From Candidatus Jingweiarchaeum tengchongense (GTDB lineage Archaea > Nanobdellota > Nanobdellia > Jingweiarchaeales > Jingweiarchaeaceae): a DNA stretch of 62,203 nucleotides. This document shows positions 1 through 62,203 of this stretch, in pieces. Position 1 is the stretch's first letter, and the number at the start of each line of letters is the position of its first letter. The stretch covers positions 1 through 62,203 of the forward strand of contig JAPDLJ010000006.1 of NCBI GenBank assembly GCA_025920705.1, given 5' to 3'. The position numbers were made by a program, and so were the translations under genes. The notes beneath the pieces were generated by a model. The model was not told the origin of the DNA, made no database searches, and saw nothing but the letters and a program-made list of their open reading frames with translations.

Positions 1-330
1 TTAAATTGTTTGATTTTTGTAAAAAATTGGTTTGGGGTATGGATTATTTTATATAATTGGTTTTCTGGGACAAACAAAAAATGAAATTGATAAACAGCTT
101 AAAATTTTAAAAGAGTATAACGTATGGAATTATGTGTATGTTCATTTTCTAGGGACGCTCGAGTATGAAAGATTAAAGATAGTATGGTCGAAAAAGATTA
201 TTCAAAGTATGATTGCATTCATCAAGTAATAAAAACAGATATCCTTGATGGTTATATTAAAAAAGTAGTAATACACGAGTACATAAATTACTTAATCAGT
301 CAATTATTGGATAAATTGAGAGAAGGATAA
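1..330 (+). pseudogene. Frameshifted C-terminal remnant of a radical-SAM (B12-binding type) protein
   Basis: Three reading frames in succession give one continuous radical-SAM tail. Frame 3 (from base 3) reads KLFDFCKK, frame 2 (about 23-178) reads IGLGYGLFYIIGFLGQT and an acidic-helical stretch, and frame 1 (about 182-330) reads DYSKYDCIHQVIKT and a helical end closing at a TAA. The segments 'IIGF.GQT' and 'DYSKYD..H.VI.T' resemble the end of the radical-SAM barrel and the following segment in B12-binding radical-SAM enzymes. The CxxxCxxC cluster motif would lie before the window. The two shifts suggest decay; assembly errors in A/T runs are the alternative. Family assignment is from motif memory. 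Confidence 0.55.
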
Positions 331-347
331 AATAAATCAAAATATAA

Positions 348-1520
348 CTAAATTAACCCCAAGTCTCTTGCAGTGATTATTGTGAGCTTCTTTGAAAACA
401 AGTTACTGCGCATTGCAACAATGTAACTCACACCGATTTCTTCACATTGTCTCAAAAAATCAGGTATGATCTGACCATCCATTATTATCACGTCTACATT
501 GTCGAGATTTCTTATTGTTGTTCTTAGCTCTTTCAATGGTACCTTTCCTAAGATATTCATATTCTTATCTAAGATGTACGCGCCTTTCGTTCCGATTAGT
601 TCCTCTAACATCCGCTTGAACTCTTTTTGTTTCTCCGGATCTAATTTAATCTCTGGTCTATGTTCGACTCTCTCTTCTCTTGCCTCTTCTTTAAACTCGG
701 CTTTTATTTGTTCTACTGGTACTCTTGCCCTCAATGCTTTGTGTATCTCCTTCTTTGTTAACTCCTCAACTTCCTTACCTGGTGGTGCTCTTGCTACGTA
801 ATCAATTTCAGCAATGTCTAAGAGCTGTTTGATAATAAGATCCCCACCCCTATCACCATCACAAAAAACTGTTGTTGTTTTTGTTTGACAGAGGTCGACA
901 ATTGTCTTTGGAATTGATGTTCCATTCAATCCAATCACATTTTTTATTCCATTTTTTAACAAATTGATCACATCTGCTCTTCCTTCTACGATGATTATTT
1001 CATCACTTTCATTTATCCCTGGTCCGGCTGGCAATCTATCTGTTCCATATTCTATAATTTCCAATGCTCTTACACTCCTCTTAACCTCTTCGGTGAGCTC
1101 ACTTGAATCCGGCATTGTTTTTTCTATCATCGTTTTCAATAGCTCCTTTGCCCTGTCTGCCACATAACTCCTCTTACTTATCCTCACATCTTCTATGTTT
1201 GAAATTGTAATTCTTGCATTGCAAGGTCCTATTCTTTGTATTGTTTCCAGCGCAGCTGCAACGATTGCTGTCTCTGCTTTGTCAAGCGTTGAAGGAATCA
1301 TGATAGTGCCAGTGGTCTTACCTGTCTTCACATCCAATTCAACTTCTATCCTACCAATCCTTCCTGATTTCTGTAGCTCCCTTAATTCTAAATCTGTACC
1401 TAATAAACCTTCAGTCTGACCAAATATCGCTCCAATTACATCTGGCTTTTCTACGACCCCATCTGCCTGCAGAAAAGCATGTATAATATATTTTGCAGAA
1501 ATAGGAGCAATTTTTCCCAT
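348..1520 (-). CDS. dnaG: Archaeal DnaG-type primase
   Basis: A 390-residue protein with the archaeal DnaG layout: a conserved N-terminal domain (MGKIAPISAKYI), a central Toprim domain and a short C-terminal domain. The Toprim signature is visible as IIIVEGRADV (catalytic Glu about residue 179) and DGDRGGD (about 221-227), the expected metal-binding acidic residues. In other archaea DnaG synthesises primers in vitro and is also found with the RNA exosome. I chose the ATG at 1520 because GAGGTGATT lies just upstream as a Shine-Dalgarno site; a start 9 bases earlier is possible. It follows another Toprim gene whose reading frame runs on into it. Confidence 0.95.
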   Translation of the reverse strand: MGKIAPISAKYIIHAFLQADGVVEKPDVIGAIFGQTEGLLGTDLELRELQKSGRIGRIEVELDVKTGKTTGTIMIPSTLDKAETAIVAAALETIQRIGPCNARITISNIEDVRISKRSYVADRAKELLKTMIEKTMPDSSELTEEVKRSVRALEIIEYGTDRLPAGPGINESDEIIIVEGRADVINLLKNGIKNVIGLNGTSIPKTIVDLCQTKTTTVFCDGDRGGDLIIKQLLDIAEIDYVARAPPGKEVEELTKKEIHKALRARVPVEQIKAEFKEEAREERVEHRPEIKLDPEKQKEFKRMLEELIGTKGAYILDKNMNILGKVPLKELRTTIRNLDNVDVIIMDGQIIPDFLRQCEEIGVSYIVAMRSNLFSKKLTIITARDLGLI

Positions 1521-1902
1521 GACAATCACCTCTATTCAGATTTCTAATCCTTTTTATTATTCCCTCTATTTGTCTTATCTCAGTCTTACTTAACTCTTTA
1601 TAAAATGTTAAATCCACTTTTACACCTTCCTTTTCAAATGCTGAAAGAAGTTGGGTAAGTTTTTTTCTTCCTTCTCTGTCCAAATCTGGTAAAAGTATCA
1701 CTTCTTTATTCTTACTTGCAATCTCCTCAACGAAATCAACGATGGATTTCCTTGAAATTGAGCGAACATTAAAAACACCCAACTTCTCTAGCGCTTCTTT
1801 ATCTTTTTCTCCCTCAACAACCACGATTTTATTTTTTGATACGTCAATCAGTTTTTCTATGAGATTGTTAATAGTTTCGATTTCATTCATTTTGTTGCCC
1901 AT
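1411..1902 (-). CDS. Small Toprim-domain protein (UPF0292-like)
   Basis: About the first 130 residues form a stand-alone Toprim fold: IVVVEGEKDKEALEKLG carries the conserved Glu and LLPDLDREGRK carries the DxD-type acidic pair. This matches the small archaeal primase-like Toprim family (UPF0292), whose role is unknown. The family normally ends soon after the 'EIRQIEG' segment. Here the frame continues about 110 bases into dnaG, adding a tail that looks like the out-of-frame shadow of dnaG. A one-base shift near 1533 would end it at a TAG just before the dnaG ribosome site. The start is uncertain: GTG 1917, ATG 1902 or ATG 1890. Confidence 0.8.
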   Translation of the reverse strand: MGNKMNEIETINNLIEKLIDVSKNKIVVVEGEKDKEALEKLGVFNVRSISRKSIVDFVEEIASKNKEVILLPDLDREGRKKLTQLLSAFEKEGVKVDLTFYKELSKTEIRQIEGIIKRIRNLNRGDCHGKNCSYFCKIYYTCFSAGRWGRRKARCNWSDIWSD

Positions 1903-2013
1903 CACACTATCAAGCACGCATCATTTTTTTGTGCCTGTACCTTCGTGATGGGCTCTTATTATTTTAAAAAACAAGCATTAAAAAACTTTTTGATTTAAGA
2001 GATTTAAGAAGAC

Positions 2014-2517
2014 TTACATAAACCTAGCTAAATTGAAGAATGATTTCGTTTCGTTTTCTACTGTGTACATTTCATCAACAATTCTTTTCTTATAAGATTC
2101 AAATGTCGGTTTGTACAAGTACCTGTCATAAATACCCTTCACGAACTTCAAAAAAGGTGATGTCTCCCATCGATCTAAGTAATCAGTAACCAATCTCGCA
2201 GTGAATGTTACTTCAATCTCGCCACTATCAGCAGTTGTAGTTACCCCTTCTTTCTGTACTTGTACCTTTCTTAGGTCAATTACAAGTATCCTTGCTTTAA
2301 TCAAAAATCTTGTGTAATCATCTATATTCTTATAACAGTTCCAAATTACTTCTACTTCCTGTGCTTCTGGCTTTTCCTTGTGCCTATACTTTTCTTCATC
2401 GATCGTATAGCCCAATGTTTTGAATGTATCAATAAAGAATCTGTAAAAATCGCCGAAACTGAATATCCCTCTAAATCTCACCTTTGATTCAGGTACAATT
2501 ATTGTTTCCTCAGCCAT
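2014..2517 (-). CDS. Conserved hypothetical protein of a DPANN-type family
   Basis: A 167-residue soluble protein with no signal peptide or membrane segment. It has an aromatic-rich N-terminal helix (FGDFYRFFIDTFKTLGY), an acidic/basic middle, beta-rich segments, and the motif WETSPFLKFVKGIYDRY before a C-terminal helix ending NLARFM. I recognise the general pattern (EVEVIW..., then FLKF..GIYDRY) from uncharacterised proteins common in DPANN archaea, but no function is known to me. It is flanked on the same strand by the CBS/zinc gene upstream and the Toprim gene downstream, with short gaps. The ATG at 2517 is the only good start. Confidence 0.8.
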   Translation of the reverse strand: MAEETIIVPESKVRFRGIFSFGDFYRFFIDTFKTLGYTIDEEKYRHKEKPEAQEVEVIWNCYKNIDDYTRFLIKARILVIDLRKVQVQKEGVTTTADSGEIEVTFTARLVTDYLDRWETSPFLKFVKGIYDRYLYKPTFESYKKRIVDEMYTVENETKSFFNLARFM

Positions 2518-2552
2518 AAATTAATCATAGACATAGAAACTTAAAAATCTTG

Positions 2553-3107
2553 CTAATCCAAACTTGATTTGCAATCATTACAAATAAACATACCTCGGGA
2601 CTCAATTAACTCATCGGTGTAATTCCCACAAATTTCGCATGTGCCTGGATGTCTCATTTTACCACTAACCAGCCGCTTAATATCTGGCTCTCTAATTTTA
2701 ATTTTCTCAATTAATACATCGATTAAACTTGGCTCTATTTTTAATAGATCTTTTTCAGTTACTATTCCTTTTAATACACCGTTATCAATTACGGGCAACC
2801 TTCGCACCCCTTTCTCATTCATTAATTTTGCAATGTCATAAAGATCTGTGTTTGAGCTAATGGAAATCACATTTGTTGTCATTATATCCTTAACCTTGAT
2901 CTTCCTGAAATCTTTTCCCTTTGCAATCACTTTTTGTATAATATCTTTTTCTGTTAATATTCCAAGTAATTTGTTTTTTTCAATTACAAGAAGACTACCA
3001 ACATTTTCTTTTATCATTTTCCTAGCAGCATTCATCACATTCACATCTGGGTTTATTTTCACTGGATGCCTAGTCATCGCATCCTTTGCAGTTATTCCGT
3101 ATTTCAT
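2553..3107 (-). CDS. CBS-domain pair protein with C-terminal zinc ribbon
   Basis: A 184-residue protein. Two CBS repeats occupy about residues 8-125: AKDAMTRHPVKINPDVNV with GILTEKDII, then VKDIMTTNVISISSNTDL with GIVTEKDLL. CBS pairs bind adenosyl ligands such as AMP, ATP or SAM and act as sensors. The C-terminus holds a four-cysteine zinc site, CEICGNYTDELIESRG...CNDC. This arrangement suggests an energy- or SAM-sensing regulator, but neither partner nor ligand can be read from sequence. It lies 31 bases after aCPSF1 on the same strand. Confidence 0.85.
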   Translation of the reverse strand: MKYGITAKDAMTRHPVKINPDVNVMNAARKMIKENVGSLLVIEKNKLLGILTEKDIIQKVIAKGKDFRKIKVKDIMTTNVISISSNTDLYDIAKLMNEKGVRRLPVIDNGVLKGIVTEKDLLKIEPSLIDVLIEKIKIREPDIKRLVSGKMRHPGTCEICGNYTDELIESRGMFICNDCKSSLD

Positions 3108-3138
3108 AATAAAAGAAGAATTATTTAGAAATAAAAAT

Positions 3139-5037
3139 TTATCTTATCCTCAATACGTCTAAATTTCTAGGTACATTTGTCTCAATTTTGAATAATTTAT
3201 GTAAGGTACTTGCTAAATCCAAACATTTTGAATTTTCACCATGATTCACAATTATCCTTTTTGGTTTGGGCTCAAGCCTCTTCACAAAATTTATTAATTG
3301 CTCCCTGTCACTATGACCACTGTATCCTTCAATTGTATAAATACTAAGTTTAACAGGTAAAAGCTCTGTCTTTCCTTCGATCTCCATCGGTATTTCCCTA
3401 ACACCTTTCTGTATTTCTCTACCCAAGGAGCCTTCTGCTTGATACGAGACAAAAATTAATGCATTATTTGGGTTATCTGCAAGCTCCTTCAAATAAAACA
3501 CTGATGGGCCTCCAACTAACATACCAGATGTTGCAAGTATCACACAAGGTCCTTTTTCTTCAATCACTTTCTTCCTTTCTTCTTGTGAACCAATACGAAA
3601 AAAGCAGGAGGATAAGAATGGGTTGTAATTTCGATGGAATATGAGTTTCCTCACAGACCTATTCATCATCTCAGGATAAGTAGTATGTATCGCAGTAATG
3701 TCCCAAACCATGCCATCAACGAAAATTGGGATTTCTTTTATTTTACCATGTCTTATTGCTTCCTCAAGGACAAGCATTACCTCCTGTGCTCTACCTCCAC
3801 CAAGCACAGGAATCAGAATTTTTCCACCTTTTTTTATTGTGTCATTAACAATATTTATCAAGAATTCATCGCACTCCTTTCTTGTTGGCTGTACATCATC
3901 TGCACCACCATATGTGCTTTCGATTATTAATGTCTCCAATCGTTGAAAATTACATAGTGCTGCTTCAAGTAGTTTCGTCCTTGAGAATTTGAAATCCGAA
4001 GTATATAAGATATTGTGAAAACCATCGCCAATGTTTAAATGTATGAGCGATGATCCTAAAATATGGCCAGCATTATGTAAAGTGATCCTAATGTCTGAAG
4101 TAATATCAGAGACTTCATCGTATTTAAGTGTGACTGAGTGTTTTATCATTTCATTTATGTCTTTACTTGAGTAAATTGGTTTCTTTGCTTCTGACATTGA
4201 AACATCAATGTAATCTAATTGCAATAGTGTCATCACATCTCTTGTTGCTTCTGTACAATATACTGGCCCTCTGTATCCCAGTTTATATAAGTAAGGTAAA
4301 AATCCGCAGTGGTCTAAATGGCTATGAGAAATCACGACTGCATCTAGTTCCTCAATTTCAAACTCAGGAACATCGAGATATGGGTAGGCATGTTCAGTCG
4401 ATGCCACATTAACGCCACAATCCAATAATACTTTACTTTTTGGTGTTTGCAAAAATAAACAACTCCTACCCACTTCCCTGAATCCACCCAAGCAAGCCAG
4501 TCTTATCCAATACTTTGAATTTCGCTTCCATCCAGAATATATTTTTTTCCCTATTTTATTCAAGAAGTGTCTCCTGTATTCTGAATTCTTGAAAAGAACC
4601 TCTCTTATCGTCCTGACTAAGTTACTTTTTATTGATGGGCTCCTCCTGATCCGTGGCACCCAAAGTGTTCTTTGAAAGATCTGTTTCATTATGTTCCCAT
4701 TTTTACCAATTACAATGCCTGGTTTCTCTGCCTCTATTATCACAATGCTTCGCTTTGAATCAAACCAAATATCAGCTAGATTTGCATCTTTGGGAATTAA
4801 TGACAGAATCACTTCTCTAGCTTTTTCCTCATTCATGAGGATGTTAGTATCTGGTCTTATCTCAACCCTTTTCTTTAATTTATCCACAATTTTTTTTATT
4901 ACATCTTTACTATCAAAAAGGAATGTTTTATTTTTGCTGTACAAAACGACATTGGCACCCTCGAAACAGTAATCAGTAATCATTGCTCCTCTTGGCAATT
5001 CTTCCTTGATTTTAGAAATTATTTCCTTCTCTTCCAT
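3139..5037 (-). CDS. fttA: aCPSF1/FttA beta-CASP ribonuclease (transcription termination factor)
   Basis: About 632 residues. The order is N-terminal KH domains (GXXG loop GKNG about residue 111), a metallo-beta-lactamase domain with the zinc motif HSHLDHCG (about 238-245), a beta-CASP insertion, and the closing metallo-beta-lactamase part with GYSGHSDR and a near-C-terminal NHGE. This is the standard architecture of archaeal CPSF1, which cleaves RNA behind U-rich sites and ends transcription. The start could also be the TTG at 5049. The gene begins just after psmB on the same strand, so co-transcription is likely. Confidence 0.95.
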   Translation of the reverse strand: MEEKEIISKIKEELPRGAMITDYCFEGANVVLYSKNKTFLFDSKDVIKKIVDKLKKRVEIRPDTNILMNEEKAREVILSLIPKDANLADIWFDSKRSIVIIEAEKPGIVIGKNGNIMKQIFQRTLWVPRIRRSPSIKSNLVRTIREVLFKNSEYRRHFLNKIGKKIYSGWKRNSKYWIRLACLGGFREVGRSCLFLQTPKSKVLLDCGVNVASTEHAYPYLDVPEFEIEELDAVVISHSHLDHCGFLPYLYKLGYRGPVYCTEATRDVMTLLQLDYIDVSMSEAKKPIYSSKDINEMIKHSVTLKYDEVSDITSDIRITLHNAGHILGSSLIHLNIGDGFHNILYTSDFKFSRTKLLEAALCNFQRLETLIIESTYGGADDVQPTRKECDEFLINIVNDTIKKGGKILIPVLGGGRAQEVMLVLEEAIRHGKIKEIPIFVDGMVWDITAIHTTYPEMMNRSVRKLIFHRNYNPFLSSCFFRIGSQEERKKVIEEKGPCVILATSGMLVGGPSVFYLKELADNPNNALIFVSYQAEGSLGREIQKGVREIPMEIEGKTELLPVKLSIYTIEGYSGHSDREQLINFVKRLEPKPKRIIVNHGENSKCLDLASTLHKLFKIETNVPRNLDVLRIR

Positions 5038-5055
5038 CTCAAAAACCAAGAACTT

Positions 5056-5721
5056 TCACTTTGATAGAATTTTATTTACTTCTTTCTCATCCAATCGCTT
5101 AAAACCTTGTTTTGTAATTGTAACGACATCAATTCCATTTCCTGAGTAAACATCCCTTTGCATTGCTGCATTTACTGCCTTCACCGCTAATTTTATTCCT
5201 TCTTCTAGGCTCATTCCTTCCTTGTAACCTTCTTCTAGAACTCCGTATGCGATTACGCTACCTGATCCTGTCGATATGTACTTGTCTTCTACGCTTCCGC
5301 CATCTGCTGCTAAGGAAAAGAGGTGAAATCCTGTTTCATCTACGCCACCGAGTAAGATTTGGACGTAATATGGAAATGGTGACATTCGATTATTGAACAA
5401 AATGTGGCTAAGTAATGTACATGCTGCTTTTACGCTTGGTTTTTTCTGTTTCCTAACCTTGTATAACTCCATCTCAATTTTTAAAAACTTGGCTAAAAGT
5501 TGAGCATCCCCAACCAATCCTGCCATCGTCAATGCAATTCTATCCGTAACCTCAAATATTTTTTCAAAAACCTTGTGTGCAATCAAATAATCCATAGTCA
5601 CTCTTTTGTCGGCTGCAAAAACAATACCGTCTTTCGTAACAATGCCAAGTGTTGTAGTACCTGTCTTCATTAATCCCTTCATCTCTTCCTTTGTCATTCT
5701 CAAACCCCAATCAGAATTCAT
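5056..5721 (-). CDS. psmB: Proteasome beta subunit
   Basis: A 221-residue precursor with a 21-residue propeptide ending MKTG and a mature N-terminal threonine (TTTLGIVTKDG). Counting from that threonine, Thr1, Asp17 and Lys33 are all present, so the subunit should be catalytically competent after self-cleavage. It would form the inner rings of the 20S proteasome; no alpha subunit is in this window. The start at 5721 is supported by a TATA-like box about 26 bases upstream, which fits a leaderless transcript. It is followed closely by aCPSF1. Confidence 0.96.
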   Translation of the reverse strand: MNSDWGLRMTKEEMKGLMKTGTTTLGIVTKDGIVFAADKRVTMDYLIAHKVFEKIFEVTDRIALTMAGLVGDAQLLAKFLKIEMELYKVRKQKKPSVKAACTLLSHILFNNRMSPFPYYVQILLGGVDETGFHLFSLAADGGSVEDKYISTGSGSVIAYGVLEEGYKEGMSLEEGIKLAVKAVNAAMQRDVYSGNGIDVVTITKQGFKRLDEKEVNKILSK

Positions 5722-5740
5722 CTTTTTTTATGATTTAGGT

Positions 5741-5749
5741 ATTTATAAG
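5741..5749 (-). promoter_or_regulatory. TATA box of psmB (leaderless promoter)
   Basis: On the minus strand CTTATAAATA lies about 26 bases upstream of the psmB ATG, so transcription should start at or next to the start codon. It probably drives psmB-fttA and perhaps the following CBS gene. Confidence 0.6.
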
Positions 5750-5769
5750 GGTTTCTACTGGACAATCCA

Positions 5770-6639
5770 TCAAACTTTTTTGTTATTGTTAAATCTTTCC
5801 CAGCAGTATGGTGTGTAATTTGTAAGTGTATCTATATACGCAAGCAAATTCGCACTCGATTCAATCAAAATTGCAATCAGAATCATTGGTATCTCAGATG
5901 GATTTGTGGCGATGACTCTGGACAATTCATAAATTACATTGCGCAGCCTCATTGAAACGTCTATTTTCATTTGTTTGAGTTGTATGTAGCCTCTTGCAAT
6001 TCTTCTCCTTTGTTTTAAGAGTTTTGAAATTGAACTTGGGGTATGCATAAAAGTAATTGCTTTTGGTTCATATAAAATCCGATAATTCCTTTTCTCTATC
6101 ATTCCCTCAATGTAACCATCATCATTTATTATATTCTGAGGAATCTTGCGCAAAATTCCGTTTCTTATTGCACACATCTCGCCACTCAATTTTGGATGTG
6201 TGAGTGATACGCGATGATGTAATTCCCAAATCAATTTACCAATGTTGCTAATACAATCATCTTGTTTATTTATCGGAAGTGGTCTACCTCCAACTCCACC
6301 AACGTCTTTATCTTCAAAATGTTTAAGAAGTAGATTTATACTATCTTTTTTCGGTAAGTTATCTCCTGAGACCAGAACAATAAATTCCCCTCTTGCTTTT
6401 TTTAATATTAAATTGATTGCGCTTGCCTTCCCCATCCTCTTTTTCTCATGTATCAGTTCTATCTTATTACTTTTTGATTGAAACCCTTTGACAATCTTTA
6501 TTGTGTTGTCATTTCCACCAGCCACAATTAAAATTTTATTCAATTTAAAAATGAAATTTTCATTCAGTAAAAAGGATAAAAGTTTCCCGATGTTCTTTTC
6601 TTCATTGTAAGCACAAATACCAATTGTAAATGATTTCAT
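5770..6639 (-). CDS. Family 2 glycosyltransferase, membrane-associated
   Basis: 289 residues from the chosen ATG. The GT-A nucleotide-binding part shows the usual GT2 opening (ICAYNEEKNIGKLL), a diphosphate-binding segment (VAGGNDNT), a basic KRMGKASAIN stretch and an SGDN metal motif near residue 93. A QRRRIARG segment resembles the QxxRW region of processive or lipid-linked GT2 enzymes. The C-terminus has one or two hydrophobic helices, so it probably works at the membrane. It begins one base after the UbiA-like gene, so the two likely act together, perhaps glycosylating a polyprenyl or lipid product. The substrate is unknown. Confidence 0.85.
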   Translation of the reverse strand: MKSFTIGICAYNEEKNIGKLLSFLLNENFIFKLNKILIVAGGNDNTIKIVKGFQSKSNKIELIHEKKRMGKASAINLILKKARGEFIVLVSGDNLPKKDSINLLLKHFEDKDVGGVGGRPLPINKQDDCISNIGKLIWELHHRVSLTHPKLSGEMCAIRNGILRKIPQNIINDDGYIEGMIEKRNYRILYEPKAITFMHTPSSISKLLKQRRRIARGYIQLKQMKIDVSMRLRNVIYELSRVIATNPSEIPMILIAILIESSANLLAYIDTLTNYTPYCWERFNNNKKV

Positions 6640-6640
6640 A

Positions 6641-7474
6641 TTAATAACCAATATTTAATAAGAGATATAGTCCCCATTCATAGATACCATAAACATTATC
6701 GCGTAAATACTGTAAATTTGTCATCCTGTTTATTTTTCTGATCTTGTTGTATCTAAGTAAATTAAAAACGAACATCACAATAAAGAATTGATTTAAATTT
6801 TGAAAAATAAAAATGGATATGAATGCAATCAAGATATAGATTAGCAATAGATTTTTCAAAGTTGCGATTGTTTGATTGAATCCAAGAAATATAGCTGTCG
6901 TTATCCTACCACTTTTCTTGTCTTTTTTGAAATGTGCTAGTTGGTGTAAAAGTTCATGAAATAGAAAATAAGTAAATGTGATGAAGAGAAAGAGAATAGT
7001 CCTATTATTCAGCTTTTCATTAAAGAAGAAATAAGCTTGCAAATAAAGCACAGAAAAGATAGTACAATTCATTAAAACATCAATTATAGTGTGGTCACGA
7101 AACCTTGGTGGACATGAGTAAAGTGTTGATAGCACGATGAAGAGAATAATGAGTGTTAAGAATGTGTTATTGTATTTGATAGGAAGCGTTGGTAATATTA
7201 AAAATAATGGTAGGGTACAAAGTAATAAAATTTGTTTGTCTTTCATTTTTAATGAAGCAATATAATTTTTTTCTTTTGCAATCTTAAAATCAAAGAAGTT
7301 ATTCATCGCAAAGAAATAAGCAAGTAGGAGTGAAGATTGGATTAGATTCAAAAATGCGATCTCGAAAGTTGGAAAAACATTTGTTGTGTATGCGATTAGA
7401 CATAAGCCAAGATTTTTAAACCAATCTTTTATTCTATAAAATTCACATATTTTTTTAATAAGCCTTGGCAACAT
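6641..7474 (-). CDS. UbiA-superfamily prenyltransferase-like membrane protein (divergent)
   Basis: A 277-residue polytopic protein with about seven hydrophobic helices. Two loops correspond to the Asp-rich motifs of UbiA enzymes: NNFFDFKIAKEKNY near residue 58 and HELLHQLAHFKKDKKSGR near 173. In the canonical NDxxDxxxD pattern several acidic positions are changed: motif 1 keeps one Asp, and motif 2 has His at the first two Asp positions but keeps the third. The fold assignment is reasonable; the reaction is not. It overlaps the 3' end of proS by 20 bases and is followed directly by a GT2 gene. Confidence 0.7.
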   Translation of the reverse strand: MLPRLIKKICEFYRIKDWFKNLGLCLIAYTTNVFPTFEIAFLNLIQSSLLLAYFFAMNNFFDFKIAKEKNYIASLKMKDKQILLLCTLPLFLILPTLPIKYNNTFLTLIILFIVLSTLYSCPPRFRDHTIIDVLMNCTIFSVLYLQAYFFFNEKLNNRTILFLFITFTYFLFHELLHQLAHFKKDKKSGRITTAIFLGFNQTIATLKNLLLIYILIAFISIFIFQNLNQFFIVMFVFNLLRYNKIRKINRMTNLQYLRDNVYGIYEWGLYLLLNIGY

Positions 7475-8903
7475 AAACCACTTCTCTTGCTTTTTTGCCG
7501 CAAACTGCGCAGTTCCCTTCTACTTTATCTTTGGAACCTAGAATTTTTCCACGAACCTCTGCGCTGCATACCTCTTTAATTTTGTCAGCGCACTCCTCAC
7601 GCATACAGAATAGTATTTTAACGAATCCTCCCTTCTCTTCTATTACTCGCTTCAAAGCAGCGAGATCGCTTACCTCTCTTATATTTTCTTGTAAAAACTT
7701 TTCTGCTCTATTCCTTAAGTTCTCAAGTATATCACTTGCTATCATTTTAATACTAGCCAACAGTTGACTATCATCGATCTTATCTCTCGTTCTTAAATCC
7801 CTCCTAAAGACAATGCATGAATGTTCTTCAACTTCTTTGGTTCCTATCTCTATTCTTATTGGTACACCTTTCATTTCCCAAAAGTAATATTTTGCTCCTG
7901 GTGTTTTTTCCGTTAAATCTATTTCAGCCCTTATCCCATTCCTTACCAACATATCTCTTATCATCTCACACTTTCTTACTACGATTTCAAATTCTTTTTT
8001 ATTATAAAATATTGGCACGATAATCACTTGAATTGGTGCAATTTCAAATGGGAATATCAAACCATTATTATCCCCGTGTATTGAAATCAATGCGGCAAAT
8101 ATGCGTGAATATGCTGGGCCATAGCAAGTTTGGTAAACATAACCGTAACTGCCGTCTTTTTTCAAATACCTTATATTAAATACCTTTGCAAAGTTTTGGC
8201 CCAATAGATGAGTAGATGGTAGTTGTATCACTTTACCGTCTGGCATCAGTGCATCAGCAGCAAATGTACTGACTGCCCCTTTAAATTTATCCCATGGTGG
8301 ACGTTCAAAAAATAAGAATGGAATTCCAAGTTTTTCGTAGAGAACTTTCTTTGTAATCTCCATATCTTCCTCCACTTGTTTTCTTGCCTCTTCTTCAGTT
8401 GCAAATGCATCGTGCGCCTCAATCCAATGAAATTCCCTAGCCCTGATAAGGGCCCTCGTTGCCTTTGTATCAAATCTAAAAACACTACAATTTTGATAGA
8501 TTTTAATTGGTAGATCAGAATAACCTTGTATCCAATACCTAAACATTGGGTATATTGCTGTTTCGCTCGTTGGCCTAAGTGCAAGCTTTTCTTCTAATTT
8601 TTTCTTTCCACCATGAGTGACCCAAAAAACCTCGGGCTCGAATCCTTTAACATGCTCTTTCTCTTTTCTCAAATTTTTTTCTGGAATCACTGTTGGGAAT
8701 AAAACTGGTCTATGTCCCTTCTCCTCCAATGCAACTTCAAATAATCTCGCTATTTCTCGCAATGGAATCATCATCCATGGTTTATATATAACAAAGCCTT
8801 TCACATCATATCTCAAATCAACCAAATCTGCTTTCTCTAGAATTGTATCATACCATGTTGAGAATGTCTTATTTTTATCAATGTTAAACGTCTCTTCACT
8901 CAT
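7455..8903 (-). CDS. proS: Prolyl-tRNA synthetase (archaeal/eukaryotic type)
   Basis: 482 residues, class II. It has the short archaeal-type architecture without the bacterial editing insertion: catalytic core (RPTSETAIYPMFRYWI as the motif 2 region, REFHWIEAHDAF), anticodon-binding domain, then a C-terminal zinc-type domain with cysteines (FCMREECADK, CAVCGKK) ending in YVAKAY, the typical aromatic C-terminus. GGGTGAGG lies just before the ATG at 8903. It is divergent from metG across an 82-base AT-rich gap. Confidence 0.97.
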   Translation of the reverse strand: MSEETFNIDKNKTFSTWYDTILEKADLVDLRYDVKGFVIYKPWMMIPLREIARLFEVALEEKGHRPVLFPTVIPEKNLRKEKEHVKGFEPEVFWVTHGGKKKLEEKLALRPTSETAIYPMFRYWIQGYSDLPIKIYQNCSVFRFDTKATRALIRAREFHWIEAHDAFATEEEARKQVEEDMEITKKVLYEKLGIPFLFFERPPWDKFKGAVSTFAADALMPDGKVIQLPSTHLLGQNFAKVFNIRYLKKDGSYGYVYQTCYGPAYSRIFAALISIHGDNNGLIFPFEIAPIQVIIVPIFYNKKEFEIVVRKCEMIRDMLVRNGIRAEIDLTEKTPGAKYYFWEMKGVPIRIEIGTKEVEEHSCIVFRRDLRTRDKIDDSQLLASIKMIASDILENLRNRAEKFLQENIREVSDLAALKRVIEEKGGFVKILFCMREECADKIKEVCSAEVRGKILGSKDKVEGNCAVCGKKAREVVYVAKAY

Positions 8904-8985
8904 GGCCTCACCCGTGTATTTATAATCAAATAAATTAATTTAATGTTTAAAAGTTAATTATTTAAAAATATAATCCATTAAATAA

Positions 8986-11022
8986 ATGGTGGTAGAATAC
9001 AAAAGGTTCCTAATTACGGCAGCACTTCCTTATGCAAATGGGGAACTTCATTTAGGACATATAATGAGTACTTACCTTCCTGCAGACATCATCACAAGGT
9101 TTCTTAGATTAAATAAAAAAGATGCGATATATATTTGTGCTACTGATGAACACGGAACACCAATTTTAATAAAGGCTGAGGAAGAAAAGAAGACACCGGA
9201 AGAATTTGTTAAATACTGGCATAAAAGAGATAAAGAAGAATTTGAAAAACTTGGAATAAAATTTGATATTTTTTACAGGACTCACAGCAAGGAGAATGAA
9301 ACAACGGCACAAGAATTCTTTTTAAAACTATATAATAAAAAATATATTTTCAAAAAAGAAGTTGAGCAGTTCTACTGTGAAAGTTGTAAAAAGTTCTTAC
9401 CCGATAGATATGTCAAAGGTACATGTCCTTATTGTAAGAGCCAAGAGCAATATTCTGATTATTGTGAAAAATGTGGCAAGGCGATAGGGATTGGTGAAAT
9501 AGAAGACCCACATTGTGCTGTATGTAAGAGCAAACCAATAAAAAAGAAAAGCATACATTATTTTTTTAAGCTAAGCTCATTTTCAAAAAAACTAAGAAAA
9601 TACTTATTGAAAAATAAGAATTTACAAGCTGAAATAAGAAATTATGTGATAAATTGGATAGATTCTGGCCTGCAAGACTGGGATATAACAAGGGACATTT
9701 CTTGGGGTATAAAAATTCCACTGAAAGAAGCCAGAGATAAAACACTCTATGTTTGGTTTGAAGCACCAATATGTTATATTTCTAGTACAAAAAAATGGAG
9801 TCAATTAAATAAAAAAGATTGGAAAAAATTCTGGAAAAGTAAAGATTGTTGTATTATGCATTTCATAGGTAAGGATATTGTGTATCACCATTATTTATTC
9901 TGGCCAGCAATATTAATGGGTGTGAATAATGGTTTTTTATTACCCAGTTTTATACCGGTAAGGGGCCACTTGACACTAGAAGGAGAAAAATTTTCAAAGT
10001 CACGTGGTTTATATGTGAGTTTGAAAGATTATCTTGAAAAGTATGACCCTGACTATTTGAGATTCTATATGAGTTTGATTACGACATACAGCGCCAGTGA
10101 TGTAAATTTTTCTTGGAAAGAGTACCAACAAAGGATAAACACAGAACTTGTGAATATCATTGGTAATTTTATATATAGAACGACATTTTTCATATACAAG
10201 TTTTTCAATTCAAGAGTACCAAAGCTCTACCAATTAGATGAAAAAGATAAAGAGATATTAAATGAGTTAAAAATTGAACACAAAAAAATCACGGAAAATC
10301 TAAATAAAATAGAGATTCAAAGGGCACTACAAGAAATCATATTTTTGGCTGGAAGAGCAAATAAATACTTTCAAGAAAAAGAGCCCTGGAGGGATTTGGA
10401 AAAAAGGAAAAAAGAAATAAGCAACTGTTTGAATATATCAATGAACCTATGTAGAGCACTCTCAATATACCTCTATCCATTCATTCCATTCTCAATTGAG
10501 AAATTGTGGAAGCAGATAAACATCAAAGAAAGTGAGCAGGATTGGAAAAGTGCGTATAAACTGAAAATAAAAGCGAATCATCACATTAACGAACCATTCA
10601 TATTATTTAAAAAAATAGAGGATGATGTTATAGAAAAAGAGATTGCTAAACTTGGGATTAAACAAGAAAATAGACAGGAGGTGAAGAAAGAAGTGATAAG
10701 TTTTGAAGAATTTAAAAAAATGGATTTGAGAGTTGGTAGAGTGATGGATGCAGAGAAAGTTGCTGGAACTGATAAATTAATAAAAATGACCGTGGATTTT
10801 GGTGAACTTGGTAAAAGAACCGTTGTTGCAGGAATTGCAAAATTTTACGAACCTGAAGATTTGGTAAACAAACAATTTGTATTTGTTACAAATCTCGAAC
10901 CAAAAAAGATGCGTGGGATACTAAGCGAAGCTATGATACTTGCTGCTGTCGAAGGTGATGAAGAAAAAATTGCATTAGTGGGAATTGAAAAAGAAGTAAA
11001 AGAAGGTACACCTGTTCAATGA
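8986..11022 (+). CDS. metG: Methionyl-tRNA synthetase with fused tRNA-binding domain
   Basis: 678 residues, class I. The HIGH-type motif is HLGH (residues 22-25) and the KMSKS-type motif is KFSKS near residue 335. The connective peptide has zinc-binding cysteine pairs (CESCKKF, CPYCKS, CEKCGK, CAVCKS). From about residue 570 an EMAPII/Trbp111-like OB domain begins (FKKMDLRVGRVMDAEKV), which aids tRNA binding. In many archaea this domain is a separate protein; here it is fused. The ATG at 8986 has an AT-rich TATA-like element about 25 bases before it. Confidence 0.97.
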   Translation: MVVEYKRFLITAALPYANGELHLGHIMSTYLPADIITRFLRLNKKDAIYICATDEHGTPILIKAEEEKKTPEEFVKYWHKRDKEEFEKLGIKFDIFYRTHSKENETTAQEFFLKLYNKKYIFKKEVEQFYCESCKKFLPDRYVKGTCPYCKSQEQYSDYCEKCGKAIGIGEIEDPHCAVCKSKPIKKKSIHYFFKLSSFSKKLRKYLLKNKNLQAEIRNYVINWIDSGLQDWDITRDISWGIKIPLKEARDKTLYVWFEAPICYISSTKKWSQLNKKDWKKFWKSKDCCIMHFIGKDIVYHHYLFWPAILMGVNNGFLLPSFIPVRGHLTLEGEKFSKSRGLYVSLKDYLEKYDPDYLRFYMSLITTYSASDVNFSWKEYQQRINTELVNIIGNFIYRTTFFIYKFFNSRVPKLYQLDEKDKEILNELKIEHKKITENLNKIEIQRALQEIIFLAGRANKYFQEKEPWRDLEKRKKEISNCLNISMNLCRALSIYLYPFIPFSIEKLWKQINIKESEQDWKSAYKLKIKANHHINEPFILFKKIEDDVIEKEIAKLGIKQENRQEVKKEVISFEEFKKMDLRVGRVMDAEKVAGTDKLIKMTVDFGELGKRTVVAGIAKFYEPEDLVNKQFVFVTNLEPKKMRGILSEAMILAAVEGDEEKIALVGIEKEVKEGTPVQ

Positions 11023-11033
11023 AGATTTGGTAG

Positions 11034-11107
11034 TGGGCCCAGGGAGATTTGAACTCCCGACCTCTACCTTATCAGGGTAGCGCTCTACCAGGCTAAGCTA
11101 TAGGCCC
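11034..11107 (-). tRNA. tRNA-Ile (anticodon GAT)
   Basis: A 74-nt cloverleaf. The acceptor stem GGGCCTA pairs with TGGGCCC (one G-U), the D arm is GCTT...GAGC, the anticodon stem CTACC/GGTAG encloses CTGATAA (anticodon GAT), and the T arm is GGGAG-TTCAAAT-CTCCC. The discriminator is A73. CCA is not encoded (the next bases are CTA), so the CCA enzyme at 53197 is needed. No intron is seen. Confidence 0.97.
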
Positions 11108-11148
11108 GTGAAACTAATTTAATAATAGCAAAATTTTAAAATTTATGC

Positions 11149-11688
11149 TTATCTTCCAATTAACTTAAATAAATCCGATTTAGTGACAATTCCTTTAATT
11201 TTGTTACCATCTGAGATCAAAACTGCACCATAATTTTCTAGAAGTGGTTTTATGGAATCGATCTTTGTCTTCTCATTGATTATCGGCAATGGTGGTTCCA
11301 TCACACTAAGGACCTTTTCTTTTTCAATGCCTCTCCTGATATGTTTGACTATTGAGCTTTCTGTTATGACCCCAACCACTTTACCTTTCTGAACTACAGG
11401 TAACTGTGAAATACCATAATTTTGCATCAACCTGCATGCTTCAGAAACCTGTCTTGTAGATTGAATTGTGATCACATTCTTTGTCATCACTTCTTCACAT
11501 GTAATATCATTCTTACTTTTTAATACATCAATTATTTTGTTTATGGTTGATAACCTGGGATCGACTTTGTTATGTTCAATTTTTGCAATGTGTGCTTGAC
11601 TAACACCAACCAATCTGGCTAATTCTGTTTGTGTAAGGTGCGCCTTTTCTCTCAATCGCTTGATCTCTTCCCCATCAATTATAACCAT
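11149..11688 (-). CDS. HTH (XRE) plus CBS-pair transcriptional regulator
   Basis: A 179-residue protein. Residues 1-60 form an XRE-type helix-turn-helix (LTQTELARLVGVSQAHIAKIE), followed by two CBS repeats (CEEVMTKNVITIQS...GVITESSIV and VLSVMEPPLPIINEK...GIVTKSDLF). CBS pairs often bind AMP, ATP or SAM and so could switch DNA binding. The gene is divergent from the SAM synthetase gene, and both read from the same AT-rich promoter segment. A perfect 9-bp inverted repeat is centred on its own start codon, which suggests self-repression. SAM as ligand is my inference. Confidence 0.9.
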   Translation of the reverse strand: MVIIDGEEIKRLREKAHLTQTELARLVGVSQAHIAKIEHNKVDPRLSTINKIIDVLKSKNDITCEEVMTKNVITIQSTRQVSEACRLMQNYGISQLPVVQKGKVVGVITESSIVKHIRRGIEKEKVLSVMEPPLPIINEKTKIDSIKPLLENYGAVLISDGNKIKGIVTKSDLFKLIGR

Positions 11689-11699
11689 CAGTTATAATT
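11677..11699. promoter_or_regulatory. Candidate operator: perfect inverted repeat over the HTH-CBS start codon
   Basis: AATTATAAC, a 5-base spacer CATCA, then GTTATAATT form a perfect 9-bp inverted repeat. The spacer contains the start codon (minus strand) of the HTH-CBS gene, and the right arm covers the expected transcription start about 25 bases from the TATA box. This is a classic place for an autorepressor site. Confidence 0.5.
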
Positions 11700-11710
11700 A
11701 TTAATCAAAA

Positions 11711-11720
11711 GTATATAAAG
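11711..11720. promoter_or_regulatory. Shared TATA element between the HTH-CBS gene and SAM synthetase
   Basis: GTATATAAAG reads as a TATA-like box on both strands. It lies 24-31 bases from the HTH-CBS ATG (11688, minus) and about 42-50 bases from the metK-type ATG (11762, plus), leaving a short leader for the latter. Confidence 0.5.
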
Positions 11721-11761
11721 ATTTTTAATGAATTTTTTTCTCCAAGAACTAAGTGGTAAAA

Positions 11762-12970
11762 ATGAGAAATATCGTAATTGATGAGTTAAAAAGAACACCG
11801 ATTGATGAACAAAGGATAGAAATTGTCGAGAGGAAGGGAATTGGGCATCCAGACACGATCTGCGACGGTATAATGAATGAAGTTTCAATTGCACTATCAA
11901 AAGAGTACATAAAAAGATTTGGAGCAGTAATGCATCATAACATTGATAAATCACTTTTAGTCGCCGGAGAAGTTGAAAGGAGATTTGGTGGTGGTATCGT
12001 AAAAGTACCTATGTTATTAGTGTTTGGTGACAGAGCTACCTATGAAGTTGGCAATGTTTCAGTACCTGTGAAAGAAATTGCAATAGAGACAGCAAAAAAA
12101 TGGATTCGCGAGAATCTTAGATTTGTTGATCCTGAAAAACATATGAAGTATCAAGTTGAATTGAAGAGAGGTTCAGCTGAATTAACCGACATATTTAAGC
12201 GAAAGGGTAAAATATTGGGCGCCAACGATACTTCTGCAGCCGTTGGATATGCACCGATGACAAAAACAGAACGGATAGTACTAGAAACAGAGAGGTACTT
12301 AAATTCTAAAAAATTTAAGAAGGAGTTTCCAATGTCTGGTGAGGATATAAAAGTGATGGGGTACAGGAAGAATAGTGATTTGAACATGACGATTTGCATG
12401 GCATTCGTTGATAAGTTCATCGATAGCGAAGAAACATATTTCAAAAAGAAAAAGGAAATATTGGAAGTAATCAATGCGTTTGTAAAAGAGAAGACAGATT
12501 TCAAGAGAATTTCTATTTCATTGAACACACTTGACAAGAAAGGGAGAGGAATGGGTGGTATGTATTTAACAGTACTAGGTACGAGCGCTGATGATGCTGA
12601 TTGTGGTCAGGTTGGCCGTGGCAATCGAGTAAATGGGATCATACCGTTAAATAGACCAGTAAGTTCAGAAGCAGCAGCAGGTAAGAATCCTGTGAGCCAT
12701 GTTGGTAAGGTCTACAATGTGCTTACATACAAGATGGCAGACAGGATATACAAAGAAGTTCCAGGTATAAGAGAGGTTTATGTTTGGTTACTTAGCCAGA
12801 TTGGAAAACCAATCGATCAACCAACAATCGCAGCAACACAGATAGTGATGAAGAAGAACAAAACAATTGATGGTATCTCCAAACAGGTAAAGAAAATAAT
12901 TGATGACGAACTAGCGCATATTAATGATTTTTGCAATGAATTGATAAATGGAAGAATAAGTATTTTTTAA
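11762..12970 (+). CDS. mat: S-adenosylmethionine synthetase (archaeal type)
   Basis: 402 residues, matching the length and conserved blocks of the archaeal MAT family, which is very divergent from bacterial Met[16 protein letters not shown] near the N-terminus, [22 protein letters not shown], and [15 protein letters not shown] with [16 protein letters not shown]. It makes SAM from methionine and ATP. I chose the ATG at 11762 over the GTG at 11753 because MRNIVI matches the usual start. SAM is used here by Trm5, TrmY, DphB and NrdG. The 3' end overlaps the convergent membrane-protein gene by 60 bases. Confidence 0.97.
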
Positions 12971-13927
12971 ATAAATTTTTATTATTTCTATTATCTGAAT
13001 TTCTCCTCCTCCTGGTGTGCCTGGCGGTGGAGTAACTGAAGTCGTTATTTTTGCTGCTAAACCAGAAAGTGCTCCCATCAACAAACCAATTACTGCAAAT
13101 ATAAATCCAATTATCATGCCCATGTTTTCACCCAATACCAAATAGTCTAGCATTAACATCAATCCAGCTGTAAAAAATGCAATGCCCCATCCTGCTTGTA
13201 CTGAGAATAGTACAAGAAAAGCTAGGAACAAAGACCTTGCAATGATGATCACCCATCCCCATGGCATGTCCATAATTATTGTCTTCAACATTTCGGCTGG
13301 CATCGTTGCGATTGTTTCTAATGTTTCAACCACAGGATCTAACGATTCTAAGTGTATCATATTTAGTATTTTTATAAAAAGCCTAGCAAAGAAGTGGATT
13401 ACTCTTGGTAGTGAAATCAACACGCTCACGATTAACCAACAGAACATGAGAAGTGTGTAAAACCATGCTGGGAATGGGATGATGAATGCGAGTTCCCAAT
13501 CAAATATTTTTATAAAGTAGCCAATGGGCGGCGCACAATTCCCACCCAAATCGCAACCTGCAACGCCAAACAAACCAATTTTTAATCCAAACCCAAAGTT
13601 AGATATTGCATTTCTAAAAAGTTCGACTACCATCTTAATCGGTGGGCCTATTATTGGTAATATTTCGATAAACCATAACATGTCTATTCCAAGTTGTAAA
13701 AGGAGCATGTATAAACACAGAATGATACCAGGTACTCCCATCACATCAAGTGAAACAAGAAGGAATGGCCATTTGAATATGTTGAAGTCGATGTTAAACA
13801 TTGAAAAGAGCATTGTGAATAATGCGCTCATCGGCGCCCAAAAAACACCAAGAAATAAGATGATTCCTATGATGAATTGTAATAAGAGACGCCAAAATGA
13901 AAATTCTTCGCCTTCTTCTTCAGGCAT
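12911..13927 (-). CDS. Polytopic membrane protein of unknown function
   Basis: 338 residues. After a charged N-terminus (MPEEEGEEFSFW) there are about eight hydrophobic helices rich in Ile, Leu, Phe, Met and Trp. A loop carries two cysteines (GCDLGGNC). A low-complexity Pro/Gly linker (TPPPGTPGGGE) near residue 305 separates the membrane part from a short helical tail. I do not recognise the family. The last 60 bases are antisense to the end of the SAM synthetase gene. It is divergent from the phosphoesterase at 14007 and has an AT-rich TATA-like sequence upstream. Confidence 0.8.
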   Translation of the reverse strand: MPEEEGEEFSFWRLLLQFIIGIILFLGVFWAPMSALFTMLFSMFNIDFNIFKWPFLLVSLDVMGVPGIILCLYMLLLQLGIDMLWFIEILPIIGPPIKMVVELFRNAISNFGFGLKIGLFGVAGCDLGGNCAPPIGYFIKIFDWELAFIIPFPAWFYTLLMFCWLIVSVLISLPRVIHFFARLFIKILNMIHLESLDPVVETLETIATMPAEMLKTIIMDMPWGWVIIIARSLFLAFLVLFSVQAGWGIAFFTAGLMLMLDYLVLGENMGMIIGFIFAVIGLLMGALSGLAAKITTSVTPPPGTPGGGEIQIIEIIKIYLKNTYSSIYQFIAKIINMR

Positions 13928-14006
13928 AATAATTATTTAAAAGGTAACAAAAATAAACTTTACTAAAAACATCAAAGATAAAAAAAAGTACTGTTTATTT
14001 ATTAAA

Positions 14007-14705
14007 ATGTTCAACATTGCGTGCACTGCAGACATACATGCTCCCACTTATTTTGAGGATTTTAAAAATGCACTTGCAGACCTAGAAAAAATCGATCTCT
14101 TCCTACTCGCTGGCGATATAATATTCAAAGGTAATTTTAATGAAATAGATAAAGTAATTGATGAAATTAGAAAAAAATTCAATGGTATGATTATTGCTTG
14201 TTTTGGAAATGAAGAATATGAAGAAATTAGGGAAAAATTGATGGAGAGAGATATTATTTGGCTCGATGATGATTACAAAATTATCAAATTAGATGGGATG
14301 AAAGTTGGGATAATAGGTACTACTGGTTGCTTGGATGTGCCCACAAAATGGCAATCGAAACACATTCCAAACATCAAGGATATATATGAGGAAAGGATAA
14401 AAAAGATAGATCAATTGATTTCAGAATTAGATGTTGATCTTTTAATAATATTAAGTCACTATTCACCAACGTATAAGACAATTTTCGGTGAAGAAAAATT
14501 CAAGTATAAATGGCTCGCATGCAGGAAGTTTGAAAAAGTGATCATTGAGAGAAAACCAAACTTTTGGATACATGGGCATGCACATAATTCAAAAATCACA
14601 GAAACAAAGATAAATACAACAATCGTATTAAATGTGTCCCTTCCAGCAATAAAAAATATTAAGACGATAAAAATTGATGAAGGATTAAGAAAATTTTTGG
14701 TGTGA
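14007..14705 (+). CDS. Calcineurin-like metallophosphoesterase
   Basis: 232 residues with the metal-binding motifs of the family in order: TADIHAP (D..H), LAGDI, a GNEEYE block in place of the common GNHD/E, SHYSP, and HGHAH near residue 193. The set is complete enough for a two-metal active site. The substrate cannot be predicted. It overlaps or abuts the aRF1 gene (GTGTGA junction), so the pair is probably co-transcribed. Confidence 0.88.
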   Translation: MFNIACTADIHAPTYFEDFKNALADLEKIDLFLLAGDIIFKGNFNEIDKVIDEIRKKFNGMIIACFGNEEYEEIREKLMERDIIWLDDDYKIIKLDGMKVGIIGTTGCLDVPTKWQSKHIPNIKDIYEERIKKIDQLISELDVDLLIILSHYSPTYKTIFGEEKFKYKWLACRKFEKVIIERKPNFWIHGHAHNSKITETKINTTIVLNVSLPAIKNIKTIKIDEGLRKFLV

Positions 14706-15802
14706 AAATGGAAGAAATAGAGAAATACAAACTCAAGAATTTGATTAAAGAATTAGAAAAAATAAAAGGAAGACACACAGAACTCATCACTGTTTATGTG
14801 CCTGCTGGTGGTGATTTGAATAGTGTTAGGAATCAATTGATACAGGAGCAGAGTACGGCCGAGAACATAAAACTCAAGACAACAAGAAAGAATGTGCTCG
14901 CTGCACTGGAAAAAATAATTCAAGAATTAAAATTATATAAGAAAACACCTGAAAATGGTCTTGTCATTTTTTGTGGGAATACAAGTAAAGAGGAGGGATT
15001 ACAGGATGTAAAACTGTGGATACTTGAACCACCAGAACCGATTTCAATCCGATTGTATAGGTGTGACCAAGAATTTATACTTGAACCATTAAAAAAAATG
15101 CTTGAAGCAAAATATGTGTATGGATTGATCGTAATTGATAATTCACAAGCTGCAATTGGCTTCTTGAAGGGGAAAACAATTGTGTGCGAAAAGGAGATGG
15201 ATTCTATTGTTCCTGGAAAATTCAGAAAAGGTGGGCAAAGTGCAAAGCGCTTTGAGAAGGTGAGAGAGAACCTCGCGAAAGATTGGTACAAAAAGGTTGC
15301 AGATGAGGCAAAGAACGCATTTTCAAAGGAAAATATAAAAGGTATTTTAATAGGTGGTCCTGGTCCTGTAAAGGAAACATTCGTGAATGGAGATTTTTTA
15401 CCTGGAGAATTGAAGAGTAAAGTTATAGGTGTAAAAGACATCGGGTATAGTGATGAAAGTGGATTATATGAGCTTGTTAATCGAAGCACTGATTTACTTG
15501 AAAAGGAAGAGATAATTGAAGAGAAAAAAGTATTAAATGACTTCCTAACTAAAATTGCCAGTAATAGTGATATGGTAGCGTATGGTGAGGAAGAAGTGAG
15601 AAAGATGATTATGATGGGTGCAGTTGATTTGCTACTAATATCGGAAGAAGTTGGCAAGGAGAAGATAGAGGAATTTTTAAAAATTGCAAAAGACTATGGG
15701 AGTAATGTTTTTATTGCATCAAGTGAAACAGCTGAAGGAGTGCAATTAAAAGAATTGGGTGGCTTCGGCGCAATATTGAGGTTCAAAACAAATGTCAGTT
15801 AG
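14702..15802 (+). CDS. prf1: Peptide chain release factor aRF1
   Basis: 366 residues (364 from the ATG at 14708). The N-domain has ENIKLKTTRKNV near residue 52, corresponding to the stop-codon-reading NIKS loop but with Leu in place of Ser, and the YxCxxxF element (YRCDQEF) is intact. The middle domain has RKGGQSAKRF near residue 176, with the GGQ that triggers peptide release. The C-domain is present. TAA, TAG and TGA all end genes in this window, so all three must be read. A GTG start overlaps the stop of the upstream gene. Confidence 0.96.
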   Translation: MKMEEIEKYKLKNLIKELEKIKGRHTELITVYVPAGGDLNSVRNQLIQEQSTAENIKLKTTRKNVLAALEKIIQELKLYKKTPENGLVIFCGNTSKEEGLQDVKLWILEPPEPISIRLYRCDQEFILEPLKKMLEAKYVYGLIVIDNSQAAIGFLKGKTIVCEKEMDSIVPGKFRKGGQSAKRFEKVRENLAKDWYKKVADEAKNAFSKENIKGILIGGPGPVKETFVNGDFLPGELKSKVIGVKDIGYSDESGLYELVNRSTDLLEKEEIIEEKKVLNDFLTKIASNSDMVAYGEEEVRKMIMMGAVDLLLISEEVGKEKIEEFLKIAKDYGSNVFIASSETAEGVQLKELGGFGAILRFKTNVS

Positions 15803-15810
15803 GTGAGAGG

Positions 15811-16203
15811 ATGGAGAAAAAAGTTGAGGATGTTGGTTCATTGAAAGAAGGTAGATTTGCCATTTTGGAGGACGAACCATGTACAATTGTGGACATAAAA
15901 ACAAGTAAAACAGGAAAACATGGACATGCAAAATCTAGGATAGAAGGAATCGGATTAATTACTGGAAAAAAACATGTTATAATTTTACCTACACATGACA
16001 AAATAGAAGTGCCAATTGTGGAAAAAAGGGATGCACAGGTATTGATGTTGAGGGAGAATGTTGCGCAAGTGATGGACATGAAGACTTTCGAAACAATTGA
16101 ATTACAAGTACCAGAAGAGTTAAAATCAAGGATTAGGGAAGGATCACAGGTTGTTTATTGGGAAGTGATGGGACATAAATTGCTAAAAGAAGTTAGGGGT
16201 TAA
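15811..16203 (+). CDS. eif5A: Translation factor aIF5A
   Basis: 130 residues, the family's usual length: an N-terminal SH3-like domain and a C-terminal OB domain. The hypusine loop reads KTGKHGHAKSR; the lysine before HGHA is the one modified by deoxyhypusine synthase in other archaea. It helps peptide bond formation at stalled sequences. GGTGAGAGG directly precedes the ATG, and the gene lies 8 bases behind aRF1, so both are probably one transcript. Confidence 0.97.
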   Translation: MEKKVEDVGSLKEGRFAILEDEPCTIVDIKTSKTGKHGHAKSRIEGIGLITGKKHVIILPTHDKIEVPIVEKRDAQVLMLRENVAQVMDMKTFETIELQVPEELKSRIREGSQVVYWEVMGHKLLKEVRG

Positions 16204-17077
16204 ATCTAGTATTCACAAGTGATTCTATTTCTTTTCTTTTAATCTTGAGTAATGAATCAGCACCAAAATTCTGGATTTTTCTTGAAGCAACCGCCATACC
16301 ATATACAAGTGACCTGAGCGGATCTTTTGTTCTAATGAATATAGGTAAAAAACCACCTGATGTGCAATCCCCAGCACCTGTTGGGTCTTGTATTTTTGTT
16401 TTAAATGCATCAACTTTTTTTATTTTATTATCATAGCAGATACATGCACCTTCCCCTTCTTGTTTAACACAAACAATTTTTAAATGAAAATTTTCTTTTA
16501 AAAATGCAGAAGATTTAATTGGGTCTTTTATTTCTGTGAGAAGAAATGCTTCTTCCTTGTTCGGCCAAAGGATATCGATATCCTCAATCAAATCGAGCAC
16601 TTCTCTCTTATGTTTTTTTATATAACCAGTATATGTGTCAAGGGAAGTAATTATGCCTCTCCTCATTGCCTCTTCTTTAAATCTCTCCTGTTGTTTAGGT
16701 GGCATTGTAGCGATGTGTATAATCGCTGTTTCATCCCAAACCTTTTCTGGAATCAGTTCGGGGTTAATTTCTTCACCAGCGCCATGCACTGTTTTTCCTT
16801 CATCATAACTTGCATGCCAAGTCTCATCATACTCTATTGTGAAACTTGTGGTAGATTTTTCTGAAATCACAATTTTACCATCTATCCTCTGTAAAACATG
16901 TTTGTATCCATCAGGAAAATCTTTCCCTATTGCAGTCAGGATTTTTATCTTATCAGTAAAAATTCTTGAAGAAAGACTGGAATAAAGTGCTGCACCGCCA
17001 AGCACATTTTTCTTTTCCATATAAGGAGTAATGATATTGTCAACACTTGTATGCCCAACAATCAAAATATTTTTCAT
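16193..17077 (-). CDS. PfkB/ribokinase-family sugar kinase
   Basis: 294 residues. The opening strand (ILIVGHTSVDNI) and the GGAALYSS block are the substrate-binding part. The signature DPTGAGDCTSGG near residue 236 holds the anion hole and catalytic Asp. Members phosphorylate sugars, nucleosides or inositol; the exact substrate is not clear. It converges on eif5A with an 11-base overlap. Close CDP-alcohol transferase and CarS genes make an inositol or sugar for lipid headgroups possible, but this is only inference. Confidence 0.88.
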   Translation of the reverse strand: MKNILIVGHTSVDNIITPYMEKKNVLGGAALYSSLSSRIFTDKIKILTAIGKDFPDGYKHVLQRIDGKIVISEKSTTSFTIEYDETWHASYDEGKTVHGAGEEINPELIPEKVWDETAIIHIATMPPKQQERFKEEAMRRGIITSLDTYTGYIKKHKREVLDLIEDIDILWPNKEEAFLLTEIKDPIKSSAFLKENFHLKIVCVKQEGEGACICYDNKIKKVDAFKTKIQDPTGAGDCTSGGFLPIFIRTKDPLRSLVYGMAVASRKIQNFGADSLLKIKRKEIESLVNTRFNP

Positions 17078-17132
17078 AATTTTTTTTCAAATAACATAAA
17101 TTTAAATTTAATTGTAATAAAAAATATAAAAT

Positions 17133-17729
17133 TCAATCTAAATATTCAAAAACAATCGAGATACGTTGAAATACTGAGACAATCGATAAAAATGCTGTTA
17201 ATGCGATCAAGTAACAAGCATATTCAAGACTAAAGTTTGAAAGTAAAATAATTAAAAAAATTAATATCAACCGCTCTGCTCTTTCTAATATCCCTCCCTT
17301 AATCTCTTTTTTAACAATCTTCTTCTCAAATGCAGATGCTTTTACATATGTTGTCATCATGCTCCCAAAGAGTAAAGTAATCAACCAAACTTTCGAATCA
17401 AGTATGAATTTGGGATAATCAACAAAAAACAATCCAAGAATGACTATGAATTCAACAAACCTATCTATAATTGTGTCAATGTATGCCCCTTTTTTTGTTA
17501 CCATCTTCCTATAACGAGCGACTGCGCCATCAATTACATCGATGAATGATGCAATGGAAAAGAAAATGAGTGCAATCAAAAAGCTTTTCTTTAACAAAAA
17601 ATAAAATGTCAGTAAAATAAATAACAAGGATAGAGATGACCACATATTTGGAGTTAAACCAAACATACTAAAAAACTTAGCAATGTTTACTTCCAATCTT
17701 TTAAAGATCTCTCTTCTTTTGTACAACAT
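17133..17729 (-). CDS. CDP-alcohol phosphatidyltransferase (archaetidyl-headgroup transferase)
   Basis: 198 residues with about six membrane helices. The complete signature is present from about residue 65: DGAVAR, then eight residues, then GAYIDTIIDR (D-G-x2-A-R-x8-G-x3-D-x3-D). A later GGILERAERL segment resembles archaetidylinositol-phosphate synthases. It would attach a polar headgroup to CDP-archaeol made by CarS, encoded two genes away. The start overlaps the PHP gene by 43 bases. Inositol phosphate as acceptor is plausible but not proven. Confidence 0.85.
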   Translation of the reverse strand: MLYKRREIFKRLEVNIAKFFSMFGLTPNMWSSLSLLFILLTFYFLLKKSFLIALIFFSIASFIDVIDGAVARYRKMVTKKGAYIDTIIDRFVEFIVILGLFFVDYPKFILDSKVWLITLLFGSMMTTYVKASAFEKKIVKKEIKGGILERAERLILIFLIILLSNFSLEYACYLIALTAFLSIVSVFQRISIVFEYLD

Positions 17730-18379
17730 CCAAAAAACCTCGCCAATTTTTTTCCAGATAGTAAAACTAGACTTTTAATACCATTGTATTTCCCAAAAAT
17801 TTCAACTTTTCCTTTCAATATCATAGAAATTGGGTCACCATCACAAATTATGCCTGCATTCCCAACATCAGTTACGTGGTGCGCATCGCTTCCAGCTACT
17901 TTTGGTTTTTTAAATTTATTTGCTAATTCCAGCGCTTTTGGATTACTGTCTCCTCTGCAACTTGCATTGAAAACCTCAACTGCATCTGCTTTTATTGCTT
18001 TGTCACCAACACATTTTCTAAACAAGTGCTTGGCAAATGGATGGACAGCAATTGCAATTCCTCCAAGTGCATGGATTTTTTCAATCGTTTCTTCAAGACT
18101 CAAATCGTCCCTCACATCTTCCTTAATATCCAACCCTATCACTTCTCCATCTTTAGTACATATTTCAATCCCTGTAATCAACAAAAATCTTTTACCTATC
18201 CTCTTAATATAGTCCCTAGCAACCAAACTTCCTTTAACTGTTTGATGGTCTGTAATTGCCAATCCATCTAAACCTTTTTTCATCGCTGCTTTAACCATCT
18301 CTTTTGGTGTATTAAACGCATCCCTCCCCCAAAGTTTGTTCTTGCTATATATTGTGTGACAGTGCAAATCTATCTTCAT
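17687..18379 (-). CDS. PHP-domain metal-dependent phosphoesterase
   Basis: About 230 residues. PHP motifs are visible: KIDLHCHTIYS at the N-terminus, GLAITDHQT, GIEICT, HPFAKH and VAGSDAHH near residue 170. Such domains hydrolyse phosphates of nucleotides or sugars. The short C-terminal tail has two cysteines (FGCCTKEE) and overlaps the next gene. I prefer the ATG at 18379 (GGTG eight bases upstream) over 18385. It sits between CarS and the CDP-alcohol transferase, so it may act on a lipid-headgroup precursor (inference). Confidence 0.88.
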   Translation of the reverse strand: MKIDLHCHTIYSKNKLWGRDAFNTPKEMVKAAMKKGLDGLAITDHQTVKGSLVARDYIKRIGKRFLLITGIEICTKDGEVIGLDIKEDVRDDLSLEETIEKIHALGGIAIAVHPFAKHLFRKCVGDKAIKADAVEVFNASCRGDSNPKALELANKFKKPKVAGSDAHHVTDVGNAGIICDGDPISMILKGKVEIFGKYNGIKSLVLLSGKKLARFFGCCTKEERSLKDWK

Positions 18380-18918
18380 TACCATGGCACCTTTTTTATT
18401 TTCAATGTATAGGCAAAAACATTCGCAATCTTATGAAATATTGGAGTGATGACGATCATTATTATGACCATGGTTATATTTAATTCAATGAATGGAAATA
18501 TGAATAAGATAGTGCCGAAAACAAAGTTTAATTGATCTAAAAGAGGTACACTTGCGCCTGGTTTTATCCCAAACCGACGTTTAATAAAACTTCCAACCAA
18601 ATCACCAAACATTGCACCAAAAGCAATCAAAAATGCAGTGAAAAGGTTCATTTTTGGTAGAGAAAAACCAAGTGAACTTAATGTGTATTCATTTATTGGA
18701 CTCCAAAGGAGAGATTCTATAAAACCCGTGATCATTCCACATATTACACCAGTCACAAAGCCTTCTATTGTTTTGTTGTCCCCAAATATCCTTTGACCAA
18801 GGAAGAACTTTCCGAAGTCGATCGGTCTTTTCCCTTTTGCTAATGGAGGGGTGGCATTTGCCACATATGCAGGAATCAATATCCAAAATGCTTTAATTAA
18901 ATCAGGGATAATATTCAT
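18379..18918 (-). CDS. carS: CDP-archaeol synthase
   Basis: 179 residues, about five membrane helices. The N-terminus (KAFWILIPAYVANATPPLAKGKRPIDFGK) and the C-terminal RRFGIKPGASVPLLDQLN match the CarS family, which transfers CMP from CTP to digeranylgeranylglyceryl phosphate. It provides CDP-archaeol for headgroup addition by the transferase at 17133. It ends on the start of the PHP gene and begins 4 bases after the DUF54-like gene, so all belong to one operon with rpa. Confidence 0.95.
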   Translation of the reverse strand: MNIIPDLIKAFWILIPAYVANATPPLAKGKRPIDFGKFFLGQRIFGDNKTIEGFVTGVICGMITGFIESLLWSPINEYTLSSLGFSLPKMNLFTAFLIAFGAMFGDLVGSFIKRRFGIKPGASVPLLDQLNFVFGTILFIFPFIELNITMVIIMIVITPIFHKIANVFAYTLKIKKVPW

Positions 18919-18922
18919 CTTT

Positions 18923-19252
18923 TCACTTCGGATAAAATCTAATTCTTATTGCGCCAAGCGTTTGCTCCTCATCTAAAAATCTCAATTTCTTCACGCATAT
19001 TGCTTGTTTGTTTATCAAAACTTCATAATGATCGTCCTTTTTCTTAACTATTGCGTCTCTATTCAAATTCCTGTTTCTAATTTCTTCCTCTATTAATTCA
19101 ATTATGCGTTCATCTTTTGTTTCAGCTATATAATGTTTTACGTCTTCTCCTGAAAAGTTAAAATTAACATCAAAAAACTTCTTAATACTAGATATAATTT
19201 TTTGTTCATTTTCTGTGGGATAAACATCAAATTCAATAATTATCCTCGGCAT
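18923..19252 (-). CDS. DUF54-like RNA-binding protein
   Basis: 109 residues. The N-terminal strand (IIIEFDVYPTENEQKI) and the C-terminal LINKQAICVKKLRFLDEEQTLGA resemble the archaeal DUF54/COG1325 'exosome-associated' family, where the common end reads LNKQAA...SPLGPI. The central part is shorter and divergent. No catalytic motif is seen. Its start overlaps the end of rpa by 20 bases. Assignment rests on these two blocks. Confidence 0.7.
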   Translation of the reverse strand: MPRIIIEFDVYPTENEQKIISSIKKFFDVNFNFSGEDVKHYIAETKDERIIELIEEEIRNRNLNRDAIVKKKDDHYEVLINKQAICVKKLRFLDEEQTLGAIRIRFYPK

Positions 19253-20264
19253 TTTGGATCTGTTTTAATAAAATATTAGATTGTATTTTTGGTGATGGAT
19301 TTAGCATGAAATCATGTAAAAGTAGTTCATTGTTTCCAGAAATAATATTTTTTCTTATTTTTCCAGTAAATAAAATTGATTTACCATACAATTTATTAAT
19401 TTTTGAATCAATTATGGAAAAATAATCTTCTATTTTATTTATTTGTTCATATAATTCTTCTATTTTTAAATCCAATAATTTTTCTGCTTTTTTTCCTATT
19501 AAAAAAGCATTTATTGTAGCAGTTCCATCGTCAATTATCATTTTGATAATTAAAACCTTTCTTGGATTTATTTCACCATCCTTGGCGCAGTATTTATTAT
19601 TCATCTCATTGAGTCTACTGTTACATTTAGGACAAAAATATATAAGTGGATAGTTTTTTACTAGTCTGACAATTGAGCCAATTATTTTATACTCTTTGTC
19701 CGGTTCTGTGTCTATCAAAAATGAAAATCTAGCGCTTACTTGTTTTGTAATAAATTTAGTTTCCTCATCGCTTGGATTTATCTCAATTTTACTTTTGGAA
19801 TTAAGATGAATCTCCTTGAAACCAATTTTATTCTCTCTCGTTGTTCCTGAGATGACTTTGATTATATCTCCTTCCTTGATTTCCCCTTGCTCAATCAACT
19901 TGTTTCTATCATCCCAAATTACAACCCTTGCCTTACCTGTTTCATCACCTAACAAGAAACCTCCAACTTTACCTTTGATCTTTCCTTTTTCAAATTCTCT
20001 TGGTTTGTAAATCTTAAGAACCCTACCCATCACAACAACATCTTTAAGGCCAGGAACCAAACTCTGTATCAAAACCCTTGTCTTGATCTTTCCTTTATTT
20101 AATTTTATATTAAGTTCATTTGCGATGATTAGGGCAGCACCTTTTTCTGAAATCAAACCTGAAAGCTCTTTTACCTTGTCTTCAATCTTCTTTTTAATCT
20201 CAGATTCTAGTAATCCAGTTTTTTGTTTAATTATTTCTATTATCTCCTCAAGCGTCGGTTCCAT
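19233..20264 (-). CDS. rpa: Replication protein A (single-stranded DNA-binding)
   Basis: 343 residues. A helical N-terminal part (1-60) precedes an OB fold (VVVMGRVLKIYKPREFEKGK...ARVVIWDD, about 75-160) and a second OB fold with an inserted zinc motif, FCPKCNSRLNEMNNKYCAKDGE. The fourth zinc position, commonly His or Cys, is Asp here. It protects ssDNA at replication forks. It is divergent from the HTH gene at 20314; the two share one TATA element and sit right beside the probable origin. Confidence 0.9.
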   Translation of the reverse strand: MEPTLEEIIEIIKQKTGLLESEIKKKIEDKVKELSGLISEKGAALIIANELNIKLNKGKIKTRVLIQSLVPGLKDVVVMGRVLKIYKPREFEKGKIKGKVGGFLLGDETGKARVVIWDDRNKLIEQGEIKEGDIIKVISGTTRENKIGFKEIHLNSKSKIEINPSDEETKFITKQVSARFSFLIDTEPDKEYKIIGSIVRLVKNYPLIYFCPKCNSRLNEMNNKYCAKDGEINPRKVLIIKMIIDDGTATINAFLIGKKAEKLLDLKIEELYEQINKIEDYFSIIDSKINKLYGKSILFTGKIRKNIISGNNELLLHDFMLNPSPKIQSNILLKQIQNAEDNY

Positions 20265-20285
20265 CTTAATTCAAATAGAAAATGT

Positions 20286-20295
20286 TTTATATAAT
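20286..20295. promoter_or_regulatory. Bidirectional TATA element between rpa and the HTH gene
   Basis: TTTATATAAT reads as a TATA-like box in both directions. It lies about 22-31 bases from the rpa ATG (20264, minus) and 19-28 bases from the HTH gene ATG (20314, plus). Both transcripts would be nearly leaderless and their expression coupled. Confidence 0.5.
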
Positions 20296-20313
20296 ATTTA
20301 CTATATTGAAAAA

Positions 20314-20862
20314 ATGCGTGGTAGACCTCCTGGCTCAAAGATCCGGGAAAATATTGCTTTAATATTAAATAAATTAAATGTCTCATATGGTTATGAAATA
20401 TACAAGGTGTATAAGCAAGTATTTGGAAAAATCTTATTGAGAGATATTTATTATCATTTAAAAAAAGGCCAGGAACTTGGTGAATTCATAGCAATCGAAA
20501 CCAAGGTAGAACCTGGAAATTTTACTTGGGGAACACAAACAGAAAGGACATATTATACTCTGGGTCCTTTTATTCAAATAAAAATGGATGAAAAGATTGA
20601 ACAAAGGATGAGTATTTTCAAGGAAAAAGAGGTTAACATAAATTGGGAAAATGAGATTAATAAAATAATTATCTCCTTAAATGAAGAAATTGAGAGTATT
20701 ACCCAAAAAAAGATGTCTTATCTAGCAAAGAAAAATGTCCAAGATATGTTATTAAAAAAAATAGAAAAACTCAAAAAATGGGCAGAAAATAAAATAAGCA
20801 AGGAAAAAATGATGGAAATAGAAGAATTAAAGAAAAAAGTACTTTTGATGATTTTAAGATAA
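20314..20862 (+). CDS. Small DNA-binding (winged-HTH, AT-hook-like start) protein
   Basis: 182 residues, very basic. It opens with RGRPPGSK, an AT-hook-like GRP motif, then a winged-helix-like region (about 10-90: YGYEIYKVYKQVFGKILLRDIYYHLKKG) that resembles PadR-like or DPANN-specific regulators. A charged, coiled-coil-rich C-terminus follows (about 100-182). The ATG at 20314 is supported by the upstream TATA box and by the match of GRP at the N-terminus; the longer frame upstream is antisense to rpa. It lies between rpa and the origin region, so a role there is possible but only inferred. Confidence 0.8.
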   Translation: MRGRPPGSKIRENIALILNKLNVSYGYEIYKVYKQVFGKILLRDIYYHLKKGQELGEFIAIETKVEPGNFTWGTQTERTYYTLGPFIQIKMDEKIEQRMSIFKEKEVNINWENEINKIIISLNEEIESITQKKMSYLAKKNVQDMLLKKIEKLKKWAENKISKEKMMEIEELKKKVLLMILR

Positions 20863-20878
20863 CCATATAACCCCTTCA

Positions 20879-21073
20879 TTTCTCTTGGAGATTTTATTTT
20901 AATAATAATTAATTAATTTTTTTCCATATAGAAATAAAAAATATTAAAATTTTTCCAAAAGAAAGACTTAACTTTTCCATAAGAAATAATAAGAGAATCC
21001 ATAAGAAAAAAAGGTGTCATATTTTATATATTTTCTATTATAAAAAACTTTATTAATACTTTTTTTCTTATGG
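20879..21073. other. Probable replication origin with ORB-like boxes
   Basis: This non-coding, very AT-rich segment ends just before orc1. It holds repeats of the form TTTCCATAAGAAA. Forward copies have their CC at 20924-20925, 20955-20956, 20977-20978 and 20999-21000, spaced 31, 22 and 22 bases, near whole helical turns. Inverted copies lie at 20879-20891 (left edge) and 21061-21073 (right edge). The copy at 20995 continues into A-rich sequence and GG, like archaeal origin recognition boxes. An AT stretch (about 21017-21060) could be the unwinding element. An origin upstream of orc1-dp1-dp2 is the known Pyrococcus arrangement. Confidence 0.7.
21037..21046 (+). promoter_or_regulatory. Candidate TATA box of orc1
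   Basis: ATTATAAAAA lies about 25 bases before the inverted origin box at 21061-21073, which would then cover the transcription start. A leader of roughly 30 bases would carry the GGGGTG ribosome site at 21088-21093 before the ATG at 21098. Confidence 0.4.
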
Positions 21074-21097
21074 CGTATACTTTTAAAGGGGTGCTCC

Positions 21098-22297
21098 ATG
21101 AATAAAGTTCAAGAATATTTTGAAAATTTTTTAAACAAAAAATCTTTGTTTCTGAATAAAGAAGTTCTTTCAATTAAATATATACCTGATCAAATATTAC
21201 ATCGTGATTTAGAAATAAAACAATTGAGTGAAATTCTTGCTCCTTCACTTAAAAATGAAAAACCTTCTAATATATTTATTTATGGTAAGACAGGTACTGG
21301 TAAGACTGTGATTACAAAATATGTTTGTTCACAGCTTTATGAAATTGCAAAGAAGAGGAATATACCTATTTCTGTGGTATACATTAATTGTAAAATGAAA
21401 AAGATTACAGATACAGAGTATAGATTGATTTCACAATTAACCAAAGAGTTCGGTAAGGAAGTACCTTATACTGGATTACCAACAAATGAAGTATATAAAA
21501 TGTTTTTTGAGGTGATTGATAAAAAAAATCAAGTAATTATACTAATATTGGATGAAATAGATAACTTAATAAAAAAATGTGGTGATGAAATTCTTTATAA
21601 CTTAACAAGGGTGAACTCCGAATTAAAAAATGCCAAGATTACTATTGTTGGAATAACAAACGATGTGACATTCATAAATGAATTGGATCCAAGGGTAAGA
21701 AGTTCACTAAATGAAGAGGAAATAGTTTTTCAACCATACGATGCACTCCAACTCAAAGATATCCTACTGGAAAGAGCAAGATTGGCATTCGAACCAAATG
21801 TGATTTCAGAATCTGTCATTTCAAAGTGCGCAGCATATGCTGCGAGAGAACATGGTGATGCAAGAAGAGCAATTGAGTTATTAAGAGTAGCAGCTGAGAT
21901 TGCAGAGAGAGATGGCAGTTCCATGATAGAAGAAAAACATGTGGATCTAGCTGATGAAAAGATTGAACTTGATAAAGTGATAGAAATTGTGAAGAAATTA
22001 CCAAAACAATCTCAAGTACTTCTATATTCAATTATTCTTATAAATAAGAATAAAGGTTTGATTTATACAGGAGAAGTCTATGATGTTTATAAAAATATCT
22101 GCTCTGAAGCAAAAGTTAATGAACTAACACAAAGGAGACTCTCAGACTTAATCGCAGAGCTTGATCTTCTAGGTATAATAAAAACAAGATTGATAAGTAA
22201 GGGTAGATATGGAAAAATGAGAGAGATATCTTTAATGATAGGTAAAGACACAATAAATAAAATAGAAGGAATAATTAAAGAACAACTTGGTATTTAG
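21098..22297 (+). CDS. cdc6: Orc1/Cdc6 origin-binding initiator
   Basis: 399 residues, AAA+ ATPase with a C-terminal winged helix. Walker A is YGKTGTGKT (about 62-70), Walker B LILDEIDN (about 148-155), sensor 1 ITIVGITND, and sensor 2 EHGDARRAIELL. The C-terminal domain contains the origin-binding winged helix (about 310-399). In archaea it binds ORB repeats and loads MCM. The GGGGTG site five bases before the ATG fixes the start. It directly follows the candidate origin and is followed by dp1 with 13 bases between. Confidence 0.97.
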   Translation: MNKVQEYFENFLNKKSLFLNKEVLSIKYIPDQILHRDLEIKQLSEILAPSLKNEKPSNIFIYGKTGTGKTVITKYVCSQLYEIAKKRNIPISVVYINCKMKKITDTEYRLISQLTKEFGKEVPYTGLPTNEVYKMFFEVIDKKNQVIILILDEIDNLIKKCGDEILYNLTRVNSELKNAKITIVGITNDVTFINELDPRVRSSLNEEEIVFQPYDALQLKDILLERARLAFEPNVISESVISKCAAYAAREHGDARRAIELLRVAAEIAERDGSSMIEEKHVDLADEKIELDKVIEIVKKLPKQSQVLLYSIILINKNKGLIYTGEVYDVYKNICSEAKVNELTQRRLSDLIAELDLLGIIKTRLISKGRYGKMREISLMIGKDTINKIEGIIKEQLGI

Positions 22298-22310
22298 ATT
22301 TGGTGTTAGA

Positions 22311-23786
22311 ATGTCAGAGATCATAAAGAAGTTTGCTGAGAAAGGTTTTTTAATTTCTCCCACGCTTGTCCCTAAAATCACAGATCATACAAAGTTCTTG
22401 GATTTTCTAGAAACTAACTTCAAAAATAAGATTTCTGTTGTGACAGAAGAGATATATAAAAATTTTGTTAGTGGATGTTTAACATTCACAAAAAATAATA
22501 AAGATGTTAAAATTGTTAAAGAGAGGGAGGTCAAACAAGACGGGTCAAAGGTGGAAATAACAAAGATATACGAACACGAAAATAAGAAAAGAGATATAAG
22601 TGATTGGGTGGGATACTACAACAGTAGGTTTGAACAGATTAAAAACTTCCTTTATCACAGAATTGAATTACAAGGTGCAATATCCATCAATCGACTTATT
22701 TCAAGAGATATGAAAGAGCTAGCAACAATTGCCATGGTTAAATCAATATCAAAGTCAAAGTTTGGCAATTTTATCATTGAATTAGAAGATACTACAGGTG
22801 TAATCAAAGGAGTTGTAAGTAAAAATTCACCATGTATACAGAAGGTTGAAGAGCTTGTAGAAGATGAGGTAATAGGTGTTTTGGGTTCAAAATCAAGGGA
22901 GATGATCTTTATTCAAGATATCATATTTCCAGATATCCCAGAAAAAGAGACCAAGAAATGTAATGAAGAGGTTTATGCTTGTTTTATTGCAGATACGCAT
23001 GTTGGTTCCAAGATGTTTTTATCGAGCGCTTTTGACAGATTCTTAAAATGGTTAAATTTGGAATTGGGTGATGAAAAACAAAAAGAAATTGCCAAAAAAA
23101 TAAGATACTTATTTGTTGTTGGAGATCTTGTTGATGGTGTAGGTATATATCCTGAACAGGAGAATGAATTGTTAATTAAAGATATCTATCAACAGTATGA
23201 AGAATTCGCGAAACTTATTCAAAGAGTACCAGAGAGAATTAGTGTGATCATTTCACCAGGAAACCATGATGCGTTGCGCATAGCTGAACCACAACATGCA
23301 CTTTATGATGATATTGCAAAGCCAGTTTATCAGCTTCCAAATGTGATAATGACTTCAAATCCAAGCTACGTAAGGATACACGCAATTGATGATTTTCCAG
23401 GATTTGATGTACTTCTTTATCATGGCTATAGTTTAGATTATTTTGTTGCAAATGTGCCTAAATTGAGGAGATATGGATACGAGAGGGCTGATCTATTAAT
23501 GAAATTTTTATTGAGAAAAAGACATCTAGCACCGACACATGGTTCAACCTTGTTTGCACCAATGCAGAACGATTTTCTTGTGATAGATAAAGTACCAGAC
23601 ATATTTGCAACAGCACACATACATAAAGCAAGAGTTGGATGTTATAGGAATGTGATAAATATTTGTTGTTCTTGTTGGCAAGATCGAACGGTATTTCAAG
23701 AAAGAGTTGGACATGTACCAGAACCAGGGAGGGTCCCAATCTTCAATCTTAAAACAAGAGAAGTGAAGATGATGAGGTTCATATGA
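22311..23786 (+). CDS. dp1: DNA polymerase D small subunit (DP1)
   Basis: 491 residues. An OB-like domain in the middle (SKFGNFIIELEDTTG region) precedes a calcineurin-like exonuclease domain with all metal motifs: FIADTHVGS, VVGDLVDG, SPGNHDALR, LYHGYS, THGS and ATAHIHKAR. It should therefore be an active 3'-5' proofreading subunit. The start at 22311 follows a GGTG site; the frame extends further upstream but overlaps cdc6. It is paired with DP2 downstream. Confidence 0.97.
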   Translation: MSEIIKKFAEKGFLISPTLVPKITDHTKFLDFLETNFKNKISVVTEEIYKNFVSGCLTFTKNNKDVKIVKEREVKQDGSKVEITKIYEHENKKRDISDWVGYYNSRFEQIKNFLYHRIELQGAISINRLISRDMKELATIAMVKSISKSKFGNFIIELEDTTGVIKGVVSKNSPCIQKVEELVEDEVIGVLGSKSREMIFIQDIIFPDIPEKETKKCNEEVYACFIADTHVGSKMFLSSAFDRFLKWLNLELGDEKQKEIAKKIRYLFVVGDLVDGVGIYPEQENELLIKDIYQQYEEFAKLIQRVPERISVIISPGNHDALRIAEPQHALYDDIAKPVYQLPNVIMTSNPSYVRIHAIDDFPGFDVLLYHGYSLDYFVANVPKLRRYGYERADLLMKFLLRKRHLAPTHGSTLFAPMQNDFLVIDKVPDIFATAHIHKARVGCYRNVINICCSCWQDRTVFQERVGHVPEPGRVPIFNLKTREVKMMRFI

Positions 23787-23817
23787 TTGGTATTTTTATT
23801 GTTTAAAGTAAATAAAA

Positions 23818-23827
23818 ACTTATATAG
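23818..23827 (+). promoter_or_regulatory. TATA box of dp2
   Basis: ACTTATATAG lies with its TATA about 28 bases before the dp2 ATG at 23849. This suggests a separate, near-leaderless transcript for the large subunit even though dp1 is just upstream. Confidence 0.5.
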
Positions 23828-23848
23828 AGGCTTTTTCTTTTTTTGCTC

Positions 23849-26800
23849 ATGCCAATTGCTTCTGAAGAAATGCAAGGATATTTTAGTGAAATAGAGAGTA
23901 AAGTAAAAACAGCATATGAAATTGCACAAAAAGCAAGGAGTCTCGGTCTTGATCCTGAAGACTTTGTAGATATTCCTCTAGCAAGGGACTTGTCAGAGAG
24001 AGTTGAAGGATTGGTTGCAGTTCTAAAACCAGAGATAAAGGGCACAGGATTGTCACAAAGGATTAGAGAGATAGAGAAAGAGTTCAAGCCAAATGATTGG
24101 AGAGTTGCATTGAAGATAGCAGAAGAGGTTGCAAGGGGGAAGTTTTGTTCATTTAATGACTTAAGAGAAGCAATGGAACTTGGAATAAGGGTTGCATTGG
24201 CTTATGTTACACTTGGTATTGTCTCCGCGCCATTGGAAGGTTTTGTTGAACTCCAAATTAAAAAAAGGATGGATGGTGGTAATTATGTTGCTTGTTTTTT
24301 CTCTGGCCCAATAAGGGCAGCTGGAGGAACTGCTGCTGCATTTACTGTGATTGTTGCTGATTACCTGAGAAGAGTTTTTGGGTTTGATAAGTATGATCCG
24401 ACAAATGAAGAAATAGAAAGATATGTGACTGAGATTGATGATTATCACCGGGTGTTGGCAAGGTTGCAATATTTACCGATTAAGGAAGAAATTAGTTTTT
24501 TAGTATCACATATTCCAATTGAAATCACAGGAGACCCAACATCTGATAGAGAAGTATCTAATTATAAAGACCTAAAGAGAGTTGGTACAAATAGGATAAG
24601 AGGAGGAATGTGTTTAGTTCTTTGTGAAGGTGTTGCTCAGAAAGCAAAAAAAATATTGAAAGAGATAAAAAGTTGGGGAAAAGATTTTTTCTTAGATGAA
24701 TGGGTGTTTCTCCAAGATTACTTGGAAATTCAGAAAAAAGCACATACAAAGGAGATAGAAACAAATTCAAAGATAAAACCAGATTTTAGATTCATAGAAG
24801 AGTCAGTTGCAGGGAGACCCGTGTTCTCTTTTCCACTAGCGAGAGGGGGTTTTAGATTGAGGTATGGAAGGAGTAGAGTCAGTGGTTTGGCCGCATGTTC
24901 AATCCACCCTGCCACAATGCGCATATTGGATGATTTCATTGCTATAGGTTCGCAATTAAGAGTTGAGAGACCAGGAAAAGCATGTGCAATTACTGTTTGT
25001 GATACGATCGAAGGACCAGTTGTCAAATTGAAAGATGGAAGTGTAATTAGAGTAGAGAATGAATTACAAGCACTTGAAATCAAAGATAAGATTGTTGAAA
25101 TCCTTTTCTTAGGGGATATACTTGTTAGCTATGGAGATTTTTTAGAACAGAACCACGTACTTGTTCCATCCGGATATGTTGAAGAGTGGTGGATTCAAGA
25201 ACTAGAGGAAAAAGCAAAGGATAAAGTTGATATAAAAACTTTAAAAGATAGAATTACAAAGATTGGGGCTGAGGAAGCAGTGAAATTTTCCTTAGAGTAT
25301 AACATTCCTTTACACCCACGTTACACATATTTTTGGAACAACATCGACAATAGTCTGTTATTTTACCTTCTAAATAAGCTCCAAACCAATTCTTCGATTT
25401 TCGAAAATGAGATTTATGTAGAAGGGGATGATAAAGTTAAACGCGCCTTGGAATTGATATGTATACCTCATAAGTACAAAGAAAGGAAAATTTTGATTGA
25501 AGGTGATGATGCAGTTGCATTTCTTTATTCAATTGGATTTCTTCCGGATAAAACGTGGAAAATGAAGGAAGCACTTGAATTCAAAGACAAAGATATACTC
25601 ACAATTCTAAACTCAATTTCAAAAATAAAGATAAGAGATAAAGCCCCAATTACGATTGGTGCCAGATTGGGTAGACCGGAAAAAGCAAAATTAAGGAAAT
25701 TAAAGGGAAGCCCACAGGTTTTGTTTCCAGTTGGGAACCAAGGAGGGAGGATGAGAAGTTTTAATGAAGCAATTAATAAAGGTTATGTTGAAGCAGAGTT
25801 TCCCATATTTTTTTGTGAGAAGTGTAACATCAAAACAATATATACTCATTGCGAGATCTGTGGTGAAAAAACGAAAGAATACAAAGTATGTCAAAAATGT
25901 AAGAGATACACACAGTTAAATACACATTGCGGAATGCCAACAAGAGCATTTGAGAGAAGAAAGATTGAAATTAAAGATGAGATTGAGCGTGCATTAAAGA
26001 ACTTAAATGTTGAGCTTCCAGAATTAGTTAAAGGAGTAAGAGGAACATCAAACAAGAAGCGGATACCTGAAAGAATTGAAAAGGGAATTTTGAGAGCGAT
26101 ACATGATCTATACGTAAATAAAGATGGGACGATTAGATTTGACATCATTGAAGCACCCATCACACATTTTAAGCCGAAAGAGATAGGAACGAGTATTGAT
26201 AAATTAAGGGAACTTGGATACAAAAAAGATATTTTTGGCAATGAAATCGTGAGTGATGAACAGGTAATTGAATTGAAACCACAAGATGTGATTCTTCCTG
26301 ATTGTGAAGAATGGGAGGGTGCAAGTGCATCTGATGCATTGATGAAGATATGTAATTTTATCGATGATCTTCTCATTAGATTTTACAAACTTGAGCCTTT
26401 TTACAACATCAAATCCAAGGGTGACCTTGTTGGTCACTTAATCATTGGATTAGCGCCACACACAAGTGCCGGTATTGTTGGGAGGATTATCGGATTTTCG
26501 AAAACACAAGCATATTTTGCACATCCTTATTTCCATGCAGCGATGAGGAGAAACTGTGATGGTGATGAAGCTTGCTTCATTCTCCTATTAGATGCATTAT
26601 TAAACTTCTCACACCAATTTCTTCCCGCAACAAGAGGAGCATCAACGATGGATGCACCACTTGTATTGACAACAATTCTTGATCCGATAGAAGTTGACAA
26701 GGAAGTGCACAACATGGACGTAGTCAACATTTATCCGCTTGAATTTTATGAAGCGACACTTAATTGGAGAGATCCAAATGAAGTGAAAATAAACAAAGTT

Positions 26801-27310
26801 CAGGATAGATTGAAAACTGAATTGCAATATGAGGGATTAATGTACACGCATGATGTTTCTGATATAAATGCTGGTGCGAGAGTCTCATCATACAAGACAC
26901 TCGTGACAATGATAGATAAAGTTGAGAAGCAAATGGCTCTAGCTGAAAAGATCTTAGCTGTTAATAAATGTGATGTAGCCAGGATCATCATTGAAAAGCA
27001 CTTCTTGAAAGATATCAAAGGAAATTTAAGAGAATTTTCAAAGCAAGAGTTTAGGTGTATTGATTGTAATGAAAAGTATCGTAGAATACCATTAAGTGGC
27101 AAGTGTTTGAAATGTGGAGGAAAACTAGTGCTCACAGTGGCCGAGGGTACAGTAAGCAAATACTTAGATATTTCCTTGTCACTTGCAGAGCGATACAATT
27201 TACCTTCCTATTTAAGACAAACGTTGGAGATAATAAAAAGGAGAGTTGAATCAATATTTGGCAAGGAAAAAGAGAAGCAAACATTACTTAACTCTTATGC
27301 AAAATCATAG
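23849..27310 (+). CDS. dp2: DNA polymerase D large catalytic subunit (DP2)
   Basis: 1153 residues, without an intein. The catalytic NCDGD motif with its two aspartates is near residue 901 (AAMRRNCDGDEAC). Zinc modules are visible at about 656-690 (CEKCN...CEICG...CQKC) and at the C-terminus near 1070 (CIDCNEKY...CLKCGG). PolD is the replicative polymerase of most archaea outside the Thermoproteota. The ATG at 23849 fits the TATA spacing; the TTG at 23843 is less likely. The protein is somewhat shorter than the Pyrococcus enzyme, mostly in loops. Confidence 0.97.
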   Translation: MPIASEEMQGYFSEIESKVKTAYEIAQKARSLGLDPEDFVDIPLARDLSERVEGLVAVLKPEIKGTGLSQRIREIEKEFKPNDWRVALKIAEEVARGKFCSFNDLREAMELGIRVALAYVTLGIVSAPLEGFVELQIKKRMDGGNYVACFFSGPIRAAGGTAAAFTVIVADYLRRVFGFDKYDPTNEEIERYVTEIDDYHRVLARLQYLPIKEEISFLVSHIPIEITGDPTSDREVSNYKDLKRVGTNRIRGGMCLVLCEGVAQKAKKILKEIKSWGKDFFLDEWVFLQDYLEIQKKAHTKEIETNSKIKPDFRFIEESVAGRPVFSFPLARGGFRLRYGRSRVSGLAACSIHPATMRILDDFIAIGSQLRVERPGKACAITVCDTIEGPVVKLKDGSVIRVENELQALEIKDKIVEILFLGDILVSYGDFLEQNHVLVPSGYVEEWWIQELEEKAKDKVDIKTLKDRITKIGAEEAVKFSLEYNIPLHPRYTYFWNNIDNSLLFYLLNKLQTNSSIFENEIYVEGDDKVKRALELICIPHKYKERKILIEGDDAVAFLYSIGFLPDKTWKMKEALEFKDKDILTILNSISKIKIRDKAPITIGARLGRPEKAKLRKLKGSPQVLFPVGNQGGRMRSFNEAINKGYVEAEFPIFFCEKCNIKTIYTHCEICGEKTKEYKVCQKCKRYTQLNTHCGMPTRAFERRKIEIKDEIERALKNLNVELPELVKGVRGTSNKKRIPERIEKGILRAIHDLYVNKDGTIRFDIIEAPITHFKPKEIGTSIDKLRELGYKKDIFGNEIVSDEQVIELKPQDVILPDCEEWEGASASDALMKICNFIDDLLIRFYKLEPFYNIKSKGDLVGHLIIGLAPHTSAGIVGRIIGFSKTQAYFAHPYFHAAMRRNCDGDEACFILLLDALLNFSHQFLPATRGASTMDAPLVLTTILDPIEVDKEVHNMDVVNIYPLEFYEATLNWRDPNEVKINKVQDRLKTELQYEGLMYTHDVSDINAGARVSSYKTLVTMIDKVEKQMALAEKILAVNKCDVARIIIEKHFLKDIKGNLREFSKQEFRCIDCNEKYRRIPLSGKCLKCGGKLVLTVAEGTVSKYLDISLSLAERYNLPSYLRQTLEIIKRRVESIFGKEKEKQTLLNSYAKS

Positions 27311-27322
27311 TAGAAGCAAAAA

Positions 27323-28006
27323 ATGTTGAGAGAAGATTTGAAGGAAAAACAAAAGAAAAAATTAATTGCATTACAGATACAAAGACAAGTGCAAATACAG
27401 AAACAGAAAGAATTTTTCTTAATATTTTCTTTTATATTGACTGGTGTGATCGGTAGAATTGCTTTACAGAGTATACCTAGTGTTGAACCAATTACAGCAA
27501 TCGCAATCCTTTCTGGTATTTTATTTGGAAAAAAGAAAGGCGCATTTGTAGGGGCTTCAAGCTTCTATCTCTCAAATTTTTTTGTTTTTGGTGGGCAAGG
27601 CCCTTGGACTTTTTTTCAAGTTTTGGGTGCTGGGATTGCAGGTTATCTCGGCGGCTTGGTAAGGAGGAATAGAATATTATCAATTCTTATTATAACAATA
27701 ATCGCTACAATTTTATATGAAGCAATTGTTAATCTTACAGGTTTATTTTTTGTTGGCCTTCATTTACTTCCAATTTATTATCTTACAAGTTTACCATTCT
27801 CAATCACTCATTTAATCTCAAACATATTTTTTGTATTGGGGGTGCCGAAATTTGCGAAGTGGATCGAAGCTAAGACAAAGTTTAAAGAGATTGAAGACAA
27901 AGTATCTACCTTATTTTTTGAGCATAGTGGTAATAACCATACTATTTTTAATTTTTGGAGGAGAACACACAGGAAAGACCATAGTAATAGGAGAGAGACA
28001 AATTAA
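27323..28006 (+). CDS. ECF-transporter S-component-like membrane protein
   Basis: 227 residues as read. After a charged, Gln/Lys-rich N-terminus (about 1-34) there are five to six hydrophobic helices, including a VEPITAIAILSGILFGKKKGAF-like segment typical of ECF substrate-binding subunits. The last about 38 residues are rich in His, Arg and Asn, lie out of frame over the next gene, and look like non-native tail. Paired with a DUF4430 protein it suggests uptake of a vitamin, possibly cobalamin. No A/A'/T subunits are in the window, so the ligand is open. Confidence 0.7.
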   Translation: MLREDLKEKQKKKLIALQIQRQVQIQKQKEFFLIFSFILTGVIGRIALQSIPSVEPITAIAILSGILFGKKKGAFVGASSFYLSNFFVFGGQGPWTFFQVLGAGIAGYLGGLVRRNRILSILIITIIATILYEAIVNLTGLFFVGLHLLPIYYLTSLPFSITHLISNIFFVLGVPKFAKWIEAKTKFKEIEDKVSTLFFEHSGNNHTIFNFWRRTHRKDHSNRRETN

Positions 28007-28286
28007 CTGTAAGATCATCGTAGATGACGGCAACGTGACGAACAGCTTTGACTTGGTTGTAAATAAAGGTAAGACTGCAATTGAAGCATTAGAAATAGTG
28101 ATGGATGTTGATGTGAACCAGACTAGTTTTGGCCCATTTATTACTTGTATTAATCATATTTGTGGTAGTAATGAAGAAAGGACATATTGGGCTTTCTATA
28201 TCAACGGAGAATACGCGATGGAAGGAGCAGGAAGTTACAAAGTAAAGCAAGGAGATGTTCTTAGTTTTAATCTTACAAAATATTGA
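27891..28286 (+). CDS. DUF4430 (transcobalamin C-terminal-like) exported protein
   Basis: 131 residues from a TTG at 27891, giving the signal or anchor MKTKYLPYFLSIVVITILFL followed by an extracellular domain. The WAFYINGEYAMEGAGSYKVKQGD part is the recognisable end of the DUF4430 fold, a ligand-binding domain related to the C-terminus of transcobalamin and seen beside ECF S subunits. The alternative starts are TTG 27918 and GTG 27927. It overlaps the upstream gene out of frame by about 116 bases. It converges on the permease at 28290 with a 3-base gap. Confidence 0.75.
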   Translation: MKTKYLPYFLSIVVITILFLIFGGEHTGKTIVIGERQINCKIIVDDGNVTNSFDLVVNKGKTAIEALEIVMDVDVNQTSFGPFITCINHICGSNEERTYWAFYINGEYAMEGAGSYKVKQGDVLSFNLTKY

Positions 28287-28289
28287 TAA

Positions 28290-29483
28290 TTATTTCAGAT
28301 ACCAAAGCATTGTTGGAATAATCAAACAACCCATACAATTTGTCCTCTTTATCTTTGTTTTTATTGTGATATATCCAATTGTTGTTGAGGCAATTAAAAT
28401 TAATAATCCAATATAAGAGCTAAAAATAAAAACAAGAAGACATACAAAAACAAGTGAAAAAATCGTGAGTTTCCTGTAATTTATTTTGTTGATTTTATTA
28501 CAGATTAAAGATGAAAGTTTTAAAGATATTATAAAGCACAGAATGGCTGATAGAACACAAGTGAAAAGCAAGATTAATAAAGAAACCATATCAAAAATAG
28601 GTATTTCTCTTAGTAATGTAAATGCGCCAATTCTTGCTTTTTTCAATGTGAAAAATGTAATCAATGAAGCAATGACATAGGAGGAAGTTATACTTGAAAC
28701 AGATAATAGATATTCCTCATTATTTTCTTTTTTTGAAATTTCATCTGACAATATAGATATCTGGGCTGGACTTAATGTTGGAATGAAGCCTAGAATGATT
28801 GATGTCAACGAACTGCTTGTAACAATGTTTAATGCTCTTCCTTTTTTGATGTTGATATTGAATTTTTTCTTTTGCTCCTTTATTTTAACACTATTCTTCA
28901 TATTCAGGATGAGATTACTAATTCCAAAAAAACCAGTAAGTAGTGGAAACAATGGTTGATTGACATCAATCAAATTCAAGGAGATGAAACCAAGTAAACC
29001 AGCGCATAGAAATACTAAGATTGCAAATGATTTTTTTCTTAAATCTTCTTCCTTAAGTATTAGATGTACAGAAACTAAAAATAGGAATACAGGCACCAGC
29101 CCTCTTGCGTTGTAATAAATTATTGGTAAGATTTTGATGAAGATTGGAGATAAAATCGCAGATATTAATATTGAGAAGAGTGCGCCATAGCAACATATTT
29201 TCACGGCTTTCAGACCATAGCCTTCCAATACAAACCTATGCGCAGGCAAAACAGATAAAGAACTAATTTCATTTGGTATACCAATAAATGTTGATCTTAA
29301 AAATTCAAAGAAGATAGAAGCAGTTACTGTGCTTATGATAAGAATGCCAATTTCTAAAGAATTAAAATAATTCATTAAAAAAGGAGCAATTAGAACAAGC
29401 AAATTTGTGTGAAAGCCAGGGATAACTCCAAATATTATACCAAGGATTATGCCAATGAAAAATGCAACGAAACTAATTAACAT
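28290..29483 (-). CDS. TctA/DUF112-like permease, archaeal type
   Basis: 397 residues with about ten hydrophobic helices. The N-terminus has GVIPGFHTNLL and the middle has a second similar block (GFIPTLSPAQ), an internal duplication typical of the TctA-like family of archaeal polytopic proteins (COG1784). A two-helix hairpin with conserved Pro-Gly is expected for the substrate site. The transported compound is unknown. The start overlaps the end of the endonuclease III gene by 11 bases. Confidence 0.75.
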   Translation of the reverse strand: MLISFVAFFIGIILGIIFGVIPGFHTNLLVLIAPFLMNYFNSLEIGILIISTVTASIFFEFLRSTFIGIPNEISSLSVLPAHRFVLEGYGLKAVKICCYGALFSILISAILSPIFIKILPIIYYNARGLVPVFLFLVSVHLILKEEDLRKKSFAILVFLCAGLLGFISLNLIDVNQPLFPLLTGFFGISNLILNMKNSVKIKEQKKKFNINIKKGRALNIVTSSSLTSIILGFIPTLSPAQISILSDEISKKENNEEYLLSVSSITSSYVIASLITFFTLKKARIGAFTLLREIPIFDMVSLLILLFTCVLSAILCFIISLKLSSLICNKINKINYRKLTIFSLVFVCLLVFIFSSYIGLLILIASTTIGYITIKTKIKRTNCMGCLIIPTMLWYLK

Positions 29484-30138
29484 ATCTGCAGAACCTTTTT
29501 ATTGGACACATTTCACACTTTGGCTTGGATGTTCTGCATATCTCTTTTCCGAATTCAACAAATAGAAAATTAACCAATTTTTTATCTTTTTCTTTGACAA
29601 GTGCTTCAATCTTTTCCTTTATTTTTTCGTAGCCATCTTTTTCATCTACAATACCCAGCCTTTTCGCCACAACAGCAACGTGAACATCAACCGGTATCGT
29701 AGCAACACCATAACCAAAGCATAAAACACAATCAGCTGTTTTTTTACCAACACCAGGTAAATTGATCAATACTTCTCTTTCCCTTGGCACTTTCCCATTA
29801 TATCTCTCTTTCAATATCTTTGCAATCTCCTTTATCCTCTTCGCCTTTATTCGATAAAAACCAACAGGTCTTATCGTCTCCTCGATTTCCTTCACATCAG
29901 CATTTATAAAATCATCAATTTTCTTAAACTTTTTAAACAATTTTTTTGAAGCTTCATGTGTGATTTCATCCCTTGTCCTTTGTGAAAGTAAAGTTGTGAA
30001 CAAAACATGTAATGGTTCATCTTTATATTTAACAACATGGTATCTTCTTTTGAGTATATGTATGACATCATCCAAAAAATTATTTGAAGGATTCTTCACC
30101 CCAACACACCGAACAGCTTGCTTTCTTTCTTTTTTCAA
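29473..30138 (-). CDS. nth: Endonuclease III (DNA glycosylase/AP lyase)
   Basis: Up to 221 residues. The helix-hairpin-helix LPGVGKKTADCVL contains the catalytic Lys, VDVHVAVVAKRLG contains the catalytic Asp, and the C-terminus has the [4Fe-4S] set CRTSKPKCEMCPIKRFC (C-x6-C-x2-C-x5-C). It removes oxidised pyrimidines. The first start is a TTG at 30138, which overlaps the kinase gene by 59 bases. GTG 30099 or TTG 30075 are likelier, because the family normally begins near the 'DDVIHILKRRY' segment. Confidence 0.93.
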   Translation of the reverse strand: MKKERKQAVRCVGVKNPSNNFLDDVIHILKRRYHVVKYKDEPLHVLFTTLLSQRTRDEITHEASKKLFKKFKKIDDFINADVKEIEETIRPVGFYRIKAKRIKEIAKILKERYNGKVPREREVLINLPGVGKKTADCVLCFGYGVATIPVDVHVAVVAKRLGIVDEKDGYEKIKEKIEALVKEKDKKLVNFLFVEFGKEICRTSKPKCEMCPIKRFCRYVN

Positions 30139-30622
30139 TCACATCAATAATCTCTTTAACTACTTCATCTATCTTTCTTTTGCTTGTGTCTATCTCATGC
30201 ACTTTATGTCCATTCTTTAATGCTTCATAAGTGCATACACCAACTATCTCAGCTTCAACATTTTCTATTATTTTTTCTTTTTTGTATCCTTTACTTTCCA
30301 ATCTTCTCTTCAATTCTCTTGGATTACACCTAAGTACAATACAAATTTCACAGAATTTTGGTTTTGCCACATGCGCAAAATGTGAATCCACAATTACCTG
30401 CTTGTCTATTTTTTTTATGATGCTTTCTATGTCCTGCGCAAATCTTTCTTCATCGACAATCTTTATTTTTCTTTTTTTATCATAGCCAATAACAACTTTT
30501 TTATCTATTTTAATTACATCATCAATACCCACAACAATTGCGTCTAATCTCTTCGCTAAAACCTTAGCAATCCTTGTTTTCCCAGTTCCAGGTGTCCCCG
30601 AAATCAATATTGCTTTTTTCAT
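30080..30622 (-). CDS. AK6/Fap7-like adenylate kinase-type P-loop protein
   Basis: 180 residues with Walker A ISGTPGTGKTRIAK at the N-terminus, VDSHFAHV (a Walker-B-like core), and ESKGYKKEKIIENVEAE near residue 110, the typical AK6 block. Fap7/AK6 proteins act as NMP kinases and in small ribosomal subunit maturation. Its C-terminal end overlaps the longest reading of nth. It begins on the stop of the phosphoesterase gene (4-base overlap), so the genes form one operon. Confidence 0.88.
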   Translation of the reverse strand: MKKAILISGTPGTGKTRIAKVLAKRLDAIVVGIDDVIKIDKKVVIGYDKKRKIKIVDEERFAQDIESIIKKIDKQVIVDSHFAHVAKPKFCEICIVLRCNPRELKRRLESKGYKKEKIIENVEAEIVGVCTYEALKNGHKVHEIDTSKRKIDEVVKEIIDVIEKRKKASCSVCWGEESFK

Positions 30623-31215
30623 AATTCAATTACAACTCCTTTTTTCCCCGCATTTATTACTTTTGTTTTCTTAACAAAATCTTCCTCTCCAGCATGCTCG
30701 TGTATATGACCACATATACAGATTTCCACATCAGCACTTTCGATGAAATCTCTAATGGATTTGCTTCCAGTGTGCATTCCAAGCAGATGATCTAATTTTG
30801 TTTTATAAGGTGGGTTATGGGTGACGAGCACAATTTTATTTAAATTTAAAAAACTTGAAAGAAGCCTTTTAAATTCACTCTCACTAATTTCATAAGGTGT
30901 AAAAAAAGGCGTTGGGAGGGAGCCACCAATCCCAACAAAGTTGTAATTTCCAATTCTCTCACTTTTTCCATGTATGAATTTAAAATTATACTTCTTGCAA
31001 ATTTCTAATAAAATTTCAGGTCTTTCACTATTGCCAGGTATGATGAAAATTTCCTTGTTTGCCTTAGCCAATTCCGCGCAACTTCTTTCTAGGCCAGTTC
31101 CGAATGTGCTGATATCACCTGCACAAACTAAGAAATCCACTTCATCCGCCCTTTCTATGAGCTTTCTAATTGCTTCCAAATCTTGATGTACATCGGAAAA
31201 GGCAAGAAATTTCAT
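30619..31215 (-). CDS. Calcineurin-like metallophosphoesterase
   Basis: 198 residues. Motifs: FSDVHQD, CAGDIS, PGNSE in place of GNHE, THNPPYKTKLD, and GHIHEHAG. All metal ligands except the usual His of GNH[DE] are visible. The family acts on small phosphoesters, and some members are 2',3'-cyclic phosphodiesterases. It overlaps the ATPase gene by 4 bases. Substrate unknown. Confidence 0.85.
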   Translation of the reverse strand: MKFLAFSDVHQDLEAIRKLIERADEVDFLVCAGDISTFGTGLERSCAELAKANKEIFIIPGNSERPEILLEICKKYNFKFIHGKSERIGNYNFVGIGGSLPTPFFTPYEISESEFKRLLSSFLNLNKIVLVTHNPPYKTKLDHLLGMHTGSKSIRDFIESADVEICICGHIHEHAGEEDFVKKTKVINAGKKGVVIEL

Positions 31216-32756
31216 TTTGCTTCGACTCTTATACTCGCTTTGTACTTCTTTTCTAACTTTTTTATTCTTTTTCCCTTCCTTCCTACTATATTTGCAATCT
31301 GTTCCTTTGGTACAATGATCAACACATTACTACCATTTACTTCTATACTAGCAGTAGGTGCAATCTCACCAAGTTCTTCTTCTATCTTTTCTCTTAACCC
31401 GGCCTTTCTCCTTATTGGCACAACAACAGTTTCTTCTCCAAATGTGTACATCTCATATTCTAGTTGTTTTGTTAAAAAGTCCCTAATTTCAATTACAGGC
31501 CTTGATAGATCTCTCTCCCTCATTCCACTTGGCATCTTCACCGTCATCTTCAATTCGTACACCTTTGCAACATTTCCACCCTGCATGAATATCACAGTAT
31601 CAATAATACTTGGTATCATACCGAGTTCAACTCTCCTCACAAATCTTTGTATTGCATCAATTGCAGTCGATGCATGTATCACACCAATCATACCAATTCC
31701 AGCTAATCGCATATCTGAATATAACTTAAAATCTGGATCATCTCTCATTTCATCAAATATTGTATAATCTGGTCTTGAGAGTAAGAGTATGTCGTGTATC
31801 TCTTCACTCGTCCCCAATTGCTTTGAATACTGTGTGATCTCATCAGGTAAAATTAAGTCCCTAGGGCTTTCTACTGTTTTCACAATTTTCCCCTTTTTCT
31901 GATAAAATTCAGCCAAAGCTTGCGCCATTGTTGTTTTTCCATGACCAGGTGGCCCAGCAATTAATATTCCTTCTGCCTTTTCCTCAAACCTTTTTATCAA
32001 CTCCTTAGGTAAGTTATAATCCTCGATATTTAATTTCACCAAAGGTCTAGCTGCCGTTATCTCCCAACCATCAGAAAATGGAGGCCTCGTAATTATTATT
32101 CGATAATTCTTTAATTGAACGATTGTCGAACCTTTCCTATCAATCTCAACGAACCCTTTCTTATTCGTTCTCGCGAACTCAACAATTTCCTTTGCAATTT
32201 CCTCGATTTCCTCTTTTTTAAGTCGCTCATCACCAATTTTTACAAATTGCCAATTTCCAGGCTTACCTTTTTTTGCATATGGAAAAACATTTTCTTTTAA
32301 GTGAACACTCATTGTTTCATTATCAAAAAACTTCTCAAGTTCCAACTTCTCTTTTTTTGGCCTTAATTCAATATAAATTGTTTCAACACCCATTGCTCTT
32401 GCAGCTTCTGCTTGTACAAGATCACCAGTAATCAGACAGGCACTCTTCTCCACTGCCAGTTCGCGGATTAAAGCATCTATCTCGCCAGCCTTTGCATATT
32501 TTATTTCCATACTACTGGGTCTAACCCCAGTAAATTCTAATTCAATCTTTTTCTCATTAGCCAATTCTCTCAGTCTTCTTAACTCATCAAGACCAGCCAA
32601 TCCGATTGGTTTTCCAAAATTTGCCTGATTCTCAAGTTCGGAGATCACTGCGTTGTGAATAATTATCCTACCTTTTATTTCACCCTTCAAAATCAAATCA
32701 GAAACAACTCTTTCTATGATTACACTGGTATCTGGCACATATAATTTTTTTTCCAT
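31212..32756 (-). CDS. PIN-ATPase-KH protein (PilT-like)
   Basis: 514 residues in three parts. The N-terminal PIN nuclease domain (about 1-140) has YVPDTSVIIERV, GEIDALIRELA and ITGDLVQAEAA with its acidic residues. A VirB11/PilT-type ATPase (about 260-430) has Walker A AGPPGHGKTT and a FDEMRDDPDF Walker-B-like block. A C-terminal KH domain has GRKGKRIKK. This fusion is known in archaea (COG1855) and is thought to act on RNA, but its role is not settled. It lies in the operon of the phosphoesterase and AK6 genes. Confidence 0.9.
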   Translation of the reverse strand: MEKKLYVPDTSVIIERVVSDLILKGEIKGRIIIHNAVISELENQANFGKPIGLAGLDELRRLRELANEKKIELEFTGVRPSSMEIKYAKAGEIDALIRELAVEKSACLITGDLVQAEAARAMGVETIYIELRPKKEKLELEKFFDNETMSVHLKENVFPYAKKGKPGNWQFVKIGDERLKKEEIEEIAKEIVEFARTNKKGFVEIDRKGSTIVQLKNYRIIITRPPFSDGWEITAARPLVKLNIEDYNLPKELIKRFEEKAEGILIAGPPGHGKTTMAQALAEFYQKKGKIVKTVESPRDLILPDEITQYSKQLGTSEEIHDILLLSRPDYTIFDEMRDDPDFKLYSDMRLAGIGMIGVIHASTAIDAIQRFVRRVELGMIPSIIDTVIFMQGGNVAKVYELKMTVKMPSGMRERDLSRPVIEIRDFLTKQLEYEMYTFGEETVVVPIRRKAGLREKIEEELGEIAPTASIEVNGSNVLIIVPKEQIANIVGRKGKRIKKLEKKYKASIRVEAK

Positions 32757-32785
32757 ATCAAATAAACAAATAAATCTAATTTAAA

Positions 32786-34069
32786 TTACTTTGCTTTTAT
32801 TACTTTTATTCCGTTCATATAAGGAACAAGCACATCTGGAATTTTTACAGAACCATCTTCTTGTTGGTAGATTTCTAATATTGCCATCATCGTTCTACTC
32901 GTCGCGAGCGCAGTGTTGTTTAATGTGTGCACATAACCAGCAGGGGGTAAACCTTCTTTTTCCCTATACTTTATATTCAATCTTCTAGCTTGGTAATCAG
33001 TGCAATTTGAGTTCGAGCCAACTTCTCTATACTTTCCATCAACCATCCATACTTCTATATCATACTTTTTAGCCGCAATTGTACCAATGTCCCCAGAACA
33101 AACATTAACAACACGGTAAGGTAATTTAAGCGCTTTGTATAAATCTTCTGAATTTTTTTGCAATTCTTCATGAAGTTTCCACGAGTCGTTTGGATGACAA
33201 AATATGAATTGTTCCACCTTATTGAATTGATGCATCCTAAACAATCCCTTTGTATATTTTCCATGTGCTCCAACTTCCTTTCTAAAACAGGGGCTAACTC
33301 CAACGAGTTTTATTGGCAATTCTTTAGCATTTATTGTTTCATTCATAAACATTGCTGCTAACGGATGTTCAGCTGTTGCGATCAAATACAAATCTTCTTT
33401 TTCAATCTTGTACATTACATTTTCAAAATCAGCTAAATCCACAACACCCTCATATGGTTTTCTTCTTATCATGAATGGCGGTTCAATTAATATGTATCCT
33501 CTCTTCATTAAGAAATCGATTGCAAACCTAATGATTGCATAATCTAAAAGCACAAGCTCATTTTTAAAGTAATAGAAACCCTTCCCTGCCACTTTTGCAG
33601 CTCTTTCTTGGTCAATGATCCCAAGCCCCAATGCAATTTCCAAGTGGTTTTTTGGTTTGAAATTAAATTTTGGTATCGTTCCCCATCTTCTTATTTCAAC
33701 ATTATCATTCTCATCCTTACCAATCGGTACGGATTCATGCAAGATGTTGGGTAATTTGTATAATATCTCATCTATTCTGTTTTTATATTTCTCAATTTCC
33801 ATTTCAATCTTTTTAATTTGCATTGGAATTTCTTCAATTTCCTTTATCTCTTTACTTACATCCTTCCCCTTCTTTTTTAATTCTGCAACTTGCCTTGAAA
33901 TTATGTTTCTTTTATGTCTTAATTCTCCAACTTTCTTTACTCCCTCTCTCCATTTTTTGTCTATTTCCAACAATTCATCGACCAATTGAACCCTATCTTT
34001 CATACCTCTCTTTATCAGATCATCTTTAACAATTTCAGGTTTCTCCCTGATGAGTTTAATATCCAACAT
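32786..34069 (-). CDS. serS: Seryl-tRNA synthetase
   Basis: 427 residues, class II. The N-terminal coiled coil (about 35-105) carries the tRNA-binding arm. The catalytic motifs are FRKEVGAHGKYTKGLFRMHQF (motif 2 region, shown in part as GLFRMHQF) and the C-terminal HTLNNTALATSRTMMAI (motif 3). This is the common SerRS type, not the rare methanogen type. It is followed by nrdG after a 36-base gap in which I see no other gene. Confidence 0.96.
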   Translation of the reverse strand: MLDIKLIREKPEIVKDDLIKRGMKDRVQLVDELLEIDKKWREGVKKVGELRHKRNIISRQVAELKKKGKDVSKEIKEIEEIPMQIKKIEMEIEKYKNRIDEILYKLPNILHESVPIGKDENDNVEIRRWGTIPKFNFKPKNHLEIALGLGIIDQERAAKVAGKGFYYFKNELVLLDYAIIRFAIDFLMKRGYILIEPPFMIRRKPYEGVVDLADFENVMYKIEKEDLYLIATAEHPLAAMFMNETINAKELPIKLVGVSPCFRKEVGAHGKYTKGLFRMHQFNKVEQFIFCHPNDSWKLHEELQKNSEDLYKALKLPYRVVNVCSGDIGTIAAKKYDIEVWMVDGKYREVGSNSNCTDYQARRLNIKYREKEGLPPAGYVHTLNNTALATSRTMMAILEIYQQEDGSVKIPDVLVPYMNGIKVIKAK

Positions 34070-34105
34070 AAAAACACTATTATATTTAGTGATAAATAAA
34101 CTTTA

Positions 34106-34810
34106 TCAAAACCTTAGAATCACATTTTTCATTTTTTTTGATAGATTCCTTATCCTCACCATCTCATCTACGCTAAAGCTTTTGCCAACAAGTCCCTTAT
34201 CTACAATATTACCAATGTCTGACCGAAACATCTGCCAAACCCAAATTTTATAAGGAAAGATTTGTTTATGGATCATCTTTAATTCTCTCTCTCCAACCAA
34301 GCCAGGGACAAGGGTTGTTCTCAATTCATAATCAACATTAAATTTTTTAGCGATTTCAATACTTTCTTTTATTTTTTTAATATTTACTTCCTTACCTGTC
34401 AAATTTCCGTAGCTTTCTTTATTTAATGATGTTTTAACATCGATTGCAACGAAATCCAACAATTCCATCCCCATCAATTCTTTTAACAGATCGGGAAAGC
34501 TTCCATTCGTAAAAATTCCAATTAAAAGTTTCATTTTTTTACCCCATTTTCCAATCTCAACTACTGCATCTTTTTGCAACAAAGGCTCACCACCAGTTAT
34601 TACAATTGCATCGATTAACGGTAAATTCTTTCTTATTTCATTTTTAACCCAATCGATTTCTCTTAAGAACCCAGGTTTAAACACTAATATGTCAGCATTG
34701 AAACAATATCTACATCTAAAATTACACCCAGCAAAGAAAACAACAGAAGCTATTTTCTTTGGATAATCAACTGTTGAGATGCCTTGTACACCAGCTATGT
34801 AAGCTTTCAT
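34106..34810 (-). CDS. nrdG: Anaerobic ribonucleotide reductase activating enzyme (radical SAM)
   Basis: 234 residues. The CNFRCRYC motif (Cys 29, 33, 36) binds the [4Fe-4S] cluster and TGGEPLLQ is the glycine-rich SAM site. It installs the glycyl radical on NrdD. It ends the dNTP gene group nrdD-nrdD-redoxin-dcd-dCMP deaminase-nrdG, and its ATG directly follows the stop of the deaminase gene (TAAATG). Similar radical-SAM proteins activate other glycyl enzymes, but the context makes NrdG the best call. Confidence 0.88.
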   Translation of the reverse strand: MKAYIAGVQGISTVDYPKKIASVVFFAGCNFRCRYCFNADILVFKPGFLREIDWVKNEIRKNLPLIDAIVITGGEPLLQKDAVVEIGKWGKKMKLLIGIFTNGSFPDLLKELMGMELLDFVAIDVKTSLNKESYGNLTGKEVNIKKIKESIEIAKKFNVDYELRTTLVPGLVGERELKMIHKQIFPYKIWVWQMFRSDIGNIVDKGLVGKSFSVDEMVRIRNLSKKMKNVILRF

Positions 34811-35275
34811 TTACTCTTCCTTTAAATCAATTTTATCAATCTGCATTTTACTTTGTTCAATTAATTCTTTTAATGTTTTGTTGTTCATTGCATCGTGTTC
34901 CTTTAAGTAGACGACCCTTTTGATACCTGCATTAATCAATGCCTTAAAGCAACCAATACAAGGAAAGGTTGTTGTGTATATAGTAGCACCATCAACACTA
35001 ACACCATGAACTGCTGCTTGTATGATTGTGTTCATTTCTGCATGCACAGCCCTGCAATTTTCATAATCAACCATAGAACCGACATTTAACCTTAAACAAG
35101 TCTCTCTCGTGCAATGAGGTAAGCCCCTTGGTGCTCCATTATAACCAGTAGCAATAATATGTTTATCTTTTACAAGTACTGCCCCCCTCTTTACTTTCAC
35201 ACAAGTAGAACGTTTAGCCACCAACAAAGCGATTCGCATAAAATATTCATCCAATGGCATTCTATTTTCTTCCAT
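34811..35275 (-). CDS. dCMP deaminase-type cytidine/deoxycytidylate deaminase
   Basis: 154 residues. HAEMNTIIQAA and FPCIGCFK give the zinc site His, catalytic Glu and two Cys. The N-terminal block (MRIALLVAKRSTC) and the additional CTRETCLRL pair resemble ComEB/dCMP deaminase. It should convert dCMP to dUMP. It lies between dcd and nrdG in the dNTP group. Confidence 0.9.
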   Translation of the reverse strand: MEENRMPLDEYFMRIALLVAKRSTCVKVKRGAVLVKDKHIIATGYNGAPRGLPHCTRETCLRLNVGSMVDYENCRAVHAEMNTIIQAAVHGVSVDGATIYTTTFPCIGCFKALINAGIKRVVYLKEHDAMNNKTLKELIEQSKMQIDKIDLKEE

Positions 35276-35278
35276 ATT

Positions 35279-35782
35279 CTACCCCTTCTCAGCATACACA
35301 CCTTTGTACCCTTCCTTTGTTTCCCTACTCATTCGCATGAATGTAAGCTGTGCAACTCTTGCATTTTTTTTAATCTTAATTCCATTCTCATTCATCACAT
35401 AAAGCATAAATTCAAGTCCTCCTCTAAATCCAGCATCGATCAGTCCCGTTGCCACACTTGCACCATTCCTTAACAGTGTAGTTCTCGGTCTTAAAATTGC
35501 AACGAGGTCGAGTGGCATATTTATTCTTTCATTTGTTCTTACTTTATAACAACCCTTTTTCAGAAAAATCCAATCATTTTTCCATTTTATCGCTTTTGTC
35601 TCGGATATCTTCCTTTCTTTATTGTCAAAATCAACTTGTCCATAATCGACGAACTCGTGGATTTCTTTCACAGACAAATCTATACCATTTGGAGTTAGTT
35701 GTGTTTCAATATTAATTGTATTTTCTATCAATGGAGGATTTTTCTTCTGTAATTCCAGGATTTCTTCCTTACTAAGTATCAT
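35279..35782 (-). CDS. dcd: dCTP deaminase
   Basis: 167 residues. Motifs: PNGIDLSVKEI, LRPRTTLLRNGASVATGLIDAGFRGG (given in part: RPRTTLLRNG) with the catalytic Glu in FRGGLEFML, and QLTFMR. This is the trimeric dUTPase fold that converts dCTP to dUTP. With the dCMP deaminase there are two routes from dCTP/dCMP to uracil nucleotides for dTMP synthesis. Start ATG at 35782 directly follows the redoxin stop. Confidence 0.93.
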   Translation of the reverse strand: MILSKEEILELQKKNPPLIENTINIETQLTPNGIDLSVKEIHEFVDYGQVDFDNKERKISETKAIKWKNDWIFLKKGCYKVRTNERINMPLDLVAILRPRTTLLRNGASVATGLIDAGFRGGLEFMLYVMNENGIKIKKNARVAQLTFMRMSRETKEGYKGVYAEKG

Positions 35783-35784
35783 TT

Positions 35785-36042
35785 TTATCCCATCGCTTTC
35801 CTTATTTCTTCTTTTAATTTCTCTTCTTTCGGTATCTCACCAAAGAATATCGTTTCATCATTTATTGCGATGCTTGGCGTGGATACGACTTGATGCATTA
35901 AAGCCTCTTCTGGTTCCTTTGTGATGTCTATCTCCAATACTTTAACCTTCATTTCCTTTGCCACTTTCTCAACGATTTTTTTTGCAATTGGACAATTTGG
36001 ACATTTTTTTGAAGTAAACAGTTTTATAACAACATCCTTCAT
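35785..36042 (-). CDS. Small thioredoxin/glutaredoxin-like protein
   Basis: 85 residues. The CPNC active site is near residue 15 (KKCPNCPIAKK), and the cis-Pro segment is VSTPSIAINDE. It has the NrdH/glutaredoxin-like size. AGGTGAT precedes the ATG. Its place between dcd and the two nrdD genes suggests it is the electron donor for the anaerobic reductase, as known for some class III enzymes; this is inference. Confidence 0.9.
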   Translation of the reverse strand: MKDVVIKLFTSKKCPNCPIAKKIVEKVAKEMKVKVLEIDITKEPEEALMHQVVSTPSIAINDETIFFGEIPKEEKLKEEIRKAMG

Positions 36043-36053
36043 TTTTTATCACC

Positions 36054-38117
36054 TTAACCGATTTCATATCTTCTTCTCTCATTCAACTCAGCAATTTTTC
36101 CCATATTCCATGCCTTCACTCTTGTATAATAACCTGTTATCCTTGAAAACCATTCTATTTTGTCTTCACCAGCATTACAATTTGGACATTTTTTTAATAA
36201 TCCGCCAGTTACGAAATTACAATTTGTACAAGTGGTCAAATCTCTTGTGTATGCAAAATATGAACATAAACTTTTTGTTGATATTTTTCTCGTCATCTCC
36301 ATCACAGCACTCGGATCAGGCTCCCTCTCCCCCAACCAAACATGCATGATCGCTCCTCCCTGAACCAACGGATGAAAGCTACTTTCTATCTTTATTCTAT
36401 CCCACAAAGGTATATCCGCTCCAACATAAACATGTGAGGAATTTGTGTAATATACTGAACCACCTTTCCTATCTCCTTTTACAATTGCCTTTTCTCCAAA
36501 GTCCTTTACATCTAGAGTAGCAAATCGATGTGCCGTGCTCTCCGCAGGCGTTTGCACAAGCCCATACCTTTGACCTGTTTCCTCTGTTTTTTTGTCAATG
36601 CATGCTCTCATGAATTTCACTACTTTCAATCCAAACCTCCAAGCCTCCTTATCCTCATGCAGCTCCTTTCCTGTCATATATTTTACTGCTTCATTCAATC
36701 CAACAAAACCAATCGTATTTGTTTGCTTTTCTAATTGAAAGTAGGGTTCACCATCGTAATCCATCATGAGGAATGGAGAACCACCATTCAACAAGTATTT
36801 TCTTAAAAATTCTCTTTTCGCATTAAAGATAGCTTCACCCAAATCAATTCTACTTTCAATCGCATCAAAGAACGCATCTTCATTTTTAGAAATGTACGCA
36901 AGTCTTGGTAAATTTAAAGAAACAACCTGTAAGCTGCCAAATCTTAGTCTTCCTTTTTTCATCTCAATCATTTGATCTGAGTCAGGGATTAAGAAATATC
37001 TACAACACTGAGACTGTACAACATCAGGCATGTAATCTGGACATAGGTTTAAAAAGTAAGGACTACCAAATTTAGAAACGAGCTTTGATACCATCTCCAA
37101 CAATTCTAACTTTTCACCATCCCCTTCCCAAATCCCTTTTCTAAGTTTGAATTCTGGTTTTGGAAATGTAAAAGGTTTTCCTACGCCATCCCCTTCCAAA
37201 TAATTTTCTATGAATGCTCTCATGATCATTCTCGCTTCTTTTTCGTAGTTTGCATAACTATCTTCTTCACTTATTTTACCACCTGGCAGAACAACAGGTA
37301 CATCTTCCATGTGTTTTGGAACATCGAATTCCAAACTTACATTTGTAAATGCAGTTTGTCCACCTCTCGAAAAGTTCATCGTATCCAAATCAAAAATAAA
37401 ATACTGAACGCGTCTCTTTATTTCTTTGTATGTTAGACCTTTAACATAAGGCGCAAGGAAAACATTGAAAGAATCGTATCCCTGTCCACCAGAAAAATGT
37501 ACCTGAGAAACTTGCAGTACTTTTGCTAGCTGCATCATTGCTGAATCAAAGTGACTTGGCGGTTTGGCATACGCAGTATAAACACCCAAACCATCTGTTT
37601 TTAGGCCTCTTGTCAAAAAGAAAGGGATTGAATGCTCAAAGCAAAAAGGCCTTGTCAAAAAATACTCAAGTGTATGGATATGAATTTCACCCCTCATATG
37701 TGCATCGCTTGCTTTTGTTGGTATGACATTTAATAAAGCATATTCTTTAGAAACAGCGCTTCCCATCTCTTTGTGTACAAATTCAGGATTGTAGTATGTA
37801 TTTGCATTCTCCTTATTTACAGAAAAGATGAGATTTGTTACATCATGCACTGGCATACCAACCCTCGTATATTTTTTCCTTGCTTCTTCAAGCCCATATT
37901 CTAACAATTTTACACAAACCATTTCTCTAACTAGTGGTCCAGAAACGAACTTCAGATCTAATTTCCTTAATTCATTGCTTACTTCCTTCGCAATTTTTTC
38001 AGCGATATTTAACGGTAAATTTGCTTCTTTGATCAAGGAATCTCTCACTTTTTCCCAGCTCTGTTCCTCAATTTTCCCAGAACTGGTTCTTATCAACAAT
38101 TTTTTTGTTTTTTCCAT
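36054..38117 (-). CDS. nrdD: Anaerobic (class III) ribonucleotide reductase, copy 2
   Basis: 687 residues. One N-terminal ATP-cone-like region (KLLIRTSSGKIEEQSW...YTRVGMPVHD), the ten-stranded barrel with the cysteine pair SQCCRYFL on the finger loop, a zinc site (CTNCN...CPNC) and the glycyl radical RITGYY with Gly about 25 residues from the end (G662). All catalytic parts are present. It directly follows copy 1 (TAAATG). A 177-bp block near the 3' end is base-for-base identical to copy 1, which points to gene conversion. Confidence 0.95.
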   Translation of the reverse strand: MEKTKKLLIRTSSGKIEEQSWEKVRDSLIKEANLPLNIAEKIAKEVSNELRKLDLKFVSGPLVREMVCVKLLEYGLEEARKKYTRVGMPVHDVTNLIFSVNKENANTYYNPEFVHKEMGSAVSKEYALLNVIPTKASDAHMRGEIHIHTLEYFLTRPFCFEHSIPFFLTRGLKTDGLGVYTAYAKPPSHFDSAMMQLAKVLQVSQVHFSGGQGYDSFNVFLAPYVKGLTYKEIKRRVQYFIFDLDTMNFSRGGQTAFTNVSLEFDVPKHMEDVPVVLPGGKISEEDSYANYEKEARMIMRAFIENYLEGDGVGKPFTFPKPEFKLRKGIWEGDGEKLELLEMVSKLVSKFGSPYFLNLCPDYMPDVVQSQCCRYFLIPDSDQMIEMKKGRLRFGSLQVVSLNLPRLAYISKNEDAFFDAIESRIDLGEAIFNAKREFLRKYLLNGGSPFLMMDYDGEPYFQLEKQTNTIGFVGLNEAVKYMTGKELHEDKEAWRFGLKVVKFMRACIDKKTEETGQRYGLVQTPAESTAHRFATLDVKDFGEKAIVKGDRKGGSVYYTNSSHVYVGADIPLWDRIKIESSFHPLVQGGAIMHVWLGEREPDPSAVMEMTRKISTKSLCSYFAYTRDLTTCTNCNFVTGGLLKKCPNCNAGEDKIEWFSRITGYYTRVKAWNMGKIAELNERRRYEIG
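36282..36458. repeat. Identical tract shared by the two nrdD copies (copy A)
   Basis: These 177 bases match 38346-38522 without a difference, including third codon positions, while the sequence on both sides diverges. The tract encodes NSSHVYVGADIPLWDRIK through to the EMTRKI region of both proteins. Smaller identical tracts are 36523-36557, 36609-36661 and 37057-37085. Recent gene conversion is the best explanation. Confidence 0.95.
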
Positions 38118-40469
38118 TTAAGATACCCCATATCTGTACCTTTCTCTTAATTCAGCAATTTTACCCGGATTCCAATTTGATACATTTGAATAGTAACCAG
38201 TTATTCTACTCCACATATCTAAATATTCCTTCCCACTTCCACAATTTGGACACTTCTCTCTTAAACCCCCGCTTGTATAATTACATTTTCTGCAAACAGT
38301 AAAATCTCTAGTATATGCCCAATAAGCAGCTAAACTTTCTCTGGCTATTTTTCTCGTCATCTCCATCACAGCACTCGGATCAGGCTCCCTCTCCCCCAAC
38401 CAAACATGCATGATCGCTCCTCCCTGAACCAACGGATGAAAGCTACTTTCTATCTTTATTCTATCCCACAAAGGTATATCCGCTCCAACATAAACATGTG
38501 AGGAATTTGTGTAATATACTGATTTTTCATTTGCATTTCCTTGCACGATGACATTGAATCCATTCTTGAATAGTTTATAATCTATCATTGCCAATCGATG
38601 TGCCGTGCTCTCCGCAGGCGTTTGCACCACATTGAATCTGAGGTTATTTTCTTTATTGTATTCTTCTGCCTTATCAGCCATGAATTTCACTACTTTCAAT
38701 CCAAACCTCCAAGCCTCCTTATCCTCATGCAAAAATTTCCCAACATGGGCCTTCAACATTTCATTCAATCCAACAAAACCAAAATTGTGTGAGCAATGTT
38801 CAATTGGATAATAGTACTCCCCATAACAATCTTGACTTAAGAAAGGAAGCGCACCTTGTTCTAACCTCTTTCTTATTATTTGGTTTTTTATTTCTAGCGC
38901 TTTCTTCGCCAATTGCATCCTTTTTTCAATTTCTCCAAATAACTTTTCATCATTACCTTTTGCCAAGTAAGCACAACGTGGCAAGTTTATTGTCACATAC
39001 CCAATTGCACTTGATCTTATACTTCCTCTTTCTATGTCCCTCATTTCTTCTTTTGTTGGACTTAAGAAAAATCTACAACATTGTGAATTCACAATTTGTG
39101 GCATGTAAGGTGCGGCCATGTTTAAAAAATAAGGACTACCAAATTTAGAAACGAGCTTACTTACTAATAAAAATAAATCATCACATTTCCCATCAATCAC
39201 TGCCTTTCTTATCTTGTATTCAGGCTTGGGCCATTCAAACATTTTACCAACATAATCACCTTCGAGATAAACTTCTGTTATCGCCTTAAGGAATGTTTTT
39301 GCCTCATCAATGTAATCACTATAAGTTTCTGGACCAACAACACCACCAGGTTTTACTGCTGATAGTTTCGTAATGTAATCTGGTGGCTCAAATTCCAATG
39401 ATATACTTGAGAATATAGGTTGACCGCCGCGTGACACATACATTGTACAAAGCTCATACAAAAACATCTGTGCAAGCTGTTTTATTTCTTTATAATCTAG
39501 CCCTCTCAAGAATGGTGCAAGGAAAACATTGAAGAAATCGAATCCCTGCCCACCACCACAATTCGTTTGGCTAGCAGCCAATACCTTTGCTGCATGCAAA
39601 ATCGCAACATTTGCGTGTTTTGCTGGTCCGCAAACAGCCGTATGTGCACCACTTCCATCCACTTTTAATCCATTTTTAAAGAAAAATCTTAAATCGTGAC
39701 TCAAACAAAATGGTCTCGTAGCGAAATAATCAAGTTGGTGTATGTGAATATCTCCCATTAAATGTGCATTTGCAACTTCTTTTGGTAATAACACAGTAAG
39801 CGCATATTCCTTCATCACTTCATCTGCAATTAGTTTGTGTATTGTTTCAGCATTGTATTGTAAATTTGCATTTTCTCTGAACCCATATTTGAGCACATAG
39901 TCTATGTCAAATACAGGTAAACCAACACGCGTATATTTTTTGTAATACTCCTCCAAACCTCTTTGTAATAGAAAATAACAAGCAATTTCTCGAATTAGAT
40001 GACCAGAAAGGAAACGGACATTGGAATCGACAAGAAATTTGAATATATCTTTAGATATTTCATTTGCGAGCTCTTCACTCATTCCAGTTTCCTTCACTAA
40101 ACTTTTCACTATCTTGGATTTAACAAATGGTTCATACATCGTTCCTTCGGCAGAGCCATAGTCAAAGCTCGTGAATGCAGCACTGACACGAACAAATACT
40201 TTATTTTTAAATTCAAAACCTTCAGCCCAAGCAGGATTCCTCTTCTCTAGCTCATCAACGACCATCTTTCTTATCTCTTTTGTTTTGATACCATCATAGA
40301 CTTTTTTCGAGATAGAGATCGCAATCTCCTTTGCGATACTTTCAGGGACGTCTGCCCTCACACAAGCTTCTATGATCTTTTCAATTGAAAATTTTTGTTT
40401 CCTACCATCCGATTTTATTACATAGAATTTAGAAGTTCTCTTTTTGACTGAAGATAAACTTTCTTTCAT
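38118..40469 (-). CDS. nrdD: Anaerobic (class III) ribonucleotide reductase, copy 1
   Basis: 783 residues from the ATG at 40469 (TTG 40484 is also possible). A true ATP cone at the N-terminus (KFYVIKSDGRKQKFS, about 13-95) is followed by a second cone-like region, the barrel with SQCCRFFL, a zinc site (CRKCN...CPNC) and the glycyl radical RITGYY near the C-terminus (Gly about 758). It has one more cone than copy 2, so the two may be allosterically different. It opens the operon; an AT-rich TATA-like element lies near 40525. Confidence 0.95.
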   Translation of the reverse strand: MKESLSSVKKRTSKFYVIKSDGRKQKFSIEKIIEACVRADVPESIAKEIAISISKKVYDGIKTKEIRKMVVDELEKRNPAWAEGFEFKNKVFVRVSAAFTSFDYGSAEGTMYEPFVKSKIVKSLVKETGMSEELANEISKDIFKFLVDSNVRFLSGHLIREIACYFLLQRGLEEYYKKYTRVGLPVFDIDYVLKYGFRENANLQYNAETIHKLIADEVMKEYALTVLLPKEVANAHLMGDIHIHQLDYFATRPFCLSHDLRFFFKNGLKVDGSGAHTAVCGPAKHANVAILHAAKVLAASQTNCGGGQGFDFFNVFLAPFLRGLDYKEIKQLAQMFLYELCTMYVSRGGQPIFSSISLEFEPPDYITKLSAVKPGGVVGPETYSDYIDEAKTFLKAITEVYLEGDYVGKMFEWPKPEYKIRKAVIDGKCDDLFLLVSKLVSKFGSPYFLNMAAPYMPQIVNSQCCRFFLSPTKEEMRDIERGSIRSSAIGYVTINLPRCAYLAKGNDEKLFGEIEKRMQLAKKALEIKNQIIRKRLEQGALPFLSQDCYGEYYYPIEHCSHNFGFVGLNEMLKAHVGKFLHEDKEAWRFGLKVVKFMADKAEEYNKENNLRFNVVQTPAESTAHRLAMIDYKLFKNGFNVIVQGNANEKSVYYTNSSHVYVGADIPLWDRIKIESSFHPLVQGGAIMHVWLGEREPDPSAVMEMTRKIARESLAAYWAYTRDFTVCRKCNYTSGGLREKCPNCGSGKEYLDMWSRITGYYSNVSNWNPGKIAELRERYRYGVS
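38346..38522. repeat. Identical tract shared by the two nrdD copies (copy B)
   Basis: Partner of 36282-36458 (offset 2064). Other shared tracts here are 38593-38627, 38679-38731 and 39130-39158. The mosaic of identity and divergence suggests repeated short conversion rather than a fresh whole-gene duplication. Confidence 0.95.
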
Positions 40470-40621
40470 ATCGATTTTTTCCAATCAAAACTGATTAATA
40501 AACTTATTTCCCTTGTCTGATATATTTTTTACCCCATATTTTACTTTTTAGTAGATAATTGAATGTAAACAACCATCACATAAAGTAATATACTTGTTTT
40601 GTTTATTTTAAATGGATAAAA

Positions 40622-41176
40622 ATGAGATGTTTCATTGCAATCGAAGTGCCGGGAGAAATAAAGGAAAAAATAATTTCACTGCAGAAAGAAATTGAAAAGA
40701 GTAATGCAGATCTGAAATTTGTTGAAAATGAAAATTTACACTTGACATTAAAATTTCTTGGCGAAATCGATGAGGAAAAAATTAAAGAAATCAATGCGAT
40801 AATTGAAGAAATTACAAAGGACACACATAAATTTAAGATCCAACTTTCAATGTTAGGTGTTTTCCCAAATTTCAATTATTTAAGGGTGATATGGGTTGGT
40901 GTTACAGAGGGAAAGAATGAGATTCTGGAACTTCATAGTAAACTTGATTCAAAACTTAGAGAGATAGGGATAAAAAAAGATGAGCAGTTTGAGACGCATT
41001 TGACAATAGCAAGAGTAAGAAGCGCGAGGAATAAGGATTTGTTAATAAAAAAAATTAAAGAGTTTTACCATACACAAATAGGTGAATTTGAAGTTGACGA
41101 GATAAAATTGAAAAAGAGCACGTTAACATCAACCGGCCCCATTTATACAGATTTAAGAACTTTTAAGTTGGTTTAA
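40622..41176 (+). CDS. thpR: RNA 2',3'-cyclic phosphodiesterase (2'-5' RNA ligase-like)
   Basis: 184 residues, two-histidine phosphodiesterase family. Both HxT motifs are visible: HLTLKFLGE near residue 40 and HLTIARVR near 125. It acts on 2'-5' RNA linkages or 2',3'-cyclic ends of tRNA-like substrates in other archaea. It begins a plus-strand group with the HD protein 3 bases behind. The 137 bases before it, after nrdD copy 1, hold no other gene that I see. Confidence 0.93.
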   Translation: MRCFIAIEVPGEIKEKIISLQKEIEKSNADLKFVENENLHLTLKFLGEIDEEKIKEINAIIEEITKDTHKFKIQLSMLGVFPNFNYLRVIWVGVTEGKNEILELHSKLDSKLREIGIKKDEQFETHLTIARVRSARNKDLLIKKIKEFYHTQIGEFEVDEIKLKKSTLTSTGPIYTDLRTFKLV

Positions 41177-41178
41177 TT

Positions 41179-41769
41179 ATGTTAACGCGCAAACAAGCGA
41201 TCAAATTATTAAAAAAAGCAGGCTGTAGGGATAATGTTATCCAACATTGTATTGCTGTTTCAAAACTTGCAACAGAGATCGCTAAAAAAGCAAAAGAGAA
41301 TAGATTTCCGGTTGACATAAAACTAGTAGAGATAGGTGCGCTGCTTCATGATATTGGCAGATCAAGTACCCACACCATAAAGCATTGGAACATTGGATCA
41401 GAGATATTAAAAGATTTTAGTTTGCCTGCGAATTTGACCAGATTTGCAGAAGTACATGCAGGCACAAAAATATCTGCTGAAGACGCAAAGAGGCTTGGCA
41501 TCAAAGAGAAAGATTATTATCCAAAAACGATTGAAGAAAAAATCGTTGCTTATGCTGATAAGTTAACAAAAGTAAGATTTAGTAGAAAAAATCAAAAGTG
41601 GAAATTCATTTTCTATGAAGATATAAGTCATGAGATAAGTAAATTGAAAAAAAAGAAGGATCTTAGTGATGAGCAAAAAAACAGAATAATAAATGATCTA
41701 ATCATGCTTGAGAACGAGGTATTATCCCTCATCAAGTTCAAAAAGCTTCCATACACCAGTTTAAATTGA
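41179..41769 (+). CDS. HD-domain phosphohydrolase (TIGR00295-like)
   Basis: 196 residues. HD motifs: CIAVSKLATEIA (first His region), LLHDIGRS near residue 56 and a later histidine in HAGTKIS. The layout fits the archaeal HD family TIGR00295; its substrate is unknown. It follows thpR almost without a gap and precedes topA by 75 bases. Confidence 0.85.
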   Translation: MLTRKQAIKLLKKAGCRDNVIQHCIAVSKLATEIAKKAKENRFPVDIKLVEIGALLHDIGRSSTHTIKHWNIGSEILKDFSLPANLTRFAEVHAGTKISAEDAKRLGIKEKDYYPKTIEEKIVAYADKLTKVRFSRKNQKWKFIFYEDISHEISKLKKKKDLSDEQKNRIINDLIMLENEVLSLIKFKKLPYTSLN

Positions 41770-41844
41770 TTCAAAGGTGATTTTGTTTAGTATTAAATTT
41801 TATTAATCTTTGATATCTATAATTTATGTCTGGAAGGTGAGCAT

Positions 41845-43890
41845 TTGAAACTGATAATTGCTGAAAAGGCACTTGCCGGAGAATCGATTGCAAAAATCCT
41901 TAGTGGTAATAAAGCAAAGAAAAAAGAGATAAAGAATGTGCCAATTTGGGAATGGGATGATGGGAATACAAAGGTCGTCGTAATCCCACTCAGGGGACAC
42001 GTAATTACAGTGGATTTCTCAAAAGAATTCAAGAATTGGCAGAAGACAGACCTTAATCAATTAATTGATGCAAAAATTGTCTATTACCCATCAAAAAATG
42101 CAATTGACAACATCAAGTTACTTAAGGAGTATGGTAAAAATGCGAAAGAAATGATAATTGCAACTGATTTTGATGTTGAAGGTGAATGTATTGGTCTAGA
42201 AGCGGTTAATATTGTAAGAGAAGTCAATCCGAACATCAAAGTAAAACGTGCTATTTTTTCTGCAATAACAAAAGGAGATCTGGACAAAGCCTTCTCAGAA
42301 CTCAAAGATCTAAATATAAATATGGCTGAAAGTGCAAATGCAAGGAGAGAAGTTGATTTAATATGGGGAGCAACGCTGACAAGATTCATTTCGCTTGCAA
42401 GCCAAAGGATGGGAAATGCCTTTTTATCTGTTGGTAGATGTCAAAGTCCAATGTTGGCGCTCATCGTGAATAGAGAAAAAGAAAGAATGAAATTTAAACC
42501 AAAGGAATTTTGGATGATAAGTGCCATCTTGCGAAAAGGTAAGGATGGATTCATTGCATCATATGAAAAACCAAAGTTATTCGATAAGAAAAAAGTTGAC
42601 CAAATTTTAAGTATTAAAACAAAAGAAGCAAAAGTGCTCAAGGTTATTAAAAAAATAAGAAAAAGTAATCCACCCACACCTTTTAATACTACTGATTTCT
42701 TAAGAGCAGCTTCAGCTCTAGGTTTCTCAGCACCAAATGCAATCAGAATTGCGCAGCAATTGTACATGAGTGGGTATTGTTCGTATCCAAGGACAGATTC
42801 ACAGGCTTATTTTCCAACACAAAACTTGAGAGAAATTGTTGAGAAGCTTGCAAAGAGTAAGGAAAAGTTTGGAGCGTATGCTGCAAAACTACTAAAAAAA
42901 GAAAAACTAGTTCCGACTGCAGGAAAAGCAGCAAAGGACCATCCACCAATACATCCGGTTGAGCTTGCGGATAGAAGCAAGTTGAAAGCAGATGAGTGGA
43001 AGATTTATGAATTAATCGTCAGAAGATTTCTAGCAAATTTAAGTGATCCAAGTAAGGAGAATGTCATCAGGGCAACGATAGACATAGGTGGCGAAAAGTT
43101 CATTGCAAAAGGACTCAAAATAATTGAACCTGGCTGGAGAGATATATATATTTATTCAAAACTTGAGGAAACCTACTTACCAGAGATAGAAGAAGGTGAA
43201 AAATTAGAATTCGTTAGGTTCGAATCCAAAAAAGACCAAACAAAACCACCAGAAAGATATGGACACGGTGGGATAATAAAGAAGATGGAAGAGTTGGGTA
43301 TAGGTACAAAAAGCACGAGACCAGAACTTTTACAAAAACTAATGCAGCGTGGCTACATTTCTAAAGGTTCATCACTTATACCACATCCCGTTGCAATTGC
43401 AGTCACAGAAATACTTGAGAAATACGTTGAATCGATAACAAAACCAGATATGACTGCAGATTTAGAAAAGGAGATGAGCTTAGTGGAAGAGGGAAAAAAA
43501 GATAAAAAAGATGTTGTCGAGAAATCAAGAAAGATGCTTAAAAATATACTTAAAGAGGTGATCCCGAAAAAAGAGACAATAGGTAAAAAGATAAAAGAAG
43601 CATTGAGACTGCAGAGAGTGATTGGAAAATGCCCAAATTGTGGTGGCGACTTAAAGCAACTTTTTAGTGTGAAAACAAAAAAAAGATTTGTTGGATGTTC
43701 AAATTATCCCAAATGTAAAACAGGTTATCCACTACCGATGACAGGTTTGATTGAGAGAACTGAATCTGTTTGTGATAAGTGTAAAACACCAATCATCCTC
43801 GTAATAAGGAAAGGTAAGAGACCATTTAAAATGTGCCTTGACCCCAAATGTCCATCAAAAGCAAATTGGGGTGAAAAGAAACAAAGTTAA
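41845..43890 (+). CDS. topA: DNA topoisomerase I (type IA)
   Basis: 681 residues. N-terminal Toprim domain (LIIAEKALAGESIAKIL, with ATDFDVEGE as the acidic triad), catalytic tyrosine in SYPRTDSQ near residue 314, and C-terminal zinc ribbons (CPNCGG...CSNYPKC, CDKC...CLDPKC). It relaxes negative supercoils. The start is a TTG; no in-frame ATG lies nearby, and GGAAGGTGAG just upstream is a strong ribosome site, so the weak start codon seems to be genuine. The stop abuts the histone stop. Confidence 0.95.
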   Translation: MKLIIAEKALAGESIAKILSGNKAKKKEIKNVPIWEWDDGNTKVVVIPLRGHVITVDFSKEFKNWQKTDLNQLIDAKIVYYPSKNAIDNIKLLKEYGKNAKEMIIATDFDVEGECIGLEAVNIVREVNPNIKVKRAIFSAITKGDLDKAFSELKDLNINMAESANARREVDLIWGATLTRFISLASQRMGNAFLSVGRCQSPMLALIVNREKERMKFKPKEFWMISAILRKGKDGFIASYEKPKLFDKKKVDQILSIKTKEAKVLKVIKKIRKSNPPTPFNTTDFLRAASALGFSAPNAIRIAQQLYMSGYCSYPRTDSQAYFPTQNLREIVEKLAKSKEKFGAYAAKLLKKEKLVPTAGKAAKDHPPIHPVELADRSKLKADEWKIYELIVRRFLANLSDPSKENVIRATIDIGGEKFIAKGLKIIEPGWRDIYIYSKLEETYLPEIEEGEKLEFVRFESKKDQTKPPERYGHGGIIKKMEELGIGTKSTRPELLQKLMQRGYISKGSSLIPHPVAIAVTEILEKYVESITKPDMTADLEKEMSLVEEGKKDKKDVVEKSRKMLKNILKEVIPKKETIGKKIKEALRLQRVIGKCPNCGGDLKQLFSVKTKKRFVGCSNYPKCKTGYPLPMTGLIERTESVCDKCKTPIILVIRKGKRPFKMCLDPKCPSKANWGEKKQS

Positions 43891-44100
43891 TCATTCTAAA
43901 ATCTCTTTTTTTGCAATCTCAATATCTTCAAGCTTTATTGTTTTTCTACCCGCATGCTTTGCTAAGGTAGCAGCCCTAGCCGATATCTGTATCGCAATTT
44001 CTTCTAGGACTTCAGCCAAAGCCTGTTTTGCATCTTCCCCAACGCGCTCAGCACCACCTTTCTTTATTATTTTTTCCATCGTGGCAAGTGGTAGTACCAT
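43891..44100 (-). CDS. Archaeal histone
   Basis: 69 residues: MVLPLATMEKIIKKGG, then a histone fold (about 5-67) with KHAGRKTIKLEDIE as the second loop and third helix. It dimerises and wraps DNA. It lacks tails. It converges directly on topA. The ATG at 44100 has a TATA box (GTTTATAAG) about 25-31 bases upstream. Confidence 0.97.
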   Translation of the reverse strand: MVLPLATMEKIIKKGGAERVGEDAKQALAEVLEEIAIQISARAATLAKHAGRKTIKLEDIEIAKKEILE

Positions 44101-44123
44101 GCAAGGATATAAGAAGAAGCTTC

Positions 44124-44132
44124 CTTATAAAC
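44124..44132 (-). promoter_or_regulatory. TATA box of the histone gene
   Basis: GTTTATAAG on the minus strand lies about 24-32 bases upstream of the histone ATG, consistent with a leaderless transcript. Confidence 0.55.
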
Positions 44133-44171
44133 GTTTTTTAGCAGTAATTTTTATTTGAAAATCTTGAATAA

Positions 44172-45056
44172 CTAAATCGTTGTTATGATTGGGTTCTCAA
44201 GCACCAATATCGTGTGTTCAAATTGACTAACGAGACCGAAACCCTTCTCCCTCAGAATATGATAGTTATGAAGTATACTATTTCTTACAAGATCAGCAAG
44301 TAAGAAATCAAGATTTGCAAATCCCCTTAACCATCTTTTTGCAAATGGTAATTTATCATATTCTCTCGAAAGAAAGGACAAAAGTTCTCTTGAGCTTGCC
44401 AACCTAGCTTTCCCATTTCCAGTTACTCTATATATTTCAGACTCTCTTCCTTCAACAACGAGACCTACACCATTCGTTGCAAATGGTTCTATCGCGATTA
44501 CATCCCCAATTTCAAGTTTTCTTGTACTCCCATTATCAATATTTGGTATGCTTTCACCTGTGTGAATTTCATAGCGAGCAATGTGGTGCCCACTAAGATT
44601 TGAAATTGGCGTAAATCCGAACTCCTTAATTTTTTCTTGAATTACTCGACCAATATCAGAAATTTTTATTCCAGGTTTTACAATTTCAATCGCATGTTTT
44701 AGTGCTTCTTCACTAGCTTTAATCAGATCTTGATTTTTGCTCGTTGATATCTCTTTCGTAAATGCTGTATCTGCAATGTAACCATCAAAACTAACACCAA
44801 TATCAACTTTAACAATATCCCCTTTTTTTATTATCCTTTCTTCATTTAACAAAGCAGTATCATGCGCAGCAATTTCATTTACTGAGATATTAACAGGAAA
44901 TGCTGGTTTCATTCCAAGTTCAATTATTTTTTCGTTTATTTTATCAGCAAGTTCACCATAGTTAATCCCCTCATTAAGAATCTCATTTGCGTATTCCCTT
45001 ACTTTTTTTGCAACTTCTCCAGCCTTCTTGTAATTCTCAATTTCATCTTCCTTCAT
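44172..45056 (-). CDS. map: Methionine aminopeptidase, type II
   Basis: 294 residues, archaeal type. The pita-bread metal ligands are visible: KVDIGVSFDGYIADTAF (two Asp, in part VDIGVSFDG), GHHIARYEIHTGE (His) and EPFATNG (Glu). The insertion that defines type II lies in the C-terminal part. It removes initiator methionine. The start overlaps the end of polB by 14 bases. Confidence 0.95.
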   Translation of the reverse strand: MKEDEIENYKKAGEVAKKVREYANEILNEGINYGELADKINEKIIELGMKPAFPVNISVNEIAAHDTALLNEERIIKKGDIVKVDIGVSFDGYIADTAFTKEISTSKNQDLIKASEEALKHAIEIVKPGIKISDIGRVIQEKIKEFGFTPISNLSGHHIARYEIHTGESIPNIDNGSTRKLEIGDVIAIEPFATNGVGLVVEGRESEIYRVTGNGKARLASSRELLSFLSREYDKLPFAKRWLRGFANLDFLLADLVRNSILHNYHILREKGFGLVSQFEHTILVLENPIITTI

Positions 45057-47565
45057 TTTTTTCCTCCCTTTCTATGAATCCACCAAGCCTAGTTTGCTTA
45101 CCTTCAATCTCTTCAAAAGAGTAACCAAGCGCTTCCAATATTCTTTTTGTCGCAGGTATAATCTGATGTTTTATATAATAATCAGGATCATAAGTTAAAT
45201 TTTTTTCAATTGCTTCTTCTAACAAAGTAGCCCTATCTGAAATTTTTCCAACTCCCTTTGTCACAACCCATTCAATCAACACACCAGGCCCAATTTTATA
45301 ACCCCTATCACTCGCCTTCTTAGCAGCGACCACATGAGGACCCATACTTGCATAATCACCAAATTCCTTCGTCATCTGCGTGTATATTGCCATTTTTCTC
45401 AATGGGACCTCATTATTTTTTATTTTTTTTATTATTCCTCTGATATAATCCATTGCACCATCAACGTCTTTATTTTTTAATATCATTTCAAGCACTTTTG
45501 CTTGTGTCTCCTTTGCGATATCAGCCCAGTCCCTTCTAACATACTCGAACCCCTTTATCGTTATTTCTCCCTTTTCATCGATCAATGCATACTTCTTCTT
45601 TGCCCCGTGTTCAATTTCACTTTTCTTTGAAACAAATATTCCTCTCTCATAGAAACCTTGTAATTCTAATAAGACCATCCCAGGCAACTTTTTGTTTATT
45701 TTTTCAAGGAAGTTTATTGCATCTTCTTTTGTCTTGTCTTTTAAAGCGATCATGATTGAATCCGTATCACCATATATGACATCGAATCCTTTCTCTTTTG
45801 CTTCTTCTATCACACTAGTAATGTAACTTCTACCCCAAGCAGTAATGCTTTCAGCACATTCCAAACAATACCACCTCGCCCTGGCAAATCCAAGATAACC
45901 ATACATACTGTTTGCGATTGTCTTTAATGCTTGTTGTCTTGCATCAAGTATTATATACTCTGAACTTCCTTTTTTTACCTCCTTCATTATTTTTCTTATT
46001 CTACTTCTCCTTTCAATTAAACTTTCAAGAATGGAAGGGATGATTCCCTTTCTTTTCTTACAAAACCAATACCTTCTTTTTTCTTCACCTATTTCTGGTG
46101 TTACATTCCCATCGCCCCTACAACAATAACAATTTATCGTAGATGGACATACATTGTGTGAAACAATGATGCTAGGATAAAGTGAACGAAAATCGAAGAC
46201 GACGATGTTTTCACTTAGTCCAGGTGAAGGTTGATATACAAAGGCACCCATGTAGGTCTTTCTCTTTCTTTTCTCAACTTCATCTTTATCTGGTCTATTT
46301 GGTATTAGTTCATTGAATTTTTTAACTTCCTTAATTAAATAAGATTCAACAAATTGACTAAACTTCATCCTACTCACTTCAAATAAAGGTTGGGCAACAA
46401 GTTTTGTTATTTCAAACATTAAAGGTAAAAATTTTTCTGATAATTTTTCAACTAGTTCAGAGTCTCTCAAACAATATTCGCATATTTTTACTAGATCTTT
46501 TCCACCATTTTCCCAAATTTTCCACATTTCACTCCAACTTATTTTTACCTTTCCGTAACCCAATATTTCTCTTGCAACAGAATCCAAATCAAGCGTTTCT
46601 GTTTTCAATGTATTTGAAATTACATTGGCAATAAAATGATAAAGATCAATGTGTATGATCCCCTTTATTCTTGCAGCCGAATATAAACCGTGTTTGACAA
46701 ATTTTAATTGAGAATTATCAAGCCCAATGTTTAAGGAGATCTTGTGTTCCATTGCCTTGGACCTCAGATATGGAAAATCAAATACATCAGAATTGTATCC
46801 AATTAAAAAATCAGGAGACTCCTTTTTTATGTACTCGATAAATCTCCTTATTAACTTATCTTCCGATTCAAAAGATTCGATATAATCATAGCCGTCCAAT
46901 TTTTTTGAGATGAAAACCTTCTTTTCACCATAATTTGAAAAAACAGAAATTGCCATGATTTTATTTTTATTACTCTTAATGTCACCCCTAGGGCTATATG
47001 TTTCAATATCGAATGCGAGAAATTTAGGATTCTTTATCATTTCACCATTTATGTTTTCTATTTTTTCAATAACCACCAAGTAATCTACATTATAATTTTT
47101 TTTATCAATCTCTTCCCCAGTAATCCTGACTTTGGTTAATGGACAAATTTCATTATCTATCAAATATCGCTTAGAAAACGGAATATCGAATTCATTTTTG
47201 TCCAGATAGCCTTCTATTTTTTTAATTTCATCGCTAATTTTGTTTATAGCACTTGGATGGTTTACATAAACTTTTATTGCGCTAACTTCCCTACCAAGAT
47301 AATTTTTTCTTAGTTTTTCAGTTTTTATTACTGAGAATATTCTTTCACCTTCTCTTACATAAATCTTCTTTAGTTTTTCTTCAAATACTCCAGCATCAAC
47401 CCCTTCCTTCAATGTTACGTAAAAATAATGTGTAAAATTAGGATCCAATGCTACTATCTTTTTACCATCATCACTAACACCAAATATTCTTATTATTGCT
47501 TCATTATTGCTACCCGTAATATGATCTACATCCAACACATAAAATTCTGAAACTAGTTTTGCCAT
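45043..47565 (-). CDS. polB: Family B DNA polymerase
   Basis: 840 residues from the ATG at 47565. Exonuclease motifs: FDIETYSP (about residue 184) and YNSDVFDFPY. Polymerase motifs: DFRSLYPSI, KTIANSMYGYLG and YGDTDS. So both proofreading and synthesis are intact. The frame runs on for 47 codons upstream, but that stretch is antisense to the NEMF gene and lacks the family's start (MAKLVSEFYVLDVD). Works with PolD in the cell; no inteins. Confidence 0.96.
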   Translation of the reverse strand: MAKLVSEFYVLDVDHITGSNNEAIIRIFGVSDDGKKIVALDPNFTHYFYVTLKEGVDAGVFEEKLKKIYVREGERIFSVIKTEKLRKNYLGREVSAIKVYVNHPSAINKISDEIKKIEGYLDKNEFDIPFSKRYLIDNEICPLTKVRITGEEIDKKNYNVDYLVVIEKIENINGEMIKNPKFLAFDIETYSPRGDIKSNKNKIMAISVFSNYGEKKVFISKKLDGYDYIESFESEDKLIRRFIEYIKKESPDFLIGYNSDVFDFPYLRSKAMEHKISLNIGLDNSQLKFVKHGLYSAARIKGIIHIDLYHFIANVISNTLKTETLDLDSVAREILGYGKVKISWSEMWKIWENGGKDLVKICEYCLRDSELVEKLSEKFLPLMFEITKLVAQPLFEVSRMKFSQFVESYLIKEVKKFNELIPNRPDKDEVEKRKRKTYMGAFVYQPSPGLSENIVVFDFRSLYPSIIVSHNVCPSTINCYCCRGDGNVTPEIGEEKRRYWFCKKRKGIIPSILESLIERRSRIRKIMKEVKKGSSEYIILDARQQALKTIANSMYGYLGFARARWYCLECAESITAWGRSYITSVIEEAKEKGFDVIYGDTDSIMIALKDKTKEDAINFLEKINKKLPGMVLLELQGFYERGIFVSKKSEIEHGAKKKYALIDEKGEITIKGFEYVRRDWADIAKETQAKVLEMILKNKDVDGAMDYIRGIIKKIKNNEVPLRKMAIYTQMTKEFGDYASMGPHVVAAKKASDRGYKIGPGVLIEWVVTKGVGKISDRATLLEEAIEKNLTYDPDYYIKHQIIPATKRILEALGYSFEEIEGKQTRLGGFIEREEKNEGR

Positions 47566-47605
47566 TAAAAAGATTAAAATAATAGGTATTTTTAAGCTTA
47601 CTATC

Positions 47606-49465
47606 ATGCTCAGCGGAATAGATCTCGCGTTCGTTAGAGTAGAATTAGAAGAACTAATTAATGCCAGGATTAAAAAGATATACCAGGTAGGAAAAAAATT
47701 TTTCATTAAATTTTATTCAAATAAAATTGGAAAACGTTTAATTAAAATTGTTCCTGGCGAATACATTTGTTTCACAAATCAAGAATATGAAAAAACAATT
47801 CAACCATCATCTTTTTGCATGCTTCTTAGGAAAAATCTAGAGAACCTGATATTAGATAAGATAGAACAAGAGGATTTTGAAAGAATACTTATATTTAACT
47901 TTAAGGGAAGGGAATTGATTAAATTAATTGTAGAATTTTTTTCTCATGGGAATTTGATAATTTGTGATAAAGAAAATAAAATAATTGCTGCTCTAATACC
48001 AAAAAAATACAAGGATAGATCAATAATAAAAGGAGAGATTTATAAGTATCCACCAAAAAAAGAGTTCTCATTTGAATCTAAAAAAGAGATTGTTAAAGAA
48101 CTTGCGAATTATTTTGGCAGTAAATATGCAGAGGAGATTTGTGTATTATCAAAAATTGACAAGAATAAAAGAGCGATTGATTTAAGCGATGCTGAGAAAC
48201 AAAGAATTAAAGAGAAAATTAGTGAAATAGAAACAAAAATATCAAAAGAGAAAGCACCCCAAGTTATTATTGAAAATGGGAATCCGATTGAGCTGCTGCC
48301 ATTCGATTTTATGTTATTTAAATATAAAGATAAAACCAAATTTAACACATTTAGTGAGGCAATCGATTACTTTTATTCGAAAAAAGAAGCTCAGACAGAG
48401 ATGCAATTATTAGCAAAAGAAAGTGAAAGAATGAAACAATTGATAGAAAAACAAAATGAGAAACTTGAATCCATGTTTAAGAAATACAACGAGCTGAAAG
48501 AGAAGGCGAATTTAATCATAAAGAACATCGACACGATTACATTTCTGTTGGAAGAGATAAAAAAACTTAAAGAACAAGGTATTCCATTTGATGAGATTGA
48601 GAAAAAAATTTCTTCCAAGATATTCAAGGGAATTCTTGAAAAGCAAAAGGAAGCTGTTTTTGAAATTAACAATGTAGAAATATCAATTAAAATAAACGAA
48701 AAGCCGAGCAAGATTGCAAACCAACTATTCGAAAAAGCTAAAAAATTAAAGGGGAAGATTGATAGGGCCAAGCAGATAATTGAGGAAAGAAAGCGTAAAC
48801 TCTACTCAGAAGAAAAGAAAGAGGTTGTAAAAGAGAAAAGATATTGGTATGAGAAATTTAACTGGTTTTTTACATCGAATAATTTATTAGTGATAGCAGG
48901 CATGAATGCAGTACAAAATGAGATTCTTATAAAAAAATATATGAAAAAAAATGATCTTGTTTTCCATGCTGATATATATGGTTCCCCATTTGCATTATTA
49001 AGGGACGGAGCAGAAAAAGCGAAGGAAGAAGATAAAATCGAAACCGCAAAATTTGTAGCATGCTTTTCTAGGGCTTGGAAAAATGCATTACCTGCAATTG
49101 ATGTTTACTATGTTTATCCAATGCAATTGACAAAACAAACAGAAGCTGGCGAGTTTTTAAGAAAAGGCTCATTTGTAATTCTCGGGAAAAAAAATTATAT
49201 AAAAGATGTTGAATTGAAAATAGCGCTTTGTTTTGATGAATCAAATAACAAAGTTTTTTGCGCACCTATCGAGAGTGCAATTAAACATGGATGGAAATTT
49301 GTCGTGTTGAAACCAGGAAGAGAAACAAAAGAAGAGATAAGTAAGAAGATTAGGGAAAAATTAATAAAAACCACAGGAAACGAAGGTTTAAAAAATCTAG
49401 TTTTAGATAGAATTATAAACACTTTACCAGAAGGAGGATTCCAAATTGAAGATATTCCAACATGA
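47606..49465 (+). CDS. NEMF/Rqc2 (FbpA-like) ribosome quality control protein
   Basis: 619 residues. The N-terminal NFACT-N domain (MLSGIDLAFVRVELEELI) is followed by helix-hairpin and long coiled coil regions (about 270-330 and 390-420), then NFACT-R (RYWYEKFNWFFTSNNLLVIAGMN shown in part: KFNWFFTSN), the conserved RNA-binding block. It binds 50S ribosomes stalled with peptidyl-tRNA. It is divergent from polB across a 40-base promoter gap. Confidence 0.93.
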   Translation: MLSGIDLAFVRVELEELINARIKKIYQVGKKFFIKFYSNKIGKRLIKIVPGEYICFTNQEYEKTIQPSSFCMLLRKNLENLILDKIEQEDFERILIFNFKGRELIKLIVEFFSHGNLIICDKENKIIAALIPKKYKDRSIIKGEIYKYPPKKEFSFESKKEIVKELANYFGSKYAEEICVLSKIDKNKRAIDLSDAEKQRIKEKISEIETKISKEKAPQVIIENGNPIELLPFDFMLFKYKDKTKFNTFSEAIDYFYSKKEAQTEMQLLAKESERMKQLIEKQNEKLESMFKKYNELKEKANLIIKNIDTITFLLEEIKKLKEQGIPFDEIEKKISSKIFKGILEKQKEAVFEINNVEISIKINEKPSKIANQLFEKAKKLKGKIDRAKQIIEERKRKLYSEEKKEVVKEKRYWYEKFNWFFTSNNLLVIAGMNAVQNEILIKKYMKKNDLVFHADIYGSPFALLRDGAEKAKEEDKIETAKFVACFSRAWKNALPAIDVYYVYPMQLTKQTEAGEFLRKGSFVILGKKNYIKDVELKIALCFDESNNKVFCAPIESAIKHGWKFVVLKPGRETKEEISKKIREKLIKTTGNEGLKNLVLDRIINTLPEGGFQIEDIPT

Positions 49466-49868
49466 ATTTAATTTTTCAACCACACAGAAAATAGAGATAT
49501 TTGATTTAACAAATGATATTAAAAAATTTGTGAGTGGTTGCGGGATAAAGGAGGGTATATGTCTTATTTTTGCCCCGCACAACACAGCAGCACTCCTACT
49601 TCAAGAGAACGAGTCAGGATTACTCGAAGATATTAAAAATAAGATTGATGAGCTCTTCCCAAAAGATGCTAAATATGAACATAACAAAGTGGATGATAAC
49701 GCGCACTCCCACCTTTCCTCAATGATATTAAATCAATCCCTAGTATTACCAATAAAAGATGAAGAATTAATTCTAGGCACTTGGCAGTCGATTTTATTCC
49801 TAGAATTTGATGGGCCAAGGGAATTGAGGACTGTGATTACATATGCCATCGGAGAAGAAATCCATTAG
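49446..49868 (+). CDS. YjbQ/UPF0047 protein
   Basis: 140 residues. The block HNTAALLLQENE near residue 45, the HSHLSSM pair near 88, and GTWQSILFLEFDGPR near 110 match UPF0047, a family with weak thiamin-phosphate-synthase activity and unclear role. The first available start is a TTG at 49446 that overlaps the NEMF gene by 20 bases; the sequence matches the family from residue 1. Confidence 0.9.
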   Translation: MKIFQHEFNFSTTQKIEIFDLTNDIKKFVSGCGIKEGICLIFAPHNTAALLLQENESGLLEDIKNKIDELFPKDAKYEHNKVDDNAHSHLSSMILNQSLVLPIKDEELILGTWQSILFLEFDGPRELRTVITYAIGEEIH

Positions 49869-50103
49869 TAAAAAAGACGTGATATCAGCATTAAGAAACG
49901 TAATCGACCCAGAGATAGGCATAGATATTGTTACTATGAAAATGATAAAAAAAATAGAAATCAAGGACGGCAATGTCAAAGTGATGTTTGTTCCAACGAC
50001 ACCATTCTGCCCACTGATAAATAACTTAGTTTTTATGATTAGGCAAGAAGTTGAGAAGATCAAAGGAGTTAAAAAGTGTGATGTTCAGGTTACAATAAAA
50101 TAA
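49843..50103 (+). CDS. DUF59/MIP18-like iron-sulfur assembly protein
   Basis: 86 residues. The DPEIGIDIVTMKMI block is the DUF59 signature (commonly DPEIGINIVDLGLI), and a cysteine follows in TTPFCPL. DUF59 proteins help mature Fe-S proteins. Such proteins here include Nth, NrdG and possibly PolB/PolD zinc or cluster sites. It overlaps the YjbQ gene by 26 bases. Confidence 0.9.
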   Translation: MPSEKKSISKKDVISALRNVIDPEIGIDIVTMKMIKKIEIKDGNVKVMFVPTTPFCPLINNLVFMIRQEVEKIKGVKKCDVQVTIK

Positions 50104-50114
50104 AAAATAAAAAT

Positions 50115-50294
50115 TTAGAAATCGCAAGCCCTTACTGTTTTCCTTCCATTTGCATCTGCTCTCTTTACTGCGGCATCAATCGCACTTTTTACATACTTGT
50201 CCAATGCTTCAACAGCATCGTCTGGAAATCTGAAATCCTTCTTTACTTTCTTCACATATGCTTTGACCTTGCTTTTAACGACCAAATCAGCCAT
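50115..50294 (-). CDS. Small histone-fold protein (DUF1931-like, half-size)
   Basis: 59 residues: MADLVVKSKVKAYVKKVKK, a central helix with ALDKYVKSAIDAAVKRA, then NGRKTVRACDF. This is the single histone-fold pattern of the small DUF1931/half-histone family, with the conserved ANGRKTV segment. It is basic and likely binds DNA. GGTGAT precedes the ATG. It is distinct from the 69-aa histone at 43891, so the cell has two histone-fold types. Confidence 0.85.
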   Translation of the reverse strand: MADLVVKSKVKAYVKKVKKDFRFPDDAVEALDKYVKSAIDAAVKRADANGRKTVRACDF

Positions 50295-50374
50295 TTAAAT
50301 CACCATTTTCCTCATTGTAATTAGATTTACTTATTTTTATTTTTATCTAACTAACTAATAGTATTAAAACTTAA

Positions 50375-53116
50375 CTATGTATGCCAAAATCTTCTTGTTC
50401 TTAAGAAGTTTCTCTCTTCCTTTATGATTTCCATCATCATTTCATCTTCATCTTTATAAAATTTGGAAAGTATCCTCTTAGCGCTTCTTATTCCAATACC
50501 ATACGCTGAAAGTGTGATGATTGCCTTTTTACCGTAAACAATGAAGAGTTCAGCGCTTTCTCTTAGTCTTGAAAGTAAAATCCTTTCCTGCTCATTCATT
50601 TTCTCACTATTTTTATATTTTTTAATTACCTTTCTTGCATTCAAAGTTTCTCTCTCTCCAACAAAACCAATCAACTTTGCTTCACAATTAGGACATTTCA
50701 ACTCTTCTTTTATATTGCCAACTTGGAACATACCGATTTCTTTGAAACAATTCATGCAGAACATAGAAATCATTTTCTTGGATATTCTTGCCTTTACCAA
50801 GTTTATCATTTCTTTCATCGCATCACTTGATCTCATAAAACCAGTAACACCACTGTATTCAAATCCAAGTAGACCTAAAGGTGAAATGATCGGTTTATTA
50901 GAAAGTGTGATTTTTATTTTTCCCTCTTCAATCTCTTTAACCACCCTTTCACAACCATCTATGTCCATCTTATCCTTGAATACTTCTTTAAATGCTTCCT
51001 TTTGAACGATGCTACCATCAAAAAGTTCTTCGATTCTTTTTAATCTTCCAATTGTATAATCAGCGTCCTTCGATATGATACCAAATCTCCTTGCGACATT
51101 GAAGAATCTGAATAAGTAAACCGAAGAATTTCTCAACGAAGAAGTTAAGATCTGTTTTACCCAATTATGCTTTAATGTCCTTATTACCTCTTCAGCGATT
51201 TTCAAGTTCTCAGTGTTAGGTACTCTTAAAATAATTCTATAAGCATCGCTTTTTAGCATTACACTTGAACCAATCTTTGTGGATATCAATGCTGAAAGCA
51301 CTTGTGCAAGCGCATTGTTTATATTAGAACCAAAACAAGCATGAATGATTAAGTAATCCTCATATTTCTCAATTAGAATATGACGTGAATCAGGAATTCC
51401 AAAAGACATCTGTTCCTTTAGTCCAGGAATATCTTTTTTTTCATTTCTAATTGTACTAGCATAACTTGCAATTTCAAATGGTACTGGGATTAGCTCCCCT
51501 TCCCAACTAGGTATGGCCCCACTATAATCCTTGTCCCTCATCACATAAATTTTATCTTGCTTCACATCGTTTACCCTCCAAGGCTCAGCTTTCATGATGA
51601 AAACAGAACCAGGAGAGATATACTGCATTACAAATCCTTGGTGCAAAATACCAACTGCTTTGTTGGTTTCTTCATCAATCACAAGATATTGCTTTTCATC
51701 AGGTATCATTGAAAGATTTTCAAAATAATGATAAAGTGCTTTTTTTGTTCTACTTATCTTATTTTCTCTAATCCTTATTAAACCCAAAATTTCCATTTGT
51801 CTTAAAACTTCTTCAAATTCATCAATTTTCAATTCCATGTAAGGATAAGCACGTTTTACCACATTGAAGACATATTCCTTGCTGGGATCTTTCTGGTCAA
51901 AACAAAATCCAATAATTTGGTGGGCAAGTACATCATATGGTTTCTCTGGTATTTTTGGCTCTTCTAACCAGTTTTCTTCCATCTTTTTCACAATTGCTAA
52001 ACTTTCAAGATAATCGTCCAAATCTTGTGTTAAAATTATTCCCTTCGATACAAGATATGTTCGATGCCCACTTCTGCCAACTCTCTGCATTAGCTTTGTT
52101 ACTTGTCTTGGACTCATATACTGAATCACAAAATCTATTTCTCCAATATCAATACCAAGCTCTAAGCTACTTGTGCATATTAATGCATTCATCTCGTGTT
52201 TCTTCAGTGCTTGCTCAGCCTTAATCCTTACTTCTTTTGAAAGCGACCCATGATGTATGTCGATTTTTATTTCCTTATCCCAACTTTTAATTCTTGATGC
52301 AAGTATCTCAGCCATTTCTCTGGTATTCACAAAGATGAGGGAAGCACCAGTCTTCTTCAATTCTTCTCTTATTCTCCTCAGACAATAACTAGCATTTTCC
52401 GATATTCCAAGTTCATTTGCAATTTTTTTGTCTTCTTGACTAATTCTCGGATATTCAACAGTCACACTATACTTCTTCGTCTCAGCGATATTAACAATTT
52501 CGCAGTCTCTTCCCAGCCCGACTAGAAACTTTGATATTTTTTGAGGATTACCAATCGTTGCCCCGATTCCTATGCGCTGGAATTCTTCTTTGGTCAATTC
52601 TCTAAGTCTCTCAAGCGCGATTGAAAGCTGTGCCCCCCTTTTATTCTCAGCAATCTCATGTATCTCATCAATTATTACATACTTTACCTTTCTCAAGTGC
52701 TCTCTTATTAATTTACCAACAAGTATGCTTTGAAGCGTTTCTGGTGTTGTTATTAAAACATCCGGGGGGCTTTCTGATTGTAATTTTCTAATATAAGAAG
52801 GTGTGTCTCCATGTCTTACATCCACTTCTAGTCCAATCTCATTCCCAAGCTTAATTATCCTTTCAAAAATATCTCGGTTGAGTGATCTAAGTGGTGTTAT
52901 GTACAGTACTTTTATTCCACCACCATCTTCATTAATTATTTTATTGAAGATTGGCAGCAATGCAGCCCAAGTTTTTCCATAACCTGTGGGCGCGATGATT
53001 AGTACATTTTTGCCTTCCATTACCTTAGGTATGGCTACGCTTTGAATAAGTGTTGGTTCACCCAAATTTTTCCTCAACCATGTTTGTATTCGCTCATCAA
53101 GTAATTTGAATACCAT
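50375..53116 (-). CDS. lhr: Lhr-type DNA helicase
   Basis: 913 residues, SF2. Walker A is IAPTGYGKTWAAL (about 38-50), motif II is DEIHE, motif VI is QRVGRSGHR. The winged helix and Lhr core follow, with a C-terminal four-cysteine module (CMNCFKE...CPNCEAK) near residue 785, then a helical tail. Lhr acts in DNA repair and fork restart. A Mpe-type phosphoesterase (54413) is near, a partner known for Lhr elsewhere. Confidence 0.93.
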   Translation of the reverse strand: MVFKLLDERIQTWLRKNLGEPTLIQSVAIPKVMEGKNVLIIAPTGYGKTWAALLPIFNKIINEDGGGIKVLYITPLRSLNRDIFERIIKLGNEIGLEVDVRHGDTPSYIRKLQSESPPDVLITTPETLQSILVGKLIREHLRKVKYVIIDEIHEIAENKRGAQLSIALERLRELTKEEFQRIGIGATIGNPQKISKFLVGLGRDCEIVNIAETKKYSVTVEYPRISQEDKKIANELGISENASYCLRRIREELKKTGASLIFVNTREMAEILASRIKSWDKEIKIDIHHGSLSKEVRIKAEQALKKHEMNALICTSSLELGIDIGEIDFVIQYMSPRQVTKLMQRVGRSGHRTYLVSKGIILTQDLDDYLESLAIVKKMEENWLEEPKIPEKPYDVLAHQIIGFCFDQKDPSKEYVFNVVKRAYPYMELKIDEFEEVLRQMEILGLIRIRENKISRTKKALYHYFENLSMIPDEKQYLVIDEETNKAVGILHQGFVMQYISPGSVFIMKAEPWRVNDVKQDKIYVMRDKDYSGAIPSWEGELIPVPFEIASYASTIRNEKKDIPGLKEQMSFGIPDSRHILIEKYEDYLIIHACFGSNINNALAQVLSALISTKIGSSVMLKSDAYRIILRVPNTENLKIAEEVIRTLKHNWVKQILTSSLRNSSVYLFRFFNVARRFGIISKDADYTIGRLKRIEELFDGSIVQKEAFKEVFKDKMDIDGCERVVKEIEEGKIKITLSNKPIISPLGLLGFEYSGVTGFMRSSDAMKEMINLVKARISKKMISMFCMNCFKEIGMFQVGNIKEELKCPNCEAKLIGFVGERETLNARKVIKKYKNSEKMNEQERILLSRLRESAELFIVYGKKAIITLSAYGIGIRSAKRILSKFYKDEDEMMMEIIKEERNFLRTRRFWHT

Positions 53117-53196
53117 GTTTAATAGTAATTCAGTGAGTAAATTAAGCTTTGCTAAATACTGAAAACATTTTATACTCCTTTATTTTATCTTTATTT

Positions 53197-54435
53197 ATGA
53201 ACCAAATAAAAAATATAATAGAAAATGTCAAGCAAGAAATTAGACCAAAGGAAAGCGAGAAATTGAGGATAGATAAAATTATAACAAAAATATCTGAAAA
53301 AATTGAAAAATCAACCAAAAAATTAAAGATTGAATCCAAACTCACACTTGGCGGATCGATCGCAAAAGGGACATGGCTTTCAGAACCAGAAGATATCGAT
53401 TTCTTCATGAAATTTGATAAGAAATATGAAAAAGAGGACATTTCCAATATCTGCCTTGAAATCTGTAAAGATGCATTCAAGAAAGTTGAAGTATTACATG
53501 GGTCAAGAGATTACTTCAACATTCATCTAAACAAATACAAGATCGAAATCGTTCCTGTGCTTGAGATAAATGAACCGAAAGAAGCGAAAAATAGTATGGA
53601 CATCTCTCCATTTCATGTATTGTATGTTAAAACGAAGATTGACAAAAATAAAAGTTTAGCAGATGAGATAAGAATAATGAAAAAATTTTGTCAGGCATGC
53701 AATTGCTATGGCGCAGAAACCTACTTACATGGTTTTTCCGGATATGCGATTGAATTGCTTATAATTCATTATGGCTCATTTTTAAAACTGATAAATTCAT
53801 TCGAAAAAATGCAGCCAAAGATAATAATCGATACTGAAAAATTTTACAAAACCAAGGAAGAAATAATAAATAAATTAAGTGATGCTAAGAAAAAGAGCCC
53901 GATAATCCTTATCGATCCCGTGCTTCCAATTAGAAATGCATGTGCTAGTTTGAGTTATGAATCATTCTCAAGATTTCTTTTCCACGCACGGATGTTCCTT
54001 AGAAATCCAAGCAAAGATTTCTTTAAAAAAATAGAATTTGGGAAGGAACAATTGAAAAGAAGATCAAAGATTAGAGGCACGAAAATACTGTTCTTCAATG
54101 TTAAAAGAGGAAATCTAAACGAAGAAACATTCCTCGCAATTCTAAGGAAGAAAATCAAATCGATTAAGAGCAGAATTGAAAGTGAGGGTTTCAATGTTTA
54201 CGATGCAGACATAATCAAAGAAAATCAGAAGATCATTGTATTCTTTGAAATTGAAACGATAAAAGTGAGTAAAATGAAGCGACATTTCGGCCCACCAGTA
54301 TGGGTTAGGAGAAAAAATTTTGATGAATTCATAAGAAAATGGAAAAATGTTTATGTTTATGAAAATAGGCTTGCGATTGATAGGAAGAGGACATACAAGA
54401 GTGTTAAGGATATCATCCAACCTTTACTAAGTTAG
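53197..54435 (+). CDS. cca: CCA-adding tRNA nucleotidyltransferase (archaeal, class I)
   Basis: 412 residues from the ATG at 53197. The nucleotidyltransferase signature GGSIAKGTWLSEPEDIDFF (about residues 49-67) has the DxD-type pair. Class I archaeal length and the C-terminal domain ending GPPVWVRRKNF are intact. It adds CCA to tRNA 3' ends, needed because the tRNA-Ile at 11034 lacks an encoded CCA. The longer upstream reading is not needed. It converges with the Mpe gene by a 23-base overlap. Confidence 0.95.
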   Translation: MNQIKNIIENVKQEIRPKESEKLRIDKIITKISEKIEKSTKKLKIESKLTLGGSIAKGTWLSEPEDIDFFMKFDKKYEKEDISNICLEICKDAFKKVEVLHGSRDYFNIHLNKYKIEIVPVLEINEPKEAKNSMDISPFHVLYVKTKIDKNKSLADEIRIMKKFCQACNCYGAETYLHGFSGYAIELLIIHYGSFLKLINSFEKMQPKIIIDTEKFYKTKEEIINKLSDAKKKSPIILIDPVLPIRNACASLSYESFSRFLFHARMFLRNPSKDFFKKIEFGKEQLKRRSKIRGTKILFFNVKRGNLNEETFLAILRKKIKSIKSRIESEGFNVYDADIIKENQKIIVFFEIETIKVSKMKRHFGPPVWVRRKNFDEFIRKWKNVYVYENRLAIDRKRTYKSVKDIIQPLLS

Positions 54436-55123
54436 TTAAGATTACTTCTTTTTTCTTTATACATTTCATGATAGGACCCATCCTTTCTTGTGTTCCTGTG
54501 AAAAAATTATTGAATGCTGGGAAAATGATTAATTTAGATAGACTTACCCTATCCAATTTTTTAGGATATTCTTCCATTAGTCTTCGTTTGTCTATGTTTG
54601 CAATTAACCAACACTTCTTATAGTTGGAAATGCCTAATTTATCCTTATAAAAAAAACACGCATGCAAATGACCCATCAATGAAAATTTGCACTTTTCTAT
54701 TGCCTCCTTGCTTGGCCAAGCATTACCATGGATCATAAGCACATCATCCACAGTCATCTCTTTATTTATATTAACACCTTTGATACCTTTCAGTATTTCT
54801 TCTATTCTTCCATCGTGATTTCCTTTAATTATATATACTTCTCTAAACTCACCTGTCAACTTCTTCACAAAGAATGGTACCTCTCTGAGTTCTTGAAAAG
54901 AAGCAAGGGGTATTCGGTGTTTTAAATCACCAAGAATTATTAGATTCTTTCTTTTCATCTTTTTGTTTATTTCCAGAATATCATTTAACATCTTCTCTGT
55001 CTGCGAGGGTATATTTATCCCTTTTAATGAAAGTTCTCTTTCAAATCCAATGTGCAAATCTGAGATAATTAAGAAATTTTTAAAACATAAAGCTGGAAAA
55101 TTTTCAATAAATTTAAATACCAA
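54413..55123 (-). CDS. Mpe-type (COG1407) metallophosphoesterase
   Basis: 236 residues. Motifs: LIISDLHIGFERE, LILGDLKHR, IIKGNHDGR, MIHGNAWP, and LMGHLHACF. These match the Lhr-associated phosphoesterase family (COG1407), with all metal ligands. It would process DNA or RNA ends in repair together with Lhr. It overlaps the 135-aa protein by 11 bases. Confidence 0.88.
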   Translation of the reverse strand: MVFKFIENFPALCFKNFLIISDLHIGFERELSLKGINIPSQTEKMLNDILEINKKMKRKNLIILGDLKHRIPLASFQELREVPFFVKKLTGEFREVYIIKGNHDGRIEEILKGIKGVNINKEMTVDDVLMIHGNAWPSKEAIEKCKFSLMGHLHACFFYKDKLGISNYKKCWLIANIDKRRLMEEYPKKLDRVSLSKLIIFPAFNNFFTGTQERMGPIMKCIKKKEVILTNLVKVG

Positions 55124-55520
55124 TTTTTTCCCTCATATCTTTTACTACACGTTGAATTTCGATACAATCGTTCTTTTCTAATTCTTTTCTTGATAAAACA
55201 AGGTCGAATTTATTTAAAAAATTCCTTGCAACTTTTTCATTAAATGGAAAACCATCTTTTTTTGAAACAAAGAATAGCGCATCAAGATCAGACAATTCAT
55301 CAATTTTACCATGTTGTTTTGTCAAATAAAAAACACACATCATCTTCAATGCTTTAAAAAACATAAAAAAACTCATTGTGTAGTTCTTACTTTTAAAATA
55401 AGAATCAGCAATTTTTATCTCTGTTCTTATTTCATCTACTATCTTACTCTCTTCACTTATCTTTTCTTTTCTTTCTTCAAAATTTTTTACAATATTTTTC
55501 CTTATTTCTTTTAACCCCAT
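55113..55520 (-). CDS. Helical protein of unknown function, possibly HEPN-like
   Basis: 135 residues, nearly all helical and highly charged. The segment SYFKSKNYTMSFFMFFKALKM and the later YLTKQHG resemble four-helix, HEPN-type tandem helices, but the RNase motif Rx4-6H is not seen. It precedes and overlaps the Mpe gene on the same strand. I do not recognise its role. Confidence 0.65.
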   Translation of the reverse strand: MGLKEIRKNIVKNFEERKEKISEESKIVDEIRTEIKIADSYFKSKNYTMSFFMFFKALKMMCVFYLTKQHGKIDELSDLDALFFVSKKDGFPFNEKVARNFLNKFDLVLSRKELEKNDCIEIQRVVKDMREKIGI

Positions 55521-55593
55521 AGCATTTCAGAACCATTTAATATTTTTAATTTTATTGATAAAGTTTTTATTACTTTACAATTTAATAATCAAC

Positions 55594-56082
55594 ATGGAGG
55601 AATGCATTTTCTGTTCAATTGCTGCAAAGAAAACCCCAAGTTTTTTTATATACGAAGATAACTACGTTTTTGCTTGCTTAGACATACAACCAGCAAATAT
55701 TGGACATGTAATTGTTTTTCCCAAGAGACACATTTCAAGCATATTGGAAGCAAAAAATGAGGAAACATCATCAATCATCGGCACAGTAAGGAAAGTTTGT
55801 CTAGCAATGAATGCTTGTGGAATAACTGATTTCTCAATCATAAATCAGATAGGTAAGTCAGCAGGACAAAGAAGCCCCCACACAATTATACATATAATAC
55901 CAAGACATGAGAACGATAATATCCAGATTTCATGGACTGGAAAACAATTTGATAAGGAAACTTTCCAAAAAATACAATCAATGTTAACAAACGCCATTAA
56001 TAAAAAAGAGGAGAAAAGTGAAGAGAAGGAGAAAAGAATTGAGAAAGTAATCAGTGAAAAGATTCCAGATTATTGGACATAA
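55594..56082 (+). CDS. HIT-family protein lacking the middle His
   Basis: 162 residues from the ATG at 55594. The HIT fold is clear (ECIFCSIAAKK, VFPKRHISS). The catalytic HxHxHxx segment reads HTIIHIIPR: the first and third His are at about 96 and 100, but the middle one, the nucleophile in HINT/Fhit proteins, is Ile 98. It may bind nucleotides without hydrolysing them, or use another residue. It overlaps the prepilin peptidase gene at its end by 13 bases. Confidence 0.88.
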   Translation: MEECIFCSIAAKKTPSFFIYEDNYVFACLDIQPANIGHVIVFPKRHISSILEAKNEETSSIIGTVRKVCLAMNACGITDFSIINQIGKSAGQRSPHTIIHIIPRHENDNIQISWTGKQFDKETFQKIQSMLTNAINKKEEKSEEKEKRIEKVISEKIPDYWT

Positions 56083-56891
56083 AATAATGGTAATAAAATT
56101 AAATTTTCATAGTAAATTGTGAATATGAGTGTTAGTAATATGGCTGGTACAAAAGGTATGCCTTCTTTTATCTTTATTTTTCTTATTCCAGCCTCTTTTA
56201 GTTTCTTGATGTCTTCTTTCGTTAATCCTGTCTTTTTCTTTCTGACAATTACTTTATTACCTTTTTTCACATCACTGATCAACCAATCACCTTCAGTCAA
56301 TTTTTTGACATCCACCACTTTTTCGAAACAATCCGCCTCAGCGACCTTGATGTAAGGATAAATTGTGGCAATTCCAAGGAAAAATGAATAAACAAGTTTG
56401 AAAGGTATTTCACTTGTAAAAATAAAGATGGTAGCCAGTAATATGAAAACAGATAGCACTTTTATTCTTAAACTAATCTTCCCCATTATTTTTTTAAAAT
56501 TTTTTATGATTAGGATGATCATATAAAAAATACCATATATTGCCCCAATTAGTAGTAAGTTAAATATGAACCGAACAAAAAATAGAAATTTTTCGTTACT
56601 AAAACTAGCGAATAGTATTGAAATACCTGCCAGCAACTTTACATCTCCGCCACCCCATTGTCCAGTTTTGTACATCGCATATGAAAATAATGAGATAACA
56701 GTAAATGAAAGGATGGCAACCATCAATATTTTAAAATTATTAAAGTATAAGTATTGGAAAATCTTTAAGATAAATGCACTTGCCAACATAAAATAACTTA
56801 AACTATCAGGCACTTCTCTTGTTTTTATATCATATATACTCGCGATTGAAGTACCAATTACACCCAAGGTAACCATTATTGTTTCAATCAT
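56070..56891 (-). CDS. Prepilin/preflagellin peptidase (A24 family)
   Basis: 273 residues from the ATG at 56891. About six membrane helices. The two aspartates of the family are visible: IYDIKTREVPD (Asp near 21) and GGGDVKLLAG (Asp near 83). The C-terminal part carries an extra soluble region rich in Lys (about 195-250). It would process signal peptides of type IV pilins or archaellins. The frame extends upstream, but that part is antisense to the small gene at 56944. Confidence 0.9.
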   Translation of the reverse strand: MIETIMVTLGVIGTSIASIYDIKTREVPDSLSYFMLASAFILKIFQYLYFNNFKILMVAILSFTVISLFSYAMYKTGQWGGGDVKLLAGISILFASFSNEKFLFFVRFIFNLLLIGAIYGIFYMIILIIKNFKKIMGKISLRIKVLSVFILLATIFIFTSEIPFKLVYSFFLGIATIYPYIKVAEADCFEKVVDVKKLTEGDWLISDVKKGNKVIVRKKKTGLTKEDIKKLKEAGIRKIKIKEGIPFVPAILLTLIFTIYYENLILLPLFYVQ

Positions 56892-56943
56892 TAATCTTTT
56901 TATATTAGTTAAGTTTTTATTTTTTCTTATCCTAATATATGAT

Positions 56944-57150
56944 ATGCCAAAAGTTTTGTCAAGACAAATGTCCACGATGGAATTACTACTATTGTTCCTC
57001 TTAGTTGTCGTTGGTCTCTGTGGTTTTCTACTATTCTCAATTGCCATGCAAATCTCATACACTCCATGGCAAATGATAAATGCAGTGATGTCCTGGATAA
57101 ACGCGATGATATTCATAATAGCAATTATTGTGATCGAAAGAAAGCTATAA
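56944..57150 (+). CDS. Small two-helix membrane protein, hypothetical
   Basis: 68 residues: a short start, then MELLLLFLLVVVGLCGFLLF as one membrane helix, a WQMINAVMSWI loop and a second helix (NAMIFIIAIIVI) ending in basic residues. The pattern is too regular for a chance reading and it fills an otherwise empty gap. There is no recognised family. The upstream AT-rich stretch could hold a promoter. Moderate confidence because it is short. Confidence 0.55.
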   Translation: MPKVLSRQMSTMELLLLFLLVVVGLCGFLLFSIAMQISYTPWQMINAVMSWINAMIFIIAIIVIERKL

Positions 57151-57188
57151 GCAAAAAATACTTATAGGAACTTCATTCTTTTTTATTT

Positions 57189-57950
57189 ATGCCTTTATAT
57201 TTCATTAGTATGGGTCTATACGATGAAAAAGATATGAGTATTCGCGCATTGGAAACTGCGCGGGGATGCGATATCCTCTATGTTGAATTTTATACATCAA
57301 AACTTGATACTGATGTCTTCAAACTTCGTGATCTCATCGGAAAGGAAATTAAGCAACTTTCAAGGAATGATGTCGAGGAGAATTATAAAGAGATATTAAA
57401 TGAGGCGAAGAAAAAGAAGGTAGGCTTGCTAGTCGGCGGAGATTGTTTTACTGCAACAACACACATTTCCTTGCTATTGGAAGCAGAAAGAGAAGGAATA
57501 GAAACGGGTGTGGTGCACGGCTCATCTATTTATACTGCAATCGCAGAAACTGGACTATTTATTTATAAATTTGGTAGGGTAGTAAGCATACCAATAAAGG
57601 AAAGGGATTTTGAGCCAGAAAGTTTTTATGATTTTTTAAAAGAGAACAAGGAAAGGGGGCTTCACACACTCATTCTCCTTGAAAGTAGAGAAGATGGCAG
57701 GTTTTTGAGCATAAATGAGGCAATAAAAAGATTGATTGAGATTGAAAAAAAGAGGAGGGAGAATGTGATATCTGAAGATACTATTTTTATTGGAGTTGCT
57801 AGGATTGGTAGTGAAAAGCAAATTATAAAAGTAGGAAATGCAAATGAACTTTTACATTTTGATTTTGGAGGACCACAACATAGTTTAATAATACCGGGAA
57901 AATTACATTTTATAGAAGAAGAAGCAATAAATAGATTTGTGAGAAAATGA
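57189..57950 (+). CDS. dphB: Diphthine synthase
   Basis: 253 residues, the family's typical length. Blocks: FISMGLYDEKDMSIRAL near the start, VGGDCFTATTH near residue 80 and HGSSIYTAIAETGL near 108, part of the SAM-binding fold. It methylates the modified histidine of elongation factor 2 in diphthamide synthesis. It overlaps the zinc-ribbon gene by 4 bases. Confidence 0.96.
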   Translation: MPLYFISMGLYDEKDMSIRALETARGCDILYVEFYTSKLDTDVFKLRDLIGKEIKQLSRNDVEENYKEILNEAKKKKVGLLVGGDCFTATTHISLLLEAEREGIETGVVHGSSIYTAIAETGLFIYKFGRVVSIPIKERDFEPESFYDFLKENKERGLHTLILLESREDGRFLSINEAIKRLIEIEKKRRENVISEDTIFIGVARIGSEKQIIKVGNANELLHFDFGGPQHSLIIPGKLHFIEEEAINRFVRK

Positions 57951-58129
57951 CGAAAAAAATTAGGAGGGGCAGAGAAAAAATAATTACTTGTGAGAAATGT
58001 GGTATGAGAACGCCAAGGTCAAAGACAAGATACTACTACCGATTTGGCAGAAAAATTTACCTTTGCATCAAATGTGCAAAAAAGTCAGGTTTGATTGGCA
58101 GGTATGCAAGGATTGAAAGAAGTCAATAG
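57947..58129 (+). CDS. Small basic zinc-ribbon protein, S26e-like
   Basis: 60 residues, with CEKCG and CIKC pairs about 26 residues apart, and a very basic composition (RRGREK, RSKTRYYYRFGRK). The CxxCG...YLCIKCAKKSGLI layout resembles ribosomal protein S26e, though shorter. It is likely to bind RNA or the ribosome. It is co-transcribed with dphB by a 4-base overlap. The call is tentative. Confidence 0.6.
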   Translation: MTKKIRRGREKIITCEKCGMRTPRSKTRYYYRFGRKIYLCIKCAKKSGLIGRYARIERSQ

Positions 58130-58959
58130 TTCACAGAAAAATCAATAACAACACGATACACCCTTGGTGCTAAGTCACCACATTTCAATGAGTTAAGTAT
58201 TTTTATTTTCTTTCCAAACTCTTTAGCTCTCTCTTTAATTATTTTGATTGCACCATCAAAAATTTCTTCCTCAGGTAAAAAATAGTAAAAATGAATCGTT
58301 GCATTCTTCTTTGCGCATAAAAATGCAATGTCTAAAAAATCGCAAGCCTGTTTTGGTAGATTCATTATCACTCGATCAGCAACATTCACTAAATTCTCTT
58401 TTTTTACTACATCTCTACAATCACCCCAGAAAGCAGTAATTTTGTCTTCAACCTTATTTAACTTTATATTCTCAATTAAAAATTTGTAAGCATATTTGTT
58501 CTTATCGATTGCAAAGATTTTGACGTTTTTCCTTTTTGCAATTAAAATTGAGAATGGACCAACACCAGCAAATAAGTCAACAATTACTTCCCCATCCTTT
58601 ACCTGATTTGCAATCCTCAATCTTTCGTTTGCAAGTCTTGGAGTGAAAAAAACCTTTGATAAATCAACTTTATATCTGCAATTATTTTCTTTGTGTATCG
58701 TTTCAGTTCTTTTTTCTCCAGCAATTATTTTTATTGGCCTTACCCTTTCTTCTCCACTCGTGAACCCAATTTTCTTACAGATCACTCTGGCATTTTTATG
58801 AAACTTTAAAAATGCACTTGCTATTTCTTTTTCCTTGTGTCTTAACTTTTCATCCAATTCAAGTACAATAATATCACCAACCATATCATATGCTCTTGGA
58901 ACTAATTCTAATTCCTCATCACTTAACTTATTCTTGAGTAAATCAATTACACTAGCCAT
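58123..58959 (-). CDS. trm5: tRNA (guanine37-N1)-methyltransferase Trm5
   Basis: 278 residues from the ATG at 58959. Class I SAM fold: FFTPRLANERLRIA, VDLFAGVGPFSIL (motif I), and MNLPKQ (NLP motif) near residue 195. It makes m1G37. The start is supported by AAGGGGATT upstream, and it overlaps the TrmY stop by 8 bases (ATGGCTAG). Its stop region overlaps the zinc-ribbon gene on the other strand by 7 bases. Confidence 0.92.
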   Translation of the reverse strand: MASVIDLLKNKLSDEELELVPRAYDMVGDIIVLELDEKLRHKEKEIASAFLKFHKNARVICKKIGFTSGEERVRPIKIIAGEKRTETIHKENNCRYKVDLSKVFFTPRLANERLRIANQVKDGEVIVDLFAGVGPFSILIAKRKNVKIFAIDKNKYAYKFLIENIKLNKVEDKITAFWGDCRDVVKKENLVNVADRVIMNLPKQACDFLDIAFLCAKKNATIHFYYFLPEEEIFDGAIKIIKERAKEFGKKIKILNSLKCGDLAPRVYRVVIDFSVNY

Positions 58960-59515
58960 CCAATCCCCTTCTATCCAGTTCATTATTTATTATTGTGATG
59001 CAATGCGATGCAAAATACCTCAAGGGACCAACGCTTACTTTTGATATTGCAGATCTCATTGCAAATTTCTCCTCCTTCTTTGGTAAACCGATTTGGTCTC
59101 CAAGTATAAAAATAGGATCCCTTTCAATTTCCATTCTTCTTATATCGATTCCCTTCTCATCTAAGATATAAATAGCTCTTCCTTCTTTTTCTCTTAAAAG
59201 CTCTTGGAAGCTTTTTTTGCTCTTCTCGAAGCCAGCATGAACCCTACCGGCAATTACATTTCTCAAAATTTCACCAATGCTTTTCTCATCAGATCTTATT
59301 TCATATACCTTTGCACTATTCACACATATACAAAGTGGTGGATTACTTGGTCCATTTAAGATGACATTTAAAATTACATTCTTCCTTATTTTGTGCGAAA
59401 GAAATATCGATGAATTGATACATGCGCAGACGATGTCCAATCTACCAGCACTTCTTAGATCCTTAAAATCTGGTGTGGTATAACCTTTCCTCGAGAGTAA
59501 AATAAATTCGCGCAT
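58952..59515 (-). CDS. trmY: tRNA pseudouridine54 N1-methyltransferase TrmY
   Basis: 187 residues, SPOUT fold. FILGDQIGLPKKEE near residue 133 and SKVSVGPLRYFASHC near the C-terminus are the DUF358/TrmY signature. It methylates pseudouridine 54 in tRNA of many archaea. It overlaps trm5, forming a two-gene tRNA-modification unit. Confidence 0.93.
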   Translation of the reverse strand: MREFILLSRKGYTTPDFKDLRSAGRLDIVCACINSSIFLSHKIRKNVILNVILNGPSNPPLCICVNSAKVYEIRSDEKSIGEILRNVIAGRVHAGFEKSKKSFQELLREKEGRAIYILDEKGIDIRRMEIERDPIFILGDQIGLPKKEEKFAMRSAISKVSVGPLRYFASHCITIINNELDRRGLDG

Positions 59516-59550
59516 AAAGAAAGTTATTTTTTAATTGATTAAAAACTTTT

Positions 59551-60825
59551 TTAACACCAGTATTTTGATTCCTCGAGCTCTTTACCAAAATTGGTGTTCA
59601 TTATTTCAGGAAAAGTTACTTCACCCTCAGTAATTCCTTCCTTTTCTAGTACCATGTATGGCCAAATTTTTGACCTCGCAAATACCCTACAACCTTCTCT
59701 AAGTTTTGCTTTATAACCTATGATTGAATGGTGTTCCACAATAGAGTTGTCTTCAATTTCACTAAGACCATCGATGATACAATCTTCGCACCGCACCTTC
59801 GCACCAATTTTAACTTTTTCGAATATAATTGATCCCATGACAATGCTTTTCTCACCGATTTGCGTATCATGTAAGATATAAGTGTAAGGTCCAATAACTG
59901 CATTTTTTTTGATCACACAGTTATCTTCAATTATTGCAGGACCCTTAATTTTCACACCATCTTCTATGACTACACCGTTTCCAATTACAACACCATTACC
60001 AGAGATGAAAGCATCCTCACTTATCTTTATATTTTTCTCAATTTTCCTTTTTAGAAAGTTCATTACCTCTTTGTTTACACCAATGTATGTCTCAGCATTT
60101 CCAACGTCACCCCATATACCTTCGAAAACATAACCAAATATTGGAATTTTATTCACAAAATATTGCCAAAGATCACCAATTTTATCCGGTTTTTCTCCCC
60201 TTGATTTTTTCTCGTTTACATATCTTGGTAAATTTTCTCTAAGAAATTTTTCATCAATTTGATAAAAGAGTGTGGACGCCAATCTTGAGACCGCTTCTTC
60301 TACCTTTGGCTTTTCCTGAAACTTCAATACCTTTCCTGTTTTCTCGTCTATGCTGGCAATTCCAAATTGTTCAACCTTTGATTTGTCTACCAGATTATAT
60401 AATGCAATTGTTGCGAGTCCGCCACTTTTTTTGTGGAATGCATTGAACTTTGAAACATCTAACCCATATATAAAATTATCAGCACCAATTACCAGCGTAT
60501 CTCCTTTAATTCCACAATTTGAAATCACATATTGTAATGCACCGATTGCACCAAGCTTATCCTTGTCAGAACTACTTTGCTCGAATACGTAATCCATTTT
60601 CACCCCAAACTTACTTCCATCTCCAAGAAATTCCTTCACTTTTTTCTGTGTTACATTTAATGACAATATTATATCTTTTATTCCGGCATCTCGAAGCATT
60701 TCTATGAGATAAACAATATTTGCTTTTCCAGCAATTGGCATTAAGCATTTTGGAGTTCTATAACTGAGTGGGTTCAATCTGGTGCCATAACCACCAGCAA
60801 GCAATATTGCTCTCAATTTTACCAC
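59551..60825 (-). CDS. Sugar-1-phosphate nucleotidyltransferase with beta-helix domain
   Basis: 424 residues. An N-terminal Rossmann-like domain starts with LAGGYGTRLNPLSYRTPK, the nucleotide-binding signature. The C-terminal half (about 255-400) is a left-handed beta-helix of hexapeptide repeats (IGNGVVIEDGVKIKG type). The layout fits GlmU/RmlA/GlgC-like enzymes. The sugar is unknown. It overlaps the next gene by 7 bases, so the two are paired. Confidence 0.9.
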   Translation of the reverse strand: MVKLRAILLAGGYGTRLNPLSYRTPKCLMPIAGKANIVYLIEMLRDAGIKDIILSLNVTQKKVKEFLGDGSKFGVKMDYVFEQSSSDKDKLGAIGALQYVISNCGIKGDTLVIGADNFIYGLDVSKFNAFHKKSGGLATIALYNLVDKSKVEQFGIASIDEKTGKVLKFQEKPKVEEAVSRLASTLFYQIDEKFLRENLPRYVNEKKSRGEKPDKIGDLWQYFVNKIPIFGYVFEGIWGDVGNAETYIGVNKEVMNFLKRKIEKNIKISEDAFISGNGVVIGNGVVIEDGVKIKGPAIIEDNCVIKKNAVIGPYTYILHDTQIGEKSIVMGSIIFEKVKIGAKVRCEDCIIDGLSEIEDNSIVEHHSIIGYKAKLREGCRVFARSKIWPYMVLEKEGITEGEVTFPEIMNTNFGKELEESKYWC

Positions 60826-61643
60826 TCCTTCAGCGCCTTCTCATATCTTTCAAGAGTATCGGTTGAGTACCATCTTCCAGAAAAAACATAACCGAAAAGC
60901 CTTCCTTCTTTTGCAATCTTTGGAAATACATCTTTTTCGATCAAAGAGTAGCCACTTGGAACTAAATTTATTACCTCCGGCTCAATTATGTATACACCCG
61001 CATTTATCAAATGGCTTGTTACTCTGTATCTTGGTGGCTTCTCTACGAATTCAACAATCTTATTTCCTTCTAGTCTAACAACTCCAAAACCAGTAACGTC
61101 TTCCATCGTTGTGAGCGCGATTGTTGCTAGTGCCTTGTTTTCCTTGTGAAATCTAAACATCTCATTTACATTCATTTTAAAGAGGTTATCACCGTTTATC
61201 ATCAAGAAAGTCTCATCAAGCAATGGTTTTGCAAGTTTTAACGGGCCAGCAGTTCCAAGCTGTGTTTCTTCCTCAACATAAATAATTTTTACTCCAAACT
61301 TTTCCCCATTTCCAAAATAATTTTTTATCTTATCACCGAGATAACCTACAGAGATGATGATATCCCTTACTTCTTGTTCTCTTAAAAGGTCAATTGTGTA
61401 TTCAAGTATTGGCCTCCCTTTAACAGGCATCATAGGTTTTGGTATTTCATATGTAATCGGCTTTAATTTTGTTCCCTTACCACCAGCAAGGATAAAGGCC
61501 TTTCTTAATTTCCCTTCACCAAGTGCCCTTGTTAGAAAATATTCGATTGCATGACTGCGTGATCTTATTACTCTCCCATCAATCACAGAATCAATTTTCT
61601 TTATTATTCGATCATCAACCGTTATTGACAATCTCCGCTTCAT
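60819..61643 (-). CDS. Ribbon-helix-helix domain fused to a sugar nucleotidyltransferase
   Basis: 274 residues. Residues 1-42 (RRLSITVDDRIIKKIDSV, then IRSRSHAIEYFLTRAL) look like an RHH DNA-binding domain; the rest is a nucleotidyltransferase with LAGGKGTKLKPITYEIPK, MPVKGRPILEYTI and MINGDNLF. So an enzyme may also act as a DNA-binding regulator. The partner gene at 59551 lacks the RHH part. The DNA target is unknown. Confidence 0.85.
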   Translation of the reverse strand: MKRRLSITVDDRIIKKIDSVIDGRVIRSRSHAIEYFLTRALGEGKLRKAFILAGGKGTKLKPITYEIPKPMMPVKGRPILEYTIDLLREQEVRDIIISVGYLGDKIKNYFGNGEKFGVKIIYVEEETQLGTAGPLKLAKPLLDETFLMINGDNLFKMNVNEMFRFHKENKALATIALTTMEDVTGFGVVRLEGNKIVEFVEKPPRYRVTSHLINAGVYIIEPEVINLVPSGYSLIEKDVFPKIAKEGRLFGYVFSGRWYSTDTLERYEKALKEW

Positions 61644-61678
61644 ACCACCAAATATGATAAAATAATATTTAAGCTTTT

Positions 61679-62203
61679 TTAATCGATGTGTAAGAACGAT
61701 TTCAGTTTTGGTATGCCTAACGTACTTGATAGTAGTTTTATGTCATTCTTATTGATCCCACCGAGTAGATATAGTATAATCAAGTAAGTCGGAGTACAAA
61801 TGAAAGCTGCAGCCAAAAGTTCAATGATGCCGAAGAGATAGTAATGAATAGTTAATAATATCGGTAAAATTAATATTGATGATAGCAAAGCTTTTACACT
61901 GACACCATATTTAACTTTTAATTTTTCAATCCTGACTAGTTTAAAATAACCAAGTATAGAAAAAATGACTTCTGAAATCAACATTACAAGTGCAGCGCCA
62001 ACCGCACCCATAATAGGTACGAAGATTAAAGAACTAATGATCGTGATGATCGCCAAGTATAATTTAATTTTGCTTAGAAGTTTCATTTTCCCATATCCGC
62101 CAAATAACGGATAAAGCCAAAGCGTGCTACTGTATATCAAAAACACAATTGTCATTACTTTCAATGTGTTATCTGCCAATGAAAACTCGTTCCCATAGAC
62201 AAA
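61679..62203 (-). CDS. Polysaccharide (Wzx/MATE-like) flippase, C-terminal part, truncated by window edge
   Basis: About 175 residues visible, with about four to five membrane helices. The reading frame stays open to the window end, with VYGNEFSLADNTLKVM leading into the hydrophobic helices; this resembles the C-terminal half of oligosaccharide flippases (MurJ/Wzx/MATE group). It would move lipid-linked sugars across the membrane, in line with the neighbouring nucleotidyltransferases. The true start lies beyond the window. Confidence 0.75.
   Translation of the reverse strand, partial: FVYGNEFSLADNTLKVMTIVFLIYSSTLWLYPLFGGYGKMKLLSKIKLYLAIITIISSLIFVPIMGAVGAALVMLISEVIFSILGYFKLVRIEKLKVKYGVSVKALLSSILILPILLTIHYYLFGIIELLAAAFICTPTYLIILYLLGGINKNDIKLLSSTLGIPKLKSFLHID

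Follow-up and report, generated by a model that had tools for sequence, protein, structure and literature searches.

Does the AT-rich intergenic DNA in front of the orc1, dp1 and dp2 genes of this archaeon act as its chromosomal replication origin, and do all of the repeated boxes within it belong to the initiator? The window analysed here, a stretch of 62,203 nt, is contig C37 of a 1.12 Mb metagenome-assembled genome that consists of 40 contigs and is 92.5% complete. Judging from its sequence, the segment 20868-21076 is very probably the orc1-linked chromosomal origin (oriC) of a small uncultured DPANN archaeon, at which replication would fire. The ORB origin itself is of a known type, and the novelty is a third element, a palindrome in the centre of the locus. 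Literature searches on the anatomy of DPANN origins gave passing mentions only. The features of the locus and the adjacent genes are summarized in Table 1.

Table 1. Features of the orc1-linked locus, with positions in the window
Feature	Position	Strand	Evidence
Gene for a replication factor A-like (RPA) protein, in divergent orientation to the winged-helix gene	19233-20264	-	Pfam and NCBIfam matches that fall short of the NCBIfam cut-off
Palindrome ATTTACTATATTGAAAAA, immediately preceding the start codon of the winged-helix gene	20296-20313	.	20.9 bits, best palindrome match genome-wide
AT-hook (RGRP) and PadR-like winged-helix protein, 182 aa, candidate palindrome binder	20314-20862	+	AlphaFold2 pLDDT 90.6; Foldseek to PadR/VanR
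Left full ORB TCTCCAAGAGAAATGAAGGGGTTA	20868-20891	-	Dyad and G-string GGGGT; 25.3 bits, top PWM match of the genome
AT-rich stretch between opposing ORBs, candidate DNA-unwinding element	20892-20951	.	Sequence; location analogous to that in archaeal origins (PMC6742236)
Central palindrome TTTTTCCATATAGAAATA (box 1), not an ORB	20919-20936	.	13.7 bits and rank 11 genome-wide with a palindrome PWM built on class relatives
Mini-ORB-like box TTTCCAAAAGAAAG (box 2), without G-string	20952-20965	+	Core 14.5 bits
Mini-ORB-like box TTTCCATAAGAAAT (box 3), without G-string	20974-20987	+	Core 18.2 bits
Right full ORB AATCCATAAGAAAAAAAGGTGTCA (box 4)	20996-21019	+	20.1 bits, 3rd-best genome match
Inverted ORB core, orc1 promoter, candidate Orc1 autoregulatory site	21063-21076	-	Core 9.9 bits
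orc1/cdc6 initiator gene, Orc1-1 type	21098-22297	+	NCBIfam NF001625; PDB 2qby_A, 2v1u_A
dp1, DNA polymerase D small subunit, likely ATG start	22311-23786	+	NCBIfam NF003118
dp2, DNA polymerase D large subunit	23843-27310	+	Pfam PF24846, PF24844, PF03833

ORBs of the orc1 locus

An ORB PWM of 24 positions was trained on orc1-upstream DNA (at most 600 bp per locus) from 76 loci, with this genome excluded, and gave the consensus TTTCCATAGGAAATAAAGGTGTGT. When the whole 1.12-Mb genome was scanned, the two full ORBs of the locus took the first and the third ranks (Table 1). The second-best match (C40:24380) was set aside as a chance match because it is located inside a gene for a ZIP-type transporter. 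A genome of equal size simulated with a first-order Markov model reached at most 17 bits for ORBs on one strand. ORB-core matches are also densest at this locus, with five in 250 bp vs a maximum of three elsewhere in the 1.12-Mb genome. A genome-wide search for the exact TTTCCATAAGAAA was uninformative, with matches near the control level. The possibility that the boxes are chance repeats, to be expected in very AT-rich intergenic DNA where simple box matches elsewhere stay at the control level, is contradicted by the independent PWM ranks, by the simulated maximum and by the density of the cluster, and its probability is negligible.

The first-pass annotation of this DNA described four phased forward ORB-like boxes, some of them continuing into a G-string, with inverted copies at both edges and an AT-rich stretch. 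The CC pairs at positions 20924, 20955, 20977 and 20999, read from the sequence, reproduce the reported spacings of 31, 22 and 22 bases exactly, and both the inverted copies and the AT-richness are present. The near-helical phasing is general, since the same-strand spacings of 20-23 and 29-31 bp are preferred and recur in relatives. The G-string is found in box 4 and in the left inverted copy, which are thus full ORBs, whereas boxes 2 and 3 lack it. The left full ORB extends to position 20868, to the left of the interval start proposed earlier (20879). Boxes 2 to 4 are indeed ORB-like; box 1 (TTTCCATATAGAAA, 20919-20936) is not an ORB, because its half-sites are separated by four bases instead of three, it carries no G-string and its ORB-core score is under 5 bits, and it represents another palindrome family.

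The suggestion that the box is lineage-specific fails, since these are ordinary archaeal ORBs. The left box (TCCAAGAGAAATGAAGGGGT) fits, save for three central bases, the common ORB motif TCCA[CG]T[TG]GAAA[TC][GA]AAGGGGT from DoriC (PMC4164010), and versions with GGAAA occur in relatives. The lineage-specific part of the locus is the central palindrome, which the same annotation had counted as an ORB. Archaeal ORB-type origins such as Sulfolobus oriC1 and Pyrococcus oriC likewise have the ORB dyad with a G-string, an orc1 gene alongside, opposing ORBs that flank AT-rich DNA, and a single orc1-linked cluster. They differ in the right half-site, which is AGAAA here and GGAAA there, and the extra palindrome of our locus is not described for Pyrococcus in the literature compared.

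Conservation of the ORB arrangement

The reverse-then-forward layout of ORBs is found in 70 of the 73 relatives with enough upstream DNA. Opposed ORBs around AT-rich DNA have been described for archaeal origins (PMC6742236), and their conservation, together with the canonical ORBs and an Orc1 of the ORB-binding type, upholds the origin proposed in the first-pass annotation. The nearest solved structures to Orc1 are Sulfolobus Orc1-1 (2qby_A) and Aeropyrum ORC1 (2v1u), with the C-terminal winged-helix region aligned too; it is by this alignment with Orc1-1 that the protein is classified as the ORB-binding type.

According to the established model, Orc1 bound to opposed ORBs guides MCM to the AT-rich DNA that they enclose (PMC6742236). 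At the locus studied here, Orc1 would bind the two full ORBs, which are opposed, as well as the mini-ORBs in between, and MCM would be loaded onto the intervening AT-rich DNA because ORBs bind Orc1 directionally. In 48 of 76 loci, as compared to 0.9% of shuffles, a reverse ORB core of at least 9 bits is found no more than 90 bp from the orc1 start. Such a core in the orc1 promoter probably indicates Orc1 autoregulation, and the inverted core of our locus would provide for this self-regulation.

An origin that is intact in sequence yet little used has a precedent in Thermococcus kodakarensis, which tolerates deletion of cdc6 and of the origin (PMC5663688). We consider this unlikely here, given that both the sequence and the geometry of the ORBs are kept across the sampled relatives. 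It is very improbable that the boxes are mere Orc1 operators for orc1 transcription and that the origin is elsewhere. The reverse core at the orc1 promoter would suit such operators, but the full ORBs are located distally and oppose each other across AT-rich DNA, no second ORB cluster was found in the recovered genome by PWM and core scans, and the single-contig relative G039 has a broad skew minimum near orc1.

GC skew within the window tracks the gene strand and is uninformative on the origin, and the skew of the genome as a whole is unreadable because of its assembly in 40 contigs with 92.5% completeness. The raw cumulative GC skew of G039 has its minimum at 705 kb, within a near-flat region of approximately 675-825 kb, and its peak at approximately 175 kb, roughly opposite the minimum. 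This minimum is broad and about 60 kb away from orc1, which at 764 kb is included in the plateau. The G039 skew is consistent with the origin assignment, as a broad signal from one genome whose sequence contains 2.5% N.

Host relatives and gene neighborhood

Orc1 of the window shares no more than 59% identity with its counterparts in named Aenigmatarchaeota and Nanohaloarchaea; relatives from the same class reach 65%. In the Orc1 tree, the window's class is separate from these named groups and includes three named rows, two labelled Pacearchaeota and one labelled 'archaeon'. Based on Orc1, the host is assigned to the DPANN archaea, in the class including those Pacearchaeota-labelled rows, which may correspond to Nanobdellia of GTDB. 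The Aenigmatarchaeota label suggested by the named matches was dropped in view of this tree.

The neighborhood also allowed several minor observations. A distant second Orc1 paralogue with 29% identity is encoded elsewhere in the genome of the window, at G000:C1:229986-231038, with no ORB match above 15 bits nearby. The gene order is rearranged in four loci of relatives (L016, L020, L026 and L037), where dp2 does not follow dp1 but is found on the other strand, upstream of orc1. The sole tRNA/Rfam match in the window is a tRNA-Ile (GAT) gene at 11033-11107.

A palindrome between the opposing ORBs

At the place corresponding to box 1, the class relatives have a palindrome family of the form ATTTWCNATATNGWAAAT. 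This palindrome is located between the opposing ORBs, on average midway, in 29 of 33 class loci vs 9 expected by area. In the leave-family-out analysis it scored at least 13.8 bits in 24 of 29 loci, and scores of at least 12 bits were obtained in 2.5% of dinucleotide shuffles. At the orc1 loci, most copies are separated from the orc1 start by 146-526 bp of upstream DNA. The central palindrome of this genome is a weaker example of the family (13.7 bits).

The candidate binder is the product of the small unannotated gene at 20314-20862. In this protein an RGRP AT-hook-like motif precedes a winged helix, and the AlphaFold2 model (mean pLDDT 90.6) ends in further helices at the C-terminus. Its top Foldseek matches were PadR-operator complexes (5x11) and VanR (5z7b), with E-values of 1.5e-4 to 1e-3 and probabilities of 0.97-1.00 for the top 11. 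No Pfam family matched this protein, and no PadR family was detected at E<=0.1 in 14 members of its family. Sampling of the phylum detected the family in 134 of 193 genomes; it is essentially absent, with one weak partial match, from the 16 genomes reached via named loci (14 Aenigmatarchaeota/Nanohaloarchaea and 2 labelled Pacearchaeota).

The palindrome recurs in the promoters of the winged-helix genes, where a site of at least 12 bits is located within 100 bp upstream in 15 of 27 cases, as compared to 0.3% of shuffles and to 0.4-0.7% of all ORF starts. The same holds for genomes in which the gene and orc1 are far apart, as in G039 (455 vs 764 kb) and G031 (different contigs). Among 12 genomes compared, the TTTAC form of the palindrome has 4-10 copies in the four with the winged-helix gene and 0-1 copies in the eight that lack it. 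The orc1-locus palindrome is present in all scorable winged-helix-positive genomes and not in the negative ones. A single change on the Orc1 tree suffices to explain the loss of both the gene and the origin palindrome; their co-occurrence is therefore not independent evidence, and we rejected its statistical treatment.

On sequence grounds, the winged-helix protein is the most likely binder of the central palindrome, and we regard this binding as fairly probable. It would occupy the palindrome at 20919-20936, within the AT-rich DNA, and apparently also regulates its own promoter through the site at 20296-20313. The locus offers a conserved putative third element of the origin for which both a candidate binder and the sites are defined, so that two purified proteins and short DNA would suffice for a direct test of the proposal.

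Initiation element or transcriptional operator

We only tentatively ascribe to the winged-helix protein a role in initiation. The main rival reading, which has a considerable though less than even probability, is that the central palindrome is a mere transcriptional operator of a winged-helix regulon and takes no part in initiation, controlling for example the intergenic region between the winged-helix gene and orc1. A regulon of this kind fits the approximately 4-10 copies per genome, mostly intergenic in G039 and found in the regulator's own promoter as well, and the predicted fold is that of PadR transcription factors. At orc1, however, the palindrome mostly lies between the opposing ORBs, at the above distances and clear of the orc1 start, and it keeps this position where the winged-helix gene is elsewhere. 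Moreover, the Sulfolobus protein that binds ucm also combines DNA binding across the genome with a role at the origin (PMC12141716).

The ucm/UBP system of Sulfolobales and Desulfurococcales was reported by Dhanaraju et al. 2025 (PMC12141716). The Sulfolobus ucm element is required for origin activity and is bound by UBP, a nucleoid-associated protein contacting MCM (PMC12141716). Both in that system and in the class loci studied here (29 of 33), a third element is located in the AT-rich DNA between opposing ORBs, and our candidate binder is similarly a small protein with other genomic sites. In contrast, the element described here is a longer symmetric palindrome whose sequence differs from that of ucm, as judged by eye against the ucm oligonucleotide (PMC12141716), and UBP binds DNA through beta-hairpins, whereas the candidate has a predicted PadR-like winged helix and an AT-hook. 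Because both the sequences and the protein folds differ, the palindrome is not a member of the ucm/UBP system; it resembles ucm in position, and by this analogy may have a role in the origin.

The winged-helix protein shares with the PadR/VanR regulators the predicted fold and a palindromic site at its own promoter. It differs from them in the lack of a Pfam PadR match, in the N-terminal AT-hook, in the conserved YYxLKKG and WGxExER motifs, and in having a site inside the origin too. WhiP, the winged-helix initiator of Sulfolobus oriC3, was compared on the basis of reviews (PMC6742236, PMC4010727) and is likewise encoded beside an origin. Unlike the case of WhiP, Orc1 and ORBs are present here, so the winged-helix protein would be an accessory factor and not an initiator.

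A second palindrome form in other DPANN archaea

Another palindrome, ATAACANTGTTAT, was identified in 27 loci, mostly on the Aenigmatarchaeota/Nanohaloarchaea side (orc1 upstream regions L040-L089). In every one of these loci it is flanked by the opposing ORBs, and its distance to the right ORB is mostly 37-40 bp. The numbers of copies range from 0 to 13 per genome, with essentially none in the reversed control, and in two genomes the single match is the one at the origin. No binder of ATAACANTGTTAT was found among the genes of the orc1 neighborhoods. It is conceivable, though we would not call it probable, that DPANN origins have a third, non-Orc1 element between the ORBs, in two lineage-specific forms (ATTTWCNATATNGWAAAT and ATAACANTGTTAT), and that these are independent analogues of ucm/UBP in origin activation. 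If true, this would suggest that an inter-ORB factor is a general feature of archaeal origins, filled by unrelated proteins across lineages.

Additional sites in related genomes

The ATTTWCNATATNGWAAAT-type palindrome sites of G039 are mostly intergenic and spread round the chromosome (for example 56223, 234140, 427968, 647499, 1118127 and 1264737), and two strong copies (762366 and 763695) are within 2 kb of orc1. These recurrent sites may represent a regulon or chromosome-organising sites.

The same genome has a second pair of opposed ORBs (26.7 and 15.0 bits) at G039:C1:781466-781566 (L204/L205), 17 kb from orc1, with a dUTPase-like gene on one side and the paired genes tbp and mcm on the other. 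Control of mcm by Orc1 through this pair is possible in G039.

In seven nanohaloarchaeal orc1 promoters (L057, L060, L064, L065, L068, L084 and L085), two reverse ORB cores approximately 30 bp apart flank the TATA-like TTATAAACCTT, an arrangement that looks like an Orc1 autoregulatory module.
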